64,000 nt of DNA, taken from assembly GCF_016599715.1 (NCBI RefSeq), contig NZ_CP067019.1:372001-436000 (forward strand). Reading direction: 5' to 3'. The stretch is from Acinetobacter sp. CS-2. GTDB lineage: Bacteria; Pseudomonadota; Gammaproteobacteria; Pseudomonadales; Moraxellaceae. The notes beneath the pieces are model-generated. The model saw nothing but the letters and a program-made list of their open reading frames with translations. It searched no databases and was not told where the DNA came from. Below are positions 1 through 64,000 of the stretch, one piece after another; within the stretch, counting starts at the first letter, position 1; every line of letters begins with the position of its first letter. Position numbers and translations under genes: made by a program.

Positions 1-902
1 ACAATATCTCCCACCAGGGCGATCCAGTTTTTAACACTGTTGGAAAGTTGCTGATAGAGCATGGTTTTTCCCGCATAACTCACCAGCAGTTGCAATTTAG
101 GCTGATACTGCACATAAATATCTTCAAAATTGGGAAGAACGGTGCTCAAAACCTGTTTTAAAGCGTCCAGACTCGGCGCGTTCATTTGCTTTTGGGCATT
201 GACCAATTGTTGTAAAAAATCTTTGTCTTTATTTTTCTGGATGGACGAATTGGTAATGAGCTGCTGAAACAGCTGCGCAATCTGGGCATTTTCAATATCG
301 CTGATTTCACGAAACCATTCAAAGAAACGGCTAAAGGTGGTATAGGGAATGCTGGAAATTTCATAGGCATGTGAAGTCTGAAACACCACCGGATTATTTT
401 TGCTCTGAATATTCATTTCATGGACAAAACGTTCTGCCGGGTAATAGGCAATCAAGGGCAAGCCTTGCTGCTGATCGTGCTTCAGCGCGTTATGATAGAG
501 TTCCACCAGATTGTCCAATTGCTGGGTTTCGGCTTTGCTGGTGCCAATGCCATGACTATTTAAAGTTTTATAAATCTGCCAGTCACACGTCGTCAGGGTC
601 TTGTCTGCAGCTTCGCTAGAGGCATTTAAAGTCCCAATATCGGGAGGAATCTGAACCCGAATATCAATTTTGGATTGCAGGCGGGTAAACATGATGTCCT
701 GATCCTGCATGACCACACCGGCAGCACGCGAGTCTTTATAACGGGCTGCAAACCAGGTGAGTGCCTGATAGGTGAATTTTAAAATGCCAGTTTTACCGGA
801 GCTTTGATCGCCCAGAATCAGGGTGATGGGCTTGTCATTAAAGTTCAGCTTGAGATCGGCAAAATGAAGCGCGTGTTTGAGTTGAATGGAGTCAATTTTC
901 AT
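1..902 (-). CDS. AAA/SMC-type ATPase, partial (C-terminus outside window)
   Basis: The first 300 residues of a protein running off the left edge of the window. It opens with an SMC/RecF-like N-terminus containing a Walker A motif GDQSSGKT at residues 31-38. Near the edge is the stretch QLSNSVKNWIALVGDI, which resembles the ABC signature region of PtuA/OLD-like ATPases (usually LSxGE...ALVGD), although the signature glycine is not obvious. Walker B and any nuclease domain would lie outside the window. The ATG at 902 sits about 30 bp after the stop of the helicase gene, so the two are probably co-transcribed. The ATPase assignment is firm; the biological role is not known. A DNA-repair or defence role is inference only. 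Confidence 0.8.
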   Translation of the reverse strand, partial: MKIDSIQLKHALHFADLKLNFNDKPITLILGDQSSGKTGILKFTYQALTWFAARYKDSRAAGVVMQDQDIMFTRLQSKIDIRVQIPPDIGTLNASSEAADKTLTTCDWQIYKTLNSHGIGTSKAETQQLDNLVELYHNALKHDQQQGLPLIAYYPAERFVHEMNIQSKNNPVVFQTSHAYEISSIPYTTFSRFFEWFREISDIENAQIAQLFQQLITNSSIQKNKDKDFLQQLVNAQKQMNAPSLDALKQVLSTVLPNFEDIYVQYQPKLQLLVSYAGKTMLYQQLSNSVKNWIALVGDI

Positions 903-932
903 AAAACACCTGCCTTGCAGCTAAAGCGAAAC

Positions 933-2438
933 TTATTCTCCCACAGCTTTACGCAGCGAGACCGGCATTTGCTTTTTCAGCTGTTGTACCAGATCGTAAA
1001 TGTGGTGAATATTTAAACTTACTTTAGCACGTGTACAAGCCACGTAAAGCAATCTTAACTCTTCGTCACTAATTTTATGGTCTTTTTCATTGACCTTAAA
1101 CTGATAGTCATCTTCGATATGCACACGGTCCCATTCCAGGCCTTTGGCCTTGTGGGCGGTCGAGATAATGTAGTCGGCCTGTTCAATCGGGGTAATTTTG
1201 GCTAAGGCTCTTTTGAGTGGGTCGGTGCCGTGATCATCCACCAGTTTGACCAGCGGTTTAATGTCACTGCCATCATTGGTTTCACAGTATTCATGCACAT
1301 CATGCCAGGAATTAAACCAAGCCAGTTCGGGTACATCGGTGACACGGCGGCCCTGTTTCAGCATACTGGCTGCATCGACAAAACGGTTTAGTCTGACATG
1401 ATCGGCCTGCAAGCTGACTTTGTCGCCATGCACCAGTCCGGAAAGCAGCAATTCCATGGCGCGGGCATTGGTGCGGCACAAAATCGCATCACGCTGTTTG
1501 GTATGCGGTTTATTCACCACTTTAGAATTCAGTAACGGATTGCCGAGCAAGGGCACGGTTTCGTTTAATGCACCTAAAATAGCGTTGGCATTTAAGGCAA
1601 TCTCTTCACCAAAACGGAACGAGGTGGTCAGGCGTGATTCAGGTAGCGGCAGCTGTTGCATGGCATTGACCGCACCACGCCAGGCATAAATCTGTTGATG
1701 GGCATCGCCGACATAAATCACCTGGGTATTTCTTTGACGTAGCAAAATTCCGAGCATCAGCGGGTCAGCATCTTGTGCTTCATCAAACAGCACATAGTCT
1801 GCAGGAATATTCGGTTCAGACAAGGCCCAAAGTTTCAGGTAAATATCATGCCCTATACCGGCTTGATGATTGGGATCAATCGACTCCAGCCAGCGCCGTT
1901 CAATGGCCGGATAAAGATGCTTCTGCAATTCTTCAATATCGTCCGGATGTAACCAGCTCGGTGCCTGCAGATGTCGCGGTGCCGGATACTGCGAACTGGT
2001 CGAGCAGAAATAGCTGACCGCATTGGCCACCAGACTGGCGAGACGCGACGGCATCATCACATATTTTTCATAACGGCCGCCCATCATCCGGCGCAGGGTA
2101 ATCGGTTGTAGCCGGTATTCCTTGGCAATAAAGCTCGGACTTAAACGCGGCAAGCGCAGTTTGTCGGTGATACCACGCGGCACACTGCGAAAAGCCAGCG
2201 AGTGAAAGGTTCGACAGTCGACATTGCGATGAAATTTACTTTGTGCTTCTGCTGCAATGGCTTTGTTAAATGCCAGATACATGCCACGCCGTTCTGGCAT
2301 GGCATCACTGATCATTTGCAGGGTGGTGGTTTTACCTGTGCCAGCATAGGCAATCACCTTGAAGGAATTGCCCAGACGCGCATTATCTATAGCAAGCGCT
2401 TGCTCGTAGGTGGGATTGGGCTTTTTAGATACTGACAC
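933..2438 (-). CDS. UvrD/REP-family (FBH1-like) DNA helicase
   Basis: A 501-aa superfamily 1A helicase. Visible motifs are Walker A (AGTGKT, residues 32-37), the motif Ia region (YLAFNKA), Walker B (VLFDEAQD, about 216-223), motif V (STAHKAKGLEWDRV) and motif VI (LLYVACTRAK). It is shorter than UvrD or Rep (about 670-720 aa), and its N-terminal layout resembles FBH1-type helicases and the small UvrD-like helicases paired with ATPases. The start is GTG at 2438, 13 bp after the hisIE stop, and the ATPase gene follows after about 30 bp, so hisIE, helicase and ATPase look like one transcript. It probably unwinds DNA in recombination or repair; the specific role is unknown. Confidence 0.9.
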   Translation of the reverse strand: MSVSKKPNPTYEQALAIDNARLGNSFKVIAYAGTGKTTTLQMISDAMPERRGMYLAFNKAIAAEAQSKFHRNVDCRTFHSLAFRSVPRGITDKLRLPRLSPSFIAKEYRLQPITLRRMMGGRYEKYVMMPSRLASLVANAVSYFCSTSSQYPAPRHLQAPSWLHPDDIEELQKHLYPAIERRWLESIDPNHQAGIGHDIYLKLWALSEPNIPADYVLFDEAQDADPLMLGILLRQRNTQVIYVGDAHQQIYAWRGAVNAMQQLPLPESRLTTSFRFGEEIALNANAILGALNETVPLLGNPLLNSKVVNKPHTKQRDAILCRTNARAMELLLSGLVHGDKVSLQADHVRLNRFVDAASMLKQGRRVTDVPELAWFNSWHDVHEYCETNDGSDIKPLVKLVDDHGTDPLKRALAKITPIEQADYIISTAHKAKGLEWDRVHIEDDYQFKVNEKDHKISDEELRLLYVACTRAKVSLNIHHIYDLVQQLKKQMPVSLRKAVGE

Positions 2439-2451
2439 GGTAAAGACTGAA

Positions 2452-3234
2452 TTAATGCTGACGATTGGCTTTTTCCACCAAGCCAGACAGGCCTTGGCGA
2501 CGCGCCAGCTCGTTTAATACCAGTTGTGGATCGAGGTCGAAATAACCCAGCATCACAATGGTATGGAACCATAAATCGGCAACTTCGTAAATCAGGTCGT
2601 TTTTATTGTCGGTATTGGCTTCAGATTTAAAATCTTTGGCTGCGATGATGGTTTCAACGCTTTCTTCACCGACTTTTTCCAGAATTTTGTTCAAGCCTTT
2701 GTGATACAGTTTGGCGACATAAGATGAATCCGGATCGGCTTTTTTGCGCTCTGCCATCATCTGGCCCAAATAATCCAGAACTTCGACCTGTTCAGACTGG
2801 GCAGTCGAGGCATTCATGGCTAGGGTATGTGGATTGGTTGATTTTTCAGCATAAATCTGGCTTGGATCTTTCAACTGTGCATCGACAATTTCCCAGCCAT
2901 TTGCGGTCAATTTGCGATAAAAACACGATTCACGACCAGTGTGGCAGGCAATACCACCGTGCTGTTCAATCTGCAAAATAATCACGTCGGCATCACAGTC
3001 CAGACGGATTTCATGCACAGTCTGGAAATGACCGGATTCTTCACCCTTGTGCCATAACTTGTTGCGTGAACGGGAGAAATACACGGCCTGATTTTTCTCG
3101 GCAGTGAGCGCCAAAGCCTCCCGGTTCATCCAGGCCACCATCAGGACACGTCCGCTTTGATGATGCTGGGCAATGGCAGGGATCAGACCTTGTTCGTTAA
3201 ATTTTACTTCATCGAGCCATTGCGCGTTGTTCAT
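2452..3234 (-). CDS. hisIE: Bifunctional phosphoribosyl-AMP cyclohydrolase / phosphoribosyl-ATP pyrophosphatase
   Basis: A 260-aa enzyme for steps 2 and 3 of histidine biosynthesis. The N-terminal HisI domain (about 1-125) has the metal and substrate motifs [30 protein letters not shown] and [11 protein letters not shown], including the Zn-binding cysteines. The C-terminal HisE domain (about 145-260) has the helical MazG-like signature [14 protein letters not shown] and EVADLWFH. The order HisI-HisE is the usual fusion. It is the first gene of a minus-strand run with the helicase and ATPase behind it. Nothing is truncated. Confidence 0.97.
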
Positions 3235-3464
3235 GAGAATTTCACCAAAAATATGTTCAAAATGGAAAACAGCGAATCAAAATCGCAGCTGTATAGTGTA
3301 CGTGATTAGCGACTGTTTGAGAAAAAAATATACGTATGAACCTTTTGATTTCTGATTCAAGAGGTTCAGGTGCTTTATTCACCCAAGATTTTATAATATT
3401 CCAAGCATAGGAAAATAAACCGGTTCACTTAATCAAGCGCCTATAGTTTTTCCTCTACTTGATT

Positions 3465-4544
3465 TTATAAATCCTGCATCAGCTGCGGAAAATTCTGTTT
3501 TTCCACCATTTCCAAAAACTCATCCCCCATGCGCTGGCTTTCTGCTACAGACTGATTCCACATTTGAATCCGCTGTTTTTGGTCCAGCCCTTTTAGAGTG
3601 AAATCTTTACGATCCGGCAAGCGACCGAGCGGTAAGGACTGTAAATATTCGATTGAGGGGGAAAGTAGTAAAGTCCGTGCCTGATTTTCCGGATTGGCCT
3701 TGCGCTTTTTCAACATCTTGTCAAACCAGCCCGGAGTAATGCTGTCGCTAAAATGCGGATACAGCACAATGCCCTGGCTCTGAAACGGCAGATCAAGGTG
3801 ATAATCAATTAAACCGCCATCACGGTAACTGCCTTTCGGGGCATCGGGAATATCTCGGATTGCCGCCATCACTCCGGGAATAGAAGCTGAAGCCATCAGC
3901 CAGGAGGTGACATTGCTGAGATTTAAAGGCTGATAATGCGTGGTAAAATCATCCTTGACTTTAAATTGTGTCCCCATTTCCGGTTGGCTGATTACCCTTT
4001 GCATAAACAGACGGTTGTGTTTACGTGCCACGGCATTACTGCCAATAATGCCGGCAACCGATGCCAGTAAAGGCAGGGATCTGTCACTCTGGAAAATGTG
4101 CTGGGCTTTGACCGAGATGACGGTCAGATGATAGTCCGGATGCTCAACCAGCTGCTGTTCTTTGCCTTGCATCAGATCGAGCAGCATGTTACGGCAAATT
4201 TGCCCTACTTCCTGCCGTGACATTTTTTTATGGAAATACAGGTTGGTATAAAGCTCCGCAAGGCGTTCGGTGCCTTCTTTTGCACCCCATGCAGCAATAC
4301 TGGCAAAACGCCAGCTACCGATGGATGAACCAATCAGGGTTCTGCGCTGTGGCGCTTGTGCCAGAAAATCGCCAAAAATGGCTTGATCGAGGCCTTGAAT
4401 GCCAAGGCCTTTGGGGCCACCTGCTGCACCGGGAACAATATCGACAAAATTCGCCTGCAAACCTTCTTTTTCAATGAGTTGGCGTGCCAACCGGCCAGCA
4501 CGGACATTTAGAGAAGAAGGGCGTTTTTGCAAGATTTGCATCAT
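3465..4544 (-). CDS. Patatin-like phospholipase family protein
   Basis: A 359-aa protein with a patatin fold. Near the N-terminus it has the oxyanion-hole glycine-rich loop GAAGGPKGLG (39-48). The nucleophile elbow is GSSIG (72-76, Ser74), and the second member of the Ser-Asp dyad is in DGG (242-244). These are the hallmarks of bacterial patatin-like acyl hydrolases acting on lipids. No signal peptide or membrane segment is seen, so it is probably cytoplasmic or peripheral. Two consecutive ATG codons lie at 4544 and 4541; either could be used. It stands alone, with intergenic gaps of 230 bp upstream and 163 bp downstream. The substrate is unknown. Confidence 0.9.
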   Translation of the reverse strand: MMQILQKRPSSLNVRAGRLARQLIEKEGLQANFVDIVPGAAGGPKGLGIQGLDQAIFGDFLAQAPQRRTLIGSSIGSWRFASIAAWGAKEGTERLAELYTNLYFHKKMSRQEVGQICRNMLLDLMQGKEQQLVEHPDYHLTVISVKAQHIFQSDRSLPLLASVAGIIGSNAVARKHNRLFMQRVISQPEMGTQFKVKDDFTTHYQPLNLSNVTSWLMASASIPGVMAAIRDIPDAPKGSYRDGGLIDYHLDLPFQSQGIVLYPHFSDSITPGWFDKMLKKRKANPENQARTLLLSPSIEYLQSLPLGRLPDRKDFTLKGLDQKQRIQMWNQSVAESQRMGDEFLEMVEKQNFPQLMQDL

Positions 4545-4639
4545 GATCTATCATTCAATCTACAGGTGTACTGTTATTCTAATCTGTCTGGGGTACGCAA
4601 CAATGGCGAGATCATTCAGTGAATGACTGATGAGTCAGT

Positions 4640-4676
4640 AAAAATAAAAATCCGCATCTTACGTAAAGCTGCGGAT
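4640..4676 (-). terminator. Intrinsic terminator after the porin-like gene
   Basis: Read on the minus strand, ATCCGCA and TGCGGAT form a 7-bp stem with a 13-base loop, followed by TTTTATTTTT. It lies 30 bp after the stop of the outer-membrane protein gene. Confidence 0.75.
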
Positions 4677-4707
4677 CGATAAACGGTTTTTTAAAAGGAT
4701 TTTAAGC

Positions 4708-5808
4708 CTAGAACATACGGATATTGAGCCCTAAAGAAGCCAGTCCATAACGTTTATCTAGGCGTGATGCCGTGACCCCGTTATAGAGAAAGGGAATATT
4801 GCCAACAAAGTTGTTCTGATAGATTTCACCCTGCAAGAAAGCAGTGATCTGTGGAGTGAAATCGTAGCTGAATTTTACGCCAAGTGTATGGTTGTCTTTA
4901 ATCGCGGTATTACCAAAATTACTCACGCGATCATCAATATCGTTACGCCATAAACGCTGATATTGATAGGCAATTTGGCTTTCAAACTGTTTATAGCGCC
5001 AGTTCCATGAGCCGCCTAGGCCTGCATAATAACTATCGTAATTCAGGTCTTTCTCGATATCAAAACCAAACTCGTTGGCATTACCTTGAATGTTCAACTC
5101 ATTGATAGTAATACCATCTTTTGAGCAAGGCTGAGCCAACTGTGCATTATATTGATTACTGTCATTGACTGAGATGTCCATTAAGCAGCCTGCCAGCTTA
5201 GCCTGAAGGTCAACATTGCTGACTTTTACTTTGCTATAACCTACACTGGCAAAAGCATTGAGCTGGTTCATCGGATCAAGTTTACGCGAGAAGATGGCAT
5301 CGAGCTGTAGCTGAAGGTCTTCTGGGCTGTGTACCTGAACCTGATTAAAGGTTTGCTGATTCACCAAGGTTGGACTGGATTTAGATAGGGTATCTGCAGT
5401 ATTACCCCAGAGGCTGGCACGGAAACTTAATGCATCGCGCTTTTTCAGCTGTAGTTCCGGCGTGTAACGTAAGGCGAGCAAGGCACTGTCAATTTTGTTG
5501 CTATCCTGACGGTATTCAATTTCACGTTGCCAGTAGCTTGCTTCAATGGACCACTGGGGATTTAGTTCATACTGACCAGACAAATGAAAACCTTGGTAAT
5601 CTCCAGCTGAGCTATCACTGACCCCTTCGCTTTCACGCATATTAAATATATCAATGCTGTCATTGACTGCGTCCACGGCAAGATCTATTTGCAGTGTAGA
5701 AGCAGGAGCATTAAAGTTTTTTGCATTTAGATACGGATCATTCGGAGCAGCGTAAGCAATAGCAGTACCACCTAAAAATAATCCCAGAATGGCAGATATT
5801 TTCTTCAT
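4708..5808 (-). CDS. Putative outer-membrane beta-barrel protein (porin-like)
   Basis: A 366-aa protein with a typical signal peptide, MKKISAILGLFLGGTAIAYA, with cleavage likely before APND. The mature part has alternating hydrophobic and polar strands rich in aromatic residues (for example YDSYYAGLGGSWNWRYKQFESQIAYQ, written here in part only as a pattern), and it ends in LNIRMF. The terminal Phe is the usual BAM recognition signal of outer-membrane barrels. No specific family could be fixed by eye; in Acinetobacter such proteins are called putative porins. It follows the large lipoprotein gene on the same strand, but a strong terminator lies between them, so it probably has its own promoter. 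Confidence 0.8.
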   Translation of the reverse strand: MKKISAILGLFLGGTAIAYAAPNDPYLNAKNFNAPASTLQIDLAVDAVNDSIDIFNMRESEGVSDSSAGDYQGFHLSGQYELNPQWSIEASYWQREIEYRQDSNKIDSALLALRYTPELQLKKRDALSFRASLWGNTADTLSKSSPTLVNQQTFNQVQVHSPEDLQLQLDAIFSRKLDPMNQLNAFASVGYSKVKVSNVDLQAKLAGCLMDISVNDSNQYNAQLAQPCSKDGITINELNIQGNANEFGFDIEKDLNYDSYYAGLGGSWNWRYKQFESQIAYQYQRLWRNDIDDRVSNFGNTAIKDNHTLGVKFSYDFTPQITAFLQGEIYQNNFVGNIPFLYNGVTASRLDKRYGLASLGLNIRMF

Positions 5809-5823
5809 ATTTTTTCCAGATGA

Positions 5824-5853
5824 TAAAAAAGAGCTGCTTTGCAGCAGCTCTTT
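5824..5853 (-). terminator. Intrinsic terminator after the large lipoprotein gene
   Basis: A perfect 8-bp hairpin, GAGCTGCT-TTGC-AGCAGCTC (5831-5850 on the plus strand), is followed on the minus strand by a run of T. It separates the lipoprotein gene from the porin-like gene. Confidence 0.85.
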
Positions 5854-5861
5854 AGTTTCAA

Positions 5862-7556
5862 TTATTGCGTTACTTTAAATTTAGCCGATACACCTGATCC
5901 ATCAATTGTACCTAAAGTATATTTAGATGCGAGGACTGGAGAACCATCAGCTTTAGTAATAGCGAAAACAGGTGTTGCTTTAAGGACTGCAGTCATGGTA
6001 ACTGTGTCACCTTTTAAGCTAAAATTGTTGAGCTGAGTTGCTAAAGATGCTGACAATGAACCTAAAGTCGCTGTATTTAGCGCAATTTTACCGTTACTCA
6101 GTACATCTTTATCAGCGTTTATGGTGAAAGTAGTTTTTAAGCTATTGATTGTTGAATCAACCTTAATCTCTGTACCTGCTGGAATGGTAGCTGCAGTTAA
6201 TGTACCTGCATTAAAGTTAAGATTTAACTTATTTGCAGAGATCGTTAATGTTTTAGTACCAGTATTAATGTTTAATGCAGCAGTAGCAACAATTGGGCTA
6301 GCCGTTGTTGCATATGTACCTTTAGGAGTGATACCCACCAAAAGGTTATTTAAACTTGCTACTTGAATCGGGTTAGTGAGAGAAGCATTTAGTGCTGTAA
6401 TCGTTTGGTTTACACCCTGTACATTAAAGCCATTCAATTCTAAATAGTCTGCATAGAAATCATTTGCATTTTGAACAGATGTAGTTGTTTCAGCTGGAAG
6501 AGTCACTGTTGGAACGTTAGTTTGAATCTGCGTAATTGCATTCGCAATGGCAGTATTAGATGTTGGAGCAGTAGGATCGGCAACAGCTGTACTGATTGCT
6601 TTAAGTGAATCTTCAACTTGAGCAGGTGCTTGAGTTAGGACAGGTGCCAAAGCAGTGACAATTTTTTCCACAGCAATAGACTCTTTGGCTTCAACAACTA
6701 CGGTTTCAGTCGCTGCCTTAATACTCTCAGTACCTTGACTGAATGTCGCAGCAGGTACATTTTGAATCGCAGTTTCTACAGATTGAACATTGCTTGAAAT
6801 GACTTCTGCACTTAAAGCTGCGAGGTTGGTTTGTACATTTGCCAAGTTTGCCGCAGTTTCGGCTGGTAAATCTTCTTTTACTGCTTCTACAGTTGCCGAA
6901 ATTGCAGCTGTAATTGTAGCTGTGCTTGTTAAGTTATTATCTGAGGTAGGAGCAGATAATGCAGTTTGTAATGCAGAAAATGCTACAGTATTTAAGTCCG
7001 CTTGAGTGGTGCTACCGCCTAGAGACGCGACAACGGTTTGAATCTGTTCAACCATTTGTTGTACTGCAACCGTCTTTGCATAGACAGCCTGATCTTTCAT
7101 TGGATCTACTGAAAGTAAATCTTTACCTGCTAAGCCCAAAGCCGTTGCAATTTTTGTGGTTGCTTCTTCAGGTGTAGCACCCGCTGTGATACTGGCTTGA
7201 ATGAGTGTAGTAATTGGCGAAACTACAATGGTGTTTTGCTCATTTGATGTACGTTTTGGCGCTTTAATTTCTCCAGTAAACGGTAAATCAGTCGCTGTGT
7301 CGATACCACCAGTGATGGTTACAGGACTTGATGTACAGCCTTGAGGGAAGGTGAATGTACCGTCACTTTTTGTTGTTGTGGTAGCATTATTACATTCAGT
7401 GAAAGTTACTGTAGCACCTGCTAGTGGCCCATCTACAGCCAGACCGCTAATAGTGGGTGCAGCAGGCGTAGACGAACTACTTCCCCCACCACCACAAGCC
7501 GCCAATAATGAAGTTGCAATTGCTAATGTTGTTAGTTTAAAAGTTCGATTGAACAT
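5862..7556 (-). CDS. Large Ala/Thr/Ser-rich lipoprotein
   Basis: A 564-aa protein with a lipoprotein signal: a positively charged start, a hydrophobic stretch, then LLAAC followed by a GGGGSSSS linker (lipidated Cys about residue 21). After the linker comes a short beta-sandwich-like segment (TISGLAVDGPLAGATVTF, about 35-80) similar to carboxypeptidase-regulatory or Ig-like repeats. A long helical, low-complexity middle rich in Ala, Thr, Val and Gln follows (about 100-370), and then a beta-rich C-terminal domain. Function is unknown; a surface or periplasmic-facing lipoprotein is inferred. The start is supported by AGGGAA eight bases upstream. An IS element sits 51 bp upstream of the start codon and abuts a TATAAA box. 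Confidence 0.85.
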   Translation of the reverse strand: MFNRTFKLTTLAIATSLLAACGGGGSSSSTPAAPTISGLAVDGPLAGATVTFTECNNATTTTKSDGTFTFPQGCTSSPVTITGGIDTATDLPFTGEIKAPKRTSNEQNTIVVSPITTLIQASITAGATPEEATTKIATALGLAGKDLLSVDPMKDQAVYAKTVAVQQMVEQIQTVVASLGGSTTQADLNTVAFSALQTALSAPTSDNNLTSTATITAAISATVEAVKEDLPAETAANLANVQTNLAALSAEVISSNVQSVETAIQNVPAATFSQGTESIKAATETVVVEAKESIAVEKIVTALAPVLTQAPAQVEDSLKAISTAVADPTAPTSNTAIANAITQIQTNVPTVTLPAETTTSVQNANDFYADYLELNGFNVQGVNQTITALNASLTNPIQVASLNNLLVGITPKGTYATTASPIVATAALNINTGTKTLTISANKLNLNFNAGTLTAATIPAGTEIKVDSTINSLKTTFTINADKDVLSNGKIALNTATLGSLSASLATQLNNFSLKGDTVTMTAVLKATPVFAITKADGSPVLASKYTLGTIDGSGVSAKFKVTQ

Positions 7557-7600
7557 AGTATTCCCTAAAGCCTAAGTTTTAGTTATGAGTGATGCTTAAC

Positions 7601-7606
7601 TTTATA
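7601..7606 (-). promoter_or_regulatory. Possible -10 box of the lipoprotein gene, abutting the IS
   Basis: Minus-strand TATAAA lies 45 bp before the lipoprotein start and partly overlaps the TAA target duplication of the IS. No good -35 is visible at the normal distance, either in the IS end or in the reconstructed pre-insertion sequence, so this is only a candidate. Confidence 0.35.
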
Positions 7607-7611
7607 AGAAC

Positions 7612-8142
7612 CTATCCAGAATATTTTCTATGCAAAAGTAGCCTTAAAAAGGCTAAATTAATGAACTGAAGGCTCGTATTTAGGTGCTTTTCACAGTTTT
7701 TCCAGAGCCTTCTGCATTTTTCTAACCAAGCAAATGATCTTTCCACAACCCAGCGTTGTGGAATGACTGCAAATTTATGTAATTCACTTCGTTTAGCAAC
7801 TTCAACTCGGGCTCTGATTAAATTCTTAACAGCCAAATAAAAGGGTTCGCCTGTATAACCACCATCAACAAGTACAACCTCTACATTTTGTAAGGTATCT
7901 CTATGTATAGTTATGGCATCTAATGCACCTTGGCGATCCGTTTTATCTGCTGTCGTAACCAATATTCCATGCGGGAGACCTTGAGTATCAACAATAATAT
8001 GTCTTTTAATGCCTGAAACTTTTTTACCAGCGTCATAGCCTTTATCACGTGCAGTATCTGTGTTTTTTACACTTTGTGAATCAATGATGATAAAGCTCGT
8101 TTGTTCTTTCCGTCCATTGCTGATACGGGCCTCGCCAACCAC
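7612..8142 (-). CDS. IS5-family transposase, orfB (catalytic C-terminal part)
   Basis: The 176-aa second frame of the transposase. It carries the DDE catalytic region: the first Asp in IIIDSQSVKNTD, the second in VLVDGGYTGEPF, and the Glu region in RWVVERSFAWLEKCRRLWKNCE. The formal start is a GTG at 8142, inside the end of orfA. The family sequence expected at the join (ALKK... then VGEARISNGRKEQTSF) implies that the working enzyme is a fusion of both frames made by slippage at A7 (8144-8150), or that the copy carries a single-base frameshift. The stop lies 4 bp inside the left end of the IS. Confidence 0.9.
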   Translation of the reverse strand: MVGEARISNGRKEQTSFIIIDSQSVKNTDTARDKGYDAGKKVSGIKRHIIVDTQGLPHGILVTTADKTDRQGALDAITIHRDTLQNVEVVLVDGGYTGEPFYLAVKNLIRARVEVAKRSELHKFAVIPQRWVVERSFAWLEKCRRLWKNCEKHLNTSLQFINLAFLRLLLHRKYSG

Positions 8143-8413
8143 ATTTTTTTAAAGCTTGCTCAAGTATGCTAGGTTCAGTTTCTGATGGTTTTTTATTCCA
8201 AATCGAGAAGTAATAATGCACAGTGCTTTTAGCTGGGAAGTCTCGAGGAAGCATACTCCATTGGCATCCACTTTTTAAAATATAGAGTAAGGCGCAAAAT
8301 ATTTCATAGACATCAACGACTCTTGGACGTGTTTGTTTTCTTCCGCTCAATAGTAACGGTTCAATTTCTTTAAAGGCTTCTCGACTAATGTCGCTGGGAT
8401 ATGGTTTTCTCAT
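8081..8413 (-). CDS. IS5-family transposase, orfA (N-terminal DNA-binding part)
   Basis: The 110-aa first frame. It matches the DUF4096-type N-terminal domain of IS5 transposases: VDVYEIFCALLYILKSGCQW, then LPRDFPAKSTVHYYFSIW. After LEQALKK the frame leaves the family sequence and reads an unrelated tail (CGWRGPYQQWTERTNELYHH), while the family sequence continues in the orfB frame. The switch point coincides with seven A in a row. The start ATG at 8413 is 66 bp inside the right end. Confidence 0.88.
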   Translation of the reverse strand: MRKPYPSDISREAFKEIEPLLLSGRKQTRPRVVDVYEIFCALLYILKSGCQWSMLPRDFPAKSTVHYYFSIWNKKPSETEPSILEQALKKCGWRGPYQQWTERTNELYHH

Positions 8414-8582
8414 TGAATAATTTTAACAAATTCTTTTTTTAAGTGCTAAAAAAGAATGAAATTAATACTGGATAGGCTCTAACAAAAAAATGGTTAAAAA
8501 ATAAGTGAAAAAAACACCTAAATTGAACTAAATGCAACAAATCATTATAAATAATAATTGAATAATCACTTTAGATATTATG

Positions 8583-8613
8583 AAAAAAATCAGCCCATTA
8601 TAAACGGGCTGAT
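8583..8613 (-). terminator. Intrinsic terminator after ubiB
   Basis: Minus-strand ATCAGCCC and GGGCTGAT form an 8-bp stem with a 9-base loop, followed by a T run. It is 21 bp after the ubiB stop and closes the ubiE-ubiJ-ubiB operon. Confidence 0.85.
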
Positions 8614-8634
8614 ATTATTTTTGAATAGAGAATC

Positions 8635-10254
8635 TTATTTCGCAATTCGCCAGACAGCCAGCAAGCTCACAAGTATGATCAGAATAATAGATACATACCA
8701 TGGTGCAATAATCGCAATGGATAGCAAAATGGCCATAATGCTGCCAAAAATCCAGCTGCGTTTTTGCTGATGTTCCATTTGCAGACGCATGCTTTGCAGT
8801 TCATGCAATTGTTTGGAATGCCAGGCGGACTGGTTTTTTAAACCATTCAGGCTGTCAATCATCAGACTTGGTAAATCCTGTGCACCCAGCAGAAGGTCTG
8901 GAATTTGCTGACCAATTTCCTTCATGTTTTTCACTGGATTCATATTGACTTTAATCCAGTCAGTTAGAATCGGTTTCGCCAGTTTCCAGATATCAAGGTC
9001 CGGGTAGAGGTCGGTGCCCAAACCTTCTACATGAACCAGTGTTTTCAGCAATAACATCAGCTGCGGAGGAATTTCCAGATGGAAACGGCGGGCGATATCC
9101 ATCACTTGAATCAGGATGCCGGCAAAGTCCAACTCGCTCATCGGTTTTGATACCATTGGACCTACGGTGCGACGCATTTCACGGGCCAGAGCATCCTGGT
9201 CGGTACCCGGTGGAATCCAGCCAGCTTGGTGCACAATCTGAATCAGCTGCATAAAGTTACTGTTCATGACCGCAAGTAACATGCGTGCTACGGTCATCTG
9301 GTCATGCTTGGAGAGCTCACCCATAATCGCACAGTCCAGTGCAATAAAGCGTGGATTAGCTGGATTAATGGTTTCGACAAACACGTTACCAGGATGCATG
9401 TCGGCATGGAAGAAGTTGTCACGGAACACTTGGGTAAAGAAAATGGTCAGGCCTTTTTCTGCCAGGTCCGCACGATTCATACCCATCTGGTCAAAAGTCG
9501 CGGTATCAGAAATCGGAACCCCGGTGATGCGTTCAGCAACCATGACATCTTTGCTGTCCATATACACTTCAGGCACATACATCATGCTAGAGCCGGTGAA
9601 GTAATGGCGCATGCGACGGGTATTGTCGGCTTCTAGGGTCAAATCCAGCTCATTTAAAATGATCTGACGATAGTCCTGAATAATTTCCGATAAATGCAGG
9701 GCACGTGCTGCTTCCAGACGTTTTTCCAGCGCTGCTCCCAGCCAGTCCAAAATTTCAAAATCTTGCAGAATTTGAGTGCGGATATTGGGGCGTGTAACTT
9801 TCACCACCACTTCGCGACCATCATGTAACGCTGCAGTATGTACTTGTGCAATCGAGGCAGCGGCCAAGGGTTGCGCATCGAAGCGGGCAAACAGCGTGTT
9901 GACATCGGCTTTGAGCGATTCTTGAATGCGGGTTTTGGCAACGCTATTGTCAAATGGTTTGACTCGGTCTTGCAGTAATACCAGCTGTTGTAACACTTCA
10001 GGTGGCATCAGGTCGCGACGAGTAGAAAGTAGCTGTCCCAATTTAATCGCCAGCGGTCCCATTTCCTCTAAAGCCTGTTTCAGCTTGAGGGGATTTTTAC
10101 GTTCACGGCTTGACCATGCCGCAGGGTGCATGCGAATGAAACTTAAAGCATGGCGGGCTTTTTCCGGTAATTCTTCCGCAGGAAACAACGTGTCGAGTCT
10201 ATAGTGCGCGGCAATGCGCCAAAGTTCGAGTAAACGTGAAACGTGCGGAATCAT
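8635..10254 (-). CDS. ubiB: Ubiquinone biosynthesis protein kinase-like UbiB
   Basis: A 539-aa member of the ABC1/ADCK/UbiB family. It shows the KxGQ motif (KLGQ, 71-74), the alanine-rich loop AAAS (131-134), an invariant Lys in VVVKV (Lys152), and the later motifs ADMHPGNVFV and ALDCAIMGEL. The C-terminus has two close hydrophobic segments (about 498-537) that anchor it in the inner membrane, as in E. coli UbiB. It is an atypical kinase/ATPase that supports coenzyme Q synthesis, probably by helping extract lipid precursors. It is the last gene of ubiE-ubiJ-ubiB, 12 bp after ubiJ. Full length for the family. Confidence 0.97.
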   Translation of the reverse strand: MIPHVSRLLELWRIAAHYRLDTLFPAEELPEKARHALSFIRMHPAAWSSRERKNPLKLKQALEEMGPLAIKLGQLLSTRRDLMPPEVLQQLVLLQDRVKPFDNSVAKTRIQESLKADVNTLFARFDAQPLAAASIAQVHTAALHDGREVVVKVTRPNIRTQILQDFEILDWLGAALEKRLEAARALHLSEIIQDYRQIILNELDLTLEADNTRRMRHYFTGSSMMYVPEVYMDSKDVMVAERITGVPISDTATFDQMGMNRADLAEKGLTIFFTQVFRDNFFHADMHPGNVFVETINPANPRFIALDCAIMGELSKHDQMTVARMLLAVMNSNFMQLIQIVHQAGWIPPGTDQDALAREMRRTVGPMVSKPMSELDFAGILIQVMDIARRFHLEIPPQLMLLLKTLVHVEGLGTDLYPDLDIWKLAKPILTDWIKVNMNPVKNMKEIGQQIPDLLLGAQDLPSLMIDSLNGLKNQSAWHSKQLHELQSMRLQMEHQQKRSWIFGSIMAILLSIAIIAPWYVSIILIILVSLLAVWRIAK

Positions 10255-10266
10255 AAATGTAATTAC

Positions 10267-10953
10267 CTAGTCTTGAGATGAAGCGGGTGTATCTGAATCA
10301 GCATCAATCTGTGCCTGAAGCTGTTGAATCTTGGCTTCAGCACGGTCTAAATTTTGATTGAAAATTCGGGTATCTTGTTGCAGATCGTCCATTTGCCAAC
10401 GTGCAGCAAATAAACCTGTATCTTCTTTTAACGCATCTTCAGCAAAGAATAAATAACTTTCTAAGGAACGTTTTAAATGTTTTGGTGCCAGCTGGATTTT
10501 ACCCAGTTCATGTGCAAGGGCAGGACCAATCCAGGGACTTAAATGGGCAGCAAGATCAGGTTCAGCTTGTTGCATGATGCGCTGAATATCCTGTAGCAGG
10601 TGATAGTCACCCTGTAGCGGAATATTGCCCACATTATCTGCCAGCAGCAGTTTGATCAGCTCAACCACATTTTTAACCTGTAAGGTTGCGGTGGCTGGCA
10701 TAATAGATGTTTGTTGCGGGTCAAACGGGCGTTGCTCAAAAATGGACGGACGTTCTGCCTGACCGGTGACGGTCGGTTTTAGGCGCACTTTATTTTCGTC
10801 AAAAAACACATCAACAGAGAGTTGCGGTGAGTCAATCACCACCCGCAGCATCTTGCCTTGCAACTGATTCAGCTGGATGCGGGTAATGGCATCCAGATCA
10901 ATCACATGATGAATTAACCGTTCAACTGCACCCAGTGCCAGAATCGACCACAT
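10267..10953 (-). CDS. ubiJ: Ubiquinone biosynthesis accessory factor UbiJ (SCP2 domain)
   Basis: A 228-aa protein between ubiE and ubiB, the standard place of ubiJ. The N-terminal part is an SCP2-like lipid-binding domain (about 10-120). The C-terminus holds a short predicted coiled coil (IFNQNLDRAEAKIQQLQAQI), also typical of UbiJ. It binds ubiquinone intermediates and organises the soluble Ubi complex. Its sequence is divergent, so context is a large part of the call. It starts 11 bp after the ubiE stop, consistent with translational coupling. Confidence 0.92.
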   Translation of the reverse strand: MWSILALGAVERLIHHVIDLDAITRIQLNQLQGKMLRVVIDSPQLSVDVFFDENKVRLKPTVTGQAERPSIFEQRPFDPQQTSIMPATATLQVKNVVELIKLLLADNVGNIPLQGDYHLLQDIQRIMQQAEPDLAAHLSPWIGPALAHELGKIQLAPKHLKRSLESYLFFAEDALKEDTGLFAARWQMDDLQQDTRIFNQNLDRAEAKIQQLQAQIDADSDTPASSQD

Positions 10954-10964
10954 AGTATAAAACC

Positions 10965-11909
10965 TTAAAGTTTAAAGCCGCGGTGAACCGCCACAATACC
11001 ACCCGTCAGGTTGTGGTAATCACAGTTCTGGAAGCCGGCATTTTCCATCATCCCTTTTAATGTGCGTTGGTCTGGGTGCATACGGATGGATTCGGCTAAA
11101 TATTTATAACTTTCAGAATCGTTGGCAATAATTTTACCCATAATCGGTAAAGCCGTGAATGAATACAGGTCATACAGTTTAGAGAATGGCTCAAACACCG
11201 GTTTAGAGAATTCAAGTACCAGCAAACGGCCACCTGGCTTAAGCACGCGGTACATGGCAGCCAGCGCAGCATCTTTATCGGTCACGTTACGTAAACCGAA
11301 GCTGATGGTCAACAAGTCAAAACTGTTGTCTGCAAAGGGTTCCAGTGTTTCAGCATTGGCCAAAACGAAGTCTACATTGGTACAGCCAGCATCAGTCAGG
11401 CGGTCACGACCGACGTTCAGCATAGACTCGTTAATGTCAGACAATACCACATGACCGGTAGGACCGACTTCACGGCTAAAGACTTTGGCCAGGTCCCCTG
11501 TACCGCCGGCAATATCCAGCACATGCTGACCACGGCGTACGCCTGACATATTAATGGCAAAACGTTTCCATAAGCGGTGAATACCGAATGACATCAGGTC
11601 ATTCATGATGTCGTATTTGCTGGCGACTGAATGGAAAACTTCCGCCACTTTCTGGGCTTTATCTTCACTGCTGACGGTCTGGTAACCGAAGTGGGTAGTC
11701 GGACCGACATTACCAGTGTTGGCGCCACGAGGCAGATTGTATTTGGGTACTGAACCGGTCACTGGCGTATCGGTTAACTGTTGTTGTAAAGATTGTTGCT
11801 GACCTTGGGCAGTGCCTTGCGGAAGAGGCTCAGTTAAGAAAGGACTCACTTTGTCTGTATTTTGTGCCGACTCAGGGGTAGAGGGAGGCGTTTGCTTTTC
11901 GTTAGACAT
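10965..11909 (-). CDS. ubiE: Ubiquinone/menaquinone C-methyltransferase UbiE
   Basis: A class I SAM-dependent methyltransferase for the C-methylation step of ubiquinone synthesis. Motif I is [11 protein letters not shown]; other landmarks are [26 protein letters not shown] sequence (here [16 protein letters not shown]), [17 protein letters not shown] and [13 protein letters not shown] start it at the ATG at 11909 (314 aa) because AGGAGT lies 9 bp upstream; an upstream ATG at 11927 would overlap that ribosome site. The first 65 residues or so form a Pro/Gln/Thr-rich extension absent from E. coli UbiE (251 aa). It is the first gene of ubiE-ubiJ-ubiB. Confidence 0.96.
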
Positions 11910-12077
11910 TAGAGTCACTCCTAACATAAAAATAGGGTTAATGTTGCAGTGCTTGCATGATGACAGATTCTAGGACGTTGTACAGCAATCCGCATGCAAT
12001 TGTTATGAATAATATACATAAAATCTGCTCTGTGTTTTTATTCACTGCGCAATTTGTTATTTCCATCACAACATAAT

Positions 12078-12782
12078 TTACTGAAACGGGTGAGGATCGC
12101 CTGCGTGAACCTTATGGATAATCTGACGTTCAACTGCGGTAAAATCCTTCACGAATTTCTCAGCTGACTTTAACGGTTTCATGGCCAAAAAGCCATCCTG
12201 CATAAATTCATACATGATGTTGAAATTATATTTGCTGGCTGCTCCCTTACACATTTTAAATGCAGCCTGAACCATAAACGAGCGCATGTATTTATCCAGG
12301 CTAAAACCCAGCTGGTCGAGTAAATCCAGCTGTTTTAAACGAGACTGCCCCTGATCGAGTTTAAGATAAGTCAAACGCATCATCTCATCATTTAAAGCTT
12401 CGTGCGGATGATAATCTTCAAGTAGCTGCATGGCCACTTGTTCATCCAGCTGTACCGCCAAAATGGCTAAAGATACCCCTGATGTGCCTGTTTTCACCGC
12501 ATTTTCAGGAATCAGCTTTTCAGCCTTGTGTGCATATTTCATCAAGCGGGCAATCTGCTCAGCCAGTGCGTCAAAATCTGGACCGCCATAGAGACGGTTC
12601 AGAAAATACTCTGACATCAATACATTCTGCTTTTCAGCAAACTGTTTACTATGGGTGGCCTGCATGCGCTGTTTTTGCCAGGCCTGTACATCTTGCAGGC
12701 GCCGAAAAATGTCAGGATTTTGATGATAATTCAATTGATAATACAATTCTAAAAGATCATCCAATGCAGCCAGTTTAGACAT
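12078..12782 (-). CDS. Conserved hypothetical protein (possible FFLEELY-motif protein)
   Basis: A 234-aa, all-helical soluble protein without signal peptide or membrane segment. The stretch SEYFLNRLYGGPDF (about 63-76) resembles the FFLxELYG motif that names a small family of proteobacterial proteins of unknown function, often seen in Acinetobacter and Pseudomonas. This family link is from memory and should be checked. Its start is well placed and its codon use is like its neighbours. It is monocistronic, reading away from the pap gene. No function can be given. Confidence 0.75.
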   Translation of the reverse strand: MSKLAALDDLLELYYQLNYHQNPDIFRRLQDVQAWQKQRMQATHSKQFAEKQNVLMSEYFLNRLYGGPDFDALAEQIARLMKYAHKAEKLIPENAVKTGTSGVSLAILAVQLDEQVAMQLLEDYHPHEALNDEMMRLTYLKLDQGQSRLKQLDLLDQLGFSLDKYMRSFMVQAAFKMCKGAASKYNFNIMYEFMQDGFLAMKPLKSAEKFVKDFTAVERQIIHKVHAGDPHPFQ

Positions 12783-12988
12783 GCTGTGTCTCTATTATTT
12801 TTTAGATGGCTAAATATTAGAGCGAGACGGGCAAAGTCGCTATGACAAACAGCAAGAAAAATGGTTTAAATTAAGTCAGTTTGCCGGGAATCGCAGCAAT
12901 TCTGAGCAACATAAACACTATGTGGTCAAATTTAGTCTAGGATTATGCTTGAATAGACTGAAATTTAGAAAAAAGGATAGGGGAAAAG

Positions 12989-14407
12989 ATGACACTGAAA
13001 AAAACAAAAAATCTGCTGCTGGATGAAGATGAACTTTCCCTGAATTTGATTGAAGCACAATATCAGTTAAGAAATACCCGTGGTCAGAGTAATGCCAAAA
13101 GCGTACTGGTGCTGGTCAATGGCATTGAACTGGCTGGAAAGGGCGAGGCGGTGAAGCAGCTGCGTGAATGGGTCGATCCGCGTTATTTACTGGTTAAGGC
13201 TGATGCCGCCAACATGTTCAATAACACACAGACCTACTGGCAGCCGTATGCAAGCTTTATTCCTGCCGAAGGCCAGCTCATGGTGTTGTTTGGCAACTGG
13301 TATAGTGATTTGCTGGCCACCGCCCTGCATGTATCCAAGCCTCTGGATGAATCGCAGTTTGATACCTATATTGCCAATATGCAGGCTTTTGAGCAGGACT
13401 TAAAAAATAATCATGTCGATGTGGTGAAGGTCTGGTTTGATCTGTCTTGGAAATCTTTGCAAAAGCGAATGGATAATCTGGATCCCCATGAAGTGCGCTG
13501 GCATAAATTACATGGTCTGGACTGGCGTAATAAAAAGCAGTACGACAGTTTGCAAAAGCTCAGCCAGCGTTTTACCAAGGATTGGAACATCATTGATTGC
13601 GAGGATGAAAAATTACGTAATCAACAATTTGCACAGATCATTTTGGCGGCTATGAAAAACTGTCCGGAGCATTTGAGCGAAGTAGAAACCGAATGGGAAC
13701 AGGCGCCTGTTCCAGAGTTGTTGCTGCATCCAGAAAATCAGTCCACGACCAAAGAAGACTATAAAAAAGAGCTGAAAGAACTATCTGTAAAAGTGGCCGA
13801 GGCGCTACGTTTTGATGACCGTAAAGCCATTATTGTATTTGAAGGTATGGATGCGGCAGGCAAGGGCGGTACCATCAAACGGCTGGTGAAAAATCTTGAT
13901 CCGCGGGAATATGACATTCATAGTATTTCGGCTCCTGAACGATATGAGATGCGTCATCCGTATTTGTGGCGTTTCTGGACCAAGTTGCAGACTGATGAAG
14001 ACATCCGGATTTTTGACCGTTCCTGGTATGGACGGGTGCTGGTGGAACGCGTGGAGGGACTGGTCAGTGAGCATGCGTGGCAGCGGGCGTATGATGAAAT
14101 TAACCGCTTTGAAAGGGATCTGGCCAATAGTCAAACTGTAGTGATCAAATTCTGGCTGGCGATTAGCAAGGATGAGCAGGCCGCCCGTTTTAAAGCCCGT
14201 GAAGAGACGCCAAACAAACGCTTTAAAATCACTCCAGAGGATTGGCGCAATCGGGAAAAATGGGATGCTTATTTGGATGCAGCTGCGGATATGTTCGAAC
14301 ATACCAGCACCACTTATGCACCGTGGCATATTATTGCCAACGATGACAAAAATACCGCACGTTTAGAAATATTAAGAACCATTTTAAAGCAGCTGAGAAC
14401 CAATTAG
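12989..14407 (+). CDS. pap: Polyphosphate:AMP phosphotransferase (two-domain PPK2)
   Basis: A 472-aa protein made of two tandem PPK2 domains. The N-terminal domain has a Walker A-like GIELAGKG (45-52) and looks degenerate (Glu in place of Asp, and no clear lid). The C-terminal domain has the complete GMDAAGKGGTIKRL (from 286), the DRSWYGRVLVERVEG segment and the lid region with conserved Arg. This is the class II PPK2 arrangement known from A. johnsonii Pap, which makes ADP from AMP and polyphosphate. The start is preceded by AGGATAGGGG. A 13-bp inverted repeat overlaps its stop codon. Probably cytoplasmic and linked to polyphosphate energy storage. Confidence 0.95.
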   Translation: MTLKKTKNLLLDEDELSLNLIEAQYQLRNTRGQSNAKSVLVLVNGIELAGKGEAVKQLREWVDPRYLLVKADAANMFNNTQTYWQPYASFIPAEGQLMVLFGNWYSDLLATALHVSKPLDESQFDTYIANMQAFEQDLKNNHVDVVKVWFDLSWKSLQKRMDNLDPHEVRWHKLHGLDWRNKKQYDSLQKLSQRFTKDWNIIDCEDEKLRNQQFAQIILAAMKNCPEHLSEVETEWEQAPVPELLLHPENQSTTKEDYKKELKELSVKVAEALRFDDRKAIIVFEGMDAAGKGGTIKRLVKNLDPREYDIHSISAPERYEMRHPYLWRFWTKLQTDEDIRIFDRSWYGRVLVERVEGLVSEHAWQRAYDEINRFERDLANSQTVVIKFWLAISKDEQAARFKAREETPNKRFKITPEDWRNREKWDAYLDAAADMFEHTSTTYAPWHIIANDDKNTARLEILRTILKQLRTN

Positions 14408-14434
14408 GTTCTCAGCTGCAAGCGGAATTTTTTA
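14389..14434 (+). terminator. Inverted repeat over the pap stop codon, likely terminator
   Basis: A perfect 13-bp stem, GCAGCTGAGAACC / GGTTCTCAGCTGC (14389-14401 and 14407-14419), with a 5-base loop contains the TAG stop. A T-rich tract follows about 8 bases after the stem, so the spacing is not ideal. Confidence 0.6.
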
Positions 14435-14453
14435 TTAATAGAGCGAGGGATGA

Positions 14454-14963
14454 TTAACTCGCCGCTTGGGCTTGCTGTTTTTGTTGAATCCCTTTGGCAA
14501 TTTTGTAACAGTCTTCTACGTGAGCTTCGGCGACTTTCTTCATCACAATGTAGCCTAAACTTGCAGCAACAAGTTGACCACCTAGCGGAATAAATTTAGT
14601 CACCTGTTTGGTGATGACCTTTGCTACCACATTGTTGAGGGATTTTTTCACTGCGGTACGTGCCACCACCAGGCCGGAAAATTCTACCCCCCGTTTACGC
14701 AGTTCATGCCAGTGTACTTTTTTGGTTTCAGGGTCATAGACACTGATTTGTTCCGGAGCCAAACCAAAACGTGCATTCACTTCCGGAATGAGTTGTGACA
14801 AAATTCCGACATCGATGACCACATCCAGAAATGGAACCGGAATGACGGCTGCACCTGCAGAACAGTAAGCACGTTTTTTGACAAGTTCCAGGCATTCTGC
14901 CCGAATGCTTTCCAAGTCTAACTGAGGATCGATTGCGTCTGGAATTTTATCTATTTTCATCAT
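14454..14963 (-). CDS. Conserved hypothetical protein with two hydrophobic segments
   Basis: A 169-aa protein. It has a hydrophobic stretch, AGAAVIPVPFLDVVIDVGIL (about 37-56), and a second, IPLGGQLVAASLGYIVMKKVA (about 125-145), between charged helices. The layout recalls DUF697/EcsC-like membrane-associated proteins, but I do not recognise it with confidence. Two start ATG codons are adjacent (14963, 14960). It faces pap tail to tail and is divergent from recC. Function unknown. Confidence 0.75.
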   Translation of the reverse strand: MMKIDKIPDAIDPQLDLESIRAECLELVKKRAYCSAGAAVIPVPFLDVVIDVGILSQLIPEVNARFGLAPEQISVYDPETKKVHWHELRKRGVEFSGLVVARTAVKKSLNNVVAKVITKQVTKFIPLGGQLVAASLGYIVMKKVAEAHVEDCYKIAKGIQQKQQAQAAS

Positions 14964-15144
14964 GTAAATACCTTAAATTTTGTGTTATTTGTTCTATTCA
15001 ACCATCATTAAGGTGTGAATTTCAAAGCCTTTTTAAAGCTAATGTGCAGTTAAAACTGACATAGACAGACGCCGTTGTATAGTAAATAATCTTTATGCTT
15101 TTGTAGGCGTTTCATTTTTTAAAAAATATTGGGGTAATGCAGTC

Positions 15145-18100
15145 ATGGCCATTCATGTGATTCAAAGTCAGCGTATAGACGTGCTGGTGCACGCCATGCT
15201 GACGACCGTGAATAAGCCTGCCACAACACCTTTTCAGCTGCTGCAAACTCAACACTTTATTGTGCCGTCGCATGCGGTTGAAGCCTGGCTGACCCAAAAG
15301 CTGGCAGAGCAAAAAGGCATCAGTGCCAATACCCAGTTTCATCACCGGATTCGTGGTTTCCAATGGTCAGCCTATCAATGGGTGCTGGTCGATCAAAAAG
15401 AGCAGGTGCGTAAAGCCAATATTCCACGAATTATTATCAAGTGGCGCGTGTTTCAGGCATTAAAAGCCTTTATTCAGGGCGAAAAAAATTCTTTACAGCT
15501 TGATCATCCTTTATATTCCATCGTACAGCGGATTTATGACAGCGCCGACCGTTTGGAACAGGGCATTGAAAAGCAGCTGAAAAAGCAGGGCATGCTGTAT
15601 TGGGTGGCAGAGCAGGTATCACGCCTGTTTAGCCATTACATGGAATATCGCGGCCATTGCCAGAAAAATTGCCCTCCCAATATGTGCAGCTGTCCAACTA
15701 ACTGGCTGCAGGCTTGGGGACAAAATAAAGAACTTCCGATTGAGGACATGTTCTTTAAAACCAATAGCGACATTTCTGAATTTACCCTGAATCAGGCGCG
15801 TGAACTGGAAGCCTGGCAGCGTTGGCTGTGGCAGGAAGTGTTTCATCAGGACTTTGAACAGATGCAGAGTATTGATGCTATGTTCTGGGAAACGCTGGAT
15901 CATCCTGAGACCCGCAAGGCAGCATTAAAAAAATTGCCACAACAACTGGTAATTTTTACCCTGCTGGATTTGCCTCCCATGCAGCTGGAGTTTTTACGCC
16001 GTCTGGGGCAGTACCTTGATATTTATATTCTGCATTACAACCCTTCACAGGAATATTGGGCCGACAGTGTCGATCCGAACTGGAAAGCACGTTACGACCT
16101 CAGGGTCAAAGAACGCTTTATTGCGAAAAACCCCAAAGCCAGTGATGCCGACATTGAACAGTTTTTCCAGGAATTTACTTTAAATTTCAATGCAGAACAG
16201 CGCGAGTCGCGTCATCCTTTGTTGACCCGTTTTGGCAAGCAGGCGCGTGACCATTTCTCCCTGTTATCGAATTTATCTTCGGGGGAAGATGGGGTCTGGG
16301 CAGATGCCTTTATTGATGAATATAAAGCGAATTTACTCGGTAAAATCCAGTCTGATATTTTGTATCTGGTGGAGCCAGAGCAGCATCAATATGTACTGGA
16401 TGAACAGGATGATTCGATACAAATTCATGTTTGCCATTCCAGTTTGCGCCAGCTGGAAGTGTTAAAAGAACAGCTGATTCACTGGCTGGCACAGGGCACC
16501 AAAGAAGCACCGCGTAGACCCAGTGATATTTTGGTGCTCAGCCCAAGCTTAAGCGAGCTTGAACCGCTGATCCGCAGCGTATTTGCACCGCCACCCAGCG
16601 AACGTGACCTGATTCAGCATAAAGCCGGCAGCAGTCATCAACTGTCCAAAGACAGTGTATATCTGCCCATTCAAATTGCCGGTGTGGCACAACTGGATGC
16701 GTTGAATGCTTGGCGAGCGGTACTGGGCCGGATTGAACTGATTCAGGGGCGTTTCAGTATTGAAGATTTTGCCGACTGGCTGAGTTTAAGCGCGACCCAG
16801 CAGCGTTACAGTCTGGACGTCAATGCCATTGAACGCATTACGGAATTGCTGATTGCTGCCGGTTTTAAACGCGGACTGGATGCCGAGCATTTAAAGCGTA
16901 GCCTGTGCGAAGGCGATGAAGACTATCGTTTTAGTTTTAAATTTGCGCTCGACCGTTTGGCCTTGGGGATTGCCATTCCTGAGCATCGCCTGTTTCAGGG
17001 CACGCTCAGTTTTGCCCAGGTCCTGCCCAGCGATTTTGAGCTGATTGGCAAGCTGATCCAGATTTATCAGGATTTTGACGCGCGCCGGGACTGGATGATT
17101 GCGCATGAGCAAGGACAAAATGTCCCTGTAGAGCAGTGGCTAAAACGCCTGATGCAGGATCTTGCCGAGTTTGAAGAAACTGGCGTCGAGTCATTATCGA
17201 CCGTGTATAAAATCATTAAAAAACAGGAACGAATGCTGACACTGGCCAGTTTCTACGATGAGCACGATCATCATGCCTTGCGCAGTTTAAGCCTGCCTCT
17301 GCCTTATCTGTTGGCAGAAATTAATAACACCTTGGAAATGCAGCTGGACCATGCTGAACCGACCGGGCAGATTACTTTTAGCCAGATCGGGCAGATTCGT
17401 CCTGTGCCGTATAAGCTGATTGTGATGTTGGGACTGGACAGTGGTAAGTTTCCCAATCGTAGCCAGCATTTACCTTTTGATTTGATGGATTTGCTCAAAC
17501 CGCAGCTCGGCGACCGTTCCCGTCTGGAAGATGATCAGGGGGCATTTTTAGATCACCTGCTATTGGCGCAGGACAACCTGTGGCTGTTTTATAATGGCTT
17601 CGACATTAACGATGGTGAAGTGCGTGATCCATCCACTGTGGTACAGGAACTGGTACAGCATCTGGCCTATATTGTGCAGAACAAAAGGCCCGATGCGGAA
17701 GCCGATGAAACGGTAATCATCGGCGGTGTAGAGGTGCCTGAACAACTACGCTCGCTGTATCATGTGCATCCCTTATTACCTTTTGATCCACTGGGCTTTG
17801 AATCGGCCCGACCGGTGCGTTATCAGGATCAGTGGTTTTGTATAGCGGGACAGATTCGGCATGCCACCGGACAGCGTTCATCTTGGGTGAATACGCCTTA
17901 TCAGCATCTGCAGCAGGATGTCTTGGTGCTGGACAGTCATCAATGGATTCAGGATGTGACGTTTCCGGCACGTTTATATTTAAAAACCTTGGGGGTGGAA
18001 AACCTGCGCCCTGAAGATCTGCCTGCGGTACAGGAACCCTTGTTGCTGGATGGTTTGGGGCGTTATGCCGTGCGCCAGTTTCTGCAAAAACAGGAGGGGA

Positions 18101-18837
18101 CTGCTCAACCTGAATTGTTGATGGATCAGCTGCCGATAGGCAAACTGCAACAAAGCAGCTGGCAAATGAGTCTGGTTGAACAGCAGCGTTTAAAAGACCG
18201 CTTGCTGAAATATGCCCCTGAAGTGACTCCGACCACACAGCAAGTGTGGAAGGTGAATGATCACATGTATATGAACATTCATTTGCCGAAAAATGGCGCA
18301 GAAAAATGGGTCAGTCTGGATGCTTCAAGCGCGCGTGCCAAGCGCCGTGCCAAAGTCTGGCTGGAATATCTGCTCTGGCTGGCTTATCTGAATCTGGGTG
18401 ATGGTGGCGAAAAACTGGCGCGGATTGTGGTGTTTAGTGACCGGACCATCTTGTGTCATGGCGTGACATCCAATAAAGCCCGTGAATGGCTGGATCACTG
18501 GCTGGCGGCCTGGAAATATGGACAAAGCCAGCCGTTGGTGTTGCCTGCGGCCTTGCTGCTTAAAATTGCTGAGAAAGACAAACAGCATAACTGGCAAGCC
18601 AATGAGCAGAACCAGATGTGCATTGACGATATGGATGTGATCTATAAAGACTGGCATGAAGATGGCAAGTTCAGCGGCTTTTCTGTGGCGGATAATGAAG
18701 CCACCCAAATGCACCGCGACTGGCAGTTTATTTTACAGGAACAGGATGCAACTGCATTGCTGGAAGATGCCTGCGCACAATTTTCCTATCAGCTCTATCA
18801 ACCGGTATTTATGCATCAACAGGCCATTGAAGAATAA
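15145..18837 (+). CDS. recC: Exodeoxyribonuclease V subunit gamma RecC
   Basis: A 1230-aa RecC. Typical features are the N-terminal VPSHAVEAWLTQKLAEQKGI segment (written in part), the inactivated helicase-like core, IWxTPYQHL-like SSWVNTPYQHL, and RPxPYK (GQIRPVPYKLIVMLGLDSGKFP). It recognises Chi and holds RecB and RecD in the RecBCD helicase-nuclease for double-strand break repair and degradation of linear DNA. Length is slightly above E. coli RecC (1122 aa). It leads recC-recB-recD; recB starts 8 bp after its stop. No frameshift was seen over its whole length. Confidence 0.96.
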   Translation: MAIHVIQSQRIDVLVHAMLTTVNKPATTPFQLLQTQHFIVPSHAVEAWLTQKLAEQKGISANTQFHHRIRGFQWSAYQWVLVDQKEQVRKANIPRIIIKWRVFQALKAFIQGEKNSLQLDHPLYSIVQRIYDSADRLEQGIEKQLKKQGMLYWVAEQVSRLFSHYMEYRGHCQKNCPPNMCSCPTNWLQAWGQNKELPIEDMFFKTNSDISEFTLNQARELEAWQRWLWQEVFHQDFEQMQSIDAMFWETLDHPETRKAALKKLPQQLVIFTLLDLPPMQLEFLRRLGQYLDIYILHYNPSQEYWADSVDPNWKARYDLRVKERFIAKNPKASDADIEQFFQEFTLNFNAEQRESRHPLLTRFGKQARDHFSLLSNLSSGEDGVWADAFIDEYKANLLGKIQSDILYLVEPEQHQYVLDEQDDSIQIHVCHSSLRQLEVLKEQLIHWLAQGTKEAPRRPSDILVLSPSLSELEPLIRSVFAPPPSERDLIQHKAGSSHQLSKDSVYLPIQIAGVAQLDALNAWRAVLGRIELIQGRFSIEDFADWLSLSATQQRYSLDVNAIERITELLIAAGFKRGLDAEHLKRSLCEGDEDYRFSFKFALDRLALGIAIPEHRLFQGTLSFAQVLPSDFELIGKLIQIYQDFDARRDWMIAHEQGQNVPVEQWLKRLMQDLAEFEETGVESLSTVYKIIKKQERMLTLASFYDEHDHHALRSLSLPLPYLLAEINNTLEMQLDHAEPTGQITFSQIGQIRPVPYKLIVMLGLDSGKFPNRSQHLPFDLMDLLKPQLGDRSRLEDDQGAFLDHLLLAQDNLWLFYNGFDINDGEVRDPSTVVQELVQHLAYIVQNKRPDAEADETVIIGGVEVPEQLRSLYHVHPLLPFDPLGFESARPVRYQDQWFCIAGQIRHATGQRSSWVNTPYQHLQQDVLVLDSHQWIQDVTFPARLYLKTLGVENLRPEDLPAVQEPLLLDGLGRYAVRQFLQKQEGTAQPELLMDQLPIGKLQQSSWQMSLVEQQRLKDRLLKYAPEVTPTTQQVWKVNDHMYMNIHLPKNGAEKWVSLDASSARAKRRAKVWLEYLLWLAYLNLGDGGEKLARIVVFSDRTILCHGVTSNKAREWLDHWLAAWKYGQSQPLVLPAALLLKIAEKDKQHNWQANEQNQMCIDDMDVIYKDWHEDGKFSGFSVADNEATQMHRDWQFILQEQDATALLEDACAQFSYQLYQPVFMHQQAIEE

Positions 18838-18845
18838 AAAATAAG

Positions 18846-21800
18846 ATGAATTCTCCCCAAATATTAACTCAAATGTCTTTTAACCCGATTGTCGACATGC
18901 AATTCCAGGGTTTGCACTGGATTGAGGCTTCGGCCGGTACCGGAAAGACCTTTACCCTGTCCAGTCTGATGGTGCGGATTTTTCTCGGGCCATATCTGCC
19001 TAATCAGGTGATTGCCACCACCTTTACCCGTGCCGCCGCTGCAGAACTGAAAAACCGTATTCGGGCACGTCTGGTGGAAACCTTGCGTTATTTTGAACGC
19101 TGTCAGACCCTGACCGAGACTGAAATTCAGGCCAAAATTGCCGCTGAAACAGATCCCTTATTTCAAAAGGTGCTGAGTGACTATGCTACGCGAGTGGATT
19201 TTGCCCGGGAACGTTTAAAACTGGTGATTGACCAGCTGGATGAAGTGTTTGTCGGTACATTGGATAGCTTTAGCCAAAAGCTGTTGCGCGAGTTTTCTTT
19301 TGAAAGCGGCAAAATTGAACGGGCCGATATTACCGATGATGCCAAAAGCTATACTTACCAGCTGATTCATGATGTGCTGCGTGAATGGATTCAGTTGCAG
19401 CCACAAAATGTGGTGGACTATTTGCTACTGAATCAAAAGCTGAAGTCACAGGAAGCTTATGTGCCAGTAGTGGAAAATAGCCTGAACTTTGCTTCGGCAC
19501 AGTTTCAGGAAGTGCAGGCGCCCGAGCTGGATTTAAAGCAGTTTGAGCAGTTGGTGGATGAGTTTATCCAGCTGGATTTAAGCCTGATTGCCGGATTGAG
19601 TGAATATTATTCCGCAGATGGTCAGTATCATTCGGTCATTGGCAAAAAATGGCGCACTGATAGCATGATGCAGCGTACGCTGTGTGAGGATTTACCGGCT
19701 TTTATTCAGGCTTTGGCTGAACAGCGCAGCTATGCCTTATTTGCCCCGCATTTTGAAACGACCCTGAAAAATCTGACCGATCTGGCAACGAAAAAAGTCC
19801 TGAATAAATGTGCAGAAGAGGTATTGCATCAGTTTGAACAGCACTCAGTGATGCAAGCGCTAAAAAGTTTTTGCGAAGCTTTGTCCAAGCTCAATCTGGA
19901 TCTGGATTTGCTGGATGCCTATCTGAAGTTTTATTTAAGTAAAGAAGTCAAAAAACGCTTGCCGCAAGTGCTGCAGCAAAAAAGCGAAACCACTTTTGCC
20001 CAGCAAATTCGTACTCTTTCAGAAGCCTTGCAAGGTGAGCAGGGACTACGCTTTGCCAAGTTTGTGCAGGCACGTTATCCCCTGATTTTAGTAGATGAAT
20101 TTCAGGACACCAATCAGGATCAGGACAATATGTTGGCGCGGATCTGGCGCGACCAGAAGCGCTATATGCAAGGTTGCATGATCATGGTCGGTGACCCGAA
20201 ACAGGCGATTTATGGTTTCCGTGGCGGCGACATGCTGACCTATAACAAAGCCCGTGCCGATGTGCTGTCCAAACAGGGACGGCAATACAGCCTGCGCCAT
20301 AATCACCGTTCGGTTAAAGTGCTGGTGCAGGCGGTGGATGCCCTGTTTCAGCGGCAGATGGACTTTGGTGAAGAGGTGATTTATAGCCCAGTTGAAGCCG
20401 GCTCGCGTCCTCATCCGGCACTCATCGATGCAGAGGGTGAAAATCATCAACCGCTGCGCTGGCTGTTGCTGAATGATAAAAAGGACGAGCCGATTCAGGT
20501 CGCCTGGAAAATTCGTGATTTACTCAATCAGGGCATTGAAGAAAAACTCTATCTGGCGGAAAAAACTGGTCCCAGATATCTGATTGAAAATGACATCGCA
20601 ATTTTATCGAAAAACCATGATGGTCTGGATAAAGCCCAGTATGAATTGGAGCGTCTGGGCATTCGGGTCAATCGTCCATCGAAACGCAGTGTGTTTGATC
20701 ATGCTATTGCCAAAGATGTTGGGGCGGTACTGGCAGCCATTATGCATCCTTATGACGAAGGCAAAATCAAGCGGGCTTTACTCAGCCGTCTATTAGGCTT
20801 TAATTTGCAGCAATTGATACAGCTTGCAGCCCAGGCCGATGGTTTGAGCCAGTTCATTTACAACTTTGATTGCATTCGGGAAATGTGGCTGCAAAAAGGC
20901 TTTTTAACCGCGTGGCAATATTGTCTGAATTTATTTCAGGTCTGGAAAAACCTGGTGGCCACCCAGAGCCGCGATAATGAACGTAGCGTGGTTAATCTGC
21001 GTCATCTGACCGAATTATTATGTCAGCACAGTGAACAGTATCAGGGCGCGCAAAAGCTTTATCACTGGTATCTGAAACAGCTGCAATCTCCAGCGGAACG
21101 TGAGTGGGAACTGGAACGCAAACTGTCCAATGAGGCAGGGGTGCAACTGATGACCATTCACCAGTCTAAAGGACTGGAATTTAAAATTGTGTTCCTGCTT
21201 GGGGCAGATAAAGATTTTAGGGAAATGAACAAAACCCTAAACTTTTCCACGGTAGAACATGTTCATCCGGTGACCGGGAAAGTGGATATTCAGCGTGTGG
21301 TTGCGGTGAATGACAAGCATTTGCTCGATCAAAACGCAATTGATCAGCACAATGCCCGTGCTGTCGCAGAGCAGCATCGGCTTTGGTATGTGGCCCTGAC
21401 CCGGGCCAGCCATCGGGTTTATGCCTTGTTACAGGATCAGGAAGGCAAGTCCAATCATGGTTTGGCTTTCTGGCGCGGGCAAGACTTTGAGCATCCCGCC
21501 AGTGCTGAAGAAGCATTACTGATTGAAAGACCGGTCAAGCTGCAAGCCAAGCAGCAGGAACTTTTGCCTTTACAGGCTTTGCAATTCCCTAGTCAGCGCT
21601 TTTATCCACGTTCCAAAACCAGTTTCAGTGCCTTGGCCCAGCATTTAAGCCGTAAACAGGCTATGGATGCGCTGGCGGTGAATACCGAGCAAATGCCAAG
21701 TGCCGCAGATGAAATCCATGTGATTGAAGTAATTGAGATTGTTGCCAACCAACCGTTGGCATGGATCAAACGCAATTTTCCGATGGGCACAGTGGCAGGA

Positions 21801-22544
21801 ACATTCCTGCATGAAATTTTCGAACATATTGATTTTAAAGATCAGCAAGACTGGTCTTTGGAAATCCGACGCCGTTTTAAAAATGATTATCCTGCTTTGT
21901 GGCAAGAACTTTCGTTAAAATATGAGCAGGAGTTTCAGCAGGTCGATGAAGAACAGCTGATTGGCTGGATGAGTGAATGGCTAGCCGAGGTGTTAACGAC
22001 ACCCTTACATCAGGATTTTCAGCTCAATCAACTGAATGAACATGAATATCTGGCTGAATTTCCGTTTTATCTGTCCTTGTCAGATCATGTTTTGGCCATC
22101 CAGCGTATTCATCAGCTCTATGCAGAACATGGTATTGAGATGCTAGATTTTAACCCGGCCAATTCTGCACGCTATCTCACCGGTTCCATCGATTTGGTGT
22201 ATTTTGATGGCCAGCATTATCACATCGCCGATTATAAAAGTAACTTTTTAGGCACCGATCAATCGCATTATGTTGAGATGGAAATTAAGCAGAGCATGTC
22301 GCATGCCAGCTATTGGCTACAGGCTGGTTTGTATCTGGTTGCATTGCATCGCTATTTAACGGTACAGCTGCAGGATTATGACATTGAAAAACATTTGGGT
22401 GGCGCAAGTTATCTGTATTTGCGCGGCATGAATGGGCAGGCGCAACAGGGCTTTTATCATTGGAAGCCGGAGGCCGAATTTATACTACGGCTTGATGCTA
22501 TTTTAGGCAGTTTTACTGAAGATAAAAACAGCAAAATAGCCTGA
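18846..22544 (+). CDS. recB: Exodeoxyribonuclease V subunit beta RecB
   Basis: A 1232-aa RecB. The superfamily 1 helicase motifs are Walker A (EASAGTGKT, 27-35), Walker B (ILVDEFQDTNQDQ), QAIYGFRGGD and MTIHQSKGLEFKIVF. The C-terminal nuclease domain keeps the catalytic pattern GSIDLVYFDG (Asp1116) and IADYKSN (Asp1129, Lys1131). It is the 3'-5' motor and the nuclease of RecBCD. It starts 8 bp after recC, which implies coupled translation. Full length for the family. Confidence 0.97.
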   Translation: MNSPQILTQMSFNPIVDMQFQGLHWIEASAGTGKTFTLSSLMVRIFLGPYLPNQVIATTFTRAAAAELKNRIRARLVETLRYFERCQTLTETEIQAKIAAETDPLFQKVLSDYATRVDFARERLKLVIDQLDEVFVGTLDSFSQKLLREFSFESGKIERADITDDAKSYTYQLIHDVLREWIQLQPQNVVDYLLLNQKLKSQEAYVPVVENSLNFASAQFQEVQAPELDLKQFEQLVDEFIQLDLSLIAGLSEYYSADGQYHSVIGKKWRTDSMMQRTLCEDLPAFIQALAEQRSYALFAPHFETTLKNLTDLATKKVLNKCAEEVLHQFEQHSVMQALKSFCEALSKLNLDLDLLDAYLKFYLSKEVKKRLPQVLQQKSETTFAQQIRTLSEALQGEQGLRFAKFVQARYPLILVDEFQDTNQDQDNMLARIWRDQKRYMQGCMIMVGDPKQAIYGFRGGDMLTYNKARADVLSKQGRQYSLRHNHRSVKVLVQAVDALFQRQMDFGEEVIYSPVEAGSRPHPALIDAEGENHQPLRWLLLNDKKDEPIQVAWKIRDLLNQGIEEKLYLAEKTGPRYLIENDIAILSKNHDGLDKAQYELERLGIRVNRPSKRSVFDHAIAKDVGAVLAAIMHPYDEGKIKRALLSRLLGFNLQQLIQLAAQADGLSQFIYNFDCIREMWLQKGFLTAWQYCLNLFQVWKNLVATQSRDNERSVVNLRHLTELLCQHSEQYQGAQKLYHWYLKQLQSPAEREWELERKLSNEAGVQLMTIHQSKGLEFKIVFLLGADKDFREMNKTLNFSTVEHVHPVTGKVDIQRVVAVNDKHLLDQNAIDQHNARAVAEQHRLWYVALTRASHRVYALLQDQEGKSNHGLAFWRGQDFEHPASAEEALLIERPVKLQAKQQELLPLQALQFPSQRFYPRSKTSFSALAQHLSRKQAMDALAVNTEQMPSAADEIHVIEVIEIVANQPLAWIKRNFPMGTVAGTFLHEIFEHIDFKDQQDWSLEIRRRFKNDYPALWQELSLKYEQEFQQVDEEQLIGWMSEWLAEVLTTPLHQDFQLNQLNEHEYLAEFPFYLSLSDHVLAIQRIHQLYAEHGIEMLDFNPANSARYLTGSIDLVYFDGQHYHIADYKSNFLGTDQSHYVEMEIKQSMSHASYWLQAGLYLVALHRYLTVQLQDYDIEKHLGGASYLYLRGMNGQAQQGFYHWKPEAEFILRLDAILGSFTEDKNSKIA

Positions 22545-22607
22545 TTTATGAAAATTAATGGCTTTTAAACAATAGATTAATCTGTGGATAACTTTGAGGA
22601 TAACTGT

Positions 22608-24371
22608 GTGGAAAATAAACAATATAAAGATGATCAAAGCGCTGCATGGATCAGCACTTGGAGTCAGTTTATTCGCCAGCAGCCGTTTAGCTATGTACCG
22701 CAGGACGAAGATAGCAGTGATATTATTGAACAGGTTCTGCAAGCGGTTCAACACGGTGACAGTTGTATTTCTGCAACTCGGCAGCAAGCGGATATGCTGC
22801 ATGATTTAGTGGTTTTGGCTGAAAATGTCGAGCAAAATATCGCGCCTTTTGTTTTTGATCAGCAGCATCTGTATCTGTACCGTTACTGGGCGATGGAGCA
22901 GTCTCTGGCCCAGCAAGTGGTACGTCTTAAACAACAAACTATTCCCCCTGTTGATCTTGCAGCTTATCCCGATTTACTCACTGACCCCTATCAAATTCAG
23001 GCTTTGCAGATGGTGGCGAAGCAGGCACTGAATATCATTACTGGCGGACCGGGAACCGGAAAAACCTATACCTTGGCGCGAATTATTGCCGTGCTGAATC
23101 AGGCGATGCCGAATATCCGCATTGCCATGGCTGCGCCGACCGGTAAGGCTGCACAGCGCATGAAAGAAGCGCTGCAAAACTCGCTGAATGATGAAAAACT
23201 GCAAGACTTAGTAACGGATGAGTTAAAGCAGCTCAACCCCATCACCATTCACCGTTTATTGGGGCTAGGAAGTAGTTATCAGCCACGCTTTCATGTCCAG
23301 CAGCCTTTGCCCTATGACGTGATTGTGGTTGATGAAGCCTCGATGTTGGATCTCAGTTTGGCCAATATGTTGTTGTCTGCGGTGCCTGATCAGGCACGGT
23401 TAATTTTATTGGGCGATGCTGACCAGCTGGCTGCGGTGGACGTGGGCGCCGTACTGGCCGACTTACAGCAAGTCCCGGCTCTGGCTGAAAATCGGGTCAA
23501 TTTGGTCAACAGTCGCCGTTTTAAAGCAGGAGCATTGATTGGGCAAATGGCACAATTCATTCAGACCCAGCAAGCTGTGCAAACCAGTGCAGCCTTACTC
23601 GACCAGTTTGCACAGCAAGTGGTTAATCCGGGTGAAATCCAGGCAGTGTCATTGCAGGCAAAAATGGCGGATCAGATCCAACTTGAGTATTTTCCTGCTC
23701 ATTTGACCGGGCAATTTGACCGGACAACTTATTACGACAAGCTGATGTTGGGCTATCACCCCTATATTGAAGTGCTGAAAAGCTATTTAACCGCCGATGA
23801 ACCTGAGCTTTGGGTAGCACCGGTGATCAAGACTTTTGATGATTACCGGATTTTGGCGGCAATTCGTCATGGTGCCTTCGGTTTAGACCAGCTGAATCAG
23901 CAGATTGAAAAGCGCTTACTGGAGGCTTTATCGCTACAGATGAGCAGGCAAGGTGATTGGTATGTTGGTCGACCAGTGATGATGACCTATAACGATTATC
24001 AACTGGGCTTGTCGAACGGGGATATCGGAATCTGCTTTAAGCGTAACCGCGATGGACAGTCACAGTTTGAAGTCTATTTCCCGAGTTTGGAAAAATGGGT
24101 ACCTGCTACTCGCTTACCGAAAAGTATTGAAACGGCATTTGTACTGACCATTCATAAATCACAAGGTTCGGAATTTACCCATACCGCAGTGGTATTGGAT
24201 GAGGCTGCGAAAAATTTACTCAGTAAAGAATTGCTGTATACCGCAATTACCCGCGCCAAAAAAGTAGTGAGTGTGCTGGCTGATCAAGAGGCTTTTGTAC
24301 AAGCCTTAACCATTAAAACCATAAGAAAAAGCGGAGTATTAGATAAAATTAATAATTTGCTAAATTGTTAA
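22608..24371 (+). CDS. recD: Exodeoxyribonuclease V subunit alpha RecD
   Basis: A 587-aa RecD, the 5'-3' helicase motor of RecBCD. Motifs include Walker A GGPGTGKT (146-153), Walker B VVDEASMLDL, GDADQLAAVDVGAV, and near the C-terminus LTIHKSQGSEF and LYTAITRAKK. I start it at GTG 22608 because GAGGA lies 7 bases upstream; an in-frame GTG at 22584 would add eight residues but has no ribosome site. It lies 63 bp after recB and ends the operon. Confidence 0.94.
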   Translation: MENKQYKDDQSAAWISTWSQFIRQQPFSYVPQDEDSSDIIEQVLQAVQHGDSCISATRQQADMLHDLVVLAENVEQNIAPFVFDQQHLYLYRYWAMEQSLAQQVVRLKQQTIPPVDLAAYPDLLTDPYQIQALQMVAKQALNIITGGPGTGKTYTLARIIAVLNQAMPNIRIAMAAPTGKAAQRMKEALQNSLNDEKLQDLVTDELKQLNPITIHRLLGLGSSYQPRFHVQQPLPYDVIVVDEASMLDLSLANMLLSAVPDQARLILLGDADQLAAVDVGAVLADLQQVPALAENRVNLVNSRRFKAGALIGQMAQFIQTQQAVQTSAALLDQFAQQVVNPGEIQAVSLQAKMADQIQLEYFPAHLTGQFDRTTYYDKLMLGYHPYIEVLKSYLTADEPELWVAPVIKTFDDYRILAAIRHGAFGLDQLNQQIEKRLLEALSLQMSRQGDWYVGRPVMMTYNDYQLGLSNGDIGICFKRNRDGQSQFEVYFPSLEKWVPATRLPKSIETAFVLTIHKSQGSEFTHTAVVLDEAAKNLLSKELLYTAITRAKKVVSVLADQEAFVQALTIKTIRKSGVLDKINNLLNC

Positions 24372-24493
24372 TCGTAAATAAATAATTTAAAGATTTGTAC
24401 GAAATTGCTTACATCAATTCGAGAAATTGGCGCATAGAGCTTTAGGAATGTTTTTGAGATGATGGCTGCACATAAAAAGCTCAACACGGAAAG

Positions 24494-24523
24494 TTGGGTA
24501 AAATCGCCATAACATAATAATAA
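24494..24523 (+). promoter_or_regulatory. Possible promoter of the candidate small RNA
   Basis: TTGGGT (24494-24499) and TAATAA (24518-24523) are separated by 18 bp. This would start transcription just at or before the first hairpin of the candidate RNA. The match is only moderate in an AT-rich region. Confidence 0.35.
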
Positions 24524-24524
24524 T

Positions 24525-24619
24525 GCCGAAAGGCAGCGAACTTACAATGAAGTAAGTATAAAGAGGAAACTTACAGCCGCTAAGCCTTGTAGTTTTGGGA
24601 GAGACTACAGGGCTTTTTT
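24525..24619 (+). ncRNA. Candidate small structured RNA
   Basis: About 95 bases with layered structure. First comes a TGCC-GAAA-GGCA hairpin with a GNRA tetraloop. An AGCG/CGCT pairing then encloses an ACTTAC/GTAAGT hairpin and a repeated AACTTACA. Last is a 12-bp terminator hairpin with a T run. It lies 150 bp after recD and 700 bp before rpsO, with no reading frame over it. I do not recognise a known family. Confidence 0.4.
24582..24619 (+). terminator. Intrinsic terminator (recD or small RNA)
   Basis: AAGCCTTGTAGT pairs with ACTACAGGGCTT (12 bp, one G-U pair) around a 10-base loop and is followed by TTTTT. It is 210 bp downstream of recD, which suggests it mainly serves a transcript that starts between them. 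Confidence 0.8.
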
Positions 24620-25004
24620 ATATGCACAATTAGGCGATTTATTACAAAAATGATTGGCTGAAATGACCACTATTGAACTCTGGTTGTAGCGCTAAAAATC
24701 AAATACGGTAGATAGAGGTGTTTTTGTATGAATTACATCTTTGGTTTGTATTAACATATTTGATTTTATTGGATATATTTAATTTTTTTGGTTACATGAA
24801 ATATAAGAAATAATAATTAATGTACGAAAAGACTTACAAGGAGATACGAGAAAGTCGACTTTTTTACACAATGTTTTGTGGCAGAATCTACCACATAAGG
24901 AAGTAAAGCTTCACACAAGGAATGTTTATAACGATAAACGCGAAAAGCGTAAATTATGACTATAAATAAAAGAATAATAATTAAAACATAAGAAACTACA
25001 GCGC

Positions 25005-25038
25005 AAAAAAAGCCCAAGCCCAGCTTGGGCTTTTTTTT
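25005..25038. terminator. Bidirectional intrinsic terminator upstream of rpsO
   Basis: An A run, AGCCCAAGC-CCA-GCTTGGGCT and then eight T form a strong hairpin that can act on both strands. It insulates rpsO from upstream transcription. Confidence 0.85.
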
Positions 25039-25214
25039 ATCTTCAATCCGTAACGGGAAAATAAAAAGAGGCGCTTTTCATGGGTAACACAATTTTCCCA
25101 GTTTTTAGAATGAACGTTAAGCGTTAAGGTATCAATTCAAAGTGGAAGGGATAAAATAAAAAATGAATAATTTTCAATGAATTGATATAAAAAAATGAAA
25201 AGCGGTTTCTCTTT

Positions 25215-25243
25215 TTGCAATCCCCCGGATTTTCCCTTAAAAT
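25215..25243 (+). promoter_or_regulatory. Sigma-70-type promoter of rpsO
   Basis: TTGCAA (25215-25220) and TAAAAT (25238-25243) are spaced by 17 bp. The predicted start, about 25250, leaves an untranslated leader of roughly 80 bases before rpsO, containing the self-complementary stretch TCAATTGAGAAATCAATTGA. In other bacteria the S15 leader is a translational feedback site; that is not shown here. Confidence 0.7.
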
Positions 25244-25333
25244 AACGCACTTGCTGTAGTGATGCACGGCAGTCAATTGAGAAATCAATTGATTTCTATC
25301 AAATGTAATTTTTAAGCATCTCGGAGAAATCGA

Positions 25334-25603
25334 ATGGCTTTAACAAACGCAGATCGCGCAGAGATCGTTGCTAAATTTGCTCGCGCTGAAAACGACACTG
25401 GTTCACCTGAAGTTCAAGTAGCTCTTTTAACTGCCCAAATCAATGATTTGCAAGGTCACTTTAAAGAACACAAACACGACCACCATAGCCGTCGCGGTCT
25501 TATCCGTATGGTTAACCAACGTCGTAAGCTTCTTGACTACCTTAAAGGTAAAGACGCTACTCGTTACAGCGCTTTGATCGCTGCTTTAGGTTTACGTCGT
25601 TAA
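25334..25603 (+). CDS. rpsO: 30S ribosomal protein S15
   Basis: An 89-aa, full-length S15 with the signature [24 protein letters not shown]. It binds 16S rRNA and nucleates assembly of the small-subunit platform. The start is preceded by CGGAGAAATCGA. Codon use is strongly biased, as expected for a highly expressed gene. pnp follows 262 bp downstream, the conserved rpsO-pnp order. Confidence 0.99.
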
Positions 25604-25693
25604 TTCGATTAAACTTATTTTTTCGGACTATTGCATGTTAAATGCTGTATTGCTGAAAATTAAGAATATACCTGGCTTTGGTTAGGTAATGGG

Positions 25694-25727
25694 GAAGGGG
25701 CGATTGTTTCGCTCCTTCTTTGTGTTT
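25694..25727 (+). terminator. Hairpin between rpsO and pnp, possible partial terminator
   Basis: GAAGGGGCGA and TCGCTCCTTC form a 10-bp stem with one G-T wobble and a 5-base loop, followed by TTTGTGTTT. It may end part of the rpsO transcripts or act as an RNase processing site ahead of pnp. Confidence 0.5.
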
Positions 25728-25865
25728 AAAAATAGTGTATTCATACATTTTATAGTCTAGTGAGGTCGGCTTCTAAGCTTTGTCATTTATGCAGTTGATG
25801 TGAATGCCAAACCTTAGGGGTCTCCACTAGAATAACTGTTCAAAAGAACTAGGAAAGAAAAATAC

Positions 25866-27959
25866 ATGTCAATGTTTAATATTGTTCGTAAAGAATTTCA
25901 ATTTGGTCAACATCAAGTTGTACTAGAAACAGGTCGTGTTGCGCGTCAAGCCAACACCGTTCTAATCACTATGGGCGGTGTAACCGTACTGGTTGCCGTG
26001 GTTGCTCAACCGACTGCTAAAGCAGGTCAGGACTTCTTCCCACTGACTGTTAACTATCAAGAAAAACAATATGCTGCTGGTCGTATCCCGGGTGGTTACG
26101 GTAAACGTGAAGGCCGTGCGTCTGAAGCTGAAACTTTAATTTCACGTCTGATCGACCGTCCAATCCGCCCATTGTTCCCAGAAGGTTATTACAACGAAAT
26201 TCAGGTCACTGCGACTGTGGTATCTTCTGATAAAACCATGGAAGCTGATATTGCAGCAATGCTCGGTACTTCAGCAGCACTTGCCATTGCAGGTACGCCT
26301 TTCCGTGGTCCAATCGGTGGTGCGCGTGTTGGTTTAATCAACGGTGAATACGTTCTTAACCCGAACAATGAACAGTTAAAAGAATCTGACCTTGACCTTG
26401 TGGTTGCAGGTACGGAATCTGCAGTATTGATGGTTGAATCTGAAGCGAAAGAACTTTCTGAAGACCAAATGTTAGGCGCTGTGCTTTTCGGTCATGACGA
26501 AATGCAAATTGCAATCCAGGCCATTAAAGAATTCGCTGCAGCTGCGGGTGCAACAGAGTCTACTTGGACGGCTCCTGAGAAAAATGAAGACCTTCGTGTA
26601 AAATTAAAAGAAGCATTTGAAGCGAAAATTTCTGAAGCCTATACCATTGCAGTGAAACAAGACCGTTATGCGGCATTGGATGCACTTCAAGCTGAAGCAG
26701 TTGCTCAGTTCGTTCCAGAAAATGACGAAACTGGTATTGCAGATGACTTGAATGAATTGTTTGAAGACCTTAAATACCGTACCGTACGTGACAACATTTT
26801 GTCAGGTAAACCACGTATTGATGGTCGCGACACCAAAACAGTTCGTGCACTTGATGTACAAGTTGGCGTTCTAGACCGTGCTCACGGTTCTGCATTATTC
26901 ACACGTGGTGAAACTCAGGCCTTGGTAACAACGACTTTGGGTAATACACGTGATGCGTTAATGGTAGATACATTAGCGGGTACTAAAACTGATAACTTCA
27001 TGCTTCACTACAACTTCCCTGCATACTCGGTAGGTGAAACTGGTCGTGAATCTGGTCCTAAACGTCGTGAAATTGGTCACGGTCGTCTGGCGCGTCGTGG
27101 TGTTCAAGCCGTACTTCCTGCAGCTGACCGCTTCCCGTACGTGATCCGTATTGTATCTGACATCACAGAATCAAACGGTTCATCTTCAATGGCTTCTGTA
27201 TGTGGTGCTTCATTATCACTTATGGATGCAGGTGTTCCACTTAAAGCACCAGTTGCCGGTATTGCAATGGGTCTAGTGAAAGAAGGCGAGCGTTTCGCAG
27301 TACTTTCTGACATCTTGGGTGACGAAGACCACCTTGGCGACATGGACTTTAAAGTTGCAGGTTCTGCAAACGGTATTACTGCACTTCAAATGGATATCAA
27401 GATTGAAGGTATCACTGAAGAGATCATGGAAGTTGCGTTAAATCAAGCATATGCAGGTCGTATGCACATCCTGAATGCGATGAACCAGGTGATTTCACGT
27501 GCCCGTCCTGAAATTTCTATGCACGCGCCGACATTCCAGGTGATCAGCATCAACCCTGACAAGATCCGTGACGTGATTGGTAAAGGTGGTGCGACCATCC
27601 GCGCAATTACTGAAGAAACCAAAGCAGCAATCGACATTGAAGACAACGGTACAGTTCGCGTATTTGGTGAAACTAAAGCTGCTGCGATGGCTGCAGTTGC
27701 GAAAATCCAGGCGCTTACTGCTGAAATCGAACCAGGTACAATCTACACAGGTAAAGTGATTCGTATCGTTGAATTCGGTGCATTCGTGAACATTCTTCCG
27801 GGTACTGACGGTTTGCTTCACATCTCTCAAATTTCGAACGAACGTATTGCCAACGTTTCAGACGTATTGTCTGAAGGTCAGGAAATCAAGGTTCAAGTGG
27901 CCGATGTTGACAACCGTGGTCGTATCAAACTGACCATGAAAGACATCGAACAAGCTTAA
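25866..27959 (+). CDS. pnp: Polynucleotide phosphorylase
   Basis: A 697-aa, full-length PNPase: a phosphorolytic 3'-5' exoribonuclease of the degradosome. Two RNase PH-like cores are visible, the second with the catalytic region [20 protein letters not shown]. They are followed by a KH domain ([19 protein letters not shown], about 560-620) and an S1 domain ([27 protein letters not shown], about 625-693). A second in-frame ATG two codons downstream could also be the start. It follows rpsO and may be co-transcribed with it. Codon use is that of a highly expressed gene. Confidence 0.98.
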
Positions 27960-27970
27960 TGGTTTGAATT

Positions 27971-28059
27971 TCACATGACTAAGCTCATGTGAATGAAAAT
28001 GATTAAAAAAGCCTTGAGCTTCGTCAAAGCAATCACTTTGGCTGGCTCGGGGCTTTTTT
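27971..28059 (+). terminator. pnp transcription terminator with an extra inverted repeat
   Basis: First, TCACATGA and TCATGTGA form an 8-bp inverted repeat (27971-27992). Then AAAAAAGCCTTGAGC (from 28005) pairs, with two G-U pairs, to GCTCGGGGCTTTTTT (to 28059), a terminator hairpin with a T run. Confidence 0.75.
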
Positions 28060-28218
28060 GTGGGCAGCGAAAAAATTCGGTTTAAAATATGTAAATCCAG
28101 TTGTATGTTATTGCTTAACACTTTCGCACAGCTGATAATTTCATCGCAGATAGTATGATTAAATTATTGAAATTTCCATTAATTAAACAATAAAAAAGTA
28201 CCCTAGAGAATTGTTGAT

Positions 28219-29454
28219 ATGCAGGTTTATTATTTCTACCAACATCCCACTGAACAGCATATTTTTGTACAGAAAACCCAAAATGTTACAGCTGAACCGG
28301 TCTTTTTGTGGATTGATTGTACTCGGGAAGATGTCGTGAATCGTGCGGATGAGTGGCAAAAAGAAATCTATCAATATACTCAGCTGATATTAAATGAATT
28401 TCATGTGAAAGATATTTTAAATCTGGAGCATCCTTGTAGTTTCGATACCCTGGAAGATTATGACCTGCTGATTTTCCGTAAACTGATTAGCCCGGATGAT
28501 GATATAAAAACCGGAGCACAAGCGCTGGAACAGCATGAAAAGATGTTTGGTTTAGCCACCACACCGGTGAGTTTTATCATTACACCTCAGGCGCTGATTA
28601 CGGTGCGTGAACAAGGCAATAGAGCAGTTGAAAATTATATTTCCCGGATTGAAATGAATTTCACCCGTTCTGTGCAAGATCAGAACAAATCGCGTAAGGC
28701 TTCTACCACACCTTTAGATTTAGCTTTACGCTTGCTAAATAGCATGATCGATGGTTATTTAGATTTGCGTGTACCTCTGACCCGACGTGTCGAGTTCTGG
28801 CAGCAAGAATTACTGCAAGGCCATCGCAGATTTGCCAAATGGAATCAGTTATTACAGGAAAGTATGTCTTTTCAACAAGTGGAGAATCTTTGCGAAGAAC
28901 AAATAGATGTCTTACAAGAACTGCGGGACGAAATTGTCGATAATTACCCTCATTTAAAAGGCAAGAAGAAGTCTGAACGGCAGGATATTATGCTGGTACG
29001 GATGGACGATCTGGTTAGCCATGTGGGTCGAATTCAAAAACATACGGTTCGTCTTCGTGCTTCCATTCAGGCAGCCATCGATTTACATTTTTCTGCAATC
29101 GCCAACCAGACCAATGAAAACATGCGGATTCTGGCCATTATTACCGCGATATTTGCCCCTTTAACCTTATTGACCGGGGTTTACGGAATGAATTTTGAGT
29201 TTATTCCAGGCTTAAAATCTCCGACCGGGTTCTGGAGCATGCTGATCGTGATGCTGATCACGACGATACTGCTGGTTTATTATTTTTATCGTCGCCATCT
29301 GGTGGGTCGTGGGGAAAAGAGCGTCATTGATTTACTGGCCCAACAGCATCAGGATCAACGCGTGAACCTGTTCTGGTTTTTAAACTATGAGCCGATTAAG
29401 CACTCGGTCAAAGAAACCATGAAAGAAGTTGAAAAACTGACCAAGTTTAAATAA
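28219..29454 (+). CDS. CorA-family divalent metal (magnesium) transporter
   Basis: A 411-aa CorA-like inner-membrane transporter. The long cytoplasmic alpha/beta and coiled-coil N-terminal part is followed by two membrane helices near the C-terminus (about 303-322 and 338-358). The signature YGMN (GMN at 323-325) ends the first helix. It probably carries Mg2+ (or Co2+/Ni2+) as a pentamer. The positively charged C-terminal tail is longer than in E. coli CorA. It is a single gene, with AGAGAA ahead of the start. CorA and ZntB share the fold, so the metal is not certain. Confidence 0.9.
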   Translation: MQVYYFYQHPTEQHIFVQKTQNVTAEPVFLWIDCTREDVVNRADEWQKEIYQYTQLILNEFHVKDILNLEHPCSFDTLEDYDLLIFRKLISPDDDIKTGAQALEQHEKMFGLATTPVSFIITPQALITVREQGNRAVENYISRIEMNFTRSVQDQNKSRKASTTPLDLALRLLNSMIDGYLDLRVPLTRRVEFWQQELLQGHRRFAKWNQLLQESMSFQQVENLCEEQIDVLQELRDEIVDNYPHLKGKKKSERQDIMLVRMDDLVSHVGRIQKHTVRLRASIQAAIDLHFSAIANQTNENMRILAIITAIFAPLTLLTGVYGMNFEFIPGLKSPTGFWSMLIVMLITTILLVYYFYRRHLVGRGEKSVIDLLAQQHQDQRVNLFWFLNYEPIKHSVKETMKEVEKLTKFK

Positions 29455-29564
29455 AGGTCAGTTTTCAGCAAATTTTTATCCATATTCACTGTGTTCGATG
29501 CACAATCAGCACAGTTCAATTAAATTCAAAAAATGCTCTCGGCCATTTTCTGTATGCTGCCAGA

Positions 29565-29822
29565 TCAACTGACCTGAGCATTTTGAGTCAATATTCTATA
29601 AATTTCATCTTTCATTTTCAGCTTCTTGCGCTTCAATAAATCAATATCCTCATTAACTAAATTAACCGGATTAAGCTCAAGTTGAGCGATTTCTTTATCC
29701 AGTTCCTGATGACTCTCAAATATTTTTGCGAAATGAGGATCATCATGACGCAATTTGTGGATGAGTTCCTGATGCTCAGGAAACATGCGCTTCACTTTTT
29801 TATTACATTCTTTGGTTTTCAT
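29565..29822 (-). CDS. YdcH-like DUF465 protein
   Basis: An 85-aa, fully helical hairpin protein. The core starts MFPEHQELIHKLRHDDPHFAKIF and ends LKRKKLKMKDEIYRIL, the DUF465/YdcH pattern. Homologues usually begin at MFPE, so the ATG at 29786 (73 aa) is an alternative start; GGAG before the first ATG is rather far away. Function is not known. Confidence 0.85.
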   Translation of the reverse strand: MKTKECNKKVKRMFPEHQELIHKLRHDDPHFAKIFESHQELDKEIAQLELNPVNLVNEDIDLLKRKKLKMKDEIYRILTQNAQVS

Positions 29823-29918
29823 AAGCCTAGATTATTCTCCAGCATTGAATTTCAGAACAAAATAGTCAGTCATCACCTACCTATCTATAAAAGATAGCAG
29901 GGAGACTGAAAAGTACCT

Positions 29919-30257
29919 TTAAGCATTTTTGACATTCAAGTGTCTGACCTGTTTACGTAATTGCTGTACCTCATCAATTAAATCCAGCATCATTGCCACC
30001 GCAGAAAAACTGGCATCAAAGTCGCGCTGCAAACGGTAGGCCCGACGTGCACGCGAAACATCGTGACCAAAAAATTGATGAATTCTTTCTTCTGGGCGCG
30101 TGTCTAAAATATCGTATTCAAGTAGCTGTAAAACCCACTCCGGACTTTGTCCGCATGCATCCGCGAAGTGCTTTAAATCAAAACTGTAATGTTCATCAAT
30201 GATATCTGCAGGATTAAATTCATCAGATATAATTTCACGATAATGAATGGTCGTCAT
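29919..30257 (-). CDS. cbpM: Chaperone modulator CbpM
   Basis: A 112-aa MerR-like helical protein that inhibits the J-protein CbpA. The helix-turn-helix-like part (FDLKHFADACGQSPEWVLQLLEYDIL) is followed by a coiled C-terminus (LDLIDEVQQLRKQVRHL). I start it at ATG 30257, which has AAGGAG six bases upstream; a longer frame beginning at 30359 runs into cbpA. It begins 10 bp after the cbpA stop, so the two form an operon. Confidence 0.9.
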   Translation of the reverse strand: MTTIHYREIISDEFNPADIIDEHYSFDLKHFADACGQSPEWVLQLLEYDILDTRPEERIHQFFGHDVSRARRAYRLQRDFDASFSAVAMMLDLIDEVQQLRKQVRHLNVKNA

Positions 30258-30267
30258 GATGTTCTCC

Positions 30268-31233
30268 TTAATCATTGCGAGGCTTAAATTTGGTAAAGGC
30301 TTCGGAAAAAGCCTGGTAAGCCTGCTGTTCATGTTCAGTTTGCGCAGTTGGGTAAACAATATTTAAAACCAGATAGAGATGACCGGGTACTTTGCTTGGA
30401 ACCCCTTGGTCCTTGAGTCGTAGCTGTTGACCGGTTTTGGCATTTTTAGGCACGTTTACCTGAATTTTTTTACCTTCAGGCGTAGATATTTCAATGCTTT
30501 GACCTAAGGCGGCTTCCCAAGGGGCAATATTCACATTGTAATAAATATCGGCACCTTCAACCCGTATCCGTGCAGTATCCTTATAGTGAATTTCAATGTA
30601 CAAATCACCATTTTTACCGCCATTGATGCCACTTTGTCCTTGTCCAGAGAGACGGATATTTTGTCCTTCTTTCATGCCTTTAGGAATTTTGACCTGCAAA
30701 GTTTTGCGTTGAACCTCCGGCTCGCCATAGGCATTTAAGGTCGGAATCTGCAAGGTAATCTGCTGAGTGGCTCCCTGATAAGCAATTGCCGGATCAACCT
30801 CTATGCTGGCATGTTGATCTTCACCCTGATAACTGCGTTGTTGTTGGCGCTGTTGCTTTTGATATTGGTAGTTTGCTCCGCCAAAACCAGAACCAAAACG
30901 TCCAAAAAGGTCTTCAAAACCACTAAAATCGGACTGCTGCTGGTTAAAACCCTGACGGTAAAATTGGTTATGGTCAAAACCTCCTGTGCCAGTCTGTGCT
31001 CCAGATTGATAAAAAGCTTCAGGATGATCCAGCTGGAAATCGTATTCAGCTTTTTTCTCTTCATTGCTTAGCGTGTCATAAGCGACATTAATACTTTGCA
31101 TTTTTGTTTCAGCATCGGTTTCTTTGCTGACATCGGGATGATATTTTCGAGCCAATTTCCGGTAGGCTTTCTTGATTTGATCTTGGGTGGCATTTCGGTT
31201 AATGCCAAGAACTTCATAATGATTTTGAGGCAT
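30268..31233 (-). CDS. cbpA: Curved-DNA-binding J-protein CbpA (DnaJ-like)
   Basis: A 321-aa DnaJ-type co-chaperone. The J domain (about 4-68) contains the HPD tripeptide (YHPDVS). A Gly/Phe/Gln-rich linker (about 75-125: FYRQGFNQQQ, FGSGFGG) is followed by the two-part substrate-binding C-terminal domain (IPKGMKEGQNIRLSGQG, LYLVLNIVYPT). It lacks the cysteine-rich zinc region of DnaJ, which fits CbpA. It works with DnaK, and its partner CbpM is encoded directly downstream. Confidence 0.95.
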   Translation of the reverse strand: MPQNHYEVLGINRNATQDQIKKAYRKLARKYHPDVSKETDAETKMQSINVAYDTLSNEEKKAEYDFQLDHPEAFYQSGAQTGTGGFDHNQFYRQGFNQQQSDFSGFEDLFGRFGSGFGGANYQYQKQQRQQQRSYQGEDQHASIEVDPAIAYQGATQQITLQIPTLNAYGEPEVQRKTLQVKIPKGMKEGQNIRLSGQGQSGINGGKNGDLYIEIHYKDTARIRVEGADIYYNVNIAPWEAALGQSIEISTPEGKKIQVNVPKNAKTGQQLRLKDQGVPSKVPGHLYLVLNIVYPTAQTEHEQQAYQAFSEAFTKFKPRND

Positions 31234-31330
31234 ATAATGGGAATCTGGGTTTGATCATGTTTTAATCATTATTATGCTTTTCATAGTTCTGAAACAGTAT
31301 TGATCTGTGCCTTATTGTTTCAAATTATGA

Positions 31331-31358
31331 CAAAAAAAGGCTCCGTAACCGGAACCTT
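31331..31358 (-). terminator. Intrinsic terminator after the first DUF2147 gene
   Basis: AAGGTTCCG and CGGAGCCTT (minus strand) form a 9-bp imperfect stem with a 4-base loop and a following T run, 19 bp after the DUF2147 stop. Confidence 0.75.
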
Positions 31359-31376
31359 GAAAAATGCTGAATGCGA

Positions 31377-31838
31377 TTAATATTTAATCCAGGTCACACT
31401 ACGCCCAATCACGGAAATTCCGACATAACCGCGCAGATTCAAATGCTTGCCACTGGCACTAAGACGTGCCTTGCCTTTATAGATTTTGCCGCCAACCGGA
31501 TCAAGTACACGGCCATTGTTAAATTCACGAGGATTGTCCGAATTTTGGGTAAAGCCCCAAATAAAAGGTAAGCCAATAAAAGGCTTATTTTTTAAGTTGC
31601 CCGGGCAACTGGAACAGATGACCATTTTTTCTGTACCGGGTACATTGCGGGTTGCGACGATGATTCCTTCATAAGTGCCATCTGGCTTTTTACTGATTTC
31701 TACATCCGCACGAGAATAGCCGGTCCGGTCATCAATGGTTTTCCATTTGCCCACCAATGGATCATTTTCAGCAAAACTGAAAGATGAAACAGCAGCTAAA
31801 ATTACCCCGGTCAAAATCCCTTTATATAAATTCTTCAC
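31377..31838 (-). CDS. DUF2147 family exported protein (copy 1)
   Basis: A 153-aa protein with a signal peptide (MKNLYKGILTGVILAAVSSFSFA, cleaved near residue 23; shown as two parts: MKNLYKGILTGV and ILAAVSSFSFA). The mature domain has the DUF2147 features: VGKWKTIDDRTGYSRADVEI, a CSSC motif (with P) as CSSCPG, GLPFIWGF, GGKIYKGKARLS and LNLRGYVGISVIGRSVTW. It is expected in the periplasm as a beta-barrel-like small protein of unknown role. A paralogue lies 429 bp upstream on the same strand. Confidence 0.9.
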   Translation of the reverse strand: MKNLYKGILTGVILAAVSSFSFAENDPLVGKWKTIDDRTGYSRADVEISKKPDGTYEGIIVATRNVPGTEKMVICSSCPGNLKNKPFIGLPFIWGFTQNSDNPREFNNGRVLDPVGGKIYKGKARLSASGKHLNLRGYVGISVIGRSVTWIKY

Positions 31839-32267
31839 TAATTTCCCCTGTTGAATGAACTATTTTTTAATTTTAGAGTAAAACGCCTAATTTATAGCGA
31901 TAAGTATCTATAAAATCAAATGATTAAATTGATGAGTAAGTCACATAAATAATTAATAGTGCTAAGGGAGTTATTTTTTAATTTCTTTTTGATTAAAAAG
32001 TATTCGATTTAGATATTAAAAATTTAAATTTTTATTTAATTAATATTTTAGCTGAATGCCAAAATACAGTTTTTTATGAAGAAATTATTATTCTTATAAT
32101 TTTTAGTAAGGGAGTTTATCTTTTAGTATATCCAAGTTATTAATAAAAAATAATTTATTTCATAGTTCATAAATGAGACTTGAACTGACTCTTAAGATTA
32201 TAAATCTGGAGGATGCACAAGTTTTTAACAGGATGGAGATAAAAACTTGTGCTGAATGAAAAGCATG
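31839..32267. other. AT-rich gap between the two DUF2147 genes
   Basis: About 430 bp, very AT-rich, with no coding frame. It must hold the promoter of copy 1 and the end of the copy 2 transcript. The only clear structure is the inverted repeat at 32215-32252. Confidence 0.6.
32215..32252. repeat. 13-bp inverted repeat after the second DUF2147 gene
   Basis: GCACAAGTTTTTA and TAAAAACTTGTGC are separated by 12 bases. It lies 16 bp after the stop of DUF2147 copy 2. No T run follows the stem on the minus strand, so it is not a standard terminator. Confidence 0.7.
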
Positions 32268-32723
32268 TTAATTCACTCTAATCCAGGACACGGTGCGGCC
32301 CAGCAGGCTAGTACCAATAAAGCCACGTAAGGTTAGGACATTGCCTCGTGTATTGAGACGTCCCTTACCTTGATAGACATGACCTGAAAGGGGATCAAGT
32401 ACTTGACCATCAATAAATTCATCTGTCTTTTTAGGGTTTTGCTTAAAGCCTGACAAGATCGGTAAGCCAATCAGAGGCGCATTTTTGAGTGCTCCTTTGC
32501 ATTTTTCACAATGATCAATAGCACTACGGTTTGGAATGGCATGGACTTGGATAATTGTTCCCCGATAAGCTCCATTTTCTTGCTTAGTGATGAGAACTTC
32601 AGCACGGGCATATCCTGTTTTATCATCAATCGTTTTCCATGTTCCCACCAAGTCAGGAGCTTTTGCATGAATAAAAGGACAGGTCAGCAGTAATAATAGA
32701 CTAAGCATTATTTTTGTGTTCAT
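32268..32723 (-). CDS. DUF2147 family exported protein (copy 2)
   Basis: A 151-aa paralogue of the 31377-31838 product. It shares VGTWKTIDDKTGYARAEV, the CxxC motif (CEKC), GLPILSGF, GHVYQGKGRLN and LRGFIGTSLLGRTVSWI. I start it at ATG 32723 because a signal peptide begins there (MNTKIMLSLLLLLTCPFIHA); the frame is open upstream to 32762, but that adds a polar stretch in front of the signal. Role unknown. Confidence 0.88.
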   Translation of the reverse strand: MNTKIMLSLLLLLTCPFIHAKAPDLVGTWKTIDDKTGYARAEVLITKQENGAYRGTIIQVHAIPNRSAIDHCEKCKGALKNAPLIGLPILSGFKQNPKKTDEFIDGQVLDPLSGHVYQGKGRLNTRGNVLTLRGFIGTSLLGRTVSWIRVN

Positions 32724-32894
32724 GTGGTCAATATTTCCAATTATTAATTTATTTTTATGCATTAGAAATAAAGCATTATTTGAGATAGTTTTGCTTTATT
32801 TTAAAAGCGGATTTTACGCTAAAATATTTAAAATACAAGTGTAAAAAAACGCTATAAAATAAAGTAAAAAATGATGTATTTTATTTTGGAAAGA

Positions 32895-32928
32895 TAAAAA
32901 AAGAGCAGTAATTATTATTGCTGCTCTG
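32895..32928 (-). terminator. Intrinsic terminator after hslO
   Basis: AGAGCAGCAAT and ATTACTGCTCT (minus strand) form a near-perfect 11-bp stem with a short loop, followed by seven T. It lies 21 bp after the hslO stop. Confidence 0.85.
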
Positions 32929-32948
32929 ATTTTGTTTACTTGATCAAA

Positions 32949-33824
32949 TTAACTTAAGTGTTTGCCAAATAAACCAAAGGCTTCTTCCGCAGTAAATGTG
33001 TAGCGGGTACTACAGAACTGGCAATCCATGGTAATGGGATTCTGGAACTCTAAAGTTTCACGTACTGCTTCCACACCAATTTGAATCAAGGCATTGGCGC
33101 AACGCTCTTTAGAACAGGTACAACCAAAGCTTAATTGTTCAGCTTCAGGTAAACGCACATCTTCTTCATTGTACAGACGGTAAAGAATTTCAGTCGGTTC
33201 CAGATCTGTGAGTTCCTCCGCTTTCAATGTCTCGGTCAGTATGGTCAGGCGTGGCCAGAGGTCTTCATCCACACGTTGCTGCTCTTCTTCACTATTGCGT
33301 GGCAAGAGCTGAATCAGCAGACCGCCAGAACGTTCAGCTGTGCTGGATAAAACGATTTTTGTTGGAATTTGTGCAGATAAATCATAGTACTGCATCAAAC
33401 AGCCAGCCAAAGTATCATGCTCAAGCGCAATAATACCCTGATAGCGTTCACCGAATTCAGGCTCAATATTAATAAACAGTATCGGATTGACCAGGGCATT
33501 AAATACCGTGCTGCTGTTTTCTGCCTGAAAAAAGCGTGGATCTTCTTCATAATCGGCTGATGCACGTAGCTGGCCTAGATGGTTACATTCAGCCATAGCC
33601 CATTTAAAAGTGCCAGCTGCCTGAATTTGTAGGCTGATCCGGCCTTTAATTTTCAGGGTACTGGCTAACAATGCGGTAGCGCTGAGCATTTCCCCCAAAA
33701 GGATTTGAATGGCTTGCGGATAGTCACGTTGCGCGAGAATCGTTTGCAGAACGCTTTCCAGATGAACCACTTCACCACGAATCGGGCAATTTTCAATATA
33801 AAAGCGTTGACGTAATTCAGACAT
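32949..33824 (-). CDS. hslO: Redox-regulated chaperone Hsp33
   Basis: A 291-aa holdase activated by oxidation. The C-terminal zinc and redox switch is complete: FGCTCSKERC and, 30 residues later, CQFC. The N-terminal region carries the family pattern with GEMLSATALLASTLK and GRISLQIQA. I start it at ATG 33824 with GGAGA just upstream; a TTG four codons earlier overlaps that ribosome site. It follows the antiporter gene on the same strand with a 50-bp gap. Confidence 0.96.
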   Translation of the reverse strand: MSELRQRFYIENCPIRGEVVHLESVLQTILAQRDYPQAIQILLGEMLSATALLASTLKIKGRISLQIQAAGTFKWAMAECNHLGQLRASADYEEDPRFFQAENSSTVFNALVNPILFINIEPEFGERYQGIIALEHDTLAGCLMQYYDLSAQIPTKIVLSSTAERSGGLLIQLLPRNSEEEQQRVDEDLWPRLTILTETLKAEELTDLEPTEILYRLYNEEDVRLPEAEQLSFGCTCSKERCANALIQIGVEAVRETLEFQNPITMDCQFCSTRYTFTAEEAFGLFGKHLS

Positions 33825-33874
33825 AAATTTCTCCAATAGCCCGTGTTAATGGTGTCTATATTGTAAAACACAAG

Positions 33875-35716
33875 CTAGTTACTATCATCTCTTGTGACAT
33901 CAATACGCTGATGTGCTAAGCCGCGTTGTAAATTGACGCCAGTGGGTTCTTGACGAATTTGAGCATCACTTTCAAATAAATGCTCAAGTTCTGCCAGTGC
34001 ATTACGATGGGTCTCATAAATTTTCTGTTCATCAGTATAAACCCGTTGCTGTTGAAGCAATAATTTCTCATCGTAATCACGAAACAGTTCAATACTCTTA
34101 TACGCATCTTCTTCGCTAATCTCTAATTCGCGTAAAGCGCGATAAGCCATACCTAGCGATGATAAATAAGTTTCACGCCAGATCTGTTCGACACCTAAAT
34201 CGCGCAGTAAATGCACATGATGACGGTCTCGGGCACGCACCAAAAGTTTCAGATTGGGATAGTTTAAACGAATATGACGTGCCACATTCATGGAGTCTTC
34301 AATATCATCAATCGCCAGAACAAAAACTTTGGCGTGTTCAATGCCTGCGGAACGTAAAATATCGGGTTGTGTCGCGTCCCCATAGTATACCGTGCCGCCA
34401 TAGTTGCGTACGAAATCGACTTTTTCCAGGTTACTGTCAATCGCGGTAAAAGACTGGTGTTGTAAATGGGCAATACGAGCAATAATCTGTCCGAAACGGC
34501 CAAAACCGGCAATGATCATCGGGTTATGGATGTCTGGAATTTCATCATAAACTGGCGTTTTTTCTTTATCTATTAAAGGAATAATCCAGCGACTGATCAA
34601 CCAGTAAAACATCGGGGTGAGCACCATGGAAAGGGTCACAATCAGGGTCAAAGGCTCAAGCATGGCTTGAGTAAGAACTTTTTCACTCGTCGCGACTTTC
34701 AGCACCACAAAGGCAAATTCACCGCCTTGGGCCAGGCAGGTCGCAAGTAGTAAGCTGTTACGCCATGAGTATTTTAAATAACGGGCAATCGCCGCCAGGG
34801 TGATACTTTTGACCAGCATTAAAATGAGGGCACCGCCAATAATCAACCAGGGCATATCTACCAGAAGGGATAATTGTGTGGTCATACCCACCGTCATGAA
34901 GAATAAGCCCAGCAGCAGTCCTTTAAACGGTGCAATACTAGCTTCCAGTTCGTGACGGAATTCAGAGTCGGCCAGCAACACCCCGGTTAGGAAAGCGCCC
35001 AGGGTGGTACTGATGCCGAGTACATCCATCAGCACCACGACACCCAGTACAATAAACAAGCCGACTGCGGTAATCAGTTCATGCGCCCCGCTTTTGGCCA
35101 CAAAGCGGAAGAATGGCCGCATCATATAGCGGCTAAACAGGAACAAACCGCTAAAGGTGGCAATAATGGCGGCAAAGTAGGCCACTCCATGGTGGGTCGA
35201 TTCAGTACCTGCCAGTAAGGGAATAATCGCCAGCAGCGGAATGGCCGCAATATCCTGAAACAGTAAAATGGAAAAAGATTGTTGCCCGAAGGTGGTGTTG
35301 AGTTGCTGCTTTTCTGAGAGCAGCTGTAACACAAAGGCAGTGGAGGATAGCGCCAGCGCCATACCAATCACAAAACTGGCGGCCAGGTTCTGCTGTAAGG
35401 CAAAAAAAGTCACGACTGCCAGAATAACTCCGGTAATGCCGACTTGTAAGCTGCCCATCAGAAAAATGGATTTACGCATTTCCCACAGCCGTTGCGGACG
35501 CAGCTCCAGACCAATAATGAACATCAGCAAGATGACACCAAATTCTGCCAGTTCCTGAATCGCCTCCGGGTCACTGGCCATATTCAATACGCTGGGACCG
35601 AGCAAAATACCTGTAAACAAATAGCCGAGTACTGTGGCAATGCCAAAACGCTTGGCGAGCGGCACCAAGAGCAGCGAAGCACCCAGAAAAATCGTAATTT
35701 GTAACAGTAGCGACAT
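33875..35716 (-). CDS. CPA2-family cation:proton antiporter with RCK domain (KefB/KefC/YbaL-like)
   Basis: A 613-aa inner-membrane protein. About 12-13 membrane helices fill residues 1-385 (for example GILLGPSVLNM, IGLELRPQRLW). They are followed by a TrkA-N/RCK nucleotide-binding domain (IIAGFGRFGQIIARIA, from about 395) and a helical tail. This is the layout of glutathione-regulated K+/H+ exchangers and YbaL. The ligand and ion cannot be told apart by eye, so no symbol is given. It probably protects against electrophiles or controls pH. It shares the strand with hslO. Confidence 0.92.
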   Translation of the reverse strand: MSLLLQITIFLGASLLLVPLAKRFGIATVLGYLFTGILLGPSVLNMASDPEAIQELAEFGVILLMFIIGLELRPQRLWEMRKSIFLMGSLQVGITGVILAVVTFFALQQNLAASFVIGMALALSSTAFVLQLLSEKQQLNTTFGQQSFSILLFQDIAAIPLLAIIPLLAGTESTHHGVAYFAAIIATFSGLFLFSRYMMRPFFRFVAKSGAHELITAVGLFIVLGVVVLMDVLGISTTLGAFLTGVLLADSEFRHELEASIAPFKGLLLGLFFMTVGMTTQLSLLVDMPWLIIGGALILMLVKSITLAAIARYLKYSWRNSLLLATCLAQGGEFAFVVLKVATSEKVLTQAMLEPLTLIVTLSMVLTPMFYWLISRWIIPLIDKEKTPVYDEIPDIHNPMIIAGFGRFGQIIARIAHLQHQSFTAIDSNLEKVDFVRNYGGTVYYGDATQPDILRSAGIEHAKVFVLAIDDIEDSMNVARHIRLNYPNLKLLVRARDRHHVHLLRDLGVEQIWRETYLSSLGMAYRALRELEISEEDAYKSIELFRDYDEKLLLQQQRVYTDEQKIYETHRNALAELEHLFESDAQIRQEPTGVNLQRGLAHQRIDVTRDDSN

Positions 35717-35775
35717 CAGTTTGTCCTGGAATTTATTTTAATGTCAAAAGAATTAAGCAACGTCTGACCTTTGAT

Positions 35776-37998
35776 TTAGCTTAATTCCTGAGGATCTATA
35801 TCGAGTGTCAGTTTCATGTTTGAGGGCTTTTCATGCAACATATTTTGCCACCAGGTACGGATATAAAAATGTAATCGGGCACGATCTTGTGACAGCAGCA
35901 CCATATGCGCCTGATAACGCCCGGCCTTACGTTCCATCGGGGCAGGAATCGGTCCCCAGATATCAATCAGGTTTTCCGAAACCTGTCTTAACGCCTGAGC
36001 ATGCTGCTGTAAAAATTCCTGGTTCTGTTCCTGACTTTTCGATTCACAGCGTATTAAGGCTGCATAACGAAAAGGCGGTAAAGCAGCGGCCTGACGTTCT
36101 TTTAAGGTCTGTCTGGCGAAATGCCGGTAATCTTTGTCAATTAAGGTATTTAATAGTGGATGATCCGGTCTCAGGGTTTGTAAATAGACTTCACCTTTGC
36201 GTTCACCGCGTCCGGCACGACCAGCGACCTGTACAATCAGTTGTGCCGTGCGTTCGGTGGCACGGAAATCGACACTGAGCAGGCCGGAATCAATATCTAA
36301 AATAGCCACTAAAGTGACATAGGGAAAATGATGTCCTTTGGCCAGCATCTGGGTGCCGAGCAAAATCACCGGTTCACTTTTCTGGATTTTGTCATAAATT
36401 TTTTGCCAGCTGCCGACCCGGCTGGTGGAATCGCGGTCGACCCGGATCACATCGAAATGGGGGAACAGTTGTTGCAGGTTTTCTTCCACTTTGGCGGTGC
36501 CCAGGCCAATCGGTTTTAATTCACTATGCTTGCACTGCGGGCATTGTTCCGGTAGACGGTGAATGCTGCCACAGTGGTGACAATGCAAATGCTGATAAGG
36601 CTGGCGATGCACGGTAAAGTTGGCATCACAATGCGGACATTTGGCTTGCCAGGCACAGCTTTCACAAATCAGTACCGGGGCATAACCGCGACGGTTTAAA
36701 AACACCAATACCTGTTCTTTTTTATCCAGACGTTTTTGAATTTCATCAATCAGGCTTTGGCTCATGCCATTCTGTTTTTGTGCAATTTTCAGGTCAATCA
36801 GATGAATTTTTGGCATCACGGCTGCACCGGCACGCTGATTCAGTTCTAAACGGGTCATTTTCCCCATTTCAACCAGTGCATAGCTGTCAATACTTGGGCT
36901 GGCTGAGCCTAAAATAATCGGACAATTTTCCAGATGGGCACGGTACATTGCGACATCACGGGCATGGTAGCGAAAGCCTTCCTGCTGTTTGAAAGACAGG
37001 TCGTGTTCCTCATCCAGAATGATCAGGCCCAGATTGGGCAGCGGCGTATAAATGGTTGAACGGGTCCCTAAAATAATCGAAGCTTTGCCAGTTTGTGCAG
37101 CCTGCCAGGCTTGCAGGCGCTTTGAATCGTTCAGTCCTGAATGCAGTAGTACAATGTTGCCATGAAAACGTGACTGGAACCGGCTGATGGTCTGCGGGGT
37201 CAGGCCAATTTCAGGCACTAAAACCAAGACCTGTTTACCCTGTTTCAGCACCTCTTGCATGATTTGCAAATACACTTCGGTTTTACCGCTCCCGGTCAAG
37301 CCATCCAGTAAAAAAGCCTGATATTTTTTCTGGGCTTTCAACACCTGTTGAATGGCTTTTTTCTGATCTTCATTTGCGGTTAAGGGCATTTGTGCCAGGG
37401 TGACCGGTTGAGGACTAAAGTCCTGATGTTCCAGAATGCATTGCACAATCGCCTTTTTTTCCAGTGCCTTGAGTGTCGCCGTTTCAATTCCGGCTAAATT
37501 TAAAATATTTTCTGTGGTGCCTTGAGGATGTAATTTCAGCACTTTATAGGCTTGTTGCTGTTTTTCAGAGCGCATCAGCTTGTCTTCAGCATGCAAATCC
37601 AGAACTTTCCACATGCGGGCCAATAAATTATAGGGTTTGCCCTGACGTAAAAATGTCGGCAGGGCACTCTGAAATACTTCACCAATCGGAAATTGATAAT
37701 ATTGCGCGGACCAGGTGAGCAAGCTTAAAATTTTTTGATCTAAAAGCGCTTGTTCATCCAGCAGTTCAGTGATGGCTTTGAGCTTAAAATGTGGATCAAT
37801 CGGGGTATCGGCCGTTAATTTTTCAACAATAATGCCCACCAGATTTTGCCGTCCAAACGACACGGCCACACGTGCCCCAACTTCAGCTTGCTGATATTGT
37901 TCAGCCGTTAAAGTGTAGTCAAAACAGTCATAGAGATGTACAGGTACGGCAACACGAATGCGATAAATGTCGGCTGGAGTCGGTGGTGTATTTGGCAT
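35776..37998 (-). CDS. priA: Primosomal protein N' (replication restart helicase)
   Basis: A 740-aa PriA. An N-terminal 3'-end-binding domain is followed by a superfamily 2 helicase core with Walker A DGLTGSGKTEVY, DEEH box (ILDEEHDLSF) and motif GSASPS. The zinc-binding insertion is visible as CESCAWQAKCPHCDANF followed by CHHCG and CPQC. It restarts stalled forks by loading the primosome. Full length. It is divergent from gspF. Confidence 0.97.
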   Translation of the reverse strand: MPNTPPTPADIYRIRVAVPVHLYDCFDYTLTAEQYQQAEVGARVAVSFGRQNLVGIIVEKLTADTPIDPHFKLKAITELLDEQALLDQKILSLLTWSAQYYQFPIGEVFQSALPTFLRQGKPYNLLARMWKVLDLHAEDKLMRSEKQQQAYKVLKLHPQGTTENILNLAGIETATLKALEKKAIVQCILEHQDFSPQPVTLAQMPLTANEDQKKAIQQVLKAQKKYQAFLLDGLTGSGKTEVYLQIMQEVLKQGKQVLVLVPEIGLTPQTISRFQSRFHGNIVLLHSGLNDSKRLQAWQAAQTGKASIILGTRSTIYTPLPNLGLIILDEEHDLSFKQQEGFRYHARDVAMYRAHLENCPIILGSASPSIDSYALVEMGKMTRLELNQRAGAAVMPKIHLIDLKIAQKQNGMSQSLIDEIQKRLDKKEQVLVFLNRRGYAPVLICESCAWQAKCPHCDANFTVHRQPYQHLHCHHCGSIHRLPEQCPQCKHSELKPIGLGTAKVEENLQQLFPHFDVIRVDRDSTSRVGSWQKIYDKIQKSEPVILLGTQMLAKGHHFPYVTLVAILDIDSGLLSVDFRATERTAQLIVQVAGRAGRGERKGEVYLQTLRPDHPLLNTLIDKDYRHFARQTLKERQAAALPPFRYAALIRCESKSQEQNQEFLQQHAQALRQVSENLIDIWGPIPAPMERKAGRYQAHMVLLSQDRARLHFYIRTWWQNMLHEKPSNMKLTLDIDPQELS

Positions 37999-38150
37999 AA
38001 ATAAAGGTCAAATGGTCCTGATCAAATTTCGTCGTGCTAAGGATAGAGTTATGTTAGAGTGAGCAAATCATTTATAGCTAAGAATATGAATGATTTTGGT
38101 GGTCAGACGCAACCGCGCTGAAGCAAATTTTAGAAAATTAGAGCATCACA

Positions 38151-39356
38151 ATGCCTGCATATCAATTTACTGCCATTGATGCTTCAGGGAAGCAGCAAAA
38201 AGGCGTGTTAGAGGGTGATTCGGCACGTCAAATCCGTCAACAGCTCAGAGACAAAGCGCTTATTCCTGTGACGGTTGATCCTGTTGAGCAAAAAGACAAG
38301 CATAACTCAAAACGCTGGTTTCAGAAAAAAATCACGGCTTATGATTTAGCCCTGTTTACCCGTCAACTTTCAGTTCTGGTGGCAGCTGGAATTCCTTTGG
38401 AAGAAGCGCTGCGGGCGGTAGGCAAGCAAAATGAAAAGGCTCATGTGCAAAACCTGTTGATGTCAGTGCATTCCAAAGTAATGGAAGGTTATTCACTGGC
38501 CAATGCCTTGCAGCAGGCCGGACGCTTACCGGATTTATATATTGCCACCATTGCAGCGGGTGAACGCTCGGGACATCTGGATTTAATTCTGGATCAATTG
38601 GCCGATTACACCGAAAACCGCTTTGCCATGCAAAAGAAAGTGCAGGGCGCGATGATTTATCCGATTATTCTCATGCTGATGTCTTTTGCCATTGTGATGG
38701 GGCTGATGACCTATGTGGTTCCCGACATCGTCAAGACTTTTGATCAAAGTAAAGATGCCTTGCCGTGGATTACGGTTGTGCTGATGAAAGCCAGTGATTT
38801 CATCCGTGTGGCCTGGCCGTTTTTACTGATCGCCAGTGTACTGGGTTTCATCACTTTGGCACGTTTTTTAAGAACGTCTGCCGGGCATTATGCCTTTGAT
38901 CGTTTAACGCTCAAATTGCCATTATTTGGTAAATTATCGCGTGGTATAAATGCAGCACGTTTTGCCAGCACCTTATCGATTTTGACCCAGTCTGGTGTAC
39001 CTTTGGTTGATGCACTTAAAATTGGCGCCGCGGTAAGTAATAACTGGGTGATCCGTGACTCTGTTAACCAGGCAGCCGAGCGTGTCACTGAAGGTGGTAA
39101 CCTGGCGACACAATTGGAACGCAGTGGTTATTTTCCAGCGATGATGGTACAAATGATCAAAAGTGGTGAAGCATCCGGCGAGCTTGATCGTATGCTGCAG
39201 CGCGCCTCGACCATGCAGGATCGGGAAGTGACTACACTGATTTCCACTTTACTGGCATTACTTGAGCCTTTAATGCTGGTCTTGATGGCAAGTATCGTGC
39301 TGGTAATCGTGATTGCTGTGATGATGCCAATTGTGAATATGAACAATATGATTTAA
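38151..39356 (+). CDS. gspF: Type II secretion inner-membrane protein GspF
   Basis: A 401-aa polytopic protein with the two tandem GspF/PilC domains (FTRQLSVLVAAGIPLEEAL at about 68-90, and FASTLSILTQSGVPLVDAL at about 270-290). Three membrane segments lie near 170-190, 220-240 and 375-395. It is the platform protein of the type II secretion machine. gspG follows 45 bp downstream. The pilin-assembly paralogue PilC is similar, but pairing with gspG makes GspF likely. Confidence 0.95.
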   Translation: MPAYQFTAIDASGKQQKGVLEGDSARQIRQQLRDKALIPVTVDPVEQKDKHNSKRWFQKKITAYDLALFTRQLSVLVAAGIPLEEALRAVGKQNEKAHVQNLLMSVHSKVMEGYSLANALQQAGRLPDLYIATIAAGERSGHLDLILDQLADYTENRFAMQKKVQGAMIYPIILMLMSFAIVMGLMTYVVPDIVKTFDQSKDALPWITVVLMKASDFIRVAWPFLLIASVLGFITLARFLRTSAGHYAFDRLTLKLPLFGKLSRGINAARFASTLSILTQSGVPLVDALKIGAAVSNNWVIRDSVNQAAERVTEGGNLATQLERSGYFPAMMVQMIKSGEASGELDRMLQRASTMQDREVTTLISTLLALLEPLMLVLMASIVLVIVIAVMMPIVNMNNMI

Positions 39357-39401
39357 CTGATTTTACATTTTATAAAGATAATGATTGTGCGAGAGAGTGA
39401 G

Positions 39402-39839
39402 ATGCAAGGGAAACGATATCAAGTGAAGCAGTCTGGCTTTACCCTCATTGAAGTGATGGTGGTGATTGTAATTTTAGGTGTATTGGCTGCACTGATTGTT
39501 CCTAATGTGATGGGGCGTGGTGAAAAGGCCAAGGTTGATACCACTTCCATTACCTTAAAAGGCGTTGCTGGTGCTTTAGATCAATATAAACTGGATAATG
39601 GTAAATATCCGTCTATGCAAGATGGTGGTTTAGATGCACTGGTGAATCAGCCTGCTTCGGCTAAAAACTGGATGCCGGGCGGATATGTTAAAGGTGGTTA
39701 TCCGAAAGACAGCTGGGACAATGATATTCAATATGTGATTCCAGGCGCTGAAGGCCGCCCATTTGATTTATATTCTTTTGGTGCTGATGGCAAAGAGGGT
39801 GGTGAAGATACGGATGCCGATATTTATTATCAGCCTTAA
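39402..39839 (+). CDS. gspG: Type II secretion major pseudopilin GspG
   Basis: A 145-aa pseudopilin. The prepilin leader ends at SGFTLIEVMVVIVILG (cleavage after Gly, Glu at +5). The mature part has the GspG marks LDQYKLDNGKYPS, GYPKDSWDNDIQY and the calcium-binding end DLYSFGADGKEGGED. I start it at ATG 39402, with GAGAG upstream, rather than the ATG at 39381. It builds the pseudopilus with GspF as assembly platform. Confidence 0.96.
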   Translation: MQGKRYQVKQSGFTLIEVMVVIVILGVLAALIVPNVMGRGEKAKVDTTSITLKGVAGALDQYKLDNGKYPSMQDGGLDALVNQPASAKNWMPGGYVKGGYPKDSWDNDIQYVIPGAEGRPFDLYSFGADGKEGGEDTDADIYYQP

Positions 39840-40119
39840 TTAGAAATCACTATTTATTTTAATTTATCGAATATATCACTTCACTTCATCTGAATATTCA
39901 ATAGAAGCTGAAGTGATAATAAATCTTAATTATAAAATATATATTAAAATATTGAATTTAAACAGAATATATAATAATCATTATTTGAGAGTTATAATAA
40001 GAATTATTCCCATATTTATTGATTACAAGAATTGTAAAATATGAATAAATATAGTCTTTTTATTTAATTAAAACTGAGCATAATATCCTTAATGGTATTT
40101 TTTAGCCAAGGAGAATGGA
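39840..40119. other. AT-rich gap between gspG and the small membrane protein gene
   Basis: About 280 bp, very AT-rich. It has an imperfect hairpin-like stretch right after gspG (ACTTCACTTCA...TGAAGTGA near 39880-39915) that may terminate gspFG. Nothing coding was seen. Confidence 0.5.
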
Positions 40120-40455
40120 ATGAAAGCATTAATAGTATCGGATGAAATTAACCAATTTCACTGGGCAATGCTCAAGTCTGTTCTTTTGATTTTGAGCTTG
40201 CTTCCCATTAGCCAGGGCATTCTAAGTTTATGGAATGCAACCGAAGGCAGTAGCCAGATCATGGTTGGCTTTTTTGCCATCAGTGTATTTAGCACATTAT
40301 TTGTATTGTGTTTTTGGTCTGCATTAAAAGCCACTGTACTCAACTTAAAACAACAACAGTCTTCAACTTTAGAACAGGGTGTGGTGAAAGTTTATCGTTA
40401 TATGCCGATGCTATTTTTAGCAGCCATGATGTCTTATTTGGTGACTCAGCTATAA
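40120..40455 (+). CDS. Small membrane protein of unknown function
   Basis: A 111-aa protein with three hydrophobic segments (about 16-36, 48-70 and 92-110) and no signal peptide. AAGGAG lies six bases before the ATG, and a terminator follows 13 bp after the stop, so it looks like a real single-gene unit. I do not recognise a family. Confidence 0.7.
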   Translation: MKALIVSDEINQFHWAMLKSVLLILSLLPISQGILSLWNATEGSSQIMVGFFAISVFSTLFVLCFWSALKATVLNLKQQQSSTLEQGVVKVYRYMPMLFLAAMMSYLVTQL

Positions 40456-40467
40456 ATTAAAGGTAAT

Positions 40468-40496
40468 AAAAAACCGAGGTATTGACCTCGGTTTTT
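40468..40496. terminator. Bidirectional terminator
   Basis: AAAACCGAGGT-ATTG-ACCTCGGTTTTT is a perfect hairpin with A and T runs on its two sides. It can end the small membrane gene on the plus strand and transcripts from lnt on the minus strand. Confidence 0.9.
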
Positions 40497-40511
40497 AGTG
40501 CCTTTTTATTT

Positions 40512-40610
40512 CTTCTCCCTCTGGGATGAGGAATATATTCCGCAAGAGGATGAGGGTGATTAATCATAAATAATTAACCTCTCCCTAGCCCTCTCCTAGA
40601 AGGAGAGGGA
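40512..40610. repeat. REP-like extragenic repeat
   Basis: The stretch contains CCCTCT...GAGGATGAGGG and a perfect hairpin CCCTCTCCT-AGA-AGGAGAGGG (40589-40609). Such CCCTCTCC-rich inverted repeats are common between genes in gammaproteobacteria. It lies between convergent genes after a terminator. Whether it is repeated in this genome cannot be seen here. Confidence 0.5.
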
Positions 40611-40620
40611 ACACTTAAAG

Positions 40621-42180
40621 CTAGCGCCGTGATTTAAACGACACATCCACCTTACGTGGACGGAAGCGCCAACCCAGTAGTAATAGCAATAATGACACAA
40701 TCAATACTGGCCAATCACTTAAGCGCATATACAAGGTTTCGCCCTGCATGGCAGGTAGTTCACCACGAAGAATCGCAGTTTGATCGGTCGGTGCCTGTTT
40801 GACAATATGTCCGTGATGATCAATAAATGCCGTCACCCCGGTATTGGTAGCACGAATAAACCAGCGTCCATTTTCCTTGGCCCGCATCTGTACCATCTGC
40901 AAATGCTGCCAAGGTCCCGCCGTTCCGGTAAACCAGGCATCATTGGACACCGTAACCAAATAATCGCTTTGACTGGCATTACGACGGGTCAGGTTAGGAT
41001 AAGCGACTTCATAGCAAATGGCCGCACCCAGCGCATGATTTTTCACATTTAACGGTTTCTGGTCGCGTGCTCCGCGAGAAAAACCGCTCATAGACGGGTC
41101 ATTCTGTAATGCAGGCAGTACCCAGCTGAGCCAGCCCGATAAAGGTACATATTCGCCAAATGGAACCAGACGCTGTTTTTTATACAGACCATGCGACTCA
41201 TCACCACTTGCCATAATGCTGTTGTAGTACATGGGGTGTTGTTCAACTTGTGATTCTTTTAAATCCCAGTAGGGGATACCCGTCACCCACGCTGTTCCGG
41301 TTTTATTGGCCTGAACTTTCATGGCATCCAGAAAGGGTTCAATATCAGTCTGGAACATTGGAATGGAAGATTCCGGCCAGACGATCAGATCCCGTCCCCA
41401 TTCAGTCCGGCTTAAACTGGCGTAGATCATCAAGGTTTTGACCTGGTATTCGGTCAGCCATTTCAGGTCTTGCGGAATATTGCCCTGAATCAGGGAAACG
41501 GAAAGCGGTTTCTCACCTTTTTTTTCAACAAATTGAAGATAAGAAGCACCCCAGGCACCCAGCAGTAAGATGGCAGAGGGGATGATCCAAAACACACGTT
41601 TATTGATGATTTCCACCAGCGCACAGGCCAGTATAATCACCACAAACGATACACCGAAAATACCGAATAAGGGTGCATAGTTATCTAGGAAACGTTCGGT
41701 AAAGGCATAACCGACAAATAGCCATGGGAAACCGGTAAATACCCAGGTTTTAGCCCATTCGAAGAATATCCACAGCGGTGCAAAAGTCAGGGGTGTTTCC
41801 GGGAAAAAGCGGCGATAGATCCAGGTTTGCAGCGCGGTAAATAGTCCCATCACCAAGGCCATAAAGACAATCATCAGTACGCTTAGGAAAGCACTGGTAT
41901 CGCCATAGACATGGATTGAGGTATACAGCCAGAAGGCACCGACAAACCACAAGCCAAAGCCATAAGCCCAGCCAATAAAAAAAGCCTGTGGAGCAGAGCG
42001 TTTACGCAGTGAAGCATAGAGCAAAGCTGGAGACAATATGGCCAGCCACCAGTAATAATAAGGTGCCAGTGCAAAACTGAATAAGGCACCTGAAAAAAGC
42101 GAAATGAAAAAGGGATAAATAAAAGGGAGCTGCTTGTGTTGTTGAGATGAATTTAACAGCTTATCAAAGTAAGTTCTCAT
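40621..42180 (-). CDS. lnt: Apolipoprotein N-acyltransferase
   Basis: A 519-aa inner-membrane enzyme that adds the third acyl chain to lipoproteins. Membrane helices fill about 20-215, followed by a periplasmic nitrilase domain with the catalytic triad Glu270 (VWPESS), Lys335 (KKQRLVPFGEYVPL) and Cys389 (AAICYEV), then a last helix near 490-510. Numbering is almost the same as in E. coli Lnt (E267, K335, C387). It overlaps corC by 4 bp (ATGA), the usual corC-lnt pair. Lipoproteins elsewhere in the window would be its substrates. Confidence 0.97.
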   Translation of the reverse strand: MRTYFDKLLNSSQQHKQLPFIYPFFISLFSGALFSFALAPYYYWWLAILSPALLYASLRKRSAPQAFFIGWAYGFGLWFVGAFWLYTSIHVYGDTSAFLSVLMIVFMALVMGLFTALQTWIYRRFFPETPLTFAPLWIFFEWAKTWVFTGFPWLFVGYAFTERFLDNYAPLFGIFGVSFVVIILACALVEIINKRVFWIIPSAILLLGAWGASYLQFVEKKGEKPLSVSLIQGNIPQDLKWLTEYQVKTLMIYASLSRTEWGRDLIVWPESSIPMFQTDIEPFLDAMKVQANKTGTAWVTGIPYWDLKESQVEQHPMYYNSIMASGDESHGLYKKQRLVPFGEYVPLSGWLSWVLPALQNDPSMSGFSRGARDQKPLNVKNHALGAAICYEVAYPNLTRRNASQSDYLVTVSNDAWFTGTAGPWQHLQMVQMRAKENGRWFIRATNTGVTAFIDHHGHIVKQAPTDQTAILRGELPAMQGETLYMRLSDWPVLIVSLLLLLLGWRFRPRKVDVSFKSRR

Positions 42181-43016
42181 TTACGGACAGCTCGAATCAG
42201 ATGAATAGTACGTGCATCTGCTTCTAAAATGGTAAATTCCCAATTCTCAAGTTCAATCACTTGACCTTGTAAATCGCTGACTAGACCCATTTCTTGAAGC
42301 AATAAACCGCCGACAGTTTCTACTTCATCATCGGAAAAATCAGCATCTAAAACATTGTTAAAGTGTTCAATTGGTGTAAGTGCCTGAACCAGCCAGGTAT
42401 TCGCCGTGTGTGGATCGTTATCGGGAATAATGTACTGGGCTTCTTCATCGACCTTGTCGTGTTCATCTTCAATTTCACCGACAATTTCTTCCAGAATATC
42501 TTCTAAAGTGACCAGACCTGAAGTGGTGCCATATTCATCAATCACTACTGCAATATGGGTCTGGGTGTTTTTCAACATCCGCATAACCTGATCGGAACGC
42601 GCACTTTCCGGTACAAACAGCGGTTGGCGCATGAGTGCGCGGATATCTACTTTAGAGGTGGGTTCGGTCAAAAAAGGCAGCAGGTCTTTGGCCAATAAAA
42701 TGCCGACCACATTATCCGGTTGATCAGATGAAAAAACAGGAAAACGTGAATGTGCAGATTCCACCAGAACATGCAGAATATCGAGCAGCTGATCATCTTC
42801 TTGCAAGCTGATCATGGCGGTTCGTGGGGTCATGACCTCGCGAATTTTGGTTGCCGGAAGGTCAAGTACGCCTTCAAGCATGGCAACAGTATCGGGTTCT
42901 AAAAAACGACGTGAATCTTGTACTAATTTTAACAGTTCGTCGCGAGTTTCGGGTGCTGTACCCAGCCATTTGCGTAAGCCGCGCATGCCCCACGACGGGC
43001 CTGATTCCTCGTGCAT
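42177..43016 (-). CDS. corC: CorC/HlyC-type CBS-domain protein
   Basis: A 279-aa cytoplasmic protein with two CBS domains (VMTPRTAMISLQ at about 60, VMRMLKNTQTHIAVVIDEYGTTSGLVTLEDILEEIVGEI at about 145-180, quoted in part) and a C-terminal CorC_HlyC domain (ALTPIEHFNNVL...VETVGGLLLQEMG). It is linked to magnesium and cobalt efflux and envelope function. It overlaps lnt by 4 bp, so the two are translationally coupled. Confidence 0.94.
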   Translation of the reverse strand: MHEESGPSWGMRGLRKWLGTAPETRDELLKLVQDSRRFLEPDTVAMLEGVLDLPATKIREVMTPRTAMISLQEDDQLLDILHVLVESAHSRFPVFSSDQPDNVVGILLAKDLLPFLTEPTSKVDIRALMRQPLFVPESARSDQVMRMLKNTQTHIAVVIDEYGTTSGLVTLEDILEEIVGEIEDEHDKVDEEAQYIIPDNDPHTANTWLVQALTPIEHFNNVLDADFSDDEVETVGGLLLQEMGLVSDLQGQVIELENWEFTILEADARTIHLIRAVRK

Positions 43017-43216
43017 GATCTTTCCTAAAGACGCTTAATATCTAAAAAATGTAATTTTAATCATACCGTAGAAAATACAGTTGTCTATCGCTAATCTTCA
43101 TCTAAATCACAGGCAATTGAGTCAGAAAACCAGGCTATCTCCTTCATTTTCCTGTATATCACCGGACCTGTATGTTTATGCTAAAATAACCGCAGCTTTT
43201 AAACCTGAGTTTTCTG

Positions 43217-43474
43217 ATGTCTGAACCCTCTGTTACGCCAAGCATTCAATTAAATACCCGTGGACTACGTTGCCCGGAACCGGTGATGATGCTGCATCAG
43301 GCCATTCGTAAATCCAAGTCTGGCGATGTGGTGGAAGTATTCGCAACGGATAATTCAACTTCTTGGGATATTCCAAAATTCTGTATGCATTTGGGACATG
43401 AGCTGTTATTACAAGAAGAACGTTTAGATGAAAATGGCAATAAAGAGTTTCATTATCTGGTACAGAAGGGTTAA
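43217..43474 (+). CDS. tusA: TusA-family sulfurtransferase
   Basis: An 85-aa protein with the family pattern LNTRGLRCPEPVMMLHQAIRKSKSGDVVEV (in parts), where Cys in RCPEP is the sulfur-carrying residue, and FCMHLGHELL at the second half. In E. coli TusA passes sulfur to tRNA thiolation. The sequence fits TusA well, but paralogues such as YeeD/YedF share it. Single gene, ending at a shared terminator. Confidence 0.88.
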   Translation: MSEPSVTPSIQLNTRGLRCPEPVMMLHQAIRKSKSGDVVEVFATDNSTSWDIPKFCMHLGHELLLQEERLDENGNKEFHYLVQKG

Positions 43475-43566
43475 TGATTTTTTATTTAAAACACGTGATT
43501 AGAGATGTGTGATTGAAAGATTGATTCATCACTTACGACTTAAATTTTAAGTTGTTTTAATCTCTC

Positions 43567-43600
43567 AAAAATAAACCCGCTTTTTAGCGGGTTTATTTTT
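43567..43600. terminator. Bidirectional terminator between tusA and ETF-QO
   Basis: AAAATAAACCCGC and GCGGGTTTATTTTT form a long stem around a 6-base loop, between two convergent genes. Both strands end in a T run. Confidence 0.9.
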
Positions 43601-43614
43601 ATCTTATATGAGGA

Positions 43615-45327
43615 TTACATATTCGGGTAATTAGGACCACCGCCACCTTCTGGTGTTACCCAAGTGATGTTCTGTGAAGGATCCTTGATGTCGCAGGTCT
43701 TGCAGTGTACACAGTTGGCTGCATTGATCTGGAAGCGTTTAGAACCGTCATCATTTTCCATGATTTCGTATACACCCGCAGGGCAGTAGCGCTGCGCCGG
43801 TTCATCCCATTTTGGCAGGTTCACATTCACTGGAATTGAAGCATCGGTCAGTTTTAGGTGAGCAGGCTGGTTTTCTTCATGCACAGTGTTGGATACAAAC
43901 ACCGAAGACAAACGGTCAAAGGTCAACTTGCCATCCGGTTTTGGATAGTTCGGCTTAAAGTTCACCGCATCCACGGTTTTCAAGGCACTGAAGTCTGTTA
44001 CCAGGTCGTGCAGGGTAAACGGTACTTTAAATACGTTCTGGTCGATAAAGTTAAACGCACCACCGATCCACTGGCCAAACTTGTGCATCGCGGGGCCAAA
44101 GTTACGCGAGTTATACAGCTCTTCTTTTAGCCAGCTGTTGTTGAACTTGTCGGTATAAGCCGTGAGTTCTTTGGCAAATAAGTCTTCACCTTCAGTCACA
44201 CGCGCAACCGCCAGATCACCACCTTTTGCTACACCGGCAGCAATTGCTTCAAACACTGCTTCACCGCAGAGCATGCCGGATTTCATCGCGGTATGTGAGC
44301 CCTTGATTTTGGCAAAGTTCAGGAAGCCGGCATCGTCACCAATCAGCGATCCGCCCGGGAAGGTAAATTTCGGTAGCGAGTTAAAGCCGCCTTTGGTCAC
44401 GGCACGCGCGCCATAAGAAATACGTTTGCCACCTTCCAGATACTGCTTGATCAGCGGATGGGTTTTCCAGCGCTGCATTTCCATAAAAGGATACATATGC
44501 GGGTTGGTATAGGATAGATCGACAATCATGCCTAAAGTCACCTGATTGTTTTCCGCATGATACAACCACCAGCCGCCTGAAGAGCCTGTTTCAGACAATG
44601 GCCAGCCTGCACCGTGCATCACCAGACCTGGCTTGTGTTTCGCAGGGTCGATTTCCCACAGCTCTTTGATCCCGATACCATAATGTTGTGGATCTGAATC
44701 TTTATCGAGGTTGTATTTGGCAATTAAACGCTTGCCGAGGTGGCCACGACAGCCTTCAGCAAACAGGGTGTATTTGGCATGCAGTTCATAGCCCGGAGTA
44801 AAGTTATGTGTCGGTTCGCCATCCTTGCCAATGCCCATGTCACCGGTTTGAATGCCTTTCACCGAACCATCTGCATGGTACAGAATTTCAGCAGCGGCAA
44901 AACCCGGGAAGATCGATACTTCCAGCTCTTCCGCTTTTTGACCCAACCAGCGCACCACGTTGCCGAGCGAGATAACATAGTTGCCATCGTTATGCATGGT
45001 TTTAGGCACCATCCAGTGTGGCGCTTCTTGTGATTTTTCATCCGAGAGCAGGAAATAGGTCTTGTCTTCGGTCACTGGAACATTTAAAGGTGCACCTTCT
45101 TCCTTCCAGTTCGGGAACAGCTCATTCATGGCACGTGGTTCCAGTATCGCACCGGACAAGATGTGCGCACCGACTTCAGAGCCTTTTTCCACCACACAAA
45201 CCGACAGATCGTTCAGGTTGTTTTCAATTGCAAGTTGACGGATCTTGATCGCTGCAGAAAGACCGGCCGGTCCTGCACCTACGATGACGACGTCAAACTC
45301 CATCGATTCACGTTCGATGTGTTCCAT
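43615..45327 (-). CDS. Electron transfer flavoprotein-ubiquinone oxidoreductase
   Basis: A 570-aa ETF-QO. The FAD-binding motif is VVIVGAGPAGLSAA near the N-terminus. The C-terminal ferredoxin-like part has the cysteines of a 4Fe-4S cluster: RYCPAGVYE, then NAANCVHCKTCDIKDP. It passes electrons from ETF (fatty acid and amino acid oxidation) to ubiquinone at the inner membrane, linking to the ubi genes in this window. Full length, highly conserved. Its own ETF genes are not in the window. Confidence 0.96.
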   Translation of the reverse strand: MEHIERESMEFDVVIVGAGPAGLSAAIKIRQLAIENNLNDLSVCVVEKGSEVGAHILSGAILEPRAMNELFPNWKEEGAPLNVPVTEDKTYFLLSDEKSQEAPHWMVPKTMHNDGNYVISLGNVVRWLGQKAEELEVSIFPGFAAAEILYHADGSVKGIQTGDMGIGKDGEPTHNFTPGYELHAKYTLFAEGCRGHLGKRLIAKYNLDKDSDPQHYGIGIKELWEIDPAKHKPGLVMHGAGWPLSETGSSGGWWLYHAENNQVTLGMIVDLSYTNPHMYPFMEMQRWKTHPLIKQYLEGGKRISYGARAVTKGGFNSLPKFTFPGGSLIGDDAGFLNFAKIKGSHTAMKSGMLCGEAVFEAIAAGVAKGGDLAVARVTEGEDLFAKELTAYTDKFNNSWLKEELYNSRNFGPAMHKFGQWIGGAFNFIDQNVFKVPFTLHDLVTDFSALKTVDAVNFKPNYPKPDGKLTFDRLSSVFVSNTVHEENQPAHLKLTDASIPVNVNLPKWDEPAQRYCPAGVYEIMENDDGSKRFQINAANCVHCKTCDIKDPSQNITWVTPEGGGGPNYPNM

Positions 45328-45511
45328 GTAGGATTCCTCATATCATTAGAAGGTGGCGACCGTCATTATTCCGGTGCTGCCATGAGTGTTCTGTATGCCC
45401 AGACACAATTTTAGTATCGTGCCTTTTATATTGTGGGCTAGTATAGTTTTAAACCTTGATCTAGCCAATTGGCTGAATCATATTATTTTTCCGTCAGCAG
45501 GGTCTTTAGTC

Positions 45512-46123
45512 ATGATTAATCAAAATAATTCACCAAATTCGACGAAAAAAGTAGCTATTGGCGATGATAAAAATTTAAAAGGCATTGCACAATACTTAAA
45601 AGATGCACAGGCCGGTCACAAAAGGTCAATCCCACCTCTGGATCAATTCAACCCAAAGCATTGTGGGGCAATGGATTTAAAGGTAAAAGCCAATGGAGAA
45701 TGGTGGCACGAAGGTCAATTGATCAAACGACAAGCCCTGATTGACTTGTTCTCAACCGTGCTCTGGAAAGAACAGGGCAAAGTCTACTTAAAAACCCCGG
45801 TTGAGCAGGTTGAGATTGAGGTGGAAGATGAGCCTTTATTTGTCAATCAGGTCGACCAGATCGAGATTGATGGAAAGACCTATATTCAATTCACCACGAC
45901 CACCCAGGATATAGTGATTGTCGATCAGGAGCATGCAGTTTTTATGCGTGAATATGAAAGTGAATTACGTCCTTATGTACACGTGCGTTTCGGGATTAAC
46001 GCCTTAATTCAACGCTCTGCTTTTTTTCATTTAATTGAAATGGGAGAGCTGCTTGAAAATGACAAAAATGAAACCATTTTAAGCTTACAAAGTGGCGATT
46101 TTTACTTGCAATTAGGCACCTGA
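45512..46123 (+). CDS. DUF1285 domain-containing protein
   Basis: A 203-aa protein matching DUF1285: GAMDLKVKANGEWWHEGQLI, LIDLFSTVLWKEQGKVYLKTPVEQVEIEVEDEPLF (in parts) and a C-terminal beta-rich half. I start it at ATG 45512, because residues before it (from 45386) form an unrelated hydrophobic stretch and homologues begin here. Its role is not known. murI follows 48 bp downstream and may be co-transcribed. Confidence 0.87.
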   Translation: MINQNNSPNSTKKVAIGDDKNLKGIAQYLKDAQAGHKRSIPPLDQFNPKHCGAMDLKVKANGEWWHEGQLIKRQALIDLFSTVLWKEQGKVYLKTPVEQVEIEVEDEPLFVNQVDQIEIDGKTYIQFTTTTQDIVIVDQEHAVFMREYESELRPYVHVRFGINALIQRSAFFHLIEMGELLENDKNETILSLQSGDFYLQLGT

Positions 46124-46171
46124 GGTTTAAGCTTTGATTTTCCGATTTCTTGAACTGCTGAAAGTGAAACC

Positions 46172-47044
46172 ATGACAGCCATTCATCCTGTTTATCCTTT
46201 AATCGATCCAATGCCCAAGGCACAAGCTGATGCACCCATCGGGATTTTTGATTCTGGAATAGGTGGCTTGTCTGTAGCACAAGAAATTGCCAGACATTTA
46301 CCCAAAGAACGTATTGTTTATTATGCCGATACTGCACATGTGCCGTATGGGCCGCGAAAAGATCAGGAAATTCGTGAGCTTACGGCGCATGCAATTGAAT
46401 GGCTGTATCGGAAAGGATGTAAAGTCGCGGTGGTAGCCTGCAATACTGCTTCTGCATTCAGTCTGGATTATTTACGTGATCATTATGGAGAAAATTTTCC
46501 AATTATCGGTCTGGTACCAGCACTGAAACCGGCCGTTTTGCAAACTAAATCCAAAACCGTGGCGGTGCTTGCCACGCCTGCAACCTTTCGTGGTCAGCTG
46601 ATTAAAGACGTCATCCAGCGTTTCGCAATTCCTGCTAATGTGAAGGTTATTCCTGTCACTTGTCTGGATTTGGTGCCCTTTGTGGAAAGTGGTGCACAGA
46701 TGAGCCAGGCATGTTTAACCACCTTAAAAGAAATTTTGCAACCGGTGGTCGATCAGGGGGCCGACTATTTAGTTTTGGGGTGTACACATTATCCCTTCCT
46801 AAAACCTGCAATTCAGTCTATATTTGGTCAGAAACTGACATTAATTGACTCTGGGCTGGCAGTTGCGCGACAAACCGCCCGTATTTTGATTAAAAATCAA
46901 TTGTTATTTGAGCAAGATCGAAATAATGGCTTAGCTATTGAGTGCTATGTGAGTGGCAATAATGCAGAACATTTAAAAACCGTGTTGCAGTTCCTCATTC
47001 CAGAAGATTTAACGTGGAATTTGAGCAATATGGGTGTTGAATAA
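46172..47044 (+). CDS. murI: Glutamate racemase
   Basis: A 290-aa cofactor-independent racemase that makes D-glutamate for peptidoglycan. IGIFDSGIGGLSV is the start of the fold. The two catalytic cysteines are Cys90 (VACNTAS) and Cys204 (LGCTHYPF). The first 20 residues are an extra polar N-terminus. No ribosome site is very strong; the ATG at 46172 is preceded by GAAAGTGAAACC. Confidence 0.96.
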   Translation: MTAIHPVYPLIDPMPKAQADAPIGIFDSGIGGLSVAQEIARHLPKERIVYYADTAHVPYGPRKDQEIRELTAHAIEWLYRKGCKVAVVACNTASAFSLDYLRDHYGENFPIIGLVPALKPAVLQTKSKTVAVLATPATFRGQLIKDVIQRFAIPANVKVIPVTCLDLVPFVESGAQMSQACLTTLKEILQPVVDQGADYLVLGCTHYPFLKPAIQSIFGQKLTLIDSGLAVARQTARILIKNQLLFEQDRNNGLAIECYVSGNNAEHLKTVLQFLIPEDLTWNLSNMGVE

Positions 47045-47171
47045 GTAAAGAAATACAGCTAGTGTTCTGAAATATATTAGAAAAATATTTATATTGGGGT
47101 GTTGAATTATATTGTGATTGCTCAGAGATGAGTTTGTCAGGATATAATAAGCAATTGGAAGAGGATAACCA

Positions 47172-48200
47172 ATGCTCGATAAGCGTTATCAGGTTTTTAT
47201 TACCACTTCTGGTAGTGAAATGCAGCCGGAACGAATTGTTTTAGCTCAAACTTTAGTAGGCATGGGGTTCTTTTCCTGGGGCTTAGAACAACGGACACCT
47301 TTAAGCACCGCGTTTGCACGGCGTCAGATTGATGATTGTGACTATGTGATCCTGCTGCTGGGCAGTCAATATGGTGAACAGTCTGTGTCAGGTGTAGGTT
47401 ATATGCATCTGGAATATATTTATGCAGTCACCAAACAGAAACCGATTATTGTGTTTATGCATGAAGATCCTGCCTCACGTGATGAGTCTTTGCATGACCA
47501 AAAACCTGAATTGCGCGAAAAATTTTTAGAATTCCGCAAATTATTACAGCAAGAAGTGGATCAGGTTTTTACTTACCGTAGCCTGCGTGATCTGGAAATG
47601 GCCGTGCGTTTGAACATGCCACAAATGCTGGAGCGTTATCCGGTATCGGGATGGGTTAGACCGCAAAACACCCAGGCTTTACATGATGAAATTGATCAAC
47701 TGAAAGCTAAAATTGAGCAGCTTGAAACCGAAGTCGGAAAACGGGAAGTCGACCCGTTCCTGTCCTTGCCTAAAGTGTCCATGCAAGAAGTATTTTCTTT
47801 TGAATATCGTATGCATGCCTATCAAGATGGTAATTTTAAGGAACTGAAAATTCAGAAGAAGCTCACTTGGGCTCAGCTCCTGTCTATTTTGGGCAGCATG
47901 TTTGTCAATCCAACACCAGAAGAATATTTTTCCAAATGTATCAATGATTACTTGAATGATACTGGGCTGGCTGATGCCCGGGTGGAAATGCCACGTGCCC
48001 ATGCCGTTGCCCGTGCACAAATTAATATTCGTGCCTTACACAGTATTAAACTGCAAATGCGTCAAAATGACTGGATTGTCCCGTCAGGCCGTGATGACCG
48101 TCAACGGATGCTCTGGCAGCTGACCCTCAAGGGACAAAAGCTACTTGAAAGTAATTTGCTTGATAATGATCGTGTTTTTCAATTTAAATCTGCATTTTAA
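47172..48200 (+). CDS. DUF4062 domain-containing protein
   Basis: A 342-aa protein. The N-terminal about 150 residues match DUF4062: YQVFITTSGSEMQPERIVLAQTL, IDDCDYVILLLGSQYGE and KPIIVFMHEDP. This is a Rossmann-like, TIR-related fold. A coiled coil follows (IDQLKAKIEQLETEVGKRE, about 175-195), then a helical C-terminal domain. DUF4062 proteins are often joined to effector or NTPase modules; here there is none. It lies between murI and hemH, each with its own gap. Function unknown. Confidence 0.85.
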   Translation: MLDKRYQVFITTSGSEMQPERIVLAQTLVGMGFFSWGLEQRTPLSTAFARRQIDDCDYVILLLGSQYGEQSVSGVGYMHLEYIYAVTKQKPIIVFMHEDPASRDESLHDQKPELREKFLEFRKLLQQEVDQVFTYRSLRDLEMAVRLNMPQMLERYPVSGWVRPQNTQALHDEIDQLKAKIEQLETEVGKREVDPFLSLPKVSMQEVFSFEYRMHAYQDGNFKELKIQKKLTWAQLLSILGSMFVNPTPEEYFSKCINDYLNDTGLADARVEMPRAHAVARAQINIRALHSIKLQMRQNDWIVPSGRDDRQRMLWQLTLKGQKLLESNLLDNDRVFQFKSAF

Positions 48201-48266
48201 TCCATATAAAGAAAGTGCAGAAAGCTGTTAAAGTAAAGCAGTTCATTTCTATTGGAAAAAGGTCTG

Positions 48267-49280
48267 ATGTCTTCTGCAGCTAAAACAAAAGTCACGATTA
48301 TTTTGGCCAATTTGGGTACGCCGGATCAACCCACGGTCCCTGCAGTTCGTCGTTTTTTGAAGCAGTTTCTGTCCGACCAGCGTGTCATTGAAATCCCCAA
48401 GCCAATTTGGCAAATCATTTTACGGCTGTTTATTTTACCTTTTCGTCCCAAGCGTGTGGCCCATGCCTATGAAATGGTGTGGCAGAACGATTCTCCCATG
48501 CGTGAAATTTTGTTGGACCAAGTCATTGATGTAAAAAAAACATTAACAGAGCAATATCCTGAATTTGAACTCAATGTCATTCCAGCCATGACCTATGGCA
48601 ATCCAGGCATTGATTCTGCCTTGAATCGCTTGTCACAGGATATTCCAGATCACATTATTTTATTGCCTTTATTTCCGCAGTATTCGGCCACCTCAACAGC
48701 ACCTTTATATGATGCCCTCGCAAAATGGATTTTGACGCAGCGCAATTTGCCAGGTCTGTCCATCATTCGTGATTATTATCAGCATCCCGCATTTATTCAG
48801 GCACTGGCACACAGTGTCTGGGACTATCAGGCCGTACATGGCCAGCCAGAAAAACTATTGATGTCATTCCACGGCATCCCTCAGCCTTATGCAGATAAAG
48901 GCGATCCTTATGCCGATCGTTGCCGTATCACGGCACAATTATTGGCAGATGCATTAGGCTTATCCGAGGAGCAATGGGCCATCAGTTTCCAGTCGCGTTT
49001 TGGAAAACAGGAGTGGGTAAAACCCTATACTGATGCCTTGCTGGAAGAATGGGGCAAGCAAGGGGTGAAATCGGTTCAGGTGATGAGTCCTGCTTTCTCC
49101 GCAGATTGTCTGGAAACCCTGGAAGAATTAGCGCTGCAAAATGCTGAAATGTTCCAGTCGGCAGGTGGTGGAGAATATGCTTATATTCCGGCATTAAATT
49201 GTCGTCCAGATCATATCGCCTTGCTCAGCACACTGCTTCAGGCTAATCTTGATGGATTAAAGCATACATTCGCTCACTAA
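48267..49280 (+). CDS. hemH: Ferrochelatase
   Basis: A 337-aa enzyme that inserts Fe2+ into protoporphyrin IX at the end of heme synthesis. Visible motifs are [44 protein letters not shown] (catalytic His) and [15 protein letters not shown] start it at ATG 48267 with GGAAAAAGG upstream; an in-frame TTG at 48252 overlaps that site. The next gene starts 21 bp after the stop. Confidence 0.97.
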
Positions 49281-49301
49281 TTTTTCCGAGGTTTCATTCT
49301 T

Positions 49302-49946
49302 ATGCTGCAAGTCAAAATTGTGCCGGTCACCGCATTTCAGCAAAACTGTTCAATTGTTTGGGATGCAGAAAGCAAAGAAGCCATTTTGATTGATGCTGGT
49401 GGTGAAGCGGAAAAATTAAAAGCCGAGGTGGAAGCTTTGGGGCTAAAGGTAAAGGCCTTATGGTTGACGCATGGGCATCTGGATCATGCTGGTGCAGTCG
49501 GGGCTTTAAGCAAGGCTTGGAATGTACCGGTGATTGGTCCGCACAAGGAAGATGTCTTTTGGCTCGACATGATTCAGGAAGTATCGCAACGTTATGGTTT
49601 TCCTGTTCCTGAAAAGGTAGATGTGACTCAATGGCTTGAAGGCGGAGAAGTGTTAATGCTGGGAGAGGAAGAGTTTGAAGTTCGTTTTGCTCCAGGTCAT
49701 ACGCCGGGTCATGTGATGTTCTATAACAAAAACTATGGCCTGCTATGGACAGGAGACGTATTGTTTAAAGGGTCCATTGGACGTACCGATTTCCCGCGTG
49801 GCAACCACCAGCAGCTGCTTGATTCGATTCAACGTGAATGTTTTAGTTTGCCGGATGAAACCCAATTTATTTCCGGTCATGGTCCCTTAAGTACCATTGG
49901 TTTTGAAAAACAGCATAATCCTTTTGTAGCAGGTAAAGCAGGTTAA
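49302..49946 (+). CDS. MBL-fold metallo-hydrolase (glyoxalase II-like, YcbL type)
   Basis: A 214-aa metallo-beta-lactamase-fold enzyme. The metal ligands are in LTHGHLDHAG (HxHxDH), GHTPGH, LLWTGDVLF and ISGHGPLSTIG. It is shorter than classical glyoxalase II and lacks its C-terminal substrate domain, as in YcbL. It lies 21 bp after hemH and is probably co-transcribed. Confidence 0.92.
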   Translation: MLQVKIVPVTAFQQNCSIVWDAESKEAILIDAGGEAEKLKAEVEALGLKVKALWLTHGHLDHAGAVGALSKAWNVPVIGPHKEDVFWLDMIQEVSQRYGFPVPEKVDVTQWLEGGEVLMLGEEEFEVRFAPGHTPGHVMFYNKNYGLLWTGDVLFKGSIGRTDFPRGNHQQLLDSIQRECFSLPDETQFISGHGPLSTIGFEKQHNPFVAGKAG

Positions 49947-49979
49947 TTTTTCCTGTAAGAGATTGATGAATTCATTTCA

Positions 49980-50165
49980 TTAATCTCGATGAAAGGGTCC
50001 ACTGCGCAGCTGTTTTAATTCCAAGGCAATAATAATGGCTGCAAGCATGAATAAAATGCCAATCGCAATAATAATGCCATCGTGGATATACAAGCCGAAA
50101 ATCAGCCCCACAATACTGAAGCTGACAAACAGAAAAAATAGAATTTTTAAGCACCAAAGACCCAT
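49980..50165 (-). CDS. Small two-helix membrane protein (paralogue A)
   Basis: A 61-aa protein with two hydrophobic helices (about 6-27 and 30-49) joined by GLYIHDG, ending with a charged tail LKQLRSGPFHRD. AAAGGAGAG precedes the ATG at 50165, which favours this frame over the overlapping frame starting at 50157. It aligns without gaps to the 59-aa protein encoded divergently at 50524-50703 (22 of 59 identical by eye). Unknown function. Confidence 0.75.
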   Translation of the reverse strand: MGLWCLKILFFLFVSFSIVGLIFGLYIHDGIIIAIGILFMLAAIIIALELKQLRSGPFHRD

Positions 50166-50523
50166 GGGGCTCTCCTTTTTATAGCTTTTAAAATTTATTG
50201 GTGTTCGTTTTTATCGTTATGAGGCTGTTATAGCCCAACTGTACTGTTTTTAAGTTTAGTTTTAAGTGTTCAATTAAGAAAAATTTTATTGCTATTCTTG
50301 TAGAAGGATTATAGTTTAAAAAGTGAGTACGGGTTATTCTTTTTATCGGTAAATGAGAGAAATTTAACAGTTGTAAAAAACTGTTTTTAAGTCGTTTTTG
50401 TGGGTAAATTTGAATTACGTAATGAAGAAAATAAGAAACAAATTTATAGGCACATGAACATTTCTCTATAAAAGGCTGACTTGTATCACGTAATTTATAG
50501 CTTATTATTTTGAGGGATGAATT
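50166..50523. other. Divergent intergenic region between two small membrane protein genes
   Basis: 358 bp, AT-rich, must hold two divergent promoters. One candidate towards the plus gene is TTGTAT-16 bp-TATTAT (50481-50508). No other coding frame or RNA was recognised. Confidence 0.5.
50481..50508 (+). promoter_or_regulatory. Candidate promoter of the 59-aa membrane protein gene
   Basis: TTGTAT (50481-50486) and TATTAT (50503-50508) with a 16-bp spacer. The transcript would begin close to GAGGG, leaving a very short leader, so the real promoter may lie further upstream. Confidence 0.3.
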
Positions 50524-50703
50524 GTGAAGCGACTATTGATAAAAATAGCCCTGTTTATATTTACTATTCTCATGTTGGCATGTTTGGGTTTGGGGATTTA
50601 TAGTCAAGATTTGCTGATCACGGCGATTGGTATCCTTCTGATTTTTTGTATTATTCTTTTGGTTTTAGAATATAAAAATATGCTTTCCAATCCATTTGAC
50701 TAA
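50524..50703 (+). CDS. Small two-helix membrane protein (paralogue B), GTG start
   Basis: A 59-aa protein starting at GTG, with GAGGG 7 bases upstream. It reads MKRLLIKIALF..., two hydrophobic helices around GIYSQD, AIGILL, and a tail LEYKNMLSNPFD. Shared positions with the 61-aa protein at 49980-50165 include KI, GxY..D, AIGIL, LExK and SxPF. A hairpin terminator overlaps its stop. The length and GTG start make it easy to miss. Unknown function. Confidence 0.75.
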   Translation: MKRLLIKIALFIFTILMLACLGLGIYSQDLLITAIGILLIFCIILLVLEYKNMLSNPFD

Positions 50704-50740
50704 GGTGGATCAATCCATTTTATCCACCTTTAGACGAGTT
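50702..50740 (+). terminator. Terminator after the 59-aa gene
   Basis: AAGGTGGAT and ATCCACCTT form a perfect 9-bp stem with an 11-base loop; it starts within the stop codon. The T run that follows is short and delayed. Confidence 0.55.
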
Positions 50741-50763
50741 TTCCTGCGGATCACGCAAGACGA

Positions 50764-50949
50764 TTAAAATTCATCTTGTTCGCCACTGTTATCTGCTTGC
50801 GGTGCATCCTGAGTCGGCAGTTTATATTCATCACTGGCCCAGGCTCCCAGATCAATCATTTTGCAACGTTCTGAACAAAAAGGACGAAATTCATTGCCTT
50901 CCCAAGTGGATGGTTTGCCACAGAGGGGACACGGAAAAGTACGCGGCAT
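50764..50949 (-). CDS. yacG: DNA gyrase inhibitor YacG (zinc-binding)
   Basis: A 61-aa zinc protein with CPLCGKP and [22 protein letters not shown], the complete YacG zinc finger (four Cys). I start it at ATG 50949, preceded by CGGAGA; the longer frame from 50979 has no ribosome site. The acidic tail is typical. It binds GyrB and can inhibit gyrase. Confidence 0.93.
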
Positions 50950-51039
50950 GTTATTCTCCGAAGAAAAATAAGGATTCAATTAGGCAAATACAGTCGCTCT
51001 TGCTAGACTTGAGCGGATTTTTGTTAGTTTGATCTGATT

Positions 51040-51708
51040 ATGCCAATTCGTCAATTTCAAGCACAGCGTATGCATGCGCCTCGTGATTTTCAAATGATTC
51101 GCCCAGATCCCGTTTGTGTGGAAATTGGTGCCGGTAAAGGTAAACATGCCTTACTGTTTTCAGCTCAAAATCCTGAAAAAAAATTGATCGCCATTGAGCG
51201 CACACGTGAAAAATACCTGGCCATGCAAAAACAGCATGCTCTGGAAGGACAAAAGAATTTACAGGCGATTCATGCCGATGCCATGCCGTGGATTGTGCAT
51301 GCCTTATTGCCTGCTCAAGTACAGCAGTTTTTTATTCTCTATCCGAATCCCGAACCGCATAATCCGGCGCAACGCTGGTTAAACATGCCATTTTTTGAGT
51401 TTCTGCTGTCACGCTTACAGCCGGGTGGTACCGTCACATTGGCCAGTAATATTCCTGAATATATTGCAGAAGCACAGCAGCAGTTGATTGAAGTCTGGAA
51501 ATTGCCTTTTGTCAAAGAAGTGATTCCAGCTACATCGGCGCGTACCCATTTTGAAATTAAGTATCTGCAGCGTGGTGAGTTGTGCCAGCAACTGATCATC
51601 AGCAAACCTGAAAGCTACCCGACACGTTTTGATGAGTTTATGCCTTTACAAGGGCAAAATTCGGTTCAAGCGGGAGCAGCAGAAGCTGATATTAAAAACG
51701 CTGAATGA
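51040..51708 (+). CDS. TrmB-like SAM-dependent methyltransferase
   Basis: A 222-aa class I methyltransferase. Motif I is VEIGAGKGKHALLF; IAIERTREKY and ILYPNPEPHNPAQRW resemble the tRNA m7G46 methyltransferase TrmB (YPDPWPKxRHxKRR), but the catalytic stretch differs, so it is called TrmB-like only. The downstream flavoprotein gene starts 7 bp after its stop, so they form an operon. Confidence 0.8.
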   Translation: MPIRQFQAQRMHAPRDFQMIRPDPVCVEIGAGKGKHALLFSAQNPEKKLIAIERTREKYLAMQKQHALEGQKNLQAIHADAMPWIVHALLPAQVQQFFILYPNPEPHNPAQRWLNMPFFEFLLSRLQPGGTVTLASNIPEYIAEAQQQLIEVWKLPFVKEVIPATSARTHFEIKYLQRGELCQQLIISKPESYPTRFDEFMPLQGQNSVQAGAAEADIKNAE

Positions 51709-51715
51709 GTTGGTT

Positions 51716-52918
51716 ATGAAAAAGCGTGTTGCAATTATTGGAGCGGGCCCCGCCGGTTTAATGGCCGCGGAACTGTTAAGCCAATATGGTTATCAAATTC
51801 ATGTCTATGAACAAAAGCCGTCTGCCGCACGCAAGTTTTTGATGGCGGGTAAAACCGGGCTGAATATTTCCCATGCTGAGCCAATCGAGCAATTTATCCA
51901 GCGCTACGATCAGGCAGAATGGCTCGCCTCTTGGGTAAAAAAATGGGATGCGAACTGGATTCAGCAATGGATGAAGGGTTTGGGGATTGAATCCTATATC
52001 GGCTCATCAGGACGGGTGTTCCCGGTAGAAATGAAGGCGGCCCCTTTACTGCGTGTCTGGTTGAAACGTCTTGCTGAACAGGGTGTGATATTTCACTATC
52101 GCCATCAGGTCTTGAATTTAAACGGTCAGCAATTGTGTATCCGGGATTTAACCACCCAGCAAGACAGCCAGCAGGTTTTTGATGCCATCATTATGGCTTG
52201 TGGCGCGGTATCCTGGTCGCAACTGGGTAGTGACGGCGCATGGCAGCAATGGCTGTCTCAGGGCGATATTGAAGCCTTTCAGGCCAGTAATGCCGGGGTA
52301 GAACGTATCTGGTCCAAGTTTATGCAGCCGGTCTTTGGCCAGCCTTTAAAACGTGTAGAAGCCTGGGTAGAGGGTCAAACTAAAAGTATGGGCGATATTG
52401 TGATTACCCATTATGGTCTGGAAAGCGGGTTGATCTATAAGCAAGGGCGTGCACTGCGTCAGCAAGTGAAAAATGGTCAGGTCATGCAACTGTATCTGGA
52501 TTTGCTTCCCGATCAAGGTATTGAGCAATTGGCGACAAAATTACAGCCAAGTAAAAAGCAGTCGTTGAGCAATGTCTGGCGTAAGGCAGGACTGGATGCA
52601 GCCAAAGCCAATCTGGTACGTGAACTGGTTAAAAAAGACGTATGGAACGATCCGCTGGCTTTAGCCCAGCAGATCAAGCATTTGCCTGTTGTTTTAGTGG
52701 GATTCCGTCCGATCGAAGAAGCGATCAGCTGTGCGGGTGGCGTAAAACGCGATGTTCTATCGGAACAGTTGCAATTGAAGTCCAATCCGCATGTGTTTTG
52801 TTGCGGCGAAATGCTGGATTGGGATGCACCGACTGGAGGCTATTTGCTGACTGCCTGTTTTGCGACAGGTCGTGCTGCAGGCGAGGGTGTGCATGCCTAT
52901 CTGGCTGCACAAAAATAA
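51716..52918 (+). CDS. TIGR03862-type flavoprotein (HI0933-like)
   Basis: A 400-aa FAD protein. It starts with a dinucleotide-binding motif, AIIGAGPAGLMAAELL, then KFLMAGKTGLNISH, and near the C-terminus ISCAGGVKRDVL, CCGEMLDWDAPTGGYLL. This is the HI0933-like/TIGR03862 family of unknown substrate. I start it at ATG 51716; a frame from 51629 overlaps the gene before it. Confidence 0.92.
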   Translation: MKKRVAIIGAGPAGLMAAELLSQYGYQIHVYEQKPSAARKFLMAGKTGLNISHAEPIEQFIQRYDQAEWLASWVKKWDANWIQQWMKGLGIESYIGSSGRVFPVEMKAAPLLRVWLKRLAEQGVIFHYRHQVLNLNGQQLCIRDLTTQQDSQQVFDAIIMACGAVSWSQLGSDGAWQQWLSQGDIEAFQASNAGVERIWSKFMQPVFGQPLKRVEAWVEGQTKSMGDIVITHYGLESGLIYKQGRALRQQVKNGQVMQLYLDLLPDQGIEQLATKLQPSKKQSLSNVWRKAGLDAAKANLVRELVKKDVWNDPLALAQQIKHLPVVLVGFRPIEEAISCAGGVKRDVLSEQLQLKSNPHVFCCGEMLDWDAPTGGYLLTACFATGRAAGEGVHAYLAAQK

Positions 52919-53001
52919 CAGTGCATCATGCGGCCAGTTTTGAACTGTGATTTAAAACCTGCTAAGTTGCAGATTCAATCCTTATAAAAAATGCAGCAGT
53001 T

Positions 53002-53412
53002 ATGTCAGAACAAAAGCGATATACAGGAAGTTGTTTGTGTGGCGGTTTGCGCTATGAAATTCGGGGCGAAATTGGCGACATCGTGCAATGTCATTGCCAA
53101 CGTTGCCGTAAGGCCAATGGGACGGCCTTTGCCACCAACGCTCCAATTCAAAAAGCCGATTTTCACATTGTGCAAGGTGAACATTTACTGAAAAAATTTC
53201 AGTCCACCGAAACCACACAGCGCTGTTTCTGTAGCGATTGTGGCTCGCCGATTATCAGCATTAAAACTGATACGCCCGATCTGTATCGCCTGAGAATAGG
53301 CACGCTGGATACACCGTTGCAGCAAAAGCCGACGCAACATATTTTTGTGGCCTCCAAGGCCGAGTGGGATACCATCTGTGATGGTCTGCCACAATATGAA
53401 GAACGACCTTAG
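53002..53412 (+). CDS. GFA-family zinc protein (CENP-V/GFA-like)
   Basis: A 136-aa beta-rich protein with the zinc ligands GSCLCGGLRYEI, CHCQRCRKANG and CFCSDCGSPI. The fold is that of glutathione-dependent formaldehyde-activating enzyme (Gfa), but most members have other, unknown roles. Single gene with a terminator 29 bp after the stop. Confidence 0.93.
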   Translation: MSEQKRYTGSCLCGGLRYEIRGEIGDIVQCHCQRCRKANGTAFATNAPIQKADFHIVQGEHLLKKFQSTETTQRCFCSDCGSPIISIKTDTPDLYRLRIGTLDTPLQQKPTQHIFVASKAEWDTICDGLPQYEERP

Positions 53413-53440
53413 TCATACTGAAACTAGTGATTAAAAGATC

Positions 53441-53464
53441 AAGGGATTACAGTATCCCTTTTTT
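53441..53464 (+). terminator. Intrinsic terminator after the GFA gene
   Basis: AAGGGAT-TACAGT-ATCCCTT with a T run, a compact hairpin between convergent genes. Confidence 0.85.
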
Positions 53465-53476
53465 ACACACAAAATT

Positions 53477-54091
53477 TTAATAGCCAGATTCAGTTGTCCC
53501 AGATTTGGCTACTTCAGCTTTTTTTGTTTCGGCTTGGTTCATGTCTGGATATTGTGATTGCCAGTGTTCCAGCTGTTCCTGAGCATGTAAAAATTCACCC
53601 AGGCCTTTGGCTTGATCTGCTGAATTTTTAATGGGTTCTGCTTTTTTATCTTTGTGCTCATCATAAAGCTTGGCTTGAGCTTGCCAGTATTCCGCCATCA
53701 GCCCCTGAATATAGCGTCCCTGTTGCGTTTTTAAATTCAGTTGTTTGAGCATGTTCAGGGCAGACTGGATATTGTCACGTTTACGGTTGTAGGCAAATTC
53801 CTCTGTTAGCGAACCGTTCTCCTGCATTTTCACCAGTTCATCTTCCATTTCATCGCTCATTTGGGTAAAACGCGTGTCAAAGTCAGTCAGCATGGCGATA
53901 TCATGCGGATCATCCGGGGTTTTTTCAAAGGCTTTCACCGGTTCAGTAATCAGCTCCTGCATCACTTTATCTTCAGATTGAACTTTATCATTTGGAGATG
54001 GAGTACCGTCACGGTCATTACAGGCCGTCATCAGTACACTTGAGCACAGTAAAACAGGAAGAGCAAAATGTTTGAATTGACGTTGCATCAT
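53477..54091 (-). CDS. Helical lipoprotein of unknown function
   Basis: A 204-aa lipoprotein: signal peptide ending in SVLMTAC (Cys24), then a charged, alpha-helical mature part rich in Glu, Lys and Gln. I start it at ATG 54091, 6 bases after AAAGGA; a further ATG follows directly. A longer frame from 54136 overlaps the methyltransferase gene and lacks a signal at its start. It lies 10 bp after that gene. Function unknown. Confidence 0.8.
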   Translation of the reverse strand: MMQRQFKHFALPVLLCSSVLMTACNDRDGTPSPNDKVQSEDKVMQELITEPVKAFEKTPDDPHDIAMLTDFDTRFTQMSDEMEDELVKMQENGSLTEEFAYNRKRDNIQSALNMLKQLNLKTQQGRYIQGLMAEYWQAQAKLYDEHKDKKAEPIKNSADQAKGLGEFLHAQEQLEHWQSQYPDMNQAETKKAEVAKSGTTESGY

Positions 54092-54101
54092 GATGGTTCC
54101 T

Positions 54102-54884
54102 TTATTTCTGATCGAGTGTTTTAAAGTCATAGGCATAGGTCACATAGGGGAATGCGATTTCATCTTGAGGATGCTTGCCTGTATACTCTAAAACGATCTG
54201 TTCAAATTCAGCTTTTAACTGCTGCTGTTCATGTGCTGACATGGCGGCAATAAAACTGGTAGAGAGCAGGCGTTTAGACACCACCTGTTCCACAGTGCCG
54301 ACATGTTGCTGCTGAAACGTTTCGGTATTTTGTAATTGAAACAAGGCTTGCTGTTCAAAGACCTTTTTCCATTGACCGCTATGATAACGTGGCGTATTGC
54401 CTTCCAATGGCTCAATACGGTCTGCCAGTGCTTTGACCCAGTCGACCTCAACATCGCGCTGATTCCAGATCAGTGCCAGATGTCCGGCCGGTTTGAGCAC
54501 TCGATGAATTTGTGTTAACGATTCAAGATTGGCAAACCAGTGAAAGGATTGTGCACAGACCACAGCATCTATACTATGGGCGGTTAAAGGCAGAGATTCA
54601 CTCGACGCCTGTAGCGTTTTAATGTCGGGATAGGCGAGTTGCAATTGTGTCAGCATGGCCTGAATTGGCTCAATGGCAATGATGTGTGAGGTCAGCTGTT
54701 TTAAGTAAGGTAAGAATTTGCCAGTACCTGCACCCAGATCAACCACCTGCGACTGTTCACCCAGTTGGAGCTGATCACGTAGCCAATTGACGATGTCTTG
54801 TGGATAACTCGGACGAACTTGTTGATAAAGTTCAGCGGCAGAACTGAAGCCTTTTTGAGCAGCAGGATGAAGTGATTGTGTCAT
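54102..54884 (-). CDS. Class I SAM-dependent methyltransferase
   Basis: A 260-aa protein with motif I (VVDLGAGTGKFLPYL), IIAIEPIQAML, and VVCAQSFHWFANLES, the pattern of UbiE/YcgJ-like small-molecule methyltransferases. The substrate is not known. It is the first gene of a pair with the helical lipoprotein. Confidence 0.88.
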   Translation of the reverse strand: MTQSLHPAAQKGFSSAAELYQQVRPSYPQDIVNWLRDQLQLGEQSQVVDLGAGTGKFLPYLKQLTSHIIAIEPIQAMLTQLQLAYPDIKTLQASSESLPLTAHSIDAVVCAQSFHWFANLESLTQIHRVLKPAGHLALIWNQRDVEVDWVKALADRIEPLEGNTPRYHSGQWKKVFEQQALFQLQNTETFQQQHVGTVEQVVSKRLLSTSFIAAMSAHEQQQLKAEFEQIVLEYTGKHPQDEIAFPYVTYAYDFKTLDQK

Positions 54885-54950
54885 ATTTTGCGCTTTTTAA
54901 TCTTCATGGCATCTATAAAATAACATATTCGCTTTTCGTAAATAGGCAAG

Positions 54951-56285
54951 GTGTCTATTTGTAGCATTGATTCTGATAAAGGGCCGATTTGCTTCGGTGT
55001 GGAAATGGATAAACACATTATTTTTGAAGACGAACAAATTCGTGCAATCTTTCTGAAAGGCTCATCGGATGAACTGATTTTTTCTTTTGGCGATTTAATT
55101 ACCCGCGCCAAAGGACTGTCGATTAATGCGGAAAAATCACTGCATAAGTATAACTTTAACGTGATTGGCATTATGCCGAAGCAGAAATCCTGGTTTCCTG
55201 AAAGTTCGATGCGCGAGATGTTTGCCCAAATTCAGGAACTGATTGCACCGTTTAAAACCCGGATTGGCTATGGTGGTTCCATGGGCGGGTATGCGGTTAT
55301 CAAGTATTCCAATCTTCTGGATTTAAAGCGCGTAGTGGCGCTGGTGCCGCAGTATTCCATCAATCCTGAAGAAGTCGAAGACCCGCGCTATAACATGTTC
55401 TTTCATCCTGAACAGAATGCCTATATGCGCATTCAGCCTCAGGATGTTGCAGCGGAACGTGAATATATTGTGGTCTATGACCCTTACTGTCCAGAAGACC
55501 GTGCGCATTATTTAAAACTTGAACAGGTGCTGCCAAAAATTCAGACCCTGAACCTGCCTTTTACCGGACACGATGCCATTGCGGTACTGGCCAATTCAGA
55601 ACTGCTGCATGACTTTTTATTGCATGAGTTTGATGCTAGCTATTTTTATCGCAAAATCCGTCAGGTGAAAAAGAACAGCAAGTTTTACTATCGTAAAGTC
55701 ATTGAAAACCTGTTGCCCCGACACCGCAATGCCTTGGGTTCGATTTTGGTGAATAATGATTTGCAGCTGGACAGCCAGTTTTTTGATGCCAAGTTAAAGA
55801 ATAATTTACTCAGGGAATTGCTGCGCAATAAACAGGTCAGTCAGCAAGATTTACTGAAATTGGGCATACAGGTCAATTTGCCGCAGGAAAATCGCAGTCA
55901 GTTACTGGACTGTTTTGGTCATGGTCTGGTATTTAATGTGATTAGCCAGAAGATTGAAAGCTATGCGGCCAGTGCCATCGCCCTGAATCATAAATTTCTG
56001 ATGCCGATCTTTGCCAAGGGCAGTGGATTGGTACACATTTCAATGAATGACGAACGTTTTATCGTGGCCATGAATGACCGGCAAGTGATGAAACTGTTCA
56101 GGGAACAGGAAGCTTTAGCCGCTGGGATGCATCCCTTGGTCATTAAAAAATATAGTGATTTTTATCTGCTTAGTTATAAGCATTTAAACTTGAGCAATAA
56201 CGAATATGGTAGTCATGAGTTTGTGGAAGATGCTCCTGAAACTGCGCAATTTGTGACCCAGCCTGACCCGTTATCTGCGCTATAG
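54951..56285 (+). CDS. Alpha/beta-hydrolase-like protein of unknown function
   Basis: A 444-aa protein. The segment RIGYGGSMGGYAVIKYSN (about 106-123) has a GxSxG nucleophile elbow of the alpha/beta-hydrolase fold, followed by VVALVPQYSIN, a possible acid region VVYDPYCPED and a possible His in FTGHDAI. The second half (from about 220) is helical and not recognised. The start is uncertain: GTG 54951 gives the longest frame, ATG 55005 is an alternative, and neither has a strong ribosome site. Such domains occur in glycan- and polysaccharide-related proteins. Confidence 0.75.
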   Translation: MSICSIDSDKGPICFGVEMDKHIIFEDEQIRAIFLKGSSDELIFSFGDLITRAKGLSINAEKSLHKYNFNVIGIMPKQKSWFPESSMREMFAQIQELIAPFKTRIGYGGSMGGYAVIKYSNLLDLKRVVALVPQYSINPEEVEDPRYNMFFHPEQNAYMRIQPQDVAAEREYIVVYDPYCPEDRAHYLKLEQVLPKIQTLNLPFTGHDAIAVLANSELLHDFLLHEFDASYFYRKIRQVKKNSKFYYRKVIENLLPRHRNALGSILVNNDLQLDSQFFDAKLKNNLLRELLRNKQVSQQDLLKLGIQVNLPQENRSQLLDCFGHGLVFNVISQKIESYAASAIALNHKFLMPIFAKGSGLVHISMNDERFIVAMNDRQVMKLFREQEALAAGMHPLVIKKYSDFYLLSYKHLNLSNNEYGSHEFVEDAPETAQFVTQPDPLSAL

Positions 56286-56425
56286 CCTATAGATTCAGGG
56301 TTTAGCATGCACCCCAATTTGTTTTAATTTTGATCACTTTCTTTATCTTTAAATCGGTCTAAGATAGAACGGTAAGGCAAGTTCTTATGACTCAAAATTA
56401 AACAATAAATAACGGGTGCTTCAGG

Positions 56426-56623
56426 ATGAAACGTGATTTTATACCGGCTGTACTTTTAACCCTCATCTCTATATTCATACCTTGCTATGCTTTCGCAGAC
56501 AGTCTAGATCCGACTTATATCATTATGGGCGGGGGAATGCTTGTGGTGTTTGCCCTGGCAATTTATGTATTTTATGAAATCTACAAGTCGATTCAGCTGC
56601 ATATCAACAAACCCACTAAATAG
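56426..56623 (+). CDS. Small exported or membrane protein
   Basis: A 65-aa protein. A first hydrophobic segment ends in FADS, like a signal peptide (MKRDFIPAVLLTLISIF...AFA), then a second helix IIMGGGMLVVFALAIYVFY and a basic tail. It ends in a terminator hairpin. Unknown function. Confidence 0.65.
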   Translation: MKRDFIPAVLLTLISIFIPCYAFADSLDPTYIIMGGGMLVVFALAIYVFYEIYKSIQLHINKPTK

Positions 56624-56639
56624 TGGGTTTTGTATTTTT
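56608..56639 (+). terminator. Terminator overlapping the end of the small membrane gene
   Basis: ACCCACTA-AA-TAGTGGGT followed by TTGTATTTTT. The stop codon lies in the hairpin. Confidence 0.75.
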
Positions 56640-56735
56640 CATCTCTAAATTTGGTTGAAAAAGAATGTAAAACTGGCTTTTAATGTCTGGGCAATAATTT
56701 TTAGATATTCATCAAACTCAGCCAAGGGAAGCAGC

Positions 56736-57689
56736 ATGAAAGCCGTATTTTTAGATTATGAATCGCTGGATAAAAATGATCTGGATTTCAGTCAGCTTGA
56801 AGCTGTATTTGATGAGCTGAAACTTTTTCCAACGACGACCCAGGCACAGCTGCTCGAACGTGTACAAGAGGCAGAGGTCATTATCAGTAATAAAGTCGTG
56901 GTCGATGCTGCTACCTTGCAACAATGTCCACAGTTAAAACTGATTTTAATTTCGGCAACGGGCACCAATAATATTGATCTGGTTCAGGCACGTAAACAAG
57001 GCATTGTGGTATGCAACTGTCAGGGTTATGGCACCGCGGCAGTGGCACAGCATACTTTAAGCTTGATGCTGGCTTTAGCAACTTCATTACTCAAATACGA
57101 CCGTGCCGTAAAGCAAGGCGAGTGGAATAAGGCTTCACAGTTCTGTCTGCTGGATTTCCCGATTATCGAGTTGTCTGGCAAAACGCTGGGTATTGTCGGT
57201 TATGGTGAATTGGGACAGGCTGTGGCAAAGCTGGCTGAAGCTTTTGGCATGATGGTTTTGGTCGGATCATTGCCGAACCGTCCAACTGATGCGAGCCGCG
57301 TACCTTTTGCAGAACTGTTGCCGCAAGTGGATTTCCTGAGTCTGCATTGTCCCTTAACTGACGATACCCGTGATTTAATTGATGCCCAAGCTTTCGATGC
57401 CATGAAACCAAGCGCATTTTTAATTAACTGCGCACGCGGTGGAATCGTCAATGAAGCTGCGTTGGCTGATGCCTTGCGTCAGGGCAAAATTGCCGGGGCT
57501 GCCACCGATGTGCTCACGGTTGAGCCGCCTAAACAAGGTAATGTGCTGTTAGCCGATGATATTCCCAACCTGATCATTACTCCGCATAGTGCATGGGGCA
57601 GTGTCGATGCACGGCAACGGATTGTGCAGCAGATGCAGCAGAACGTACTGGCCTTTAAAGCAGGACAGCCGATTCGACAGGTCAATTAA
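56736..57689 (+). CDS. D-2-hydroxyacid dehydrogenase (glycerate dehydrogenase-like)
   Basis: A 317-aa NAD-dependent dehydrogenase. The NAD-binding motif is LGIVGYGELGQAVAKLA; the catalytic residues are seen in FLINCARGGIVNE (Arg), EPPKQGNVLL (Glu) and LIITPHSAWGS (His). This fits HprA/hydroxypyruvate reductase-like enzymes. I start it at ATG 56736 with AAGGGAA upstream; a longer frame from 56655 adds residues unlike the family. Confidence 0.93.
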   Translation: MKAVFLDYESLDKNDLDFSQLEAVFDELKLFPTTTQAQLLERVQEAEVIISNKVVVDAATLQQCPQLKLILISATGTNNIDLVQARKQGIVVCNCQGYGTAAVAQHTLSLMLALATSLLKYDRAVKQGEWNKASQFCLLDFPIIELSGKTLGIVGYGELGQAVAKLAEAFGMMVLVGSLPNRPTDASRVPFAELLPQVDFLSLHCPLTDDTRDLIDAQAFDAMKPSAFLINCARGGIVNEAALADALRQGKIAGAATDVLTVEPPKQGNVLLADDIPNLIITPHSAWGSVDARQRIVQQMQQNVLAFKAGQPIRQVN

Positions 57690-57812
57690 TTTATCTTTTC
57701 AATCAGTCTCTCACACAGAGGCTGATTGCTTATAATCAACTTGATTTATAAATCGGCGTTGGTTTTACCTATACAGCTTGTACTTGAGCAGCCAGTCATA
57801 TGTAGGTGCAAA

Positions 57813-58232
57813 TTAATTACTGGTTGAAGACTCACTCAGCGGATGCGAAATAATCGGTGCAGGCTGATCATTTGGACTGCCGATAATATGATCCTTAGTT
57901 TCAGTTATTTTTTGATTGACCGTGGCTGCTGCGTGTTGTGACTTTTCTTTGGCAATGGCTGATTTTTCAGTGGCAAAGTCCTTGGTTTCTTCCCAGGCAT
58001 TTTCGACTTTGGGTTTGACTTTGGCCACACCTTTTTGCGCCGCTGTATCCACCTTTTCCGCCGTGTTCTGAACCTTCTGCTGGGCCTTATGACCGAGCAC
58101 TTTAAAGATATTGGGGTTATCCCCATAAGGTGCAGGGTGGCTGTGTGCTGGAGCTGTAGTACTGGTTTGAGCCAAAACAGAGGTGGATGCCAAAATGGCA
58201 CTTGTAATCAATACCGTTTTCATCATTTTCAT
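57813..58232 (-). CDS. Small exported helical protein
   Basis: A 139-aa protein with signal peptide (MKMMKTVLITSAILASTSVLA, cleavage near QTST; quoted only to show the pattern in parts: MKMMKTVLIT, SAILASTSVLA). The mature part is rich in Lys, Ala and Glu, with amphipathic repeats like KVQNTAEKVDTAAQKGVAKV, as in LEA/apolipoprotein-like proteins. Unknown function. Another small exported protein gene lies 207 bp upstream on the same strand. Confidence 0.7.
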   Translation of the reverse strand: MKMMKTVLITSAILASTSVLAQTSTTAPAHSHPAPYGDNPNIFKVLGHKAQQKVQNTAEKVDTAAQKGVAKVKPKVENAWEETKDFATEKSAIAKEKSQHAAATVNQKITETKDHIIGSPNDQPAPIISHPLSESSTSN

Positions 58233-58388
58233 TGTAAGGATAATTCCTGTTCGAGTAATGGCTGCAATCTAATTCAATTTTCTATTGGATTTTATTCTAA
58301 GAGTGAATGATGGGGAAAATGTGGAATGTGGCGAAATTAATACAGATTCATTACATTTAAGCTCAATCTTCCGATTGTTTTATCCAAG

Positions 58389-58416
58389 AAAAAAAGCCCG
58401 TGAAAATGAGCTTTTT
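58389..58416 (-). terminator. Terminator after the 115-aa exported protein gene
   Basis: AGCTC and GGGCT (minus strand) form a short stem with one G-U pair, an 8-base loop and a following T run. Weak but well placed. Confidence 0.6.
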
Positions 58417-58439
58417 ATACAGTCATTTAAAAAGATACC

Positions 58440-58787
58440 TTATTTTTCAATTTCCTGAGTGGGATCGGCTGAAGCTGCTTTTTCAGAATATGGATTCAGT
58501 TCCGCATGGGTTTGACCGTTAATATCCATATTGCTGGGATGTGAATGGTTGCTATTTTTACTTGGGATAGCATTTTTAGCGGCAAAGTTCTGGATGTTTT
58601 CTGGGGAGTCTGGCTTTGCAGTTCGAGTTTTACTCATCTCTTCTTTACTGCTATGAACGATGTCAGCAGTATTTTGATCACTGTGTTTAACTTTTAGCTC
58701 TGAAGTTGCTTTGGTGTCCGGGTTAGCAAAAAGGGAAGTACAAGCTAAAAGTGCTGTGCTCATCACTATTATTCTGATTGTTTTCAT
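58440..58787 (-). CDS. Small exported polar protein
   Basis: A 115-aa protein with a signal peptide (MKTIRIIVMSTALLACTSLFA) of which the mature part begins near NPDT. The rest is polar, Ser/Lys/Asn/His-rich and likely disordered. A Cys lies in the hydrophobic part, but there is no good lipobox. Unknown function. Confidence 0.65.
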   Translation of the reverse strand: MKTIRIIVMSTALLACTSLFANPDTKATSELKVKHSDQNTADIVHSSKEEMSKTRTAKPDSPENIQNFAAKNAIPSKNSNHSHPSNMDINGQTHAELNPYSEKAASADPTQEIEK

Positions 58788-59100
58788 AGCCCGATTTATC
58801 CTTACATGATAAAACTCGAGTGTTTACCGAGTTATAAGAGCACCATCATAACCAGTTTAATGCGGGAGTTCGGAATCAGAGATTAAATTCACACGTTTTT
58901 GCAACACCGAATAACAATCTGCCTCGATATGTGAAAATGATTTACAAACTAAATTATATACGTTTTTGATTTTTATTCTTTTATAAGAATCGTGCTGCTT
59001 TAAGCCATACACTTGGAAGTTTAGTTTCTCTATCGCTTTGACTGTATAAAAAGAAAGAATCACCAAGTCCCAATAGATTCAGTGATTCTGATGGGGAGAG
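58788..59100. other. Intergenic region between an exported protein gene and a lipoprotein gene
   Basis: 313 bp, AT-rich. It contains the terminator of the lipoprotein gene and probably the promoter of the 115-aa gene. A 69-aa frame on the minus strand (58857-59066) starts with TTG inside the terminator and is not accepted. Confidence 0.6.
59046..59089 (-). terminator. Terminator after the 129-aa lipoprotein gene
   Basis: AGAATCAC and GTGATTCT form an 8-bp stem, with an 18-base loop, followed on the minus strand by TTCTTTTT. It is 12 bp after the stop. Confidence 0.65.
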
Positions 59101-59490
59101 TTAGTTACATTGGGCTAAGGCATCTTTATGGAAATGATGGCGCAGGGCAAGGAAGTTTTTTTGTACTTCTGGGCTATGCAGGTCAAAATTATTGGCGGTG
59201 CTTGAGCCATCTTGGGCAAAGGTGGTTGCACCACCCGAAATTAGGGTATTGCCTTTAAATGACCAGTGTTCTATGGATTTTCCTGCTTTGAGGTTGCCGG
59301 TAAATTCAATCACGCATTTATCAATAAATTTAGTCAGTTTGGCTTTGTTATCCACTGTGTCTGGATAGACTTCCAGATTCTGAACTTCTTGTAATACGCC
59401 GGTTTCAAGTTGTGGGATTTTAGGCGCAGTTGTACACGCCGTAACAGCAATACCCGCAAGACCAGTCAAAATAAGCATTTTAAATTTCAT
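59101..59490 (-). CDS. Small lipoprotein of unknown function
   Basis: A 129-aa lipoprotein with lipobox VTAC (Cys19) after a hydrophobic stretch. The mature part has two Cys (DKCVIEF and the last AQCN) that could form a disulfide. No known domain was recognised. Single gene. Confidence 0.8.
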   Translation of the reverse strand: MKFKMLILTGLAGIAVTACTTAPKIPQLETGVLQEVQNLEVYPDTVDNKAKLTKFIDKCVIEFTGNLKAGKSIEHWSFKGNTLISGGATTFAQDGSSTANNFDLHSPEVQKNFLALRHHFHKDALAQCN

Positions 59491-59557
59491 ATGATTCTTT
59501 CTTGTTGAGTGTTGTTAGTTTGAGTATAGGGAATCGGATGAAAATTGGCTATAAAAA

Positions 59558-60394
59558 CTAGTTTTCAATTACTTCGAATATAGCTTCATCATAATTTATT
59601 TGGATTAACATTTTTTCACCTTTTGAGGTCGGCTCAATCTTAAGTAAAAACAATCCACTATTCAGTAATAAGTCATTAAGATTTTTGAAGCCATACTCTG
59701 TTTTGATTTTCTTATTAGCATTAGGAAATTTTTTGTTAATTGATACGCCTACTGTTGTAAGTGAAATCCAACCGTCATTTTTTTTATTGTTAATGATTAA
59801 TTTTTCAATCTCTTTGTAAATCTCATCTGAAGGAAAGATGAAACGTGCTTTGAACAAATCAGATTTTAAAAAATCAATTTGAGTCTCTAAGCTTTTTTGA
59901 GCATTCAAACAATATTGCTCAAATTGATCTAAAAAAGGTTTATGTTTTTTCTCCAGATTTAATAGAAAATCGACAGCTTCTTTAGATTCATCGAGATTAG
60001 ATAAATTATATTTTTCTTGAAAGTGATGTGCTATAAAATTTCGATCAGTAACAAATTCTTGAAATTGACTGTTTAGTCTTTGATGGTTATGTTCGCATAA
60101 ATTAAAAGATATTTTCATATCTAGACGAAGAGTATTGTTAGGTTCAGTAATGATTGTATCTTCTTCTAGGGGATTCACGAGAAATAATGAATTTAAGGCT
60201 TTTGTACTTAAGCCACCTAAAGTTTGATTTTGAACAGATGGTTCTATAACCAGAGGTGAATTATTGGGCTTAGAAATAATAGTTTTATTTATCTTCATGA
60301 GGGTTTTTAGCCTCATTTCTATTGTTTGAAAACGAATAAGATGTTTTCCAAGTAAGGAATAAATTCTCTCTCTAATTTCTTCAATATTTTGCAT
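59558..60394 (-). CDS. HEPN-like / OST-HTH (LOTUS) domain protein
   Basis: A 278-aa, AT-rich gene. The N-terminal half is helical and has RNFIAHHF at 118-125, that is R118-N-x3-H123, the RNxxxH motif of HEPN RNases. The C-terminal part (about 195-270), with DGWISLTTVGVSINKKFP and YGFKNLNDLLLNSGLFLLK, matches the OST-HTH/LOTUS RNA-binding fold. Both calls are by pattern. It starts 68 bp after glyS on the same strand, just behind the glyS terminator, and has no Shine-Dalgarno site. Codon use is more AT-rich than its neighbours, which suggests transfer. An RNA-directed role, perhaps defence, is inference. Confidence 0.75.
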   Translation of the reverse strand: MQNIEEIRERIYSLLGKHLIRFQTIEMRLKTLMKINKTIISKPNNSPLVIEPSVQNQTLGGLSTKALNSLFLVNPLEEDTIITEPNNTLRLDMKISFNLCEHNHQRLNSQFQEFVTDRNFIAHHFQEKYNLSNLDESKEAVDFLLNLEKKHKPFLDQFEQYCLNAQKSLETQIDFLKSDLFKARFIFPSDEIYKEIEKLIINNKKNDGWISLTTVGVSINKKFPNANKKIKTEYGFKNLNDLLLNSGLFLLKIEPTSKGEKMLIQINYDEAIFEVIEN

Positions 60395-60402
60395 TCTAAA
60401 AA

Positions 60403-60445
60403 ATCATAAAAAACCCCACTCATTTATAGCGGGGTTTTTTATGAT
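60403..60445. terminator. Long perfect terminator hairpin after glyS
   Basis: ATCATAAAAAACCCC and GGGGTTTTTTATGAT form a 15-bp perfect stem with a 13-base loop, 17 bp after the glyS stop. It can end transcripts on both strands. Confidence 0.9.
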
Positions 60446-60451
60446 TTACAA
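60423..60451 (-). promoter_or_regulatory. Likely promoter of the HEPN/OST-HTH gene, inside the glyS terminator
   Basis: Minus-strand TTGTAA (60451-60446), a 17-bp spacer and TATAAA (60428-60423). The spacer is the left arm of the glyS terminator, and the -10 lies in its loop. Predicted start about 60416, some 22 bases before the ATG. Confidence 0.55.
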
Positions 60452-60462
60452 CCAATTATAGC

Positions 60463-62532
60463 TTAGTGCTGAAGCACCGAAATATCCGCAACCGCAGTAA
60501 ATAAACCACGAAGCTGAGCGAGCATACGTAAACGGTTAGCTTTCAGGTCAGCATCATCAGCCATCACCATTACGCCATCAAAAAATGCATCCACTGGTGC
60601 ACGAAGCGCAGCTAAAGCTGACAATGCAGCAGTGTAGTCCTTGGCAGCAAATAACGGCTCAACCACAGGCGTGATTTTCGCAAGTTCAGCGAATAATGCT
60701 TTCTCAGCATCTTCAACCAGATTCGCTTCAACCACAGCACCCTCAGGTGTTGCTTCTTTAGCCAAAATGTTGGCAACACGCTTGTTGGCAGCAGCAAGCG
60801 CAGCCGCTTCAGGCAATGCACGGAAGTGATTTACCGCAGTTACGCGTTTGTCAAAATCAAGTGGAGATTTTGGCGACAATGCTTGAACAGCTTGAATCAC
60901 ATCAACAGCCACGCCCTGGTCTTCGTATTTCGCACGGTAACGACCTTCCAGGAATGCAACAGCATCTGCCAAAGTCTTGTCATGGTCTTTCAATACATCG
61001 CCATATGAAGCTAAAGCAAGTTTGATTAGGTCTTCAATCGACACATCCAGCTCATTTTCAGTCACAAGACGTAAGATACCAATTGCAGAACGACGCAGTG
61101 CAAACGGGTCTTTAGAACCTGTAGGCGCTTGACCAATACCGAAAATACCGGTCAAGGTATCCAAACGGTCGGCAAGGGCAATGGTTGTACCAGTCTTGGT
61201 TTTCGGTAACACGTCACCTGCGAATTTAGGCAAGTATTGCTCACCCAAAGATTCAGCAACTTCAGCATTTTCACCTTCAAGACGTGCGTAGTAAGTACCC
61301 GCAATCCCTTGAAGTTCCGGGAATTCCCCAACAAGCTCAGAAGTTAAGTCACATTTCGCAAGCAGGGCGGCTTTTTCAGCGTCAGCAGGGTTCGCACCTG
61401 TGATCGGCGCTAACGCTACAGCCAATTTTGCAATACGAGTCGATTTATCCCAAAGTGTACCCAATTCAGCTTGGAACACCATGTTGGCCAGTTTTTCTTT
61501 ACGCGATGCCAGCGGTTGCTTTTGATCTTGCAGGAAGAAGAACTCAGCATCTGACAAACGTGGACGAACCACTTTCTCGTTACCTTCAATAATTTGTGTC
61601 GGATCTTTCGACTCAATGTTTGACACAGTAATGAAGTAAGGTTGCAGTTTGTTGTCAGCATTTACCAAACAGAAGTACTTCTGGTTGTCCTGCATCGTCG
61701 TGATTAATGCTTCTTGCGGAACAGCAAGGAAACGTTCTTCGAAGCTTGCACGTAACGCAACAGGCCATTCAACCAATGCAGTCACTTCATCACGAAGGTC
61801 AGCTGGAACAATGGCAATAGCATTCACTTCATCAGCCAATGCTTTGACTTGCTGATCAATGATGGCTTGGCGTTCTTCAAACGACGCTACAACGTGCGCT
61901 GCTTTTAATTTAGGTAGATATTCATCTGCATTGGCTAAGCTAATGGCTTCAGGCGCATGGAAACGGTGACCATAAGTCACGTTGCCTGCTTTGTGATCCT
62001 GAATAGTTGCATCAATCACGTCGTTGTCTTTAAGTAACACTACCCATTTAACTGGACGTACGAATTCGGTACGGCTAGCCGCAGAACGCATGCGTTTAGC
62101 AATTGGTAGGTTGTCTAAAGCAGTTTGTAAAATTTGTGGCAGTAAAACGTCAAGGCTTTGACCTTTCACGTCTTTTAAATAGCACACTTTTTCAACTTTA
62201 CCGGCCTGGAAAGTCGATACTTGATCAACCGTAATGCCTTGACCACGCATAAAGCCTTCAAGTGCTTTGGTTGGTTTGCCTTCAGCATCAAACGCTGCTT
62301 GTTTAGCAGGGCCGTCAAAACGTTTTTGTGTATCTGCTTGTGCGCCTTCTACATTGACAATTTTCAATGCCAGGCGGCGTGGTGCTGCATAAGCTTCAAT
62401 TGAGTCGAAAGCCAGACCAGCATCTTTTAAGCCTTTTTCGGTTTCGGCCTGAAGGGCATCACGTAATTTTTTTAAGCTTTTTGGTGGGAGTTCTTCACAG
62501 CCAAGTTCAAATAAAACAGTATGTTTAGACAT
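60463..62532 (-). CDS. glyS: Glycyl-tRNA synthetase beta subunit
   Basis: A 689-aa beta subunit: N-terminal [17 protein letters not shown], the HD-like and B3-like domains, and a C-terminal anticodon-binding helical domain ending [28 protein letters not shown] (in parts). With GlyQ it forms the alpha2beta2 enzyme that charges tRNA-Gly. Its ATG overlaps the glyQ stop by one base (TAATG), so the two are coupled. Confidence 0.98.
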
Positions 62533-63521
62533 TATTTGTTCTCCGCTGCTTTTTCTGCTTGAGCTGCTTCTGCTTCAACTTGTGCTTTTAACTGCGCCAA
62601 TACTTCGTCACGTAAATGTGGTTCTGCCATTGGGAAACCCAGTTTCGCACGTGCTGCCACGTAACTTTGCGCAATGGCACGCGCCAATGTACGGACACGT
62701 AAAATATAACGCTGACGTTCAGTCACCGAAATCGCACCGCGAGCATCCAGCAGATTAAAGCTGTGTGATGCTTTAATCACCTGTTCATATGCAGGCAATG
62801 GCAGTTCAGCTTCCATTAAGCGCGTTGCTTCAGCTTCGTAGAAGTCGAACAGCTCGAACATTTTGTCGACTGGTGCATATTCAAAGTTGTAAGTGGATTG
62901 TTCCACTTCATTTTGATGGAATACATCACCGTAAGTTACCGTACCGAACTGGCCTTTGGTCCAGACCAGATCGTAAACCGAGTCTACACCTTGCAGGTAC
63001 ATCGCCAGACGTTCCAGACCGTAAGTGATTTCGCCTGTCACCGGGTAACATTCAACACCACCGACTTGCTGGAAGTAAGTGAACTGGGTCACTTCCATAC
63101 CGTTCAGCCAAACTTCCCAGCCCAAGCCCCAAGCACCGAGAGTTGGTGATTCCCAGTTATCTTCCACAAAACGGATGTCGTGGGTCAGGGTATCAATACC
63201 AATGGCTTTTAACGAATCGAGATAAAGCTGCTGGATATTGTCCGGGTTGGGCTTAAGCACCACCTGGAACTGATAATAATGTTGTAAACGGTTCGGGTTT
63301 TCACCATAACGGCCATCTTTCGGACGGCGTGAAGGTTGTACGTAAGCCGCGTTCCATGTTTCTGGTCCTAACGCACGAAGGAAAGTTGCAGTGTGGAATG
63401 TCCCTGCACCCATTTCCATATCGTAAGGTTGTAACACTACACAACCTTGTTCAGCCCAGTAGTTTTGTAAGGCAAGAATTAAGCCTTGAAATGTATCAAT
63501 ATGCGATATGGCGCGACTCAT
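62532..63521 (-). CDS. glyQ: Glycyl-tRNA synthetase alpha subunit
   Basis: A 329-aa catalytic alpha subunit of class II synthetase, with [34 protein letters not shown] (in parts), [28 protein letters not shown] and [12 protein letters not shown]. The C-terminal 25 residues are an Ala/Glu/Gln-rich extension. First gene of glyQS. Confidence 0.98.
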
Positions 63522-63725
63522 GTAGCATCCATTAAAATTAGAGAAAAATTGGCTCTAAGTATAAGGATTTTGCAAAGGTGTGGCAAAGGTTTCAGGACAA
63601 GAAATCAGCTGTTTAAAAATGATTCACAGATTTATTGATAAATATAAGATATAAAATAAATACATCTTTAATCGTTAGCATTCTATAATTTGCAACTTCT
63701 TCCCCAAAACAATAAAAGGCGTGCT

Positions 63726-64000
63726 GTGTTTCATTCCCGACTCGAATGGCTAAATACCCTAAAACCCAATTTCAAGATTCTTCCTTTGAAAGATCGCCTG
63801 CTATGCGGTTTGGGTGCATTACTTGGACTGACACTTTCATCTTTCATAAGTTGGTGGGTGTTGGGAGATATCAATGCATGGTATATCGCGCCGATGGGTG
63901 CATCTTCAGTATTACTGTTTGCCGTGCCTGCCAGTCCTTTGGCACAGCCGTGGAATATGGTGGTTGGCAATATCATTGCAGGAGTTATTGGGGTGACTTG
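63726..64000 (+). CDS. HPP-family membrane protein, partial (C-terminus outside window)
   Basis: The first 91 residues of a protein cut by the right edge. It starts at GTG 63726 with AAAGG 7 bases upstream. It has a hydrophobic helix (LLCGLGALLGLTLSSFISWWV in parts) and then the family signature APMGASSVLLFAVPASPLAQPWNMVVGN. HPP-family proteins are inner-membrane proteins, some of them linked to nitrite transport; the role here is unknown. Confidence 0.85.
   Translation, partial: MFHSRLEWLNTLKPNFKILPLKDRLLCGLGALLGLTLSSFISWWVLGDINAWYIAPMGASSVLLFAVPASPLAQPWNMVVGNIIAGVIGVT

Follow-up and report, generated by a model that had tools for sequence, protein, structure and literature searches.

A HEPN-LOTUS protein of Acinetobacter as a probable single-gene anti-phage RNase at an exchange site behind glyS

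LOTUS domains bind G-rich RNA. The OST-HTH domain, for which a Ghxph motif has been described, is predicted to contact dsRNA or RNA stems, and almost all of its bacterial versions are fused to a DUF88/LK nuclease, with HEPN unmentioned in the excerpted text of that source (PMC2848206). The HEPN superfamily, for its part, features an Rx4-6H motif in which a polar residue follows the arginine, with Ex3[KR] in many families (excerpted text of PMC3710099). Among described HEPN systems, Tha is a tail-activated anti-phage system of Staphylococcus aureus prophages, a phage-triggered non-specific RNase with Abi-like action whose H270A mutant loses protection (excerpted text of PMC11087260), and AbiF/AbiD is a single-protein HEPN abortive-infection toxin (excerpted text of PMC12373285).

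In 64,000 nucleotides of Acinetobacter sp. CS-2 (contig NZ_CP067019.1, positions 372,001 to 436,000; hereafter the window), we find a gene whose product joins an N-terminal HEPN domain to a C-terminal OST-HTH/LOTUS domain (Table 1). We propose, with a probability of about 70%, that it is a horizontally exchanged, single-gene, abortive-infection-type anti-phage RNase with a LOTUS RNA-binding module. Like Tha (301 aa), to which we liken it by description, it is a HEPN protein that stands alone and bears an RNxxxH motif; unlike Tha, in which the published excerpts place HEPN at the C-terminus behind an N-terminal half without a discernible domain, it has HEPN in front and LOTUS behind. It shares its order, nuclease before OST-HTH, with the bacterial and eukaryotic proteins that join an LK-nuclease (DUF88) to OST-HTH (Limkain b1), but here the nuclease is HEPN and not the PIN/NYN-like LK, and a Pfam scan of the protein at E up to 10 returned OST-HTH alone, with no DUF88.

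Table 1. Positions in the window of the HEPN-LOTUS gene, its predicted parts, its leader and its neighbours
Feature	Position	Strand	Basis or remark
HEPN-LOTUS gene	59558..60394	-	ORF list; 278 aa
HEPN domain, residues 1-178	59861..60394	-	AlphaFold2 model and VIA-align; helices 4-35, 59-69, 101-128, 134-177
E26-x3-K30 motif	60305..60319	-	E26 and K30 invariant
Catalytic-type motif R118-N-F-I-A-H123 (Rx4H)	60026..60043	-	R118, N119 and H123 invariant
OST-HTH/LOTUS domain, residues 194-260	59615..59815	-	Pfam PF12872 above gathering cutoff
Hairpin, putative glyS terminator	60401..60447	-	20-bp stem, 7-nt loop, T run within stem arm; left edge of cassette
-35-like element TTGTAA	60446..60451	-	TTG here in 23/24 unique type A leaders
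-10-like element TATAAA	60423..60428	-	Mostly in hairpin loop; 17 nt from the -35-like element; column counts
glyS (presumed)	60463..62532	-	Left flank of site; match in 175/175 Acinetobacter genomes
glyQ (presumed)	62532..63521	-	ORF list; same order in 7/7 carriers
Lipoprotein gene (by eye)	59101..59490	-	Right flank; match in 153/175 genomes
Conserved region upstream of lipoprotein gene	59491..59553	-	Right edge of cassette

The initial annotation had described the gene as AT-rich against its neighbours, as lying just behind a housekeeping operon terminator and as lacking a visible partner. Its composition bears this out, with a GC of 0.283 against 0.437 for the whole window (the lowest of 49 non-overlapping window ORFs of at least 110 aa) and a GC3 of 0.222 against 0.358 for glyS. 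So does its isolation, the interval 59491-60462 holding no other ORF longer than 44 aa. The position agrees too: behind glyS the RNA is predicted to fold into a strong T-run hairpin (-30.3 kcal/mol, z -7.0), which ends 6 nt before the start codon within the 68 nt that separate this codon from the glyS stop codon. A generic terminator scan omits this hairpin, so that the name terminator is drawn from its form and position. We take the first upstream ORF to be glyS, a name also given by that annotation, and the second to be glyQ. Elsewhere in the window, two overlapping IS-like ORFs (by eye; 7612-8413, minus strand; GC 0.39) lie amid ordinary genes.

By its residues, the N-terminal half carries the HEPN signature, both Rx4H and Ex3[KR] being present, the former as RNFIAH at residues 118-123. 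The initial annotation had singled out R118 and H123, and these, along with E26, K30 and N119, are unchanged across two alignments of 19 and 15 sequences, the latter with identities down to 21% and with only 12 invariant positions in all, the HEPN motif residues among them. Of 31 proteins gathered by database searches, 25 have RNxxxH, the other 6 being 102-152 aa long, and the motif is kept in all three relatives from other genera; Q..E...K is absent from just two of the 25 (P0005 and P0020, both shorter than the query). Modelled alone with AlphaFold2, residues 1-183 reach a pLDDT of 90.4. The third long helix spans 101-128 in this model and 101-123, with a break at 124, in the full-length one. 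E26 sits in the first modelled helix (4-35); the superfamily fold is a four-helix up-down arrangement with its acidic residue in helix 2.

Two structure searches differed over the predicted HEPN fold. The best matches of the N-terminal half by VIA-align, a second look from which all the HEPN structural matches come, were the HEPN toxins 7ae6 and 6m6u, but Foldseek against the PDB returned nothing significant for either the full-length model or the N-terminal half. A viral structure library likewise yielded no significant match, the protein sequence found a single chance-level match among solved structures (E 0.12), and the NCBIfam and PADLOC models did not match it.

The C-terminus, which had been called OST-HTH-like, matches PF12872 with an E of 8.6e-7 at 29.2 bits (cutoff 23.8); P0023, P0025 and L108 also score above the cutoff, L110 falls below it and L109 has no match. 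The Ghxph motif is present as G235-F-K-N-L239, with F236, K237 and N238 invariant in the 19 sequences, and VIA-align finds winged-HTH likeness to the LOTUS structures 2kpm, TDRD5, TDRD7 and MARF1.

Does the gene behave as an acquired one, as the initial annotation suggested? Comparison of presence and absence at glyS shows a match in 7/175 Acinetobacter genomes, each time directly behind glyS and ahead of the lipoprotein gene. Two carriers of different species, G055 and G084, have 912-bp cassettes that are 97.5% identical, next to glyS genes that are 89.8% identical on one side and, on the other, a lipoprotein gene with 55 bp upstream at 77.3%, followed by 1.5 kb at 70.9%; dS is 0.04 for the HEPN-LOTUS gene and 0.51 for glyS. 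The cassette, being far more alike than its flanks, has thus moved between species, which bears out the suggestion of an acquired gene. In the reverse case, G055 and G052 have glyS genes that are 98.3% identical and unrelated cassettes. In G055 and G056, the stretch held in common extends far into both flanks. Near-complete identity between G055 and G084 starts at the hairpin, which may therefore be an exchange anchor (as judged from this one genome pair), and stops just inside the lipoprotein gene; the region upstream of that gene, near which the identity shifts in this pair, is conserved by eye in most of 65 rows.

The gene is also under purifying selection, Nei-Gojobori dN/dS being 0.106-0.145 between the window copy and five carriers with 71-84% protein identity, which argues for a working protein. 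The divergent copy of G160 gives 0.24-0.50 over six comparisons, at a dS of 1.3-2.7. This copy (L016:9681-11332; 37% identity) has a 3' end that runs into IS-like ORFs. An origin on a plasmid or phage was considered and dropped, tblastn finding no match to the protein among 72,556 plasmid and 50,697 phage records.

The interval between glyS and the lipoprotein gene was surveyed in 67 genomes, namely the 7 carriers and the 60 non-carriers that topped the glyS match list, leaving aside two genomes with their flanks on different contigs (G164 and G154) and one with flanks 39.6 kb apart (G108). Cargo ORFs of at least 110 aa occur in 65/67 intervals and are lacking in 2/67; they total 104 and fall into 53 families by single-linkage BLAST, with a median GC of 0.312 and a GC below 0.36 in 80/104. 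Known anti-phage systems are among them (PADLOC E in brackets): Gabija in G107 (GajA 1.5e-207, GajB 3.6e-114), retron I-A in G168 (RT 1.6e-133, ATPase 1.0e-151, PtuB 4.8e-67), a Pycsar cyclase in G048 (8.7e-92), OLD in G161 (2.4e-192) and a DRT-UG17 RT in G139 (2.8e-139) together with SLATT (2.7e-43). The PADLOC candidate systems PDC-M63, PDC-M18, PDC-S11 and PDC-S29 are found among the cargo of G063, G126, G120 and G002, and the remaining cargo is partly lipoprotein-like, membrane or transposase-like. The interval is a defence hotspot in the sense of fixed core flanks around exchanged cargo that includes known systems. Since the site swaps such cassettes, we regard the HEPN-LOTUS protein as a probable new phage-defence enzyme encoded by one gene. 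Yi et al. (in 2025) are said to have described defence hotspots in Acinetobacter, with systems gathered at fixed chromosomal sites.

For enrichment, 46 of the 53 family representatives (7 transposase-like ones being dropped by eye) were compared with 46 window ORFs. PADLOC matches with E below 1e-40 were found for at least 13/46 cargo proteins, 29 of which were scanned singly, against at most 4/46 controls; the 13/46 stands as a lower bound, and the first ten cargo proteins scanned were chosen for defence-like Pfam domains. In the worst case the Fisher p is 0.03, rising to 0.06 when the 7 families left out are scored as misses. A further match below 1e-40, the G168 ATPase (L081:1517-3085), falls outside the 46. 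In a pooled scan, cargo matched 333 PADLOC families and controls 54, these families overlapping heavily, and 11/30 singly scanned cargo proteins had no PADLOC match at E 1e-4. The site also varies in 20 more distant genomes, some of which have ordinary-looking genes there. In proposing a defence role we are relying on the complete known systems at the site and on the transfer evidence, not on this enrichment test.

Several other observations concern the cargo and its surroundings. Weak RiboL-PSP HEPN matches below the cutoff occur at L049:277-1245, L056:363-1574 and L122:970-1935 (E 0.0057, 0.0088 and 0.0063), so that other HEPN proteins may occupy the glyS site; the last also weakly matches the ApeA N-terminal domain. 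Five cargo genes encoding 289-432 aa (L048:216-1166, L068:277-1575, L077:301-1251, L088:283-1152 and L062:275-1279) lack PADLOC matches at E 1e-4 and, apart from DUF4062 in L062, Pfam domains above the cutoff, and are candidates for unknown defence genes. In G108, a large island or a rearrangement may account for the distance between glyS (C10:224998-227064) and the lipoprotein gene (C10:266640-267023). Directly upstream of glyQ in G124 lies an AT-rich gene (L015:5044-6513, plus strand; 489 aa; GC 0.32) with a weak SIR2 match below the cutoff, which may mark another variable spot beyond glyQS.

How might a newly arrived cassette be expressed? One hairpin seems to join the glyS terminator with a cassette promoter. 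We define type A hairpins by a CTAT[AT][AT] loop and type B by CCCGCTT[TG] forms; the consensus of the type A leader is TTG[AT]A[AG], 17 nt, TATAA[AG], and as the TAT letters belong to the definition of the type, the -35-like part alone counts as independent evidence. Type A is found in 25/67 genomes, with the first cargo ORF on the glyS strand in 25/25 and, in 21/25, an in-frame start 56-74 nt past the stop codon of glyS. Type B is found in 26/67, where the cargo runs opposite to glyS in 15, runs with it in 10 but never starts at 56-74 nt, and is absent in 1; near starts thus number 21/25 against 0/26 (Fisher p 1e-10, relatedness ignored). Neither type occurs in the remaining 16/67, 3 of which have a near start. 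Among the 20 more distant genomes, examined by eye, 7 have a CTAT-loop hairpin and 4 of these have same-strand cargo directly behind it, which weakens the 25/25 strand association. A generic promoter scan does not list the leader promoter, finding 3 promoter-like sites against a shuffle mean of 6.6, that is, fewer; because generic scanning lists neither promoter nor hairpin terminator, the promoter is proposed solely from conservation between species. The exact motif CCCGCTATAAATNAGNGGG occurs in 7/60 genomes, one copy each, always 31-33 bp past the end of the glyS match (reversed control 0). With every copy behind glyS, a dispersed mobile leader element was rejected for this motif.

In light of the directly established domains, motif conservation, purifying selection, exchange site and transfer between species, what might the protein do? 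We infer RNase activity, RNA recognition, dimerisation, promoter use and a role in defence, as follows. Transcribed from the promoter overlapping the hairpin behind glyS, the gene would yield a metal-independent HEPN endoribonuclease, probably dimeric when active, with an active site formed by E26, K30, R118, N119 and H123. Its minimal LOTUS domain would bind structured or G-rich RNA and may either sense phage infection or hand substrate to the nuclease. Once triggered, the enzyme would cut RNA and halt phage production, and the infected cell would arrest or die, as in abortive infection.

An alternative of addiction or toxin-antitoxin type, in which the gene persists by stabilising itself and not by stopping phage, its HEPN toxin being restrained by the LOTUS domain of the same protein, by an RNA or by some unlinked factor, draws on the best structural matches of the N-terminal half, which are toxins of MNT-HEPN type pairs, and on AbiF, a HEPN protein restrained by a non-coding RNA (excerpted text of PMC12373285). 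Unlike the MNT-HEPN (MntA-HepT) pairs (PDB 6m6u, 7ae6, 1wwp), however, the gene has no adjoining nucleotidyltransferase gene, its neighbours being glyS and the lipoprotein gene, and the protein has a fused LOTUS domain and a long insert before the third long helix. For a non-coding RNA antitoxin such as AbiF has, no Rfam match at 59000-61000 rises above the gathering score (in a library from which the abiF RNA is possibly absent), and the hairpin and the start codon are just 6 nt apart. The replacement of the cassette by unrelated cargo among close relatives also speaks against strong addiction, and we consider this explanation unlikely.

Alternatively, some species could have gained the protein as a nuclease of host RNA processing or regulation with no link to phage. 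LOTUS is a predicted RNA-binding module, and bacterial LOTUS proteins with a different nuclease have been suggested to be stand-alone RNA degraders (excerpted text of PMC2848206). Yet just seven of the 175 genomes have a match, all seven at a site shared with defence cargo, and two of the three relatives outside Acinetobacter adjoin tyrosine-recombinase-like ORFs (by eye); such a host function appears quite improbable. A third reading, that of a non-catalytic adaptor with a HEPN half that binds RNA or protein but is inactive, has a parallel in some motif-less HEPN domains, which probably bind RNA without cutting it (excerpted text of PMC3710099), but is very improbable given motif residues among just 12 invariant positions.

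Beyond the anti-phage RNase reading of the gene itself, we tentatively offer a wider model, to which we give somewhat less than even odds. The glyS-lipoprotein interval would be a site at which one-cassette immune genes plug in without a recombinase, the hairpin would serve as glyS terminator and same-strand cassette promoter, the hairpin and the lipoprotein promoter would supply a little homology for swapping, and HEPN-LOTUS would be an undescribed defence RNase with HEPN in place of the usual PIN-like nuclease. In integrons, a fixed site promoter drives whichever cassette is inserted. A fixed promoter at the glyS site would likewise drive the plugged-in cassette; unlike in integrons, the window's interval shows no integrase, and its promoter-like element shares sequence with a hairpin.

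The matches listed in our literature search, whose scope excluded most subscription papers, include no description of a HEPN-LOTUS protein, and none pairing glyS with a hotspot or defence was found. OST-HTH is absent from the main text of the HEPN paper (PMC3710099) and occurs in a different system in the excerpted text of PMC8195603. If our reading is true, HEPN-LOTUS would be a new pairing among HEPN defence RNases, a claim of novelty that we confine to the protein and do not extend to the glyS site. It would link bacterial immunity with a domain known above all from proteins of the animal germ line, and the compact glyS site would point to many gathered candidate defence genes. The putative terminator-promoter hairpin, in turn, offers a hypothesis for how new single genes may be expressed immediately, without a recombinase or a promoter deeper in the cassette.
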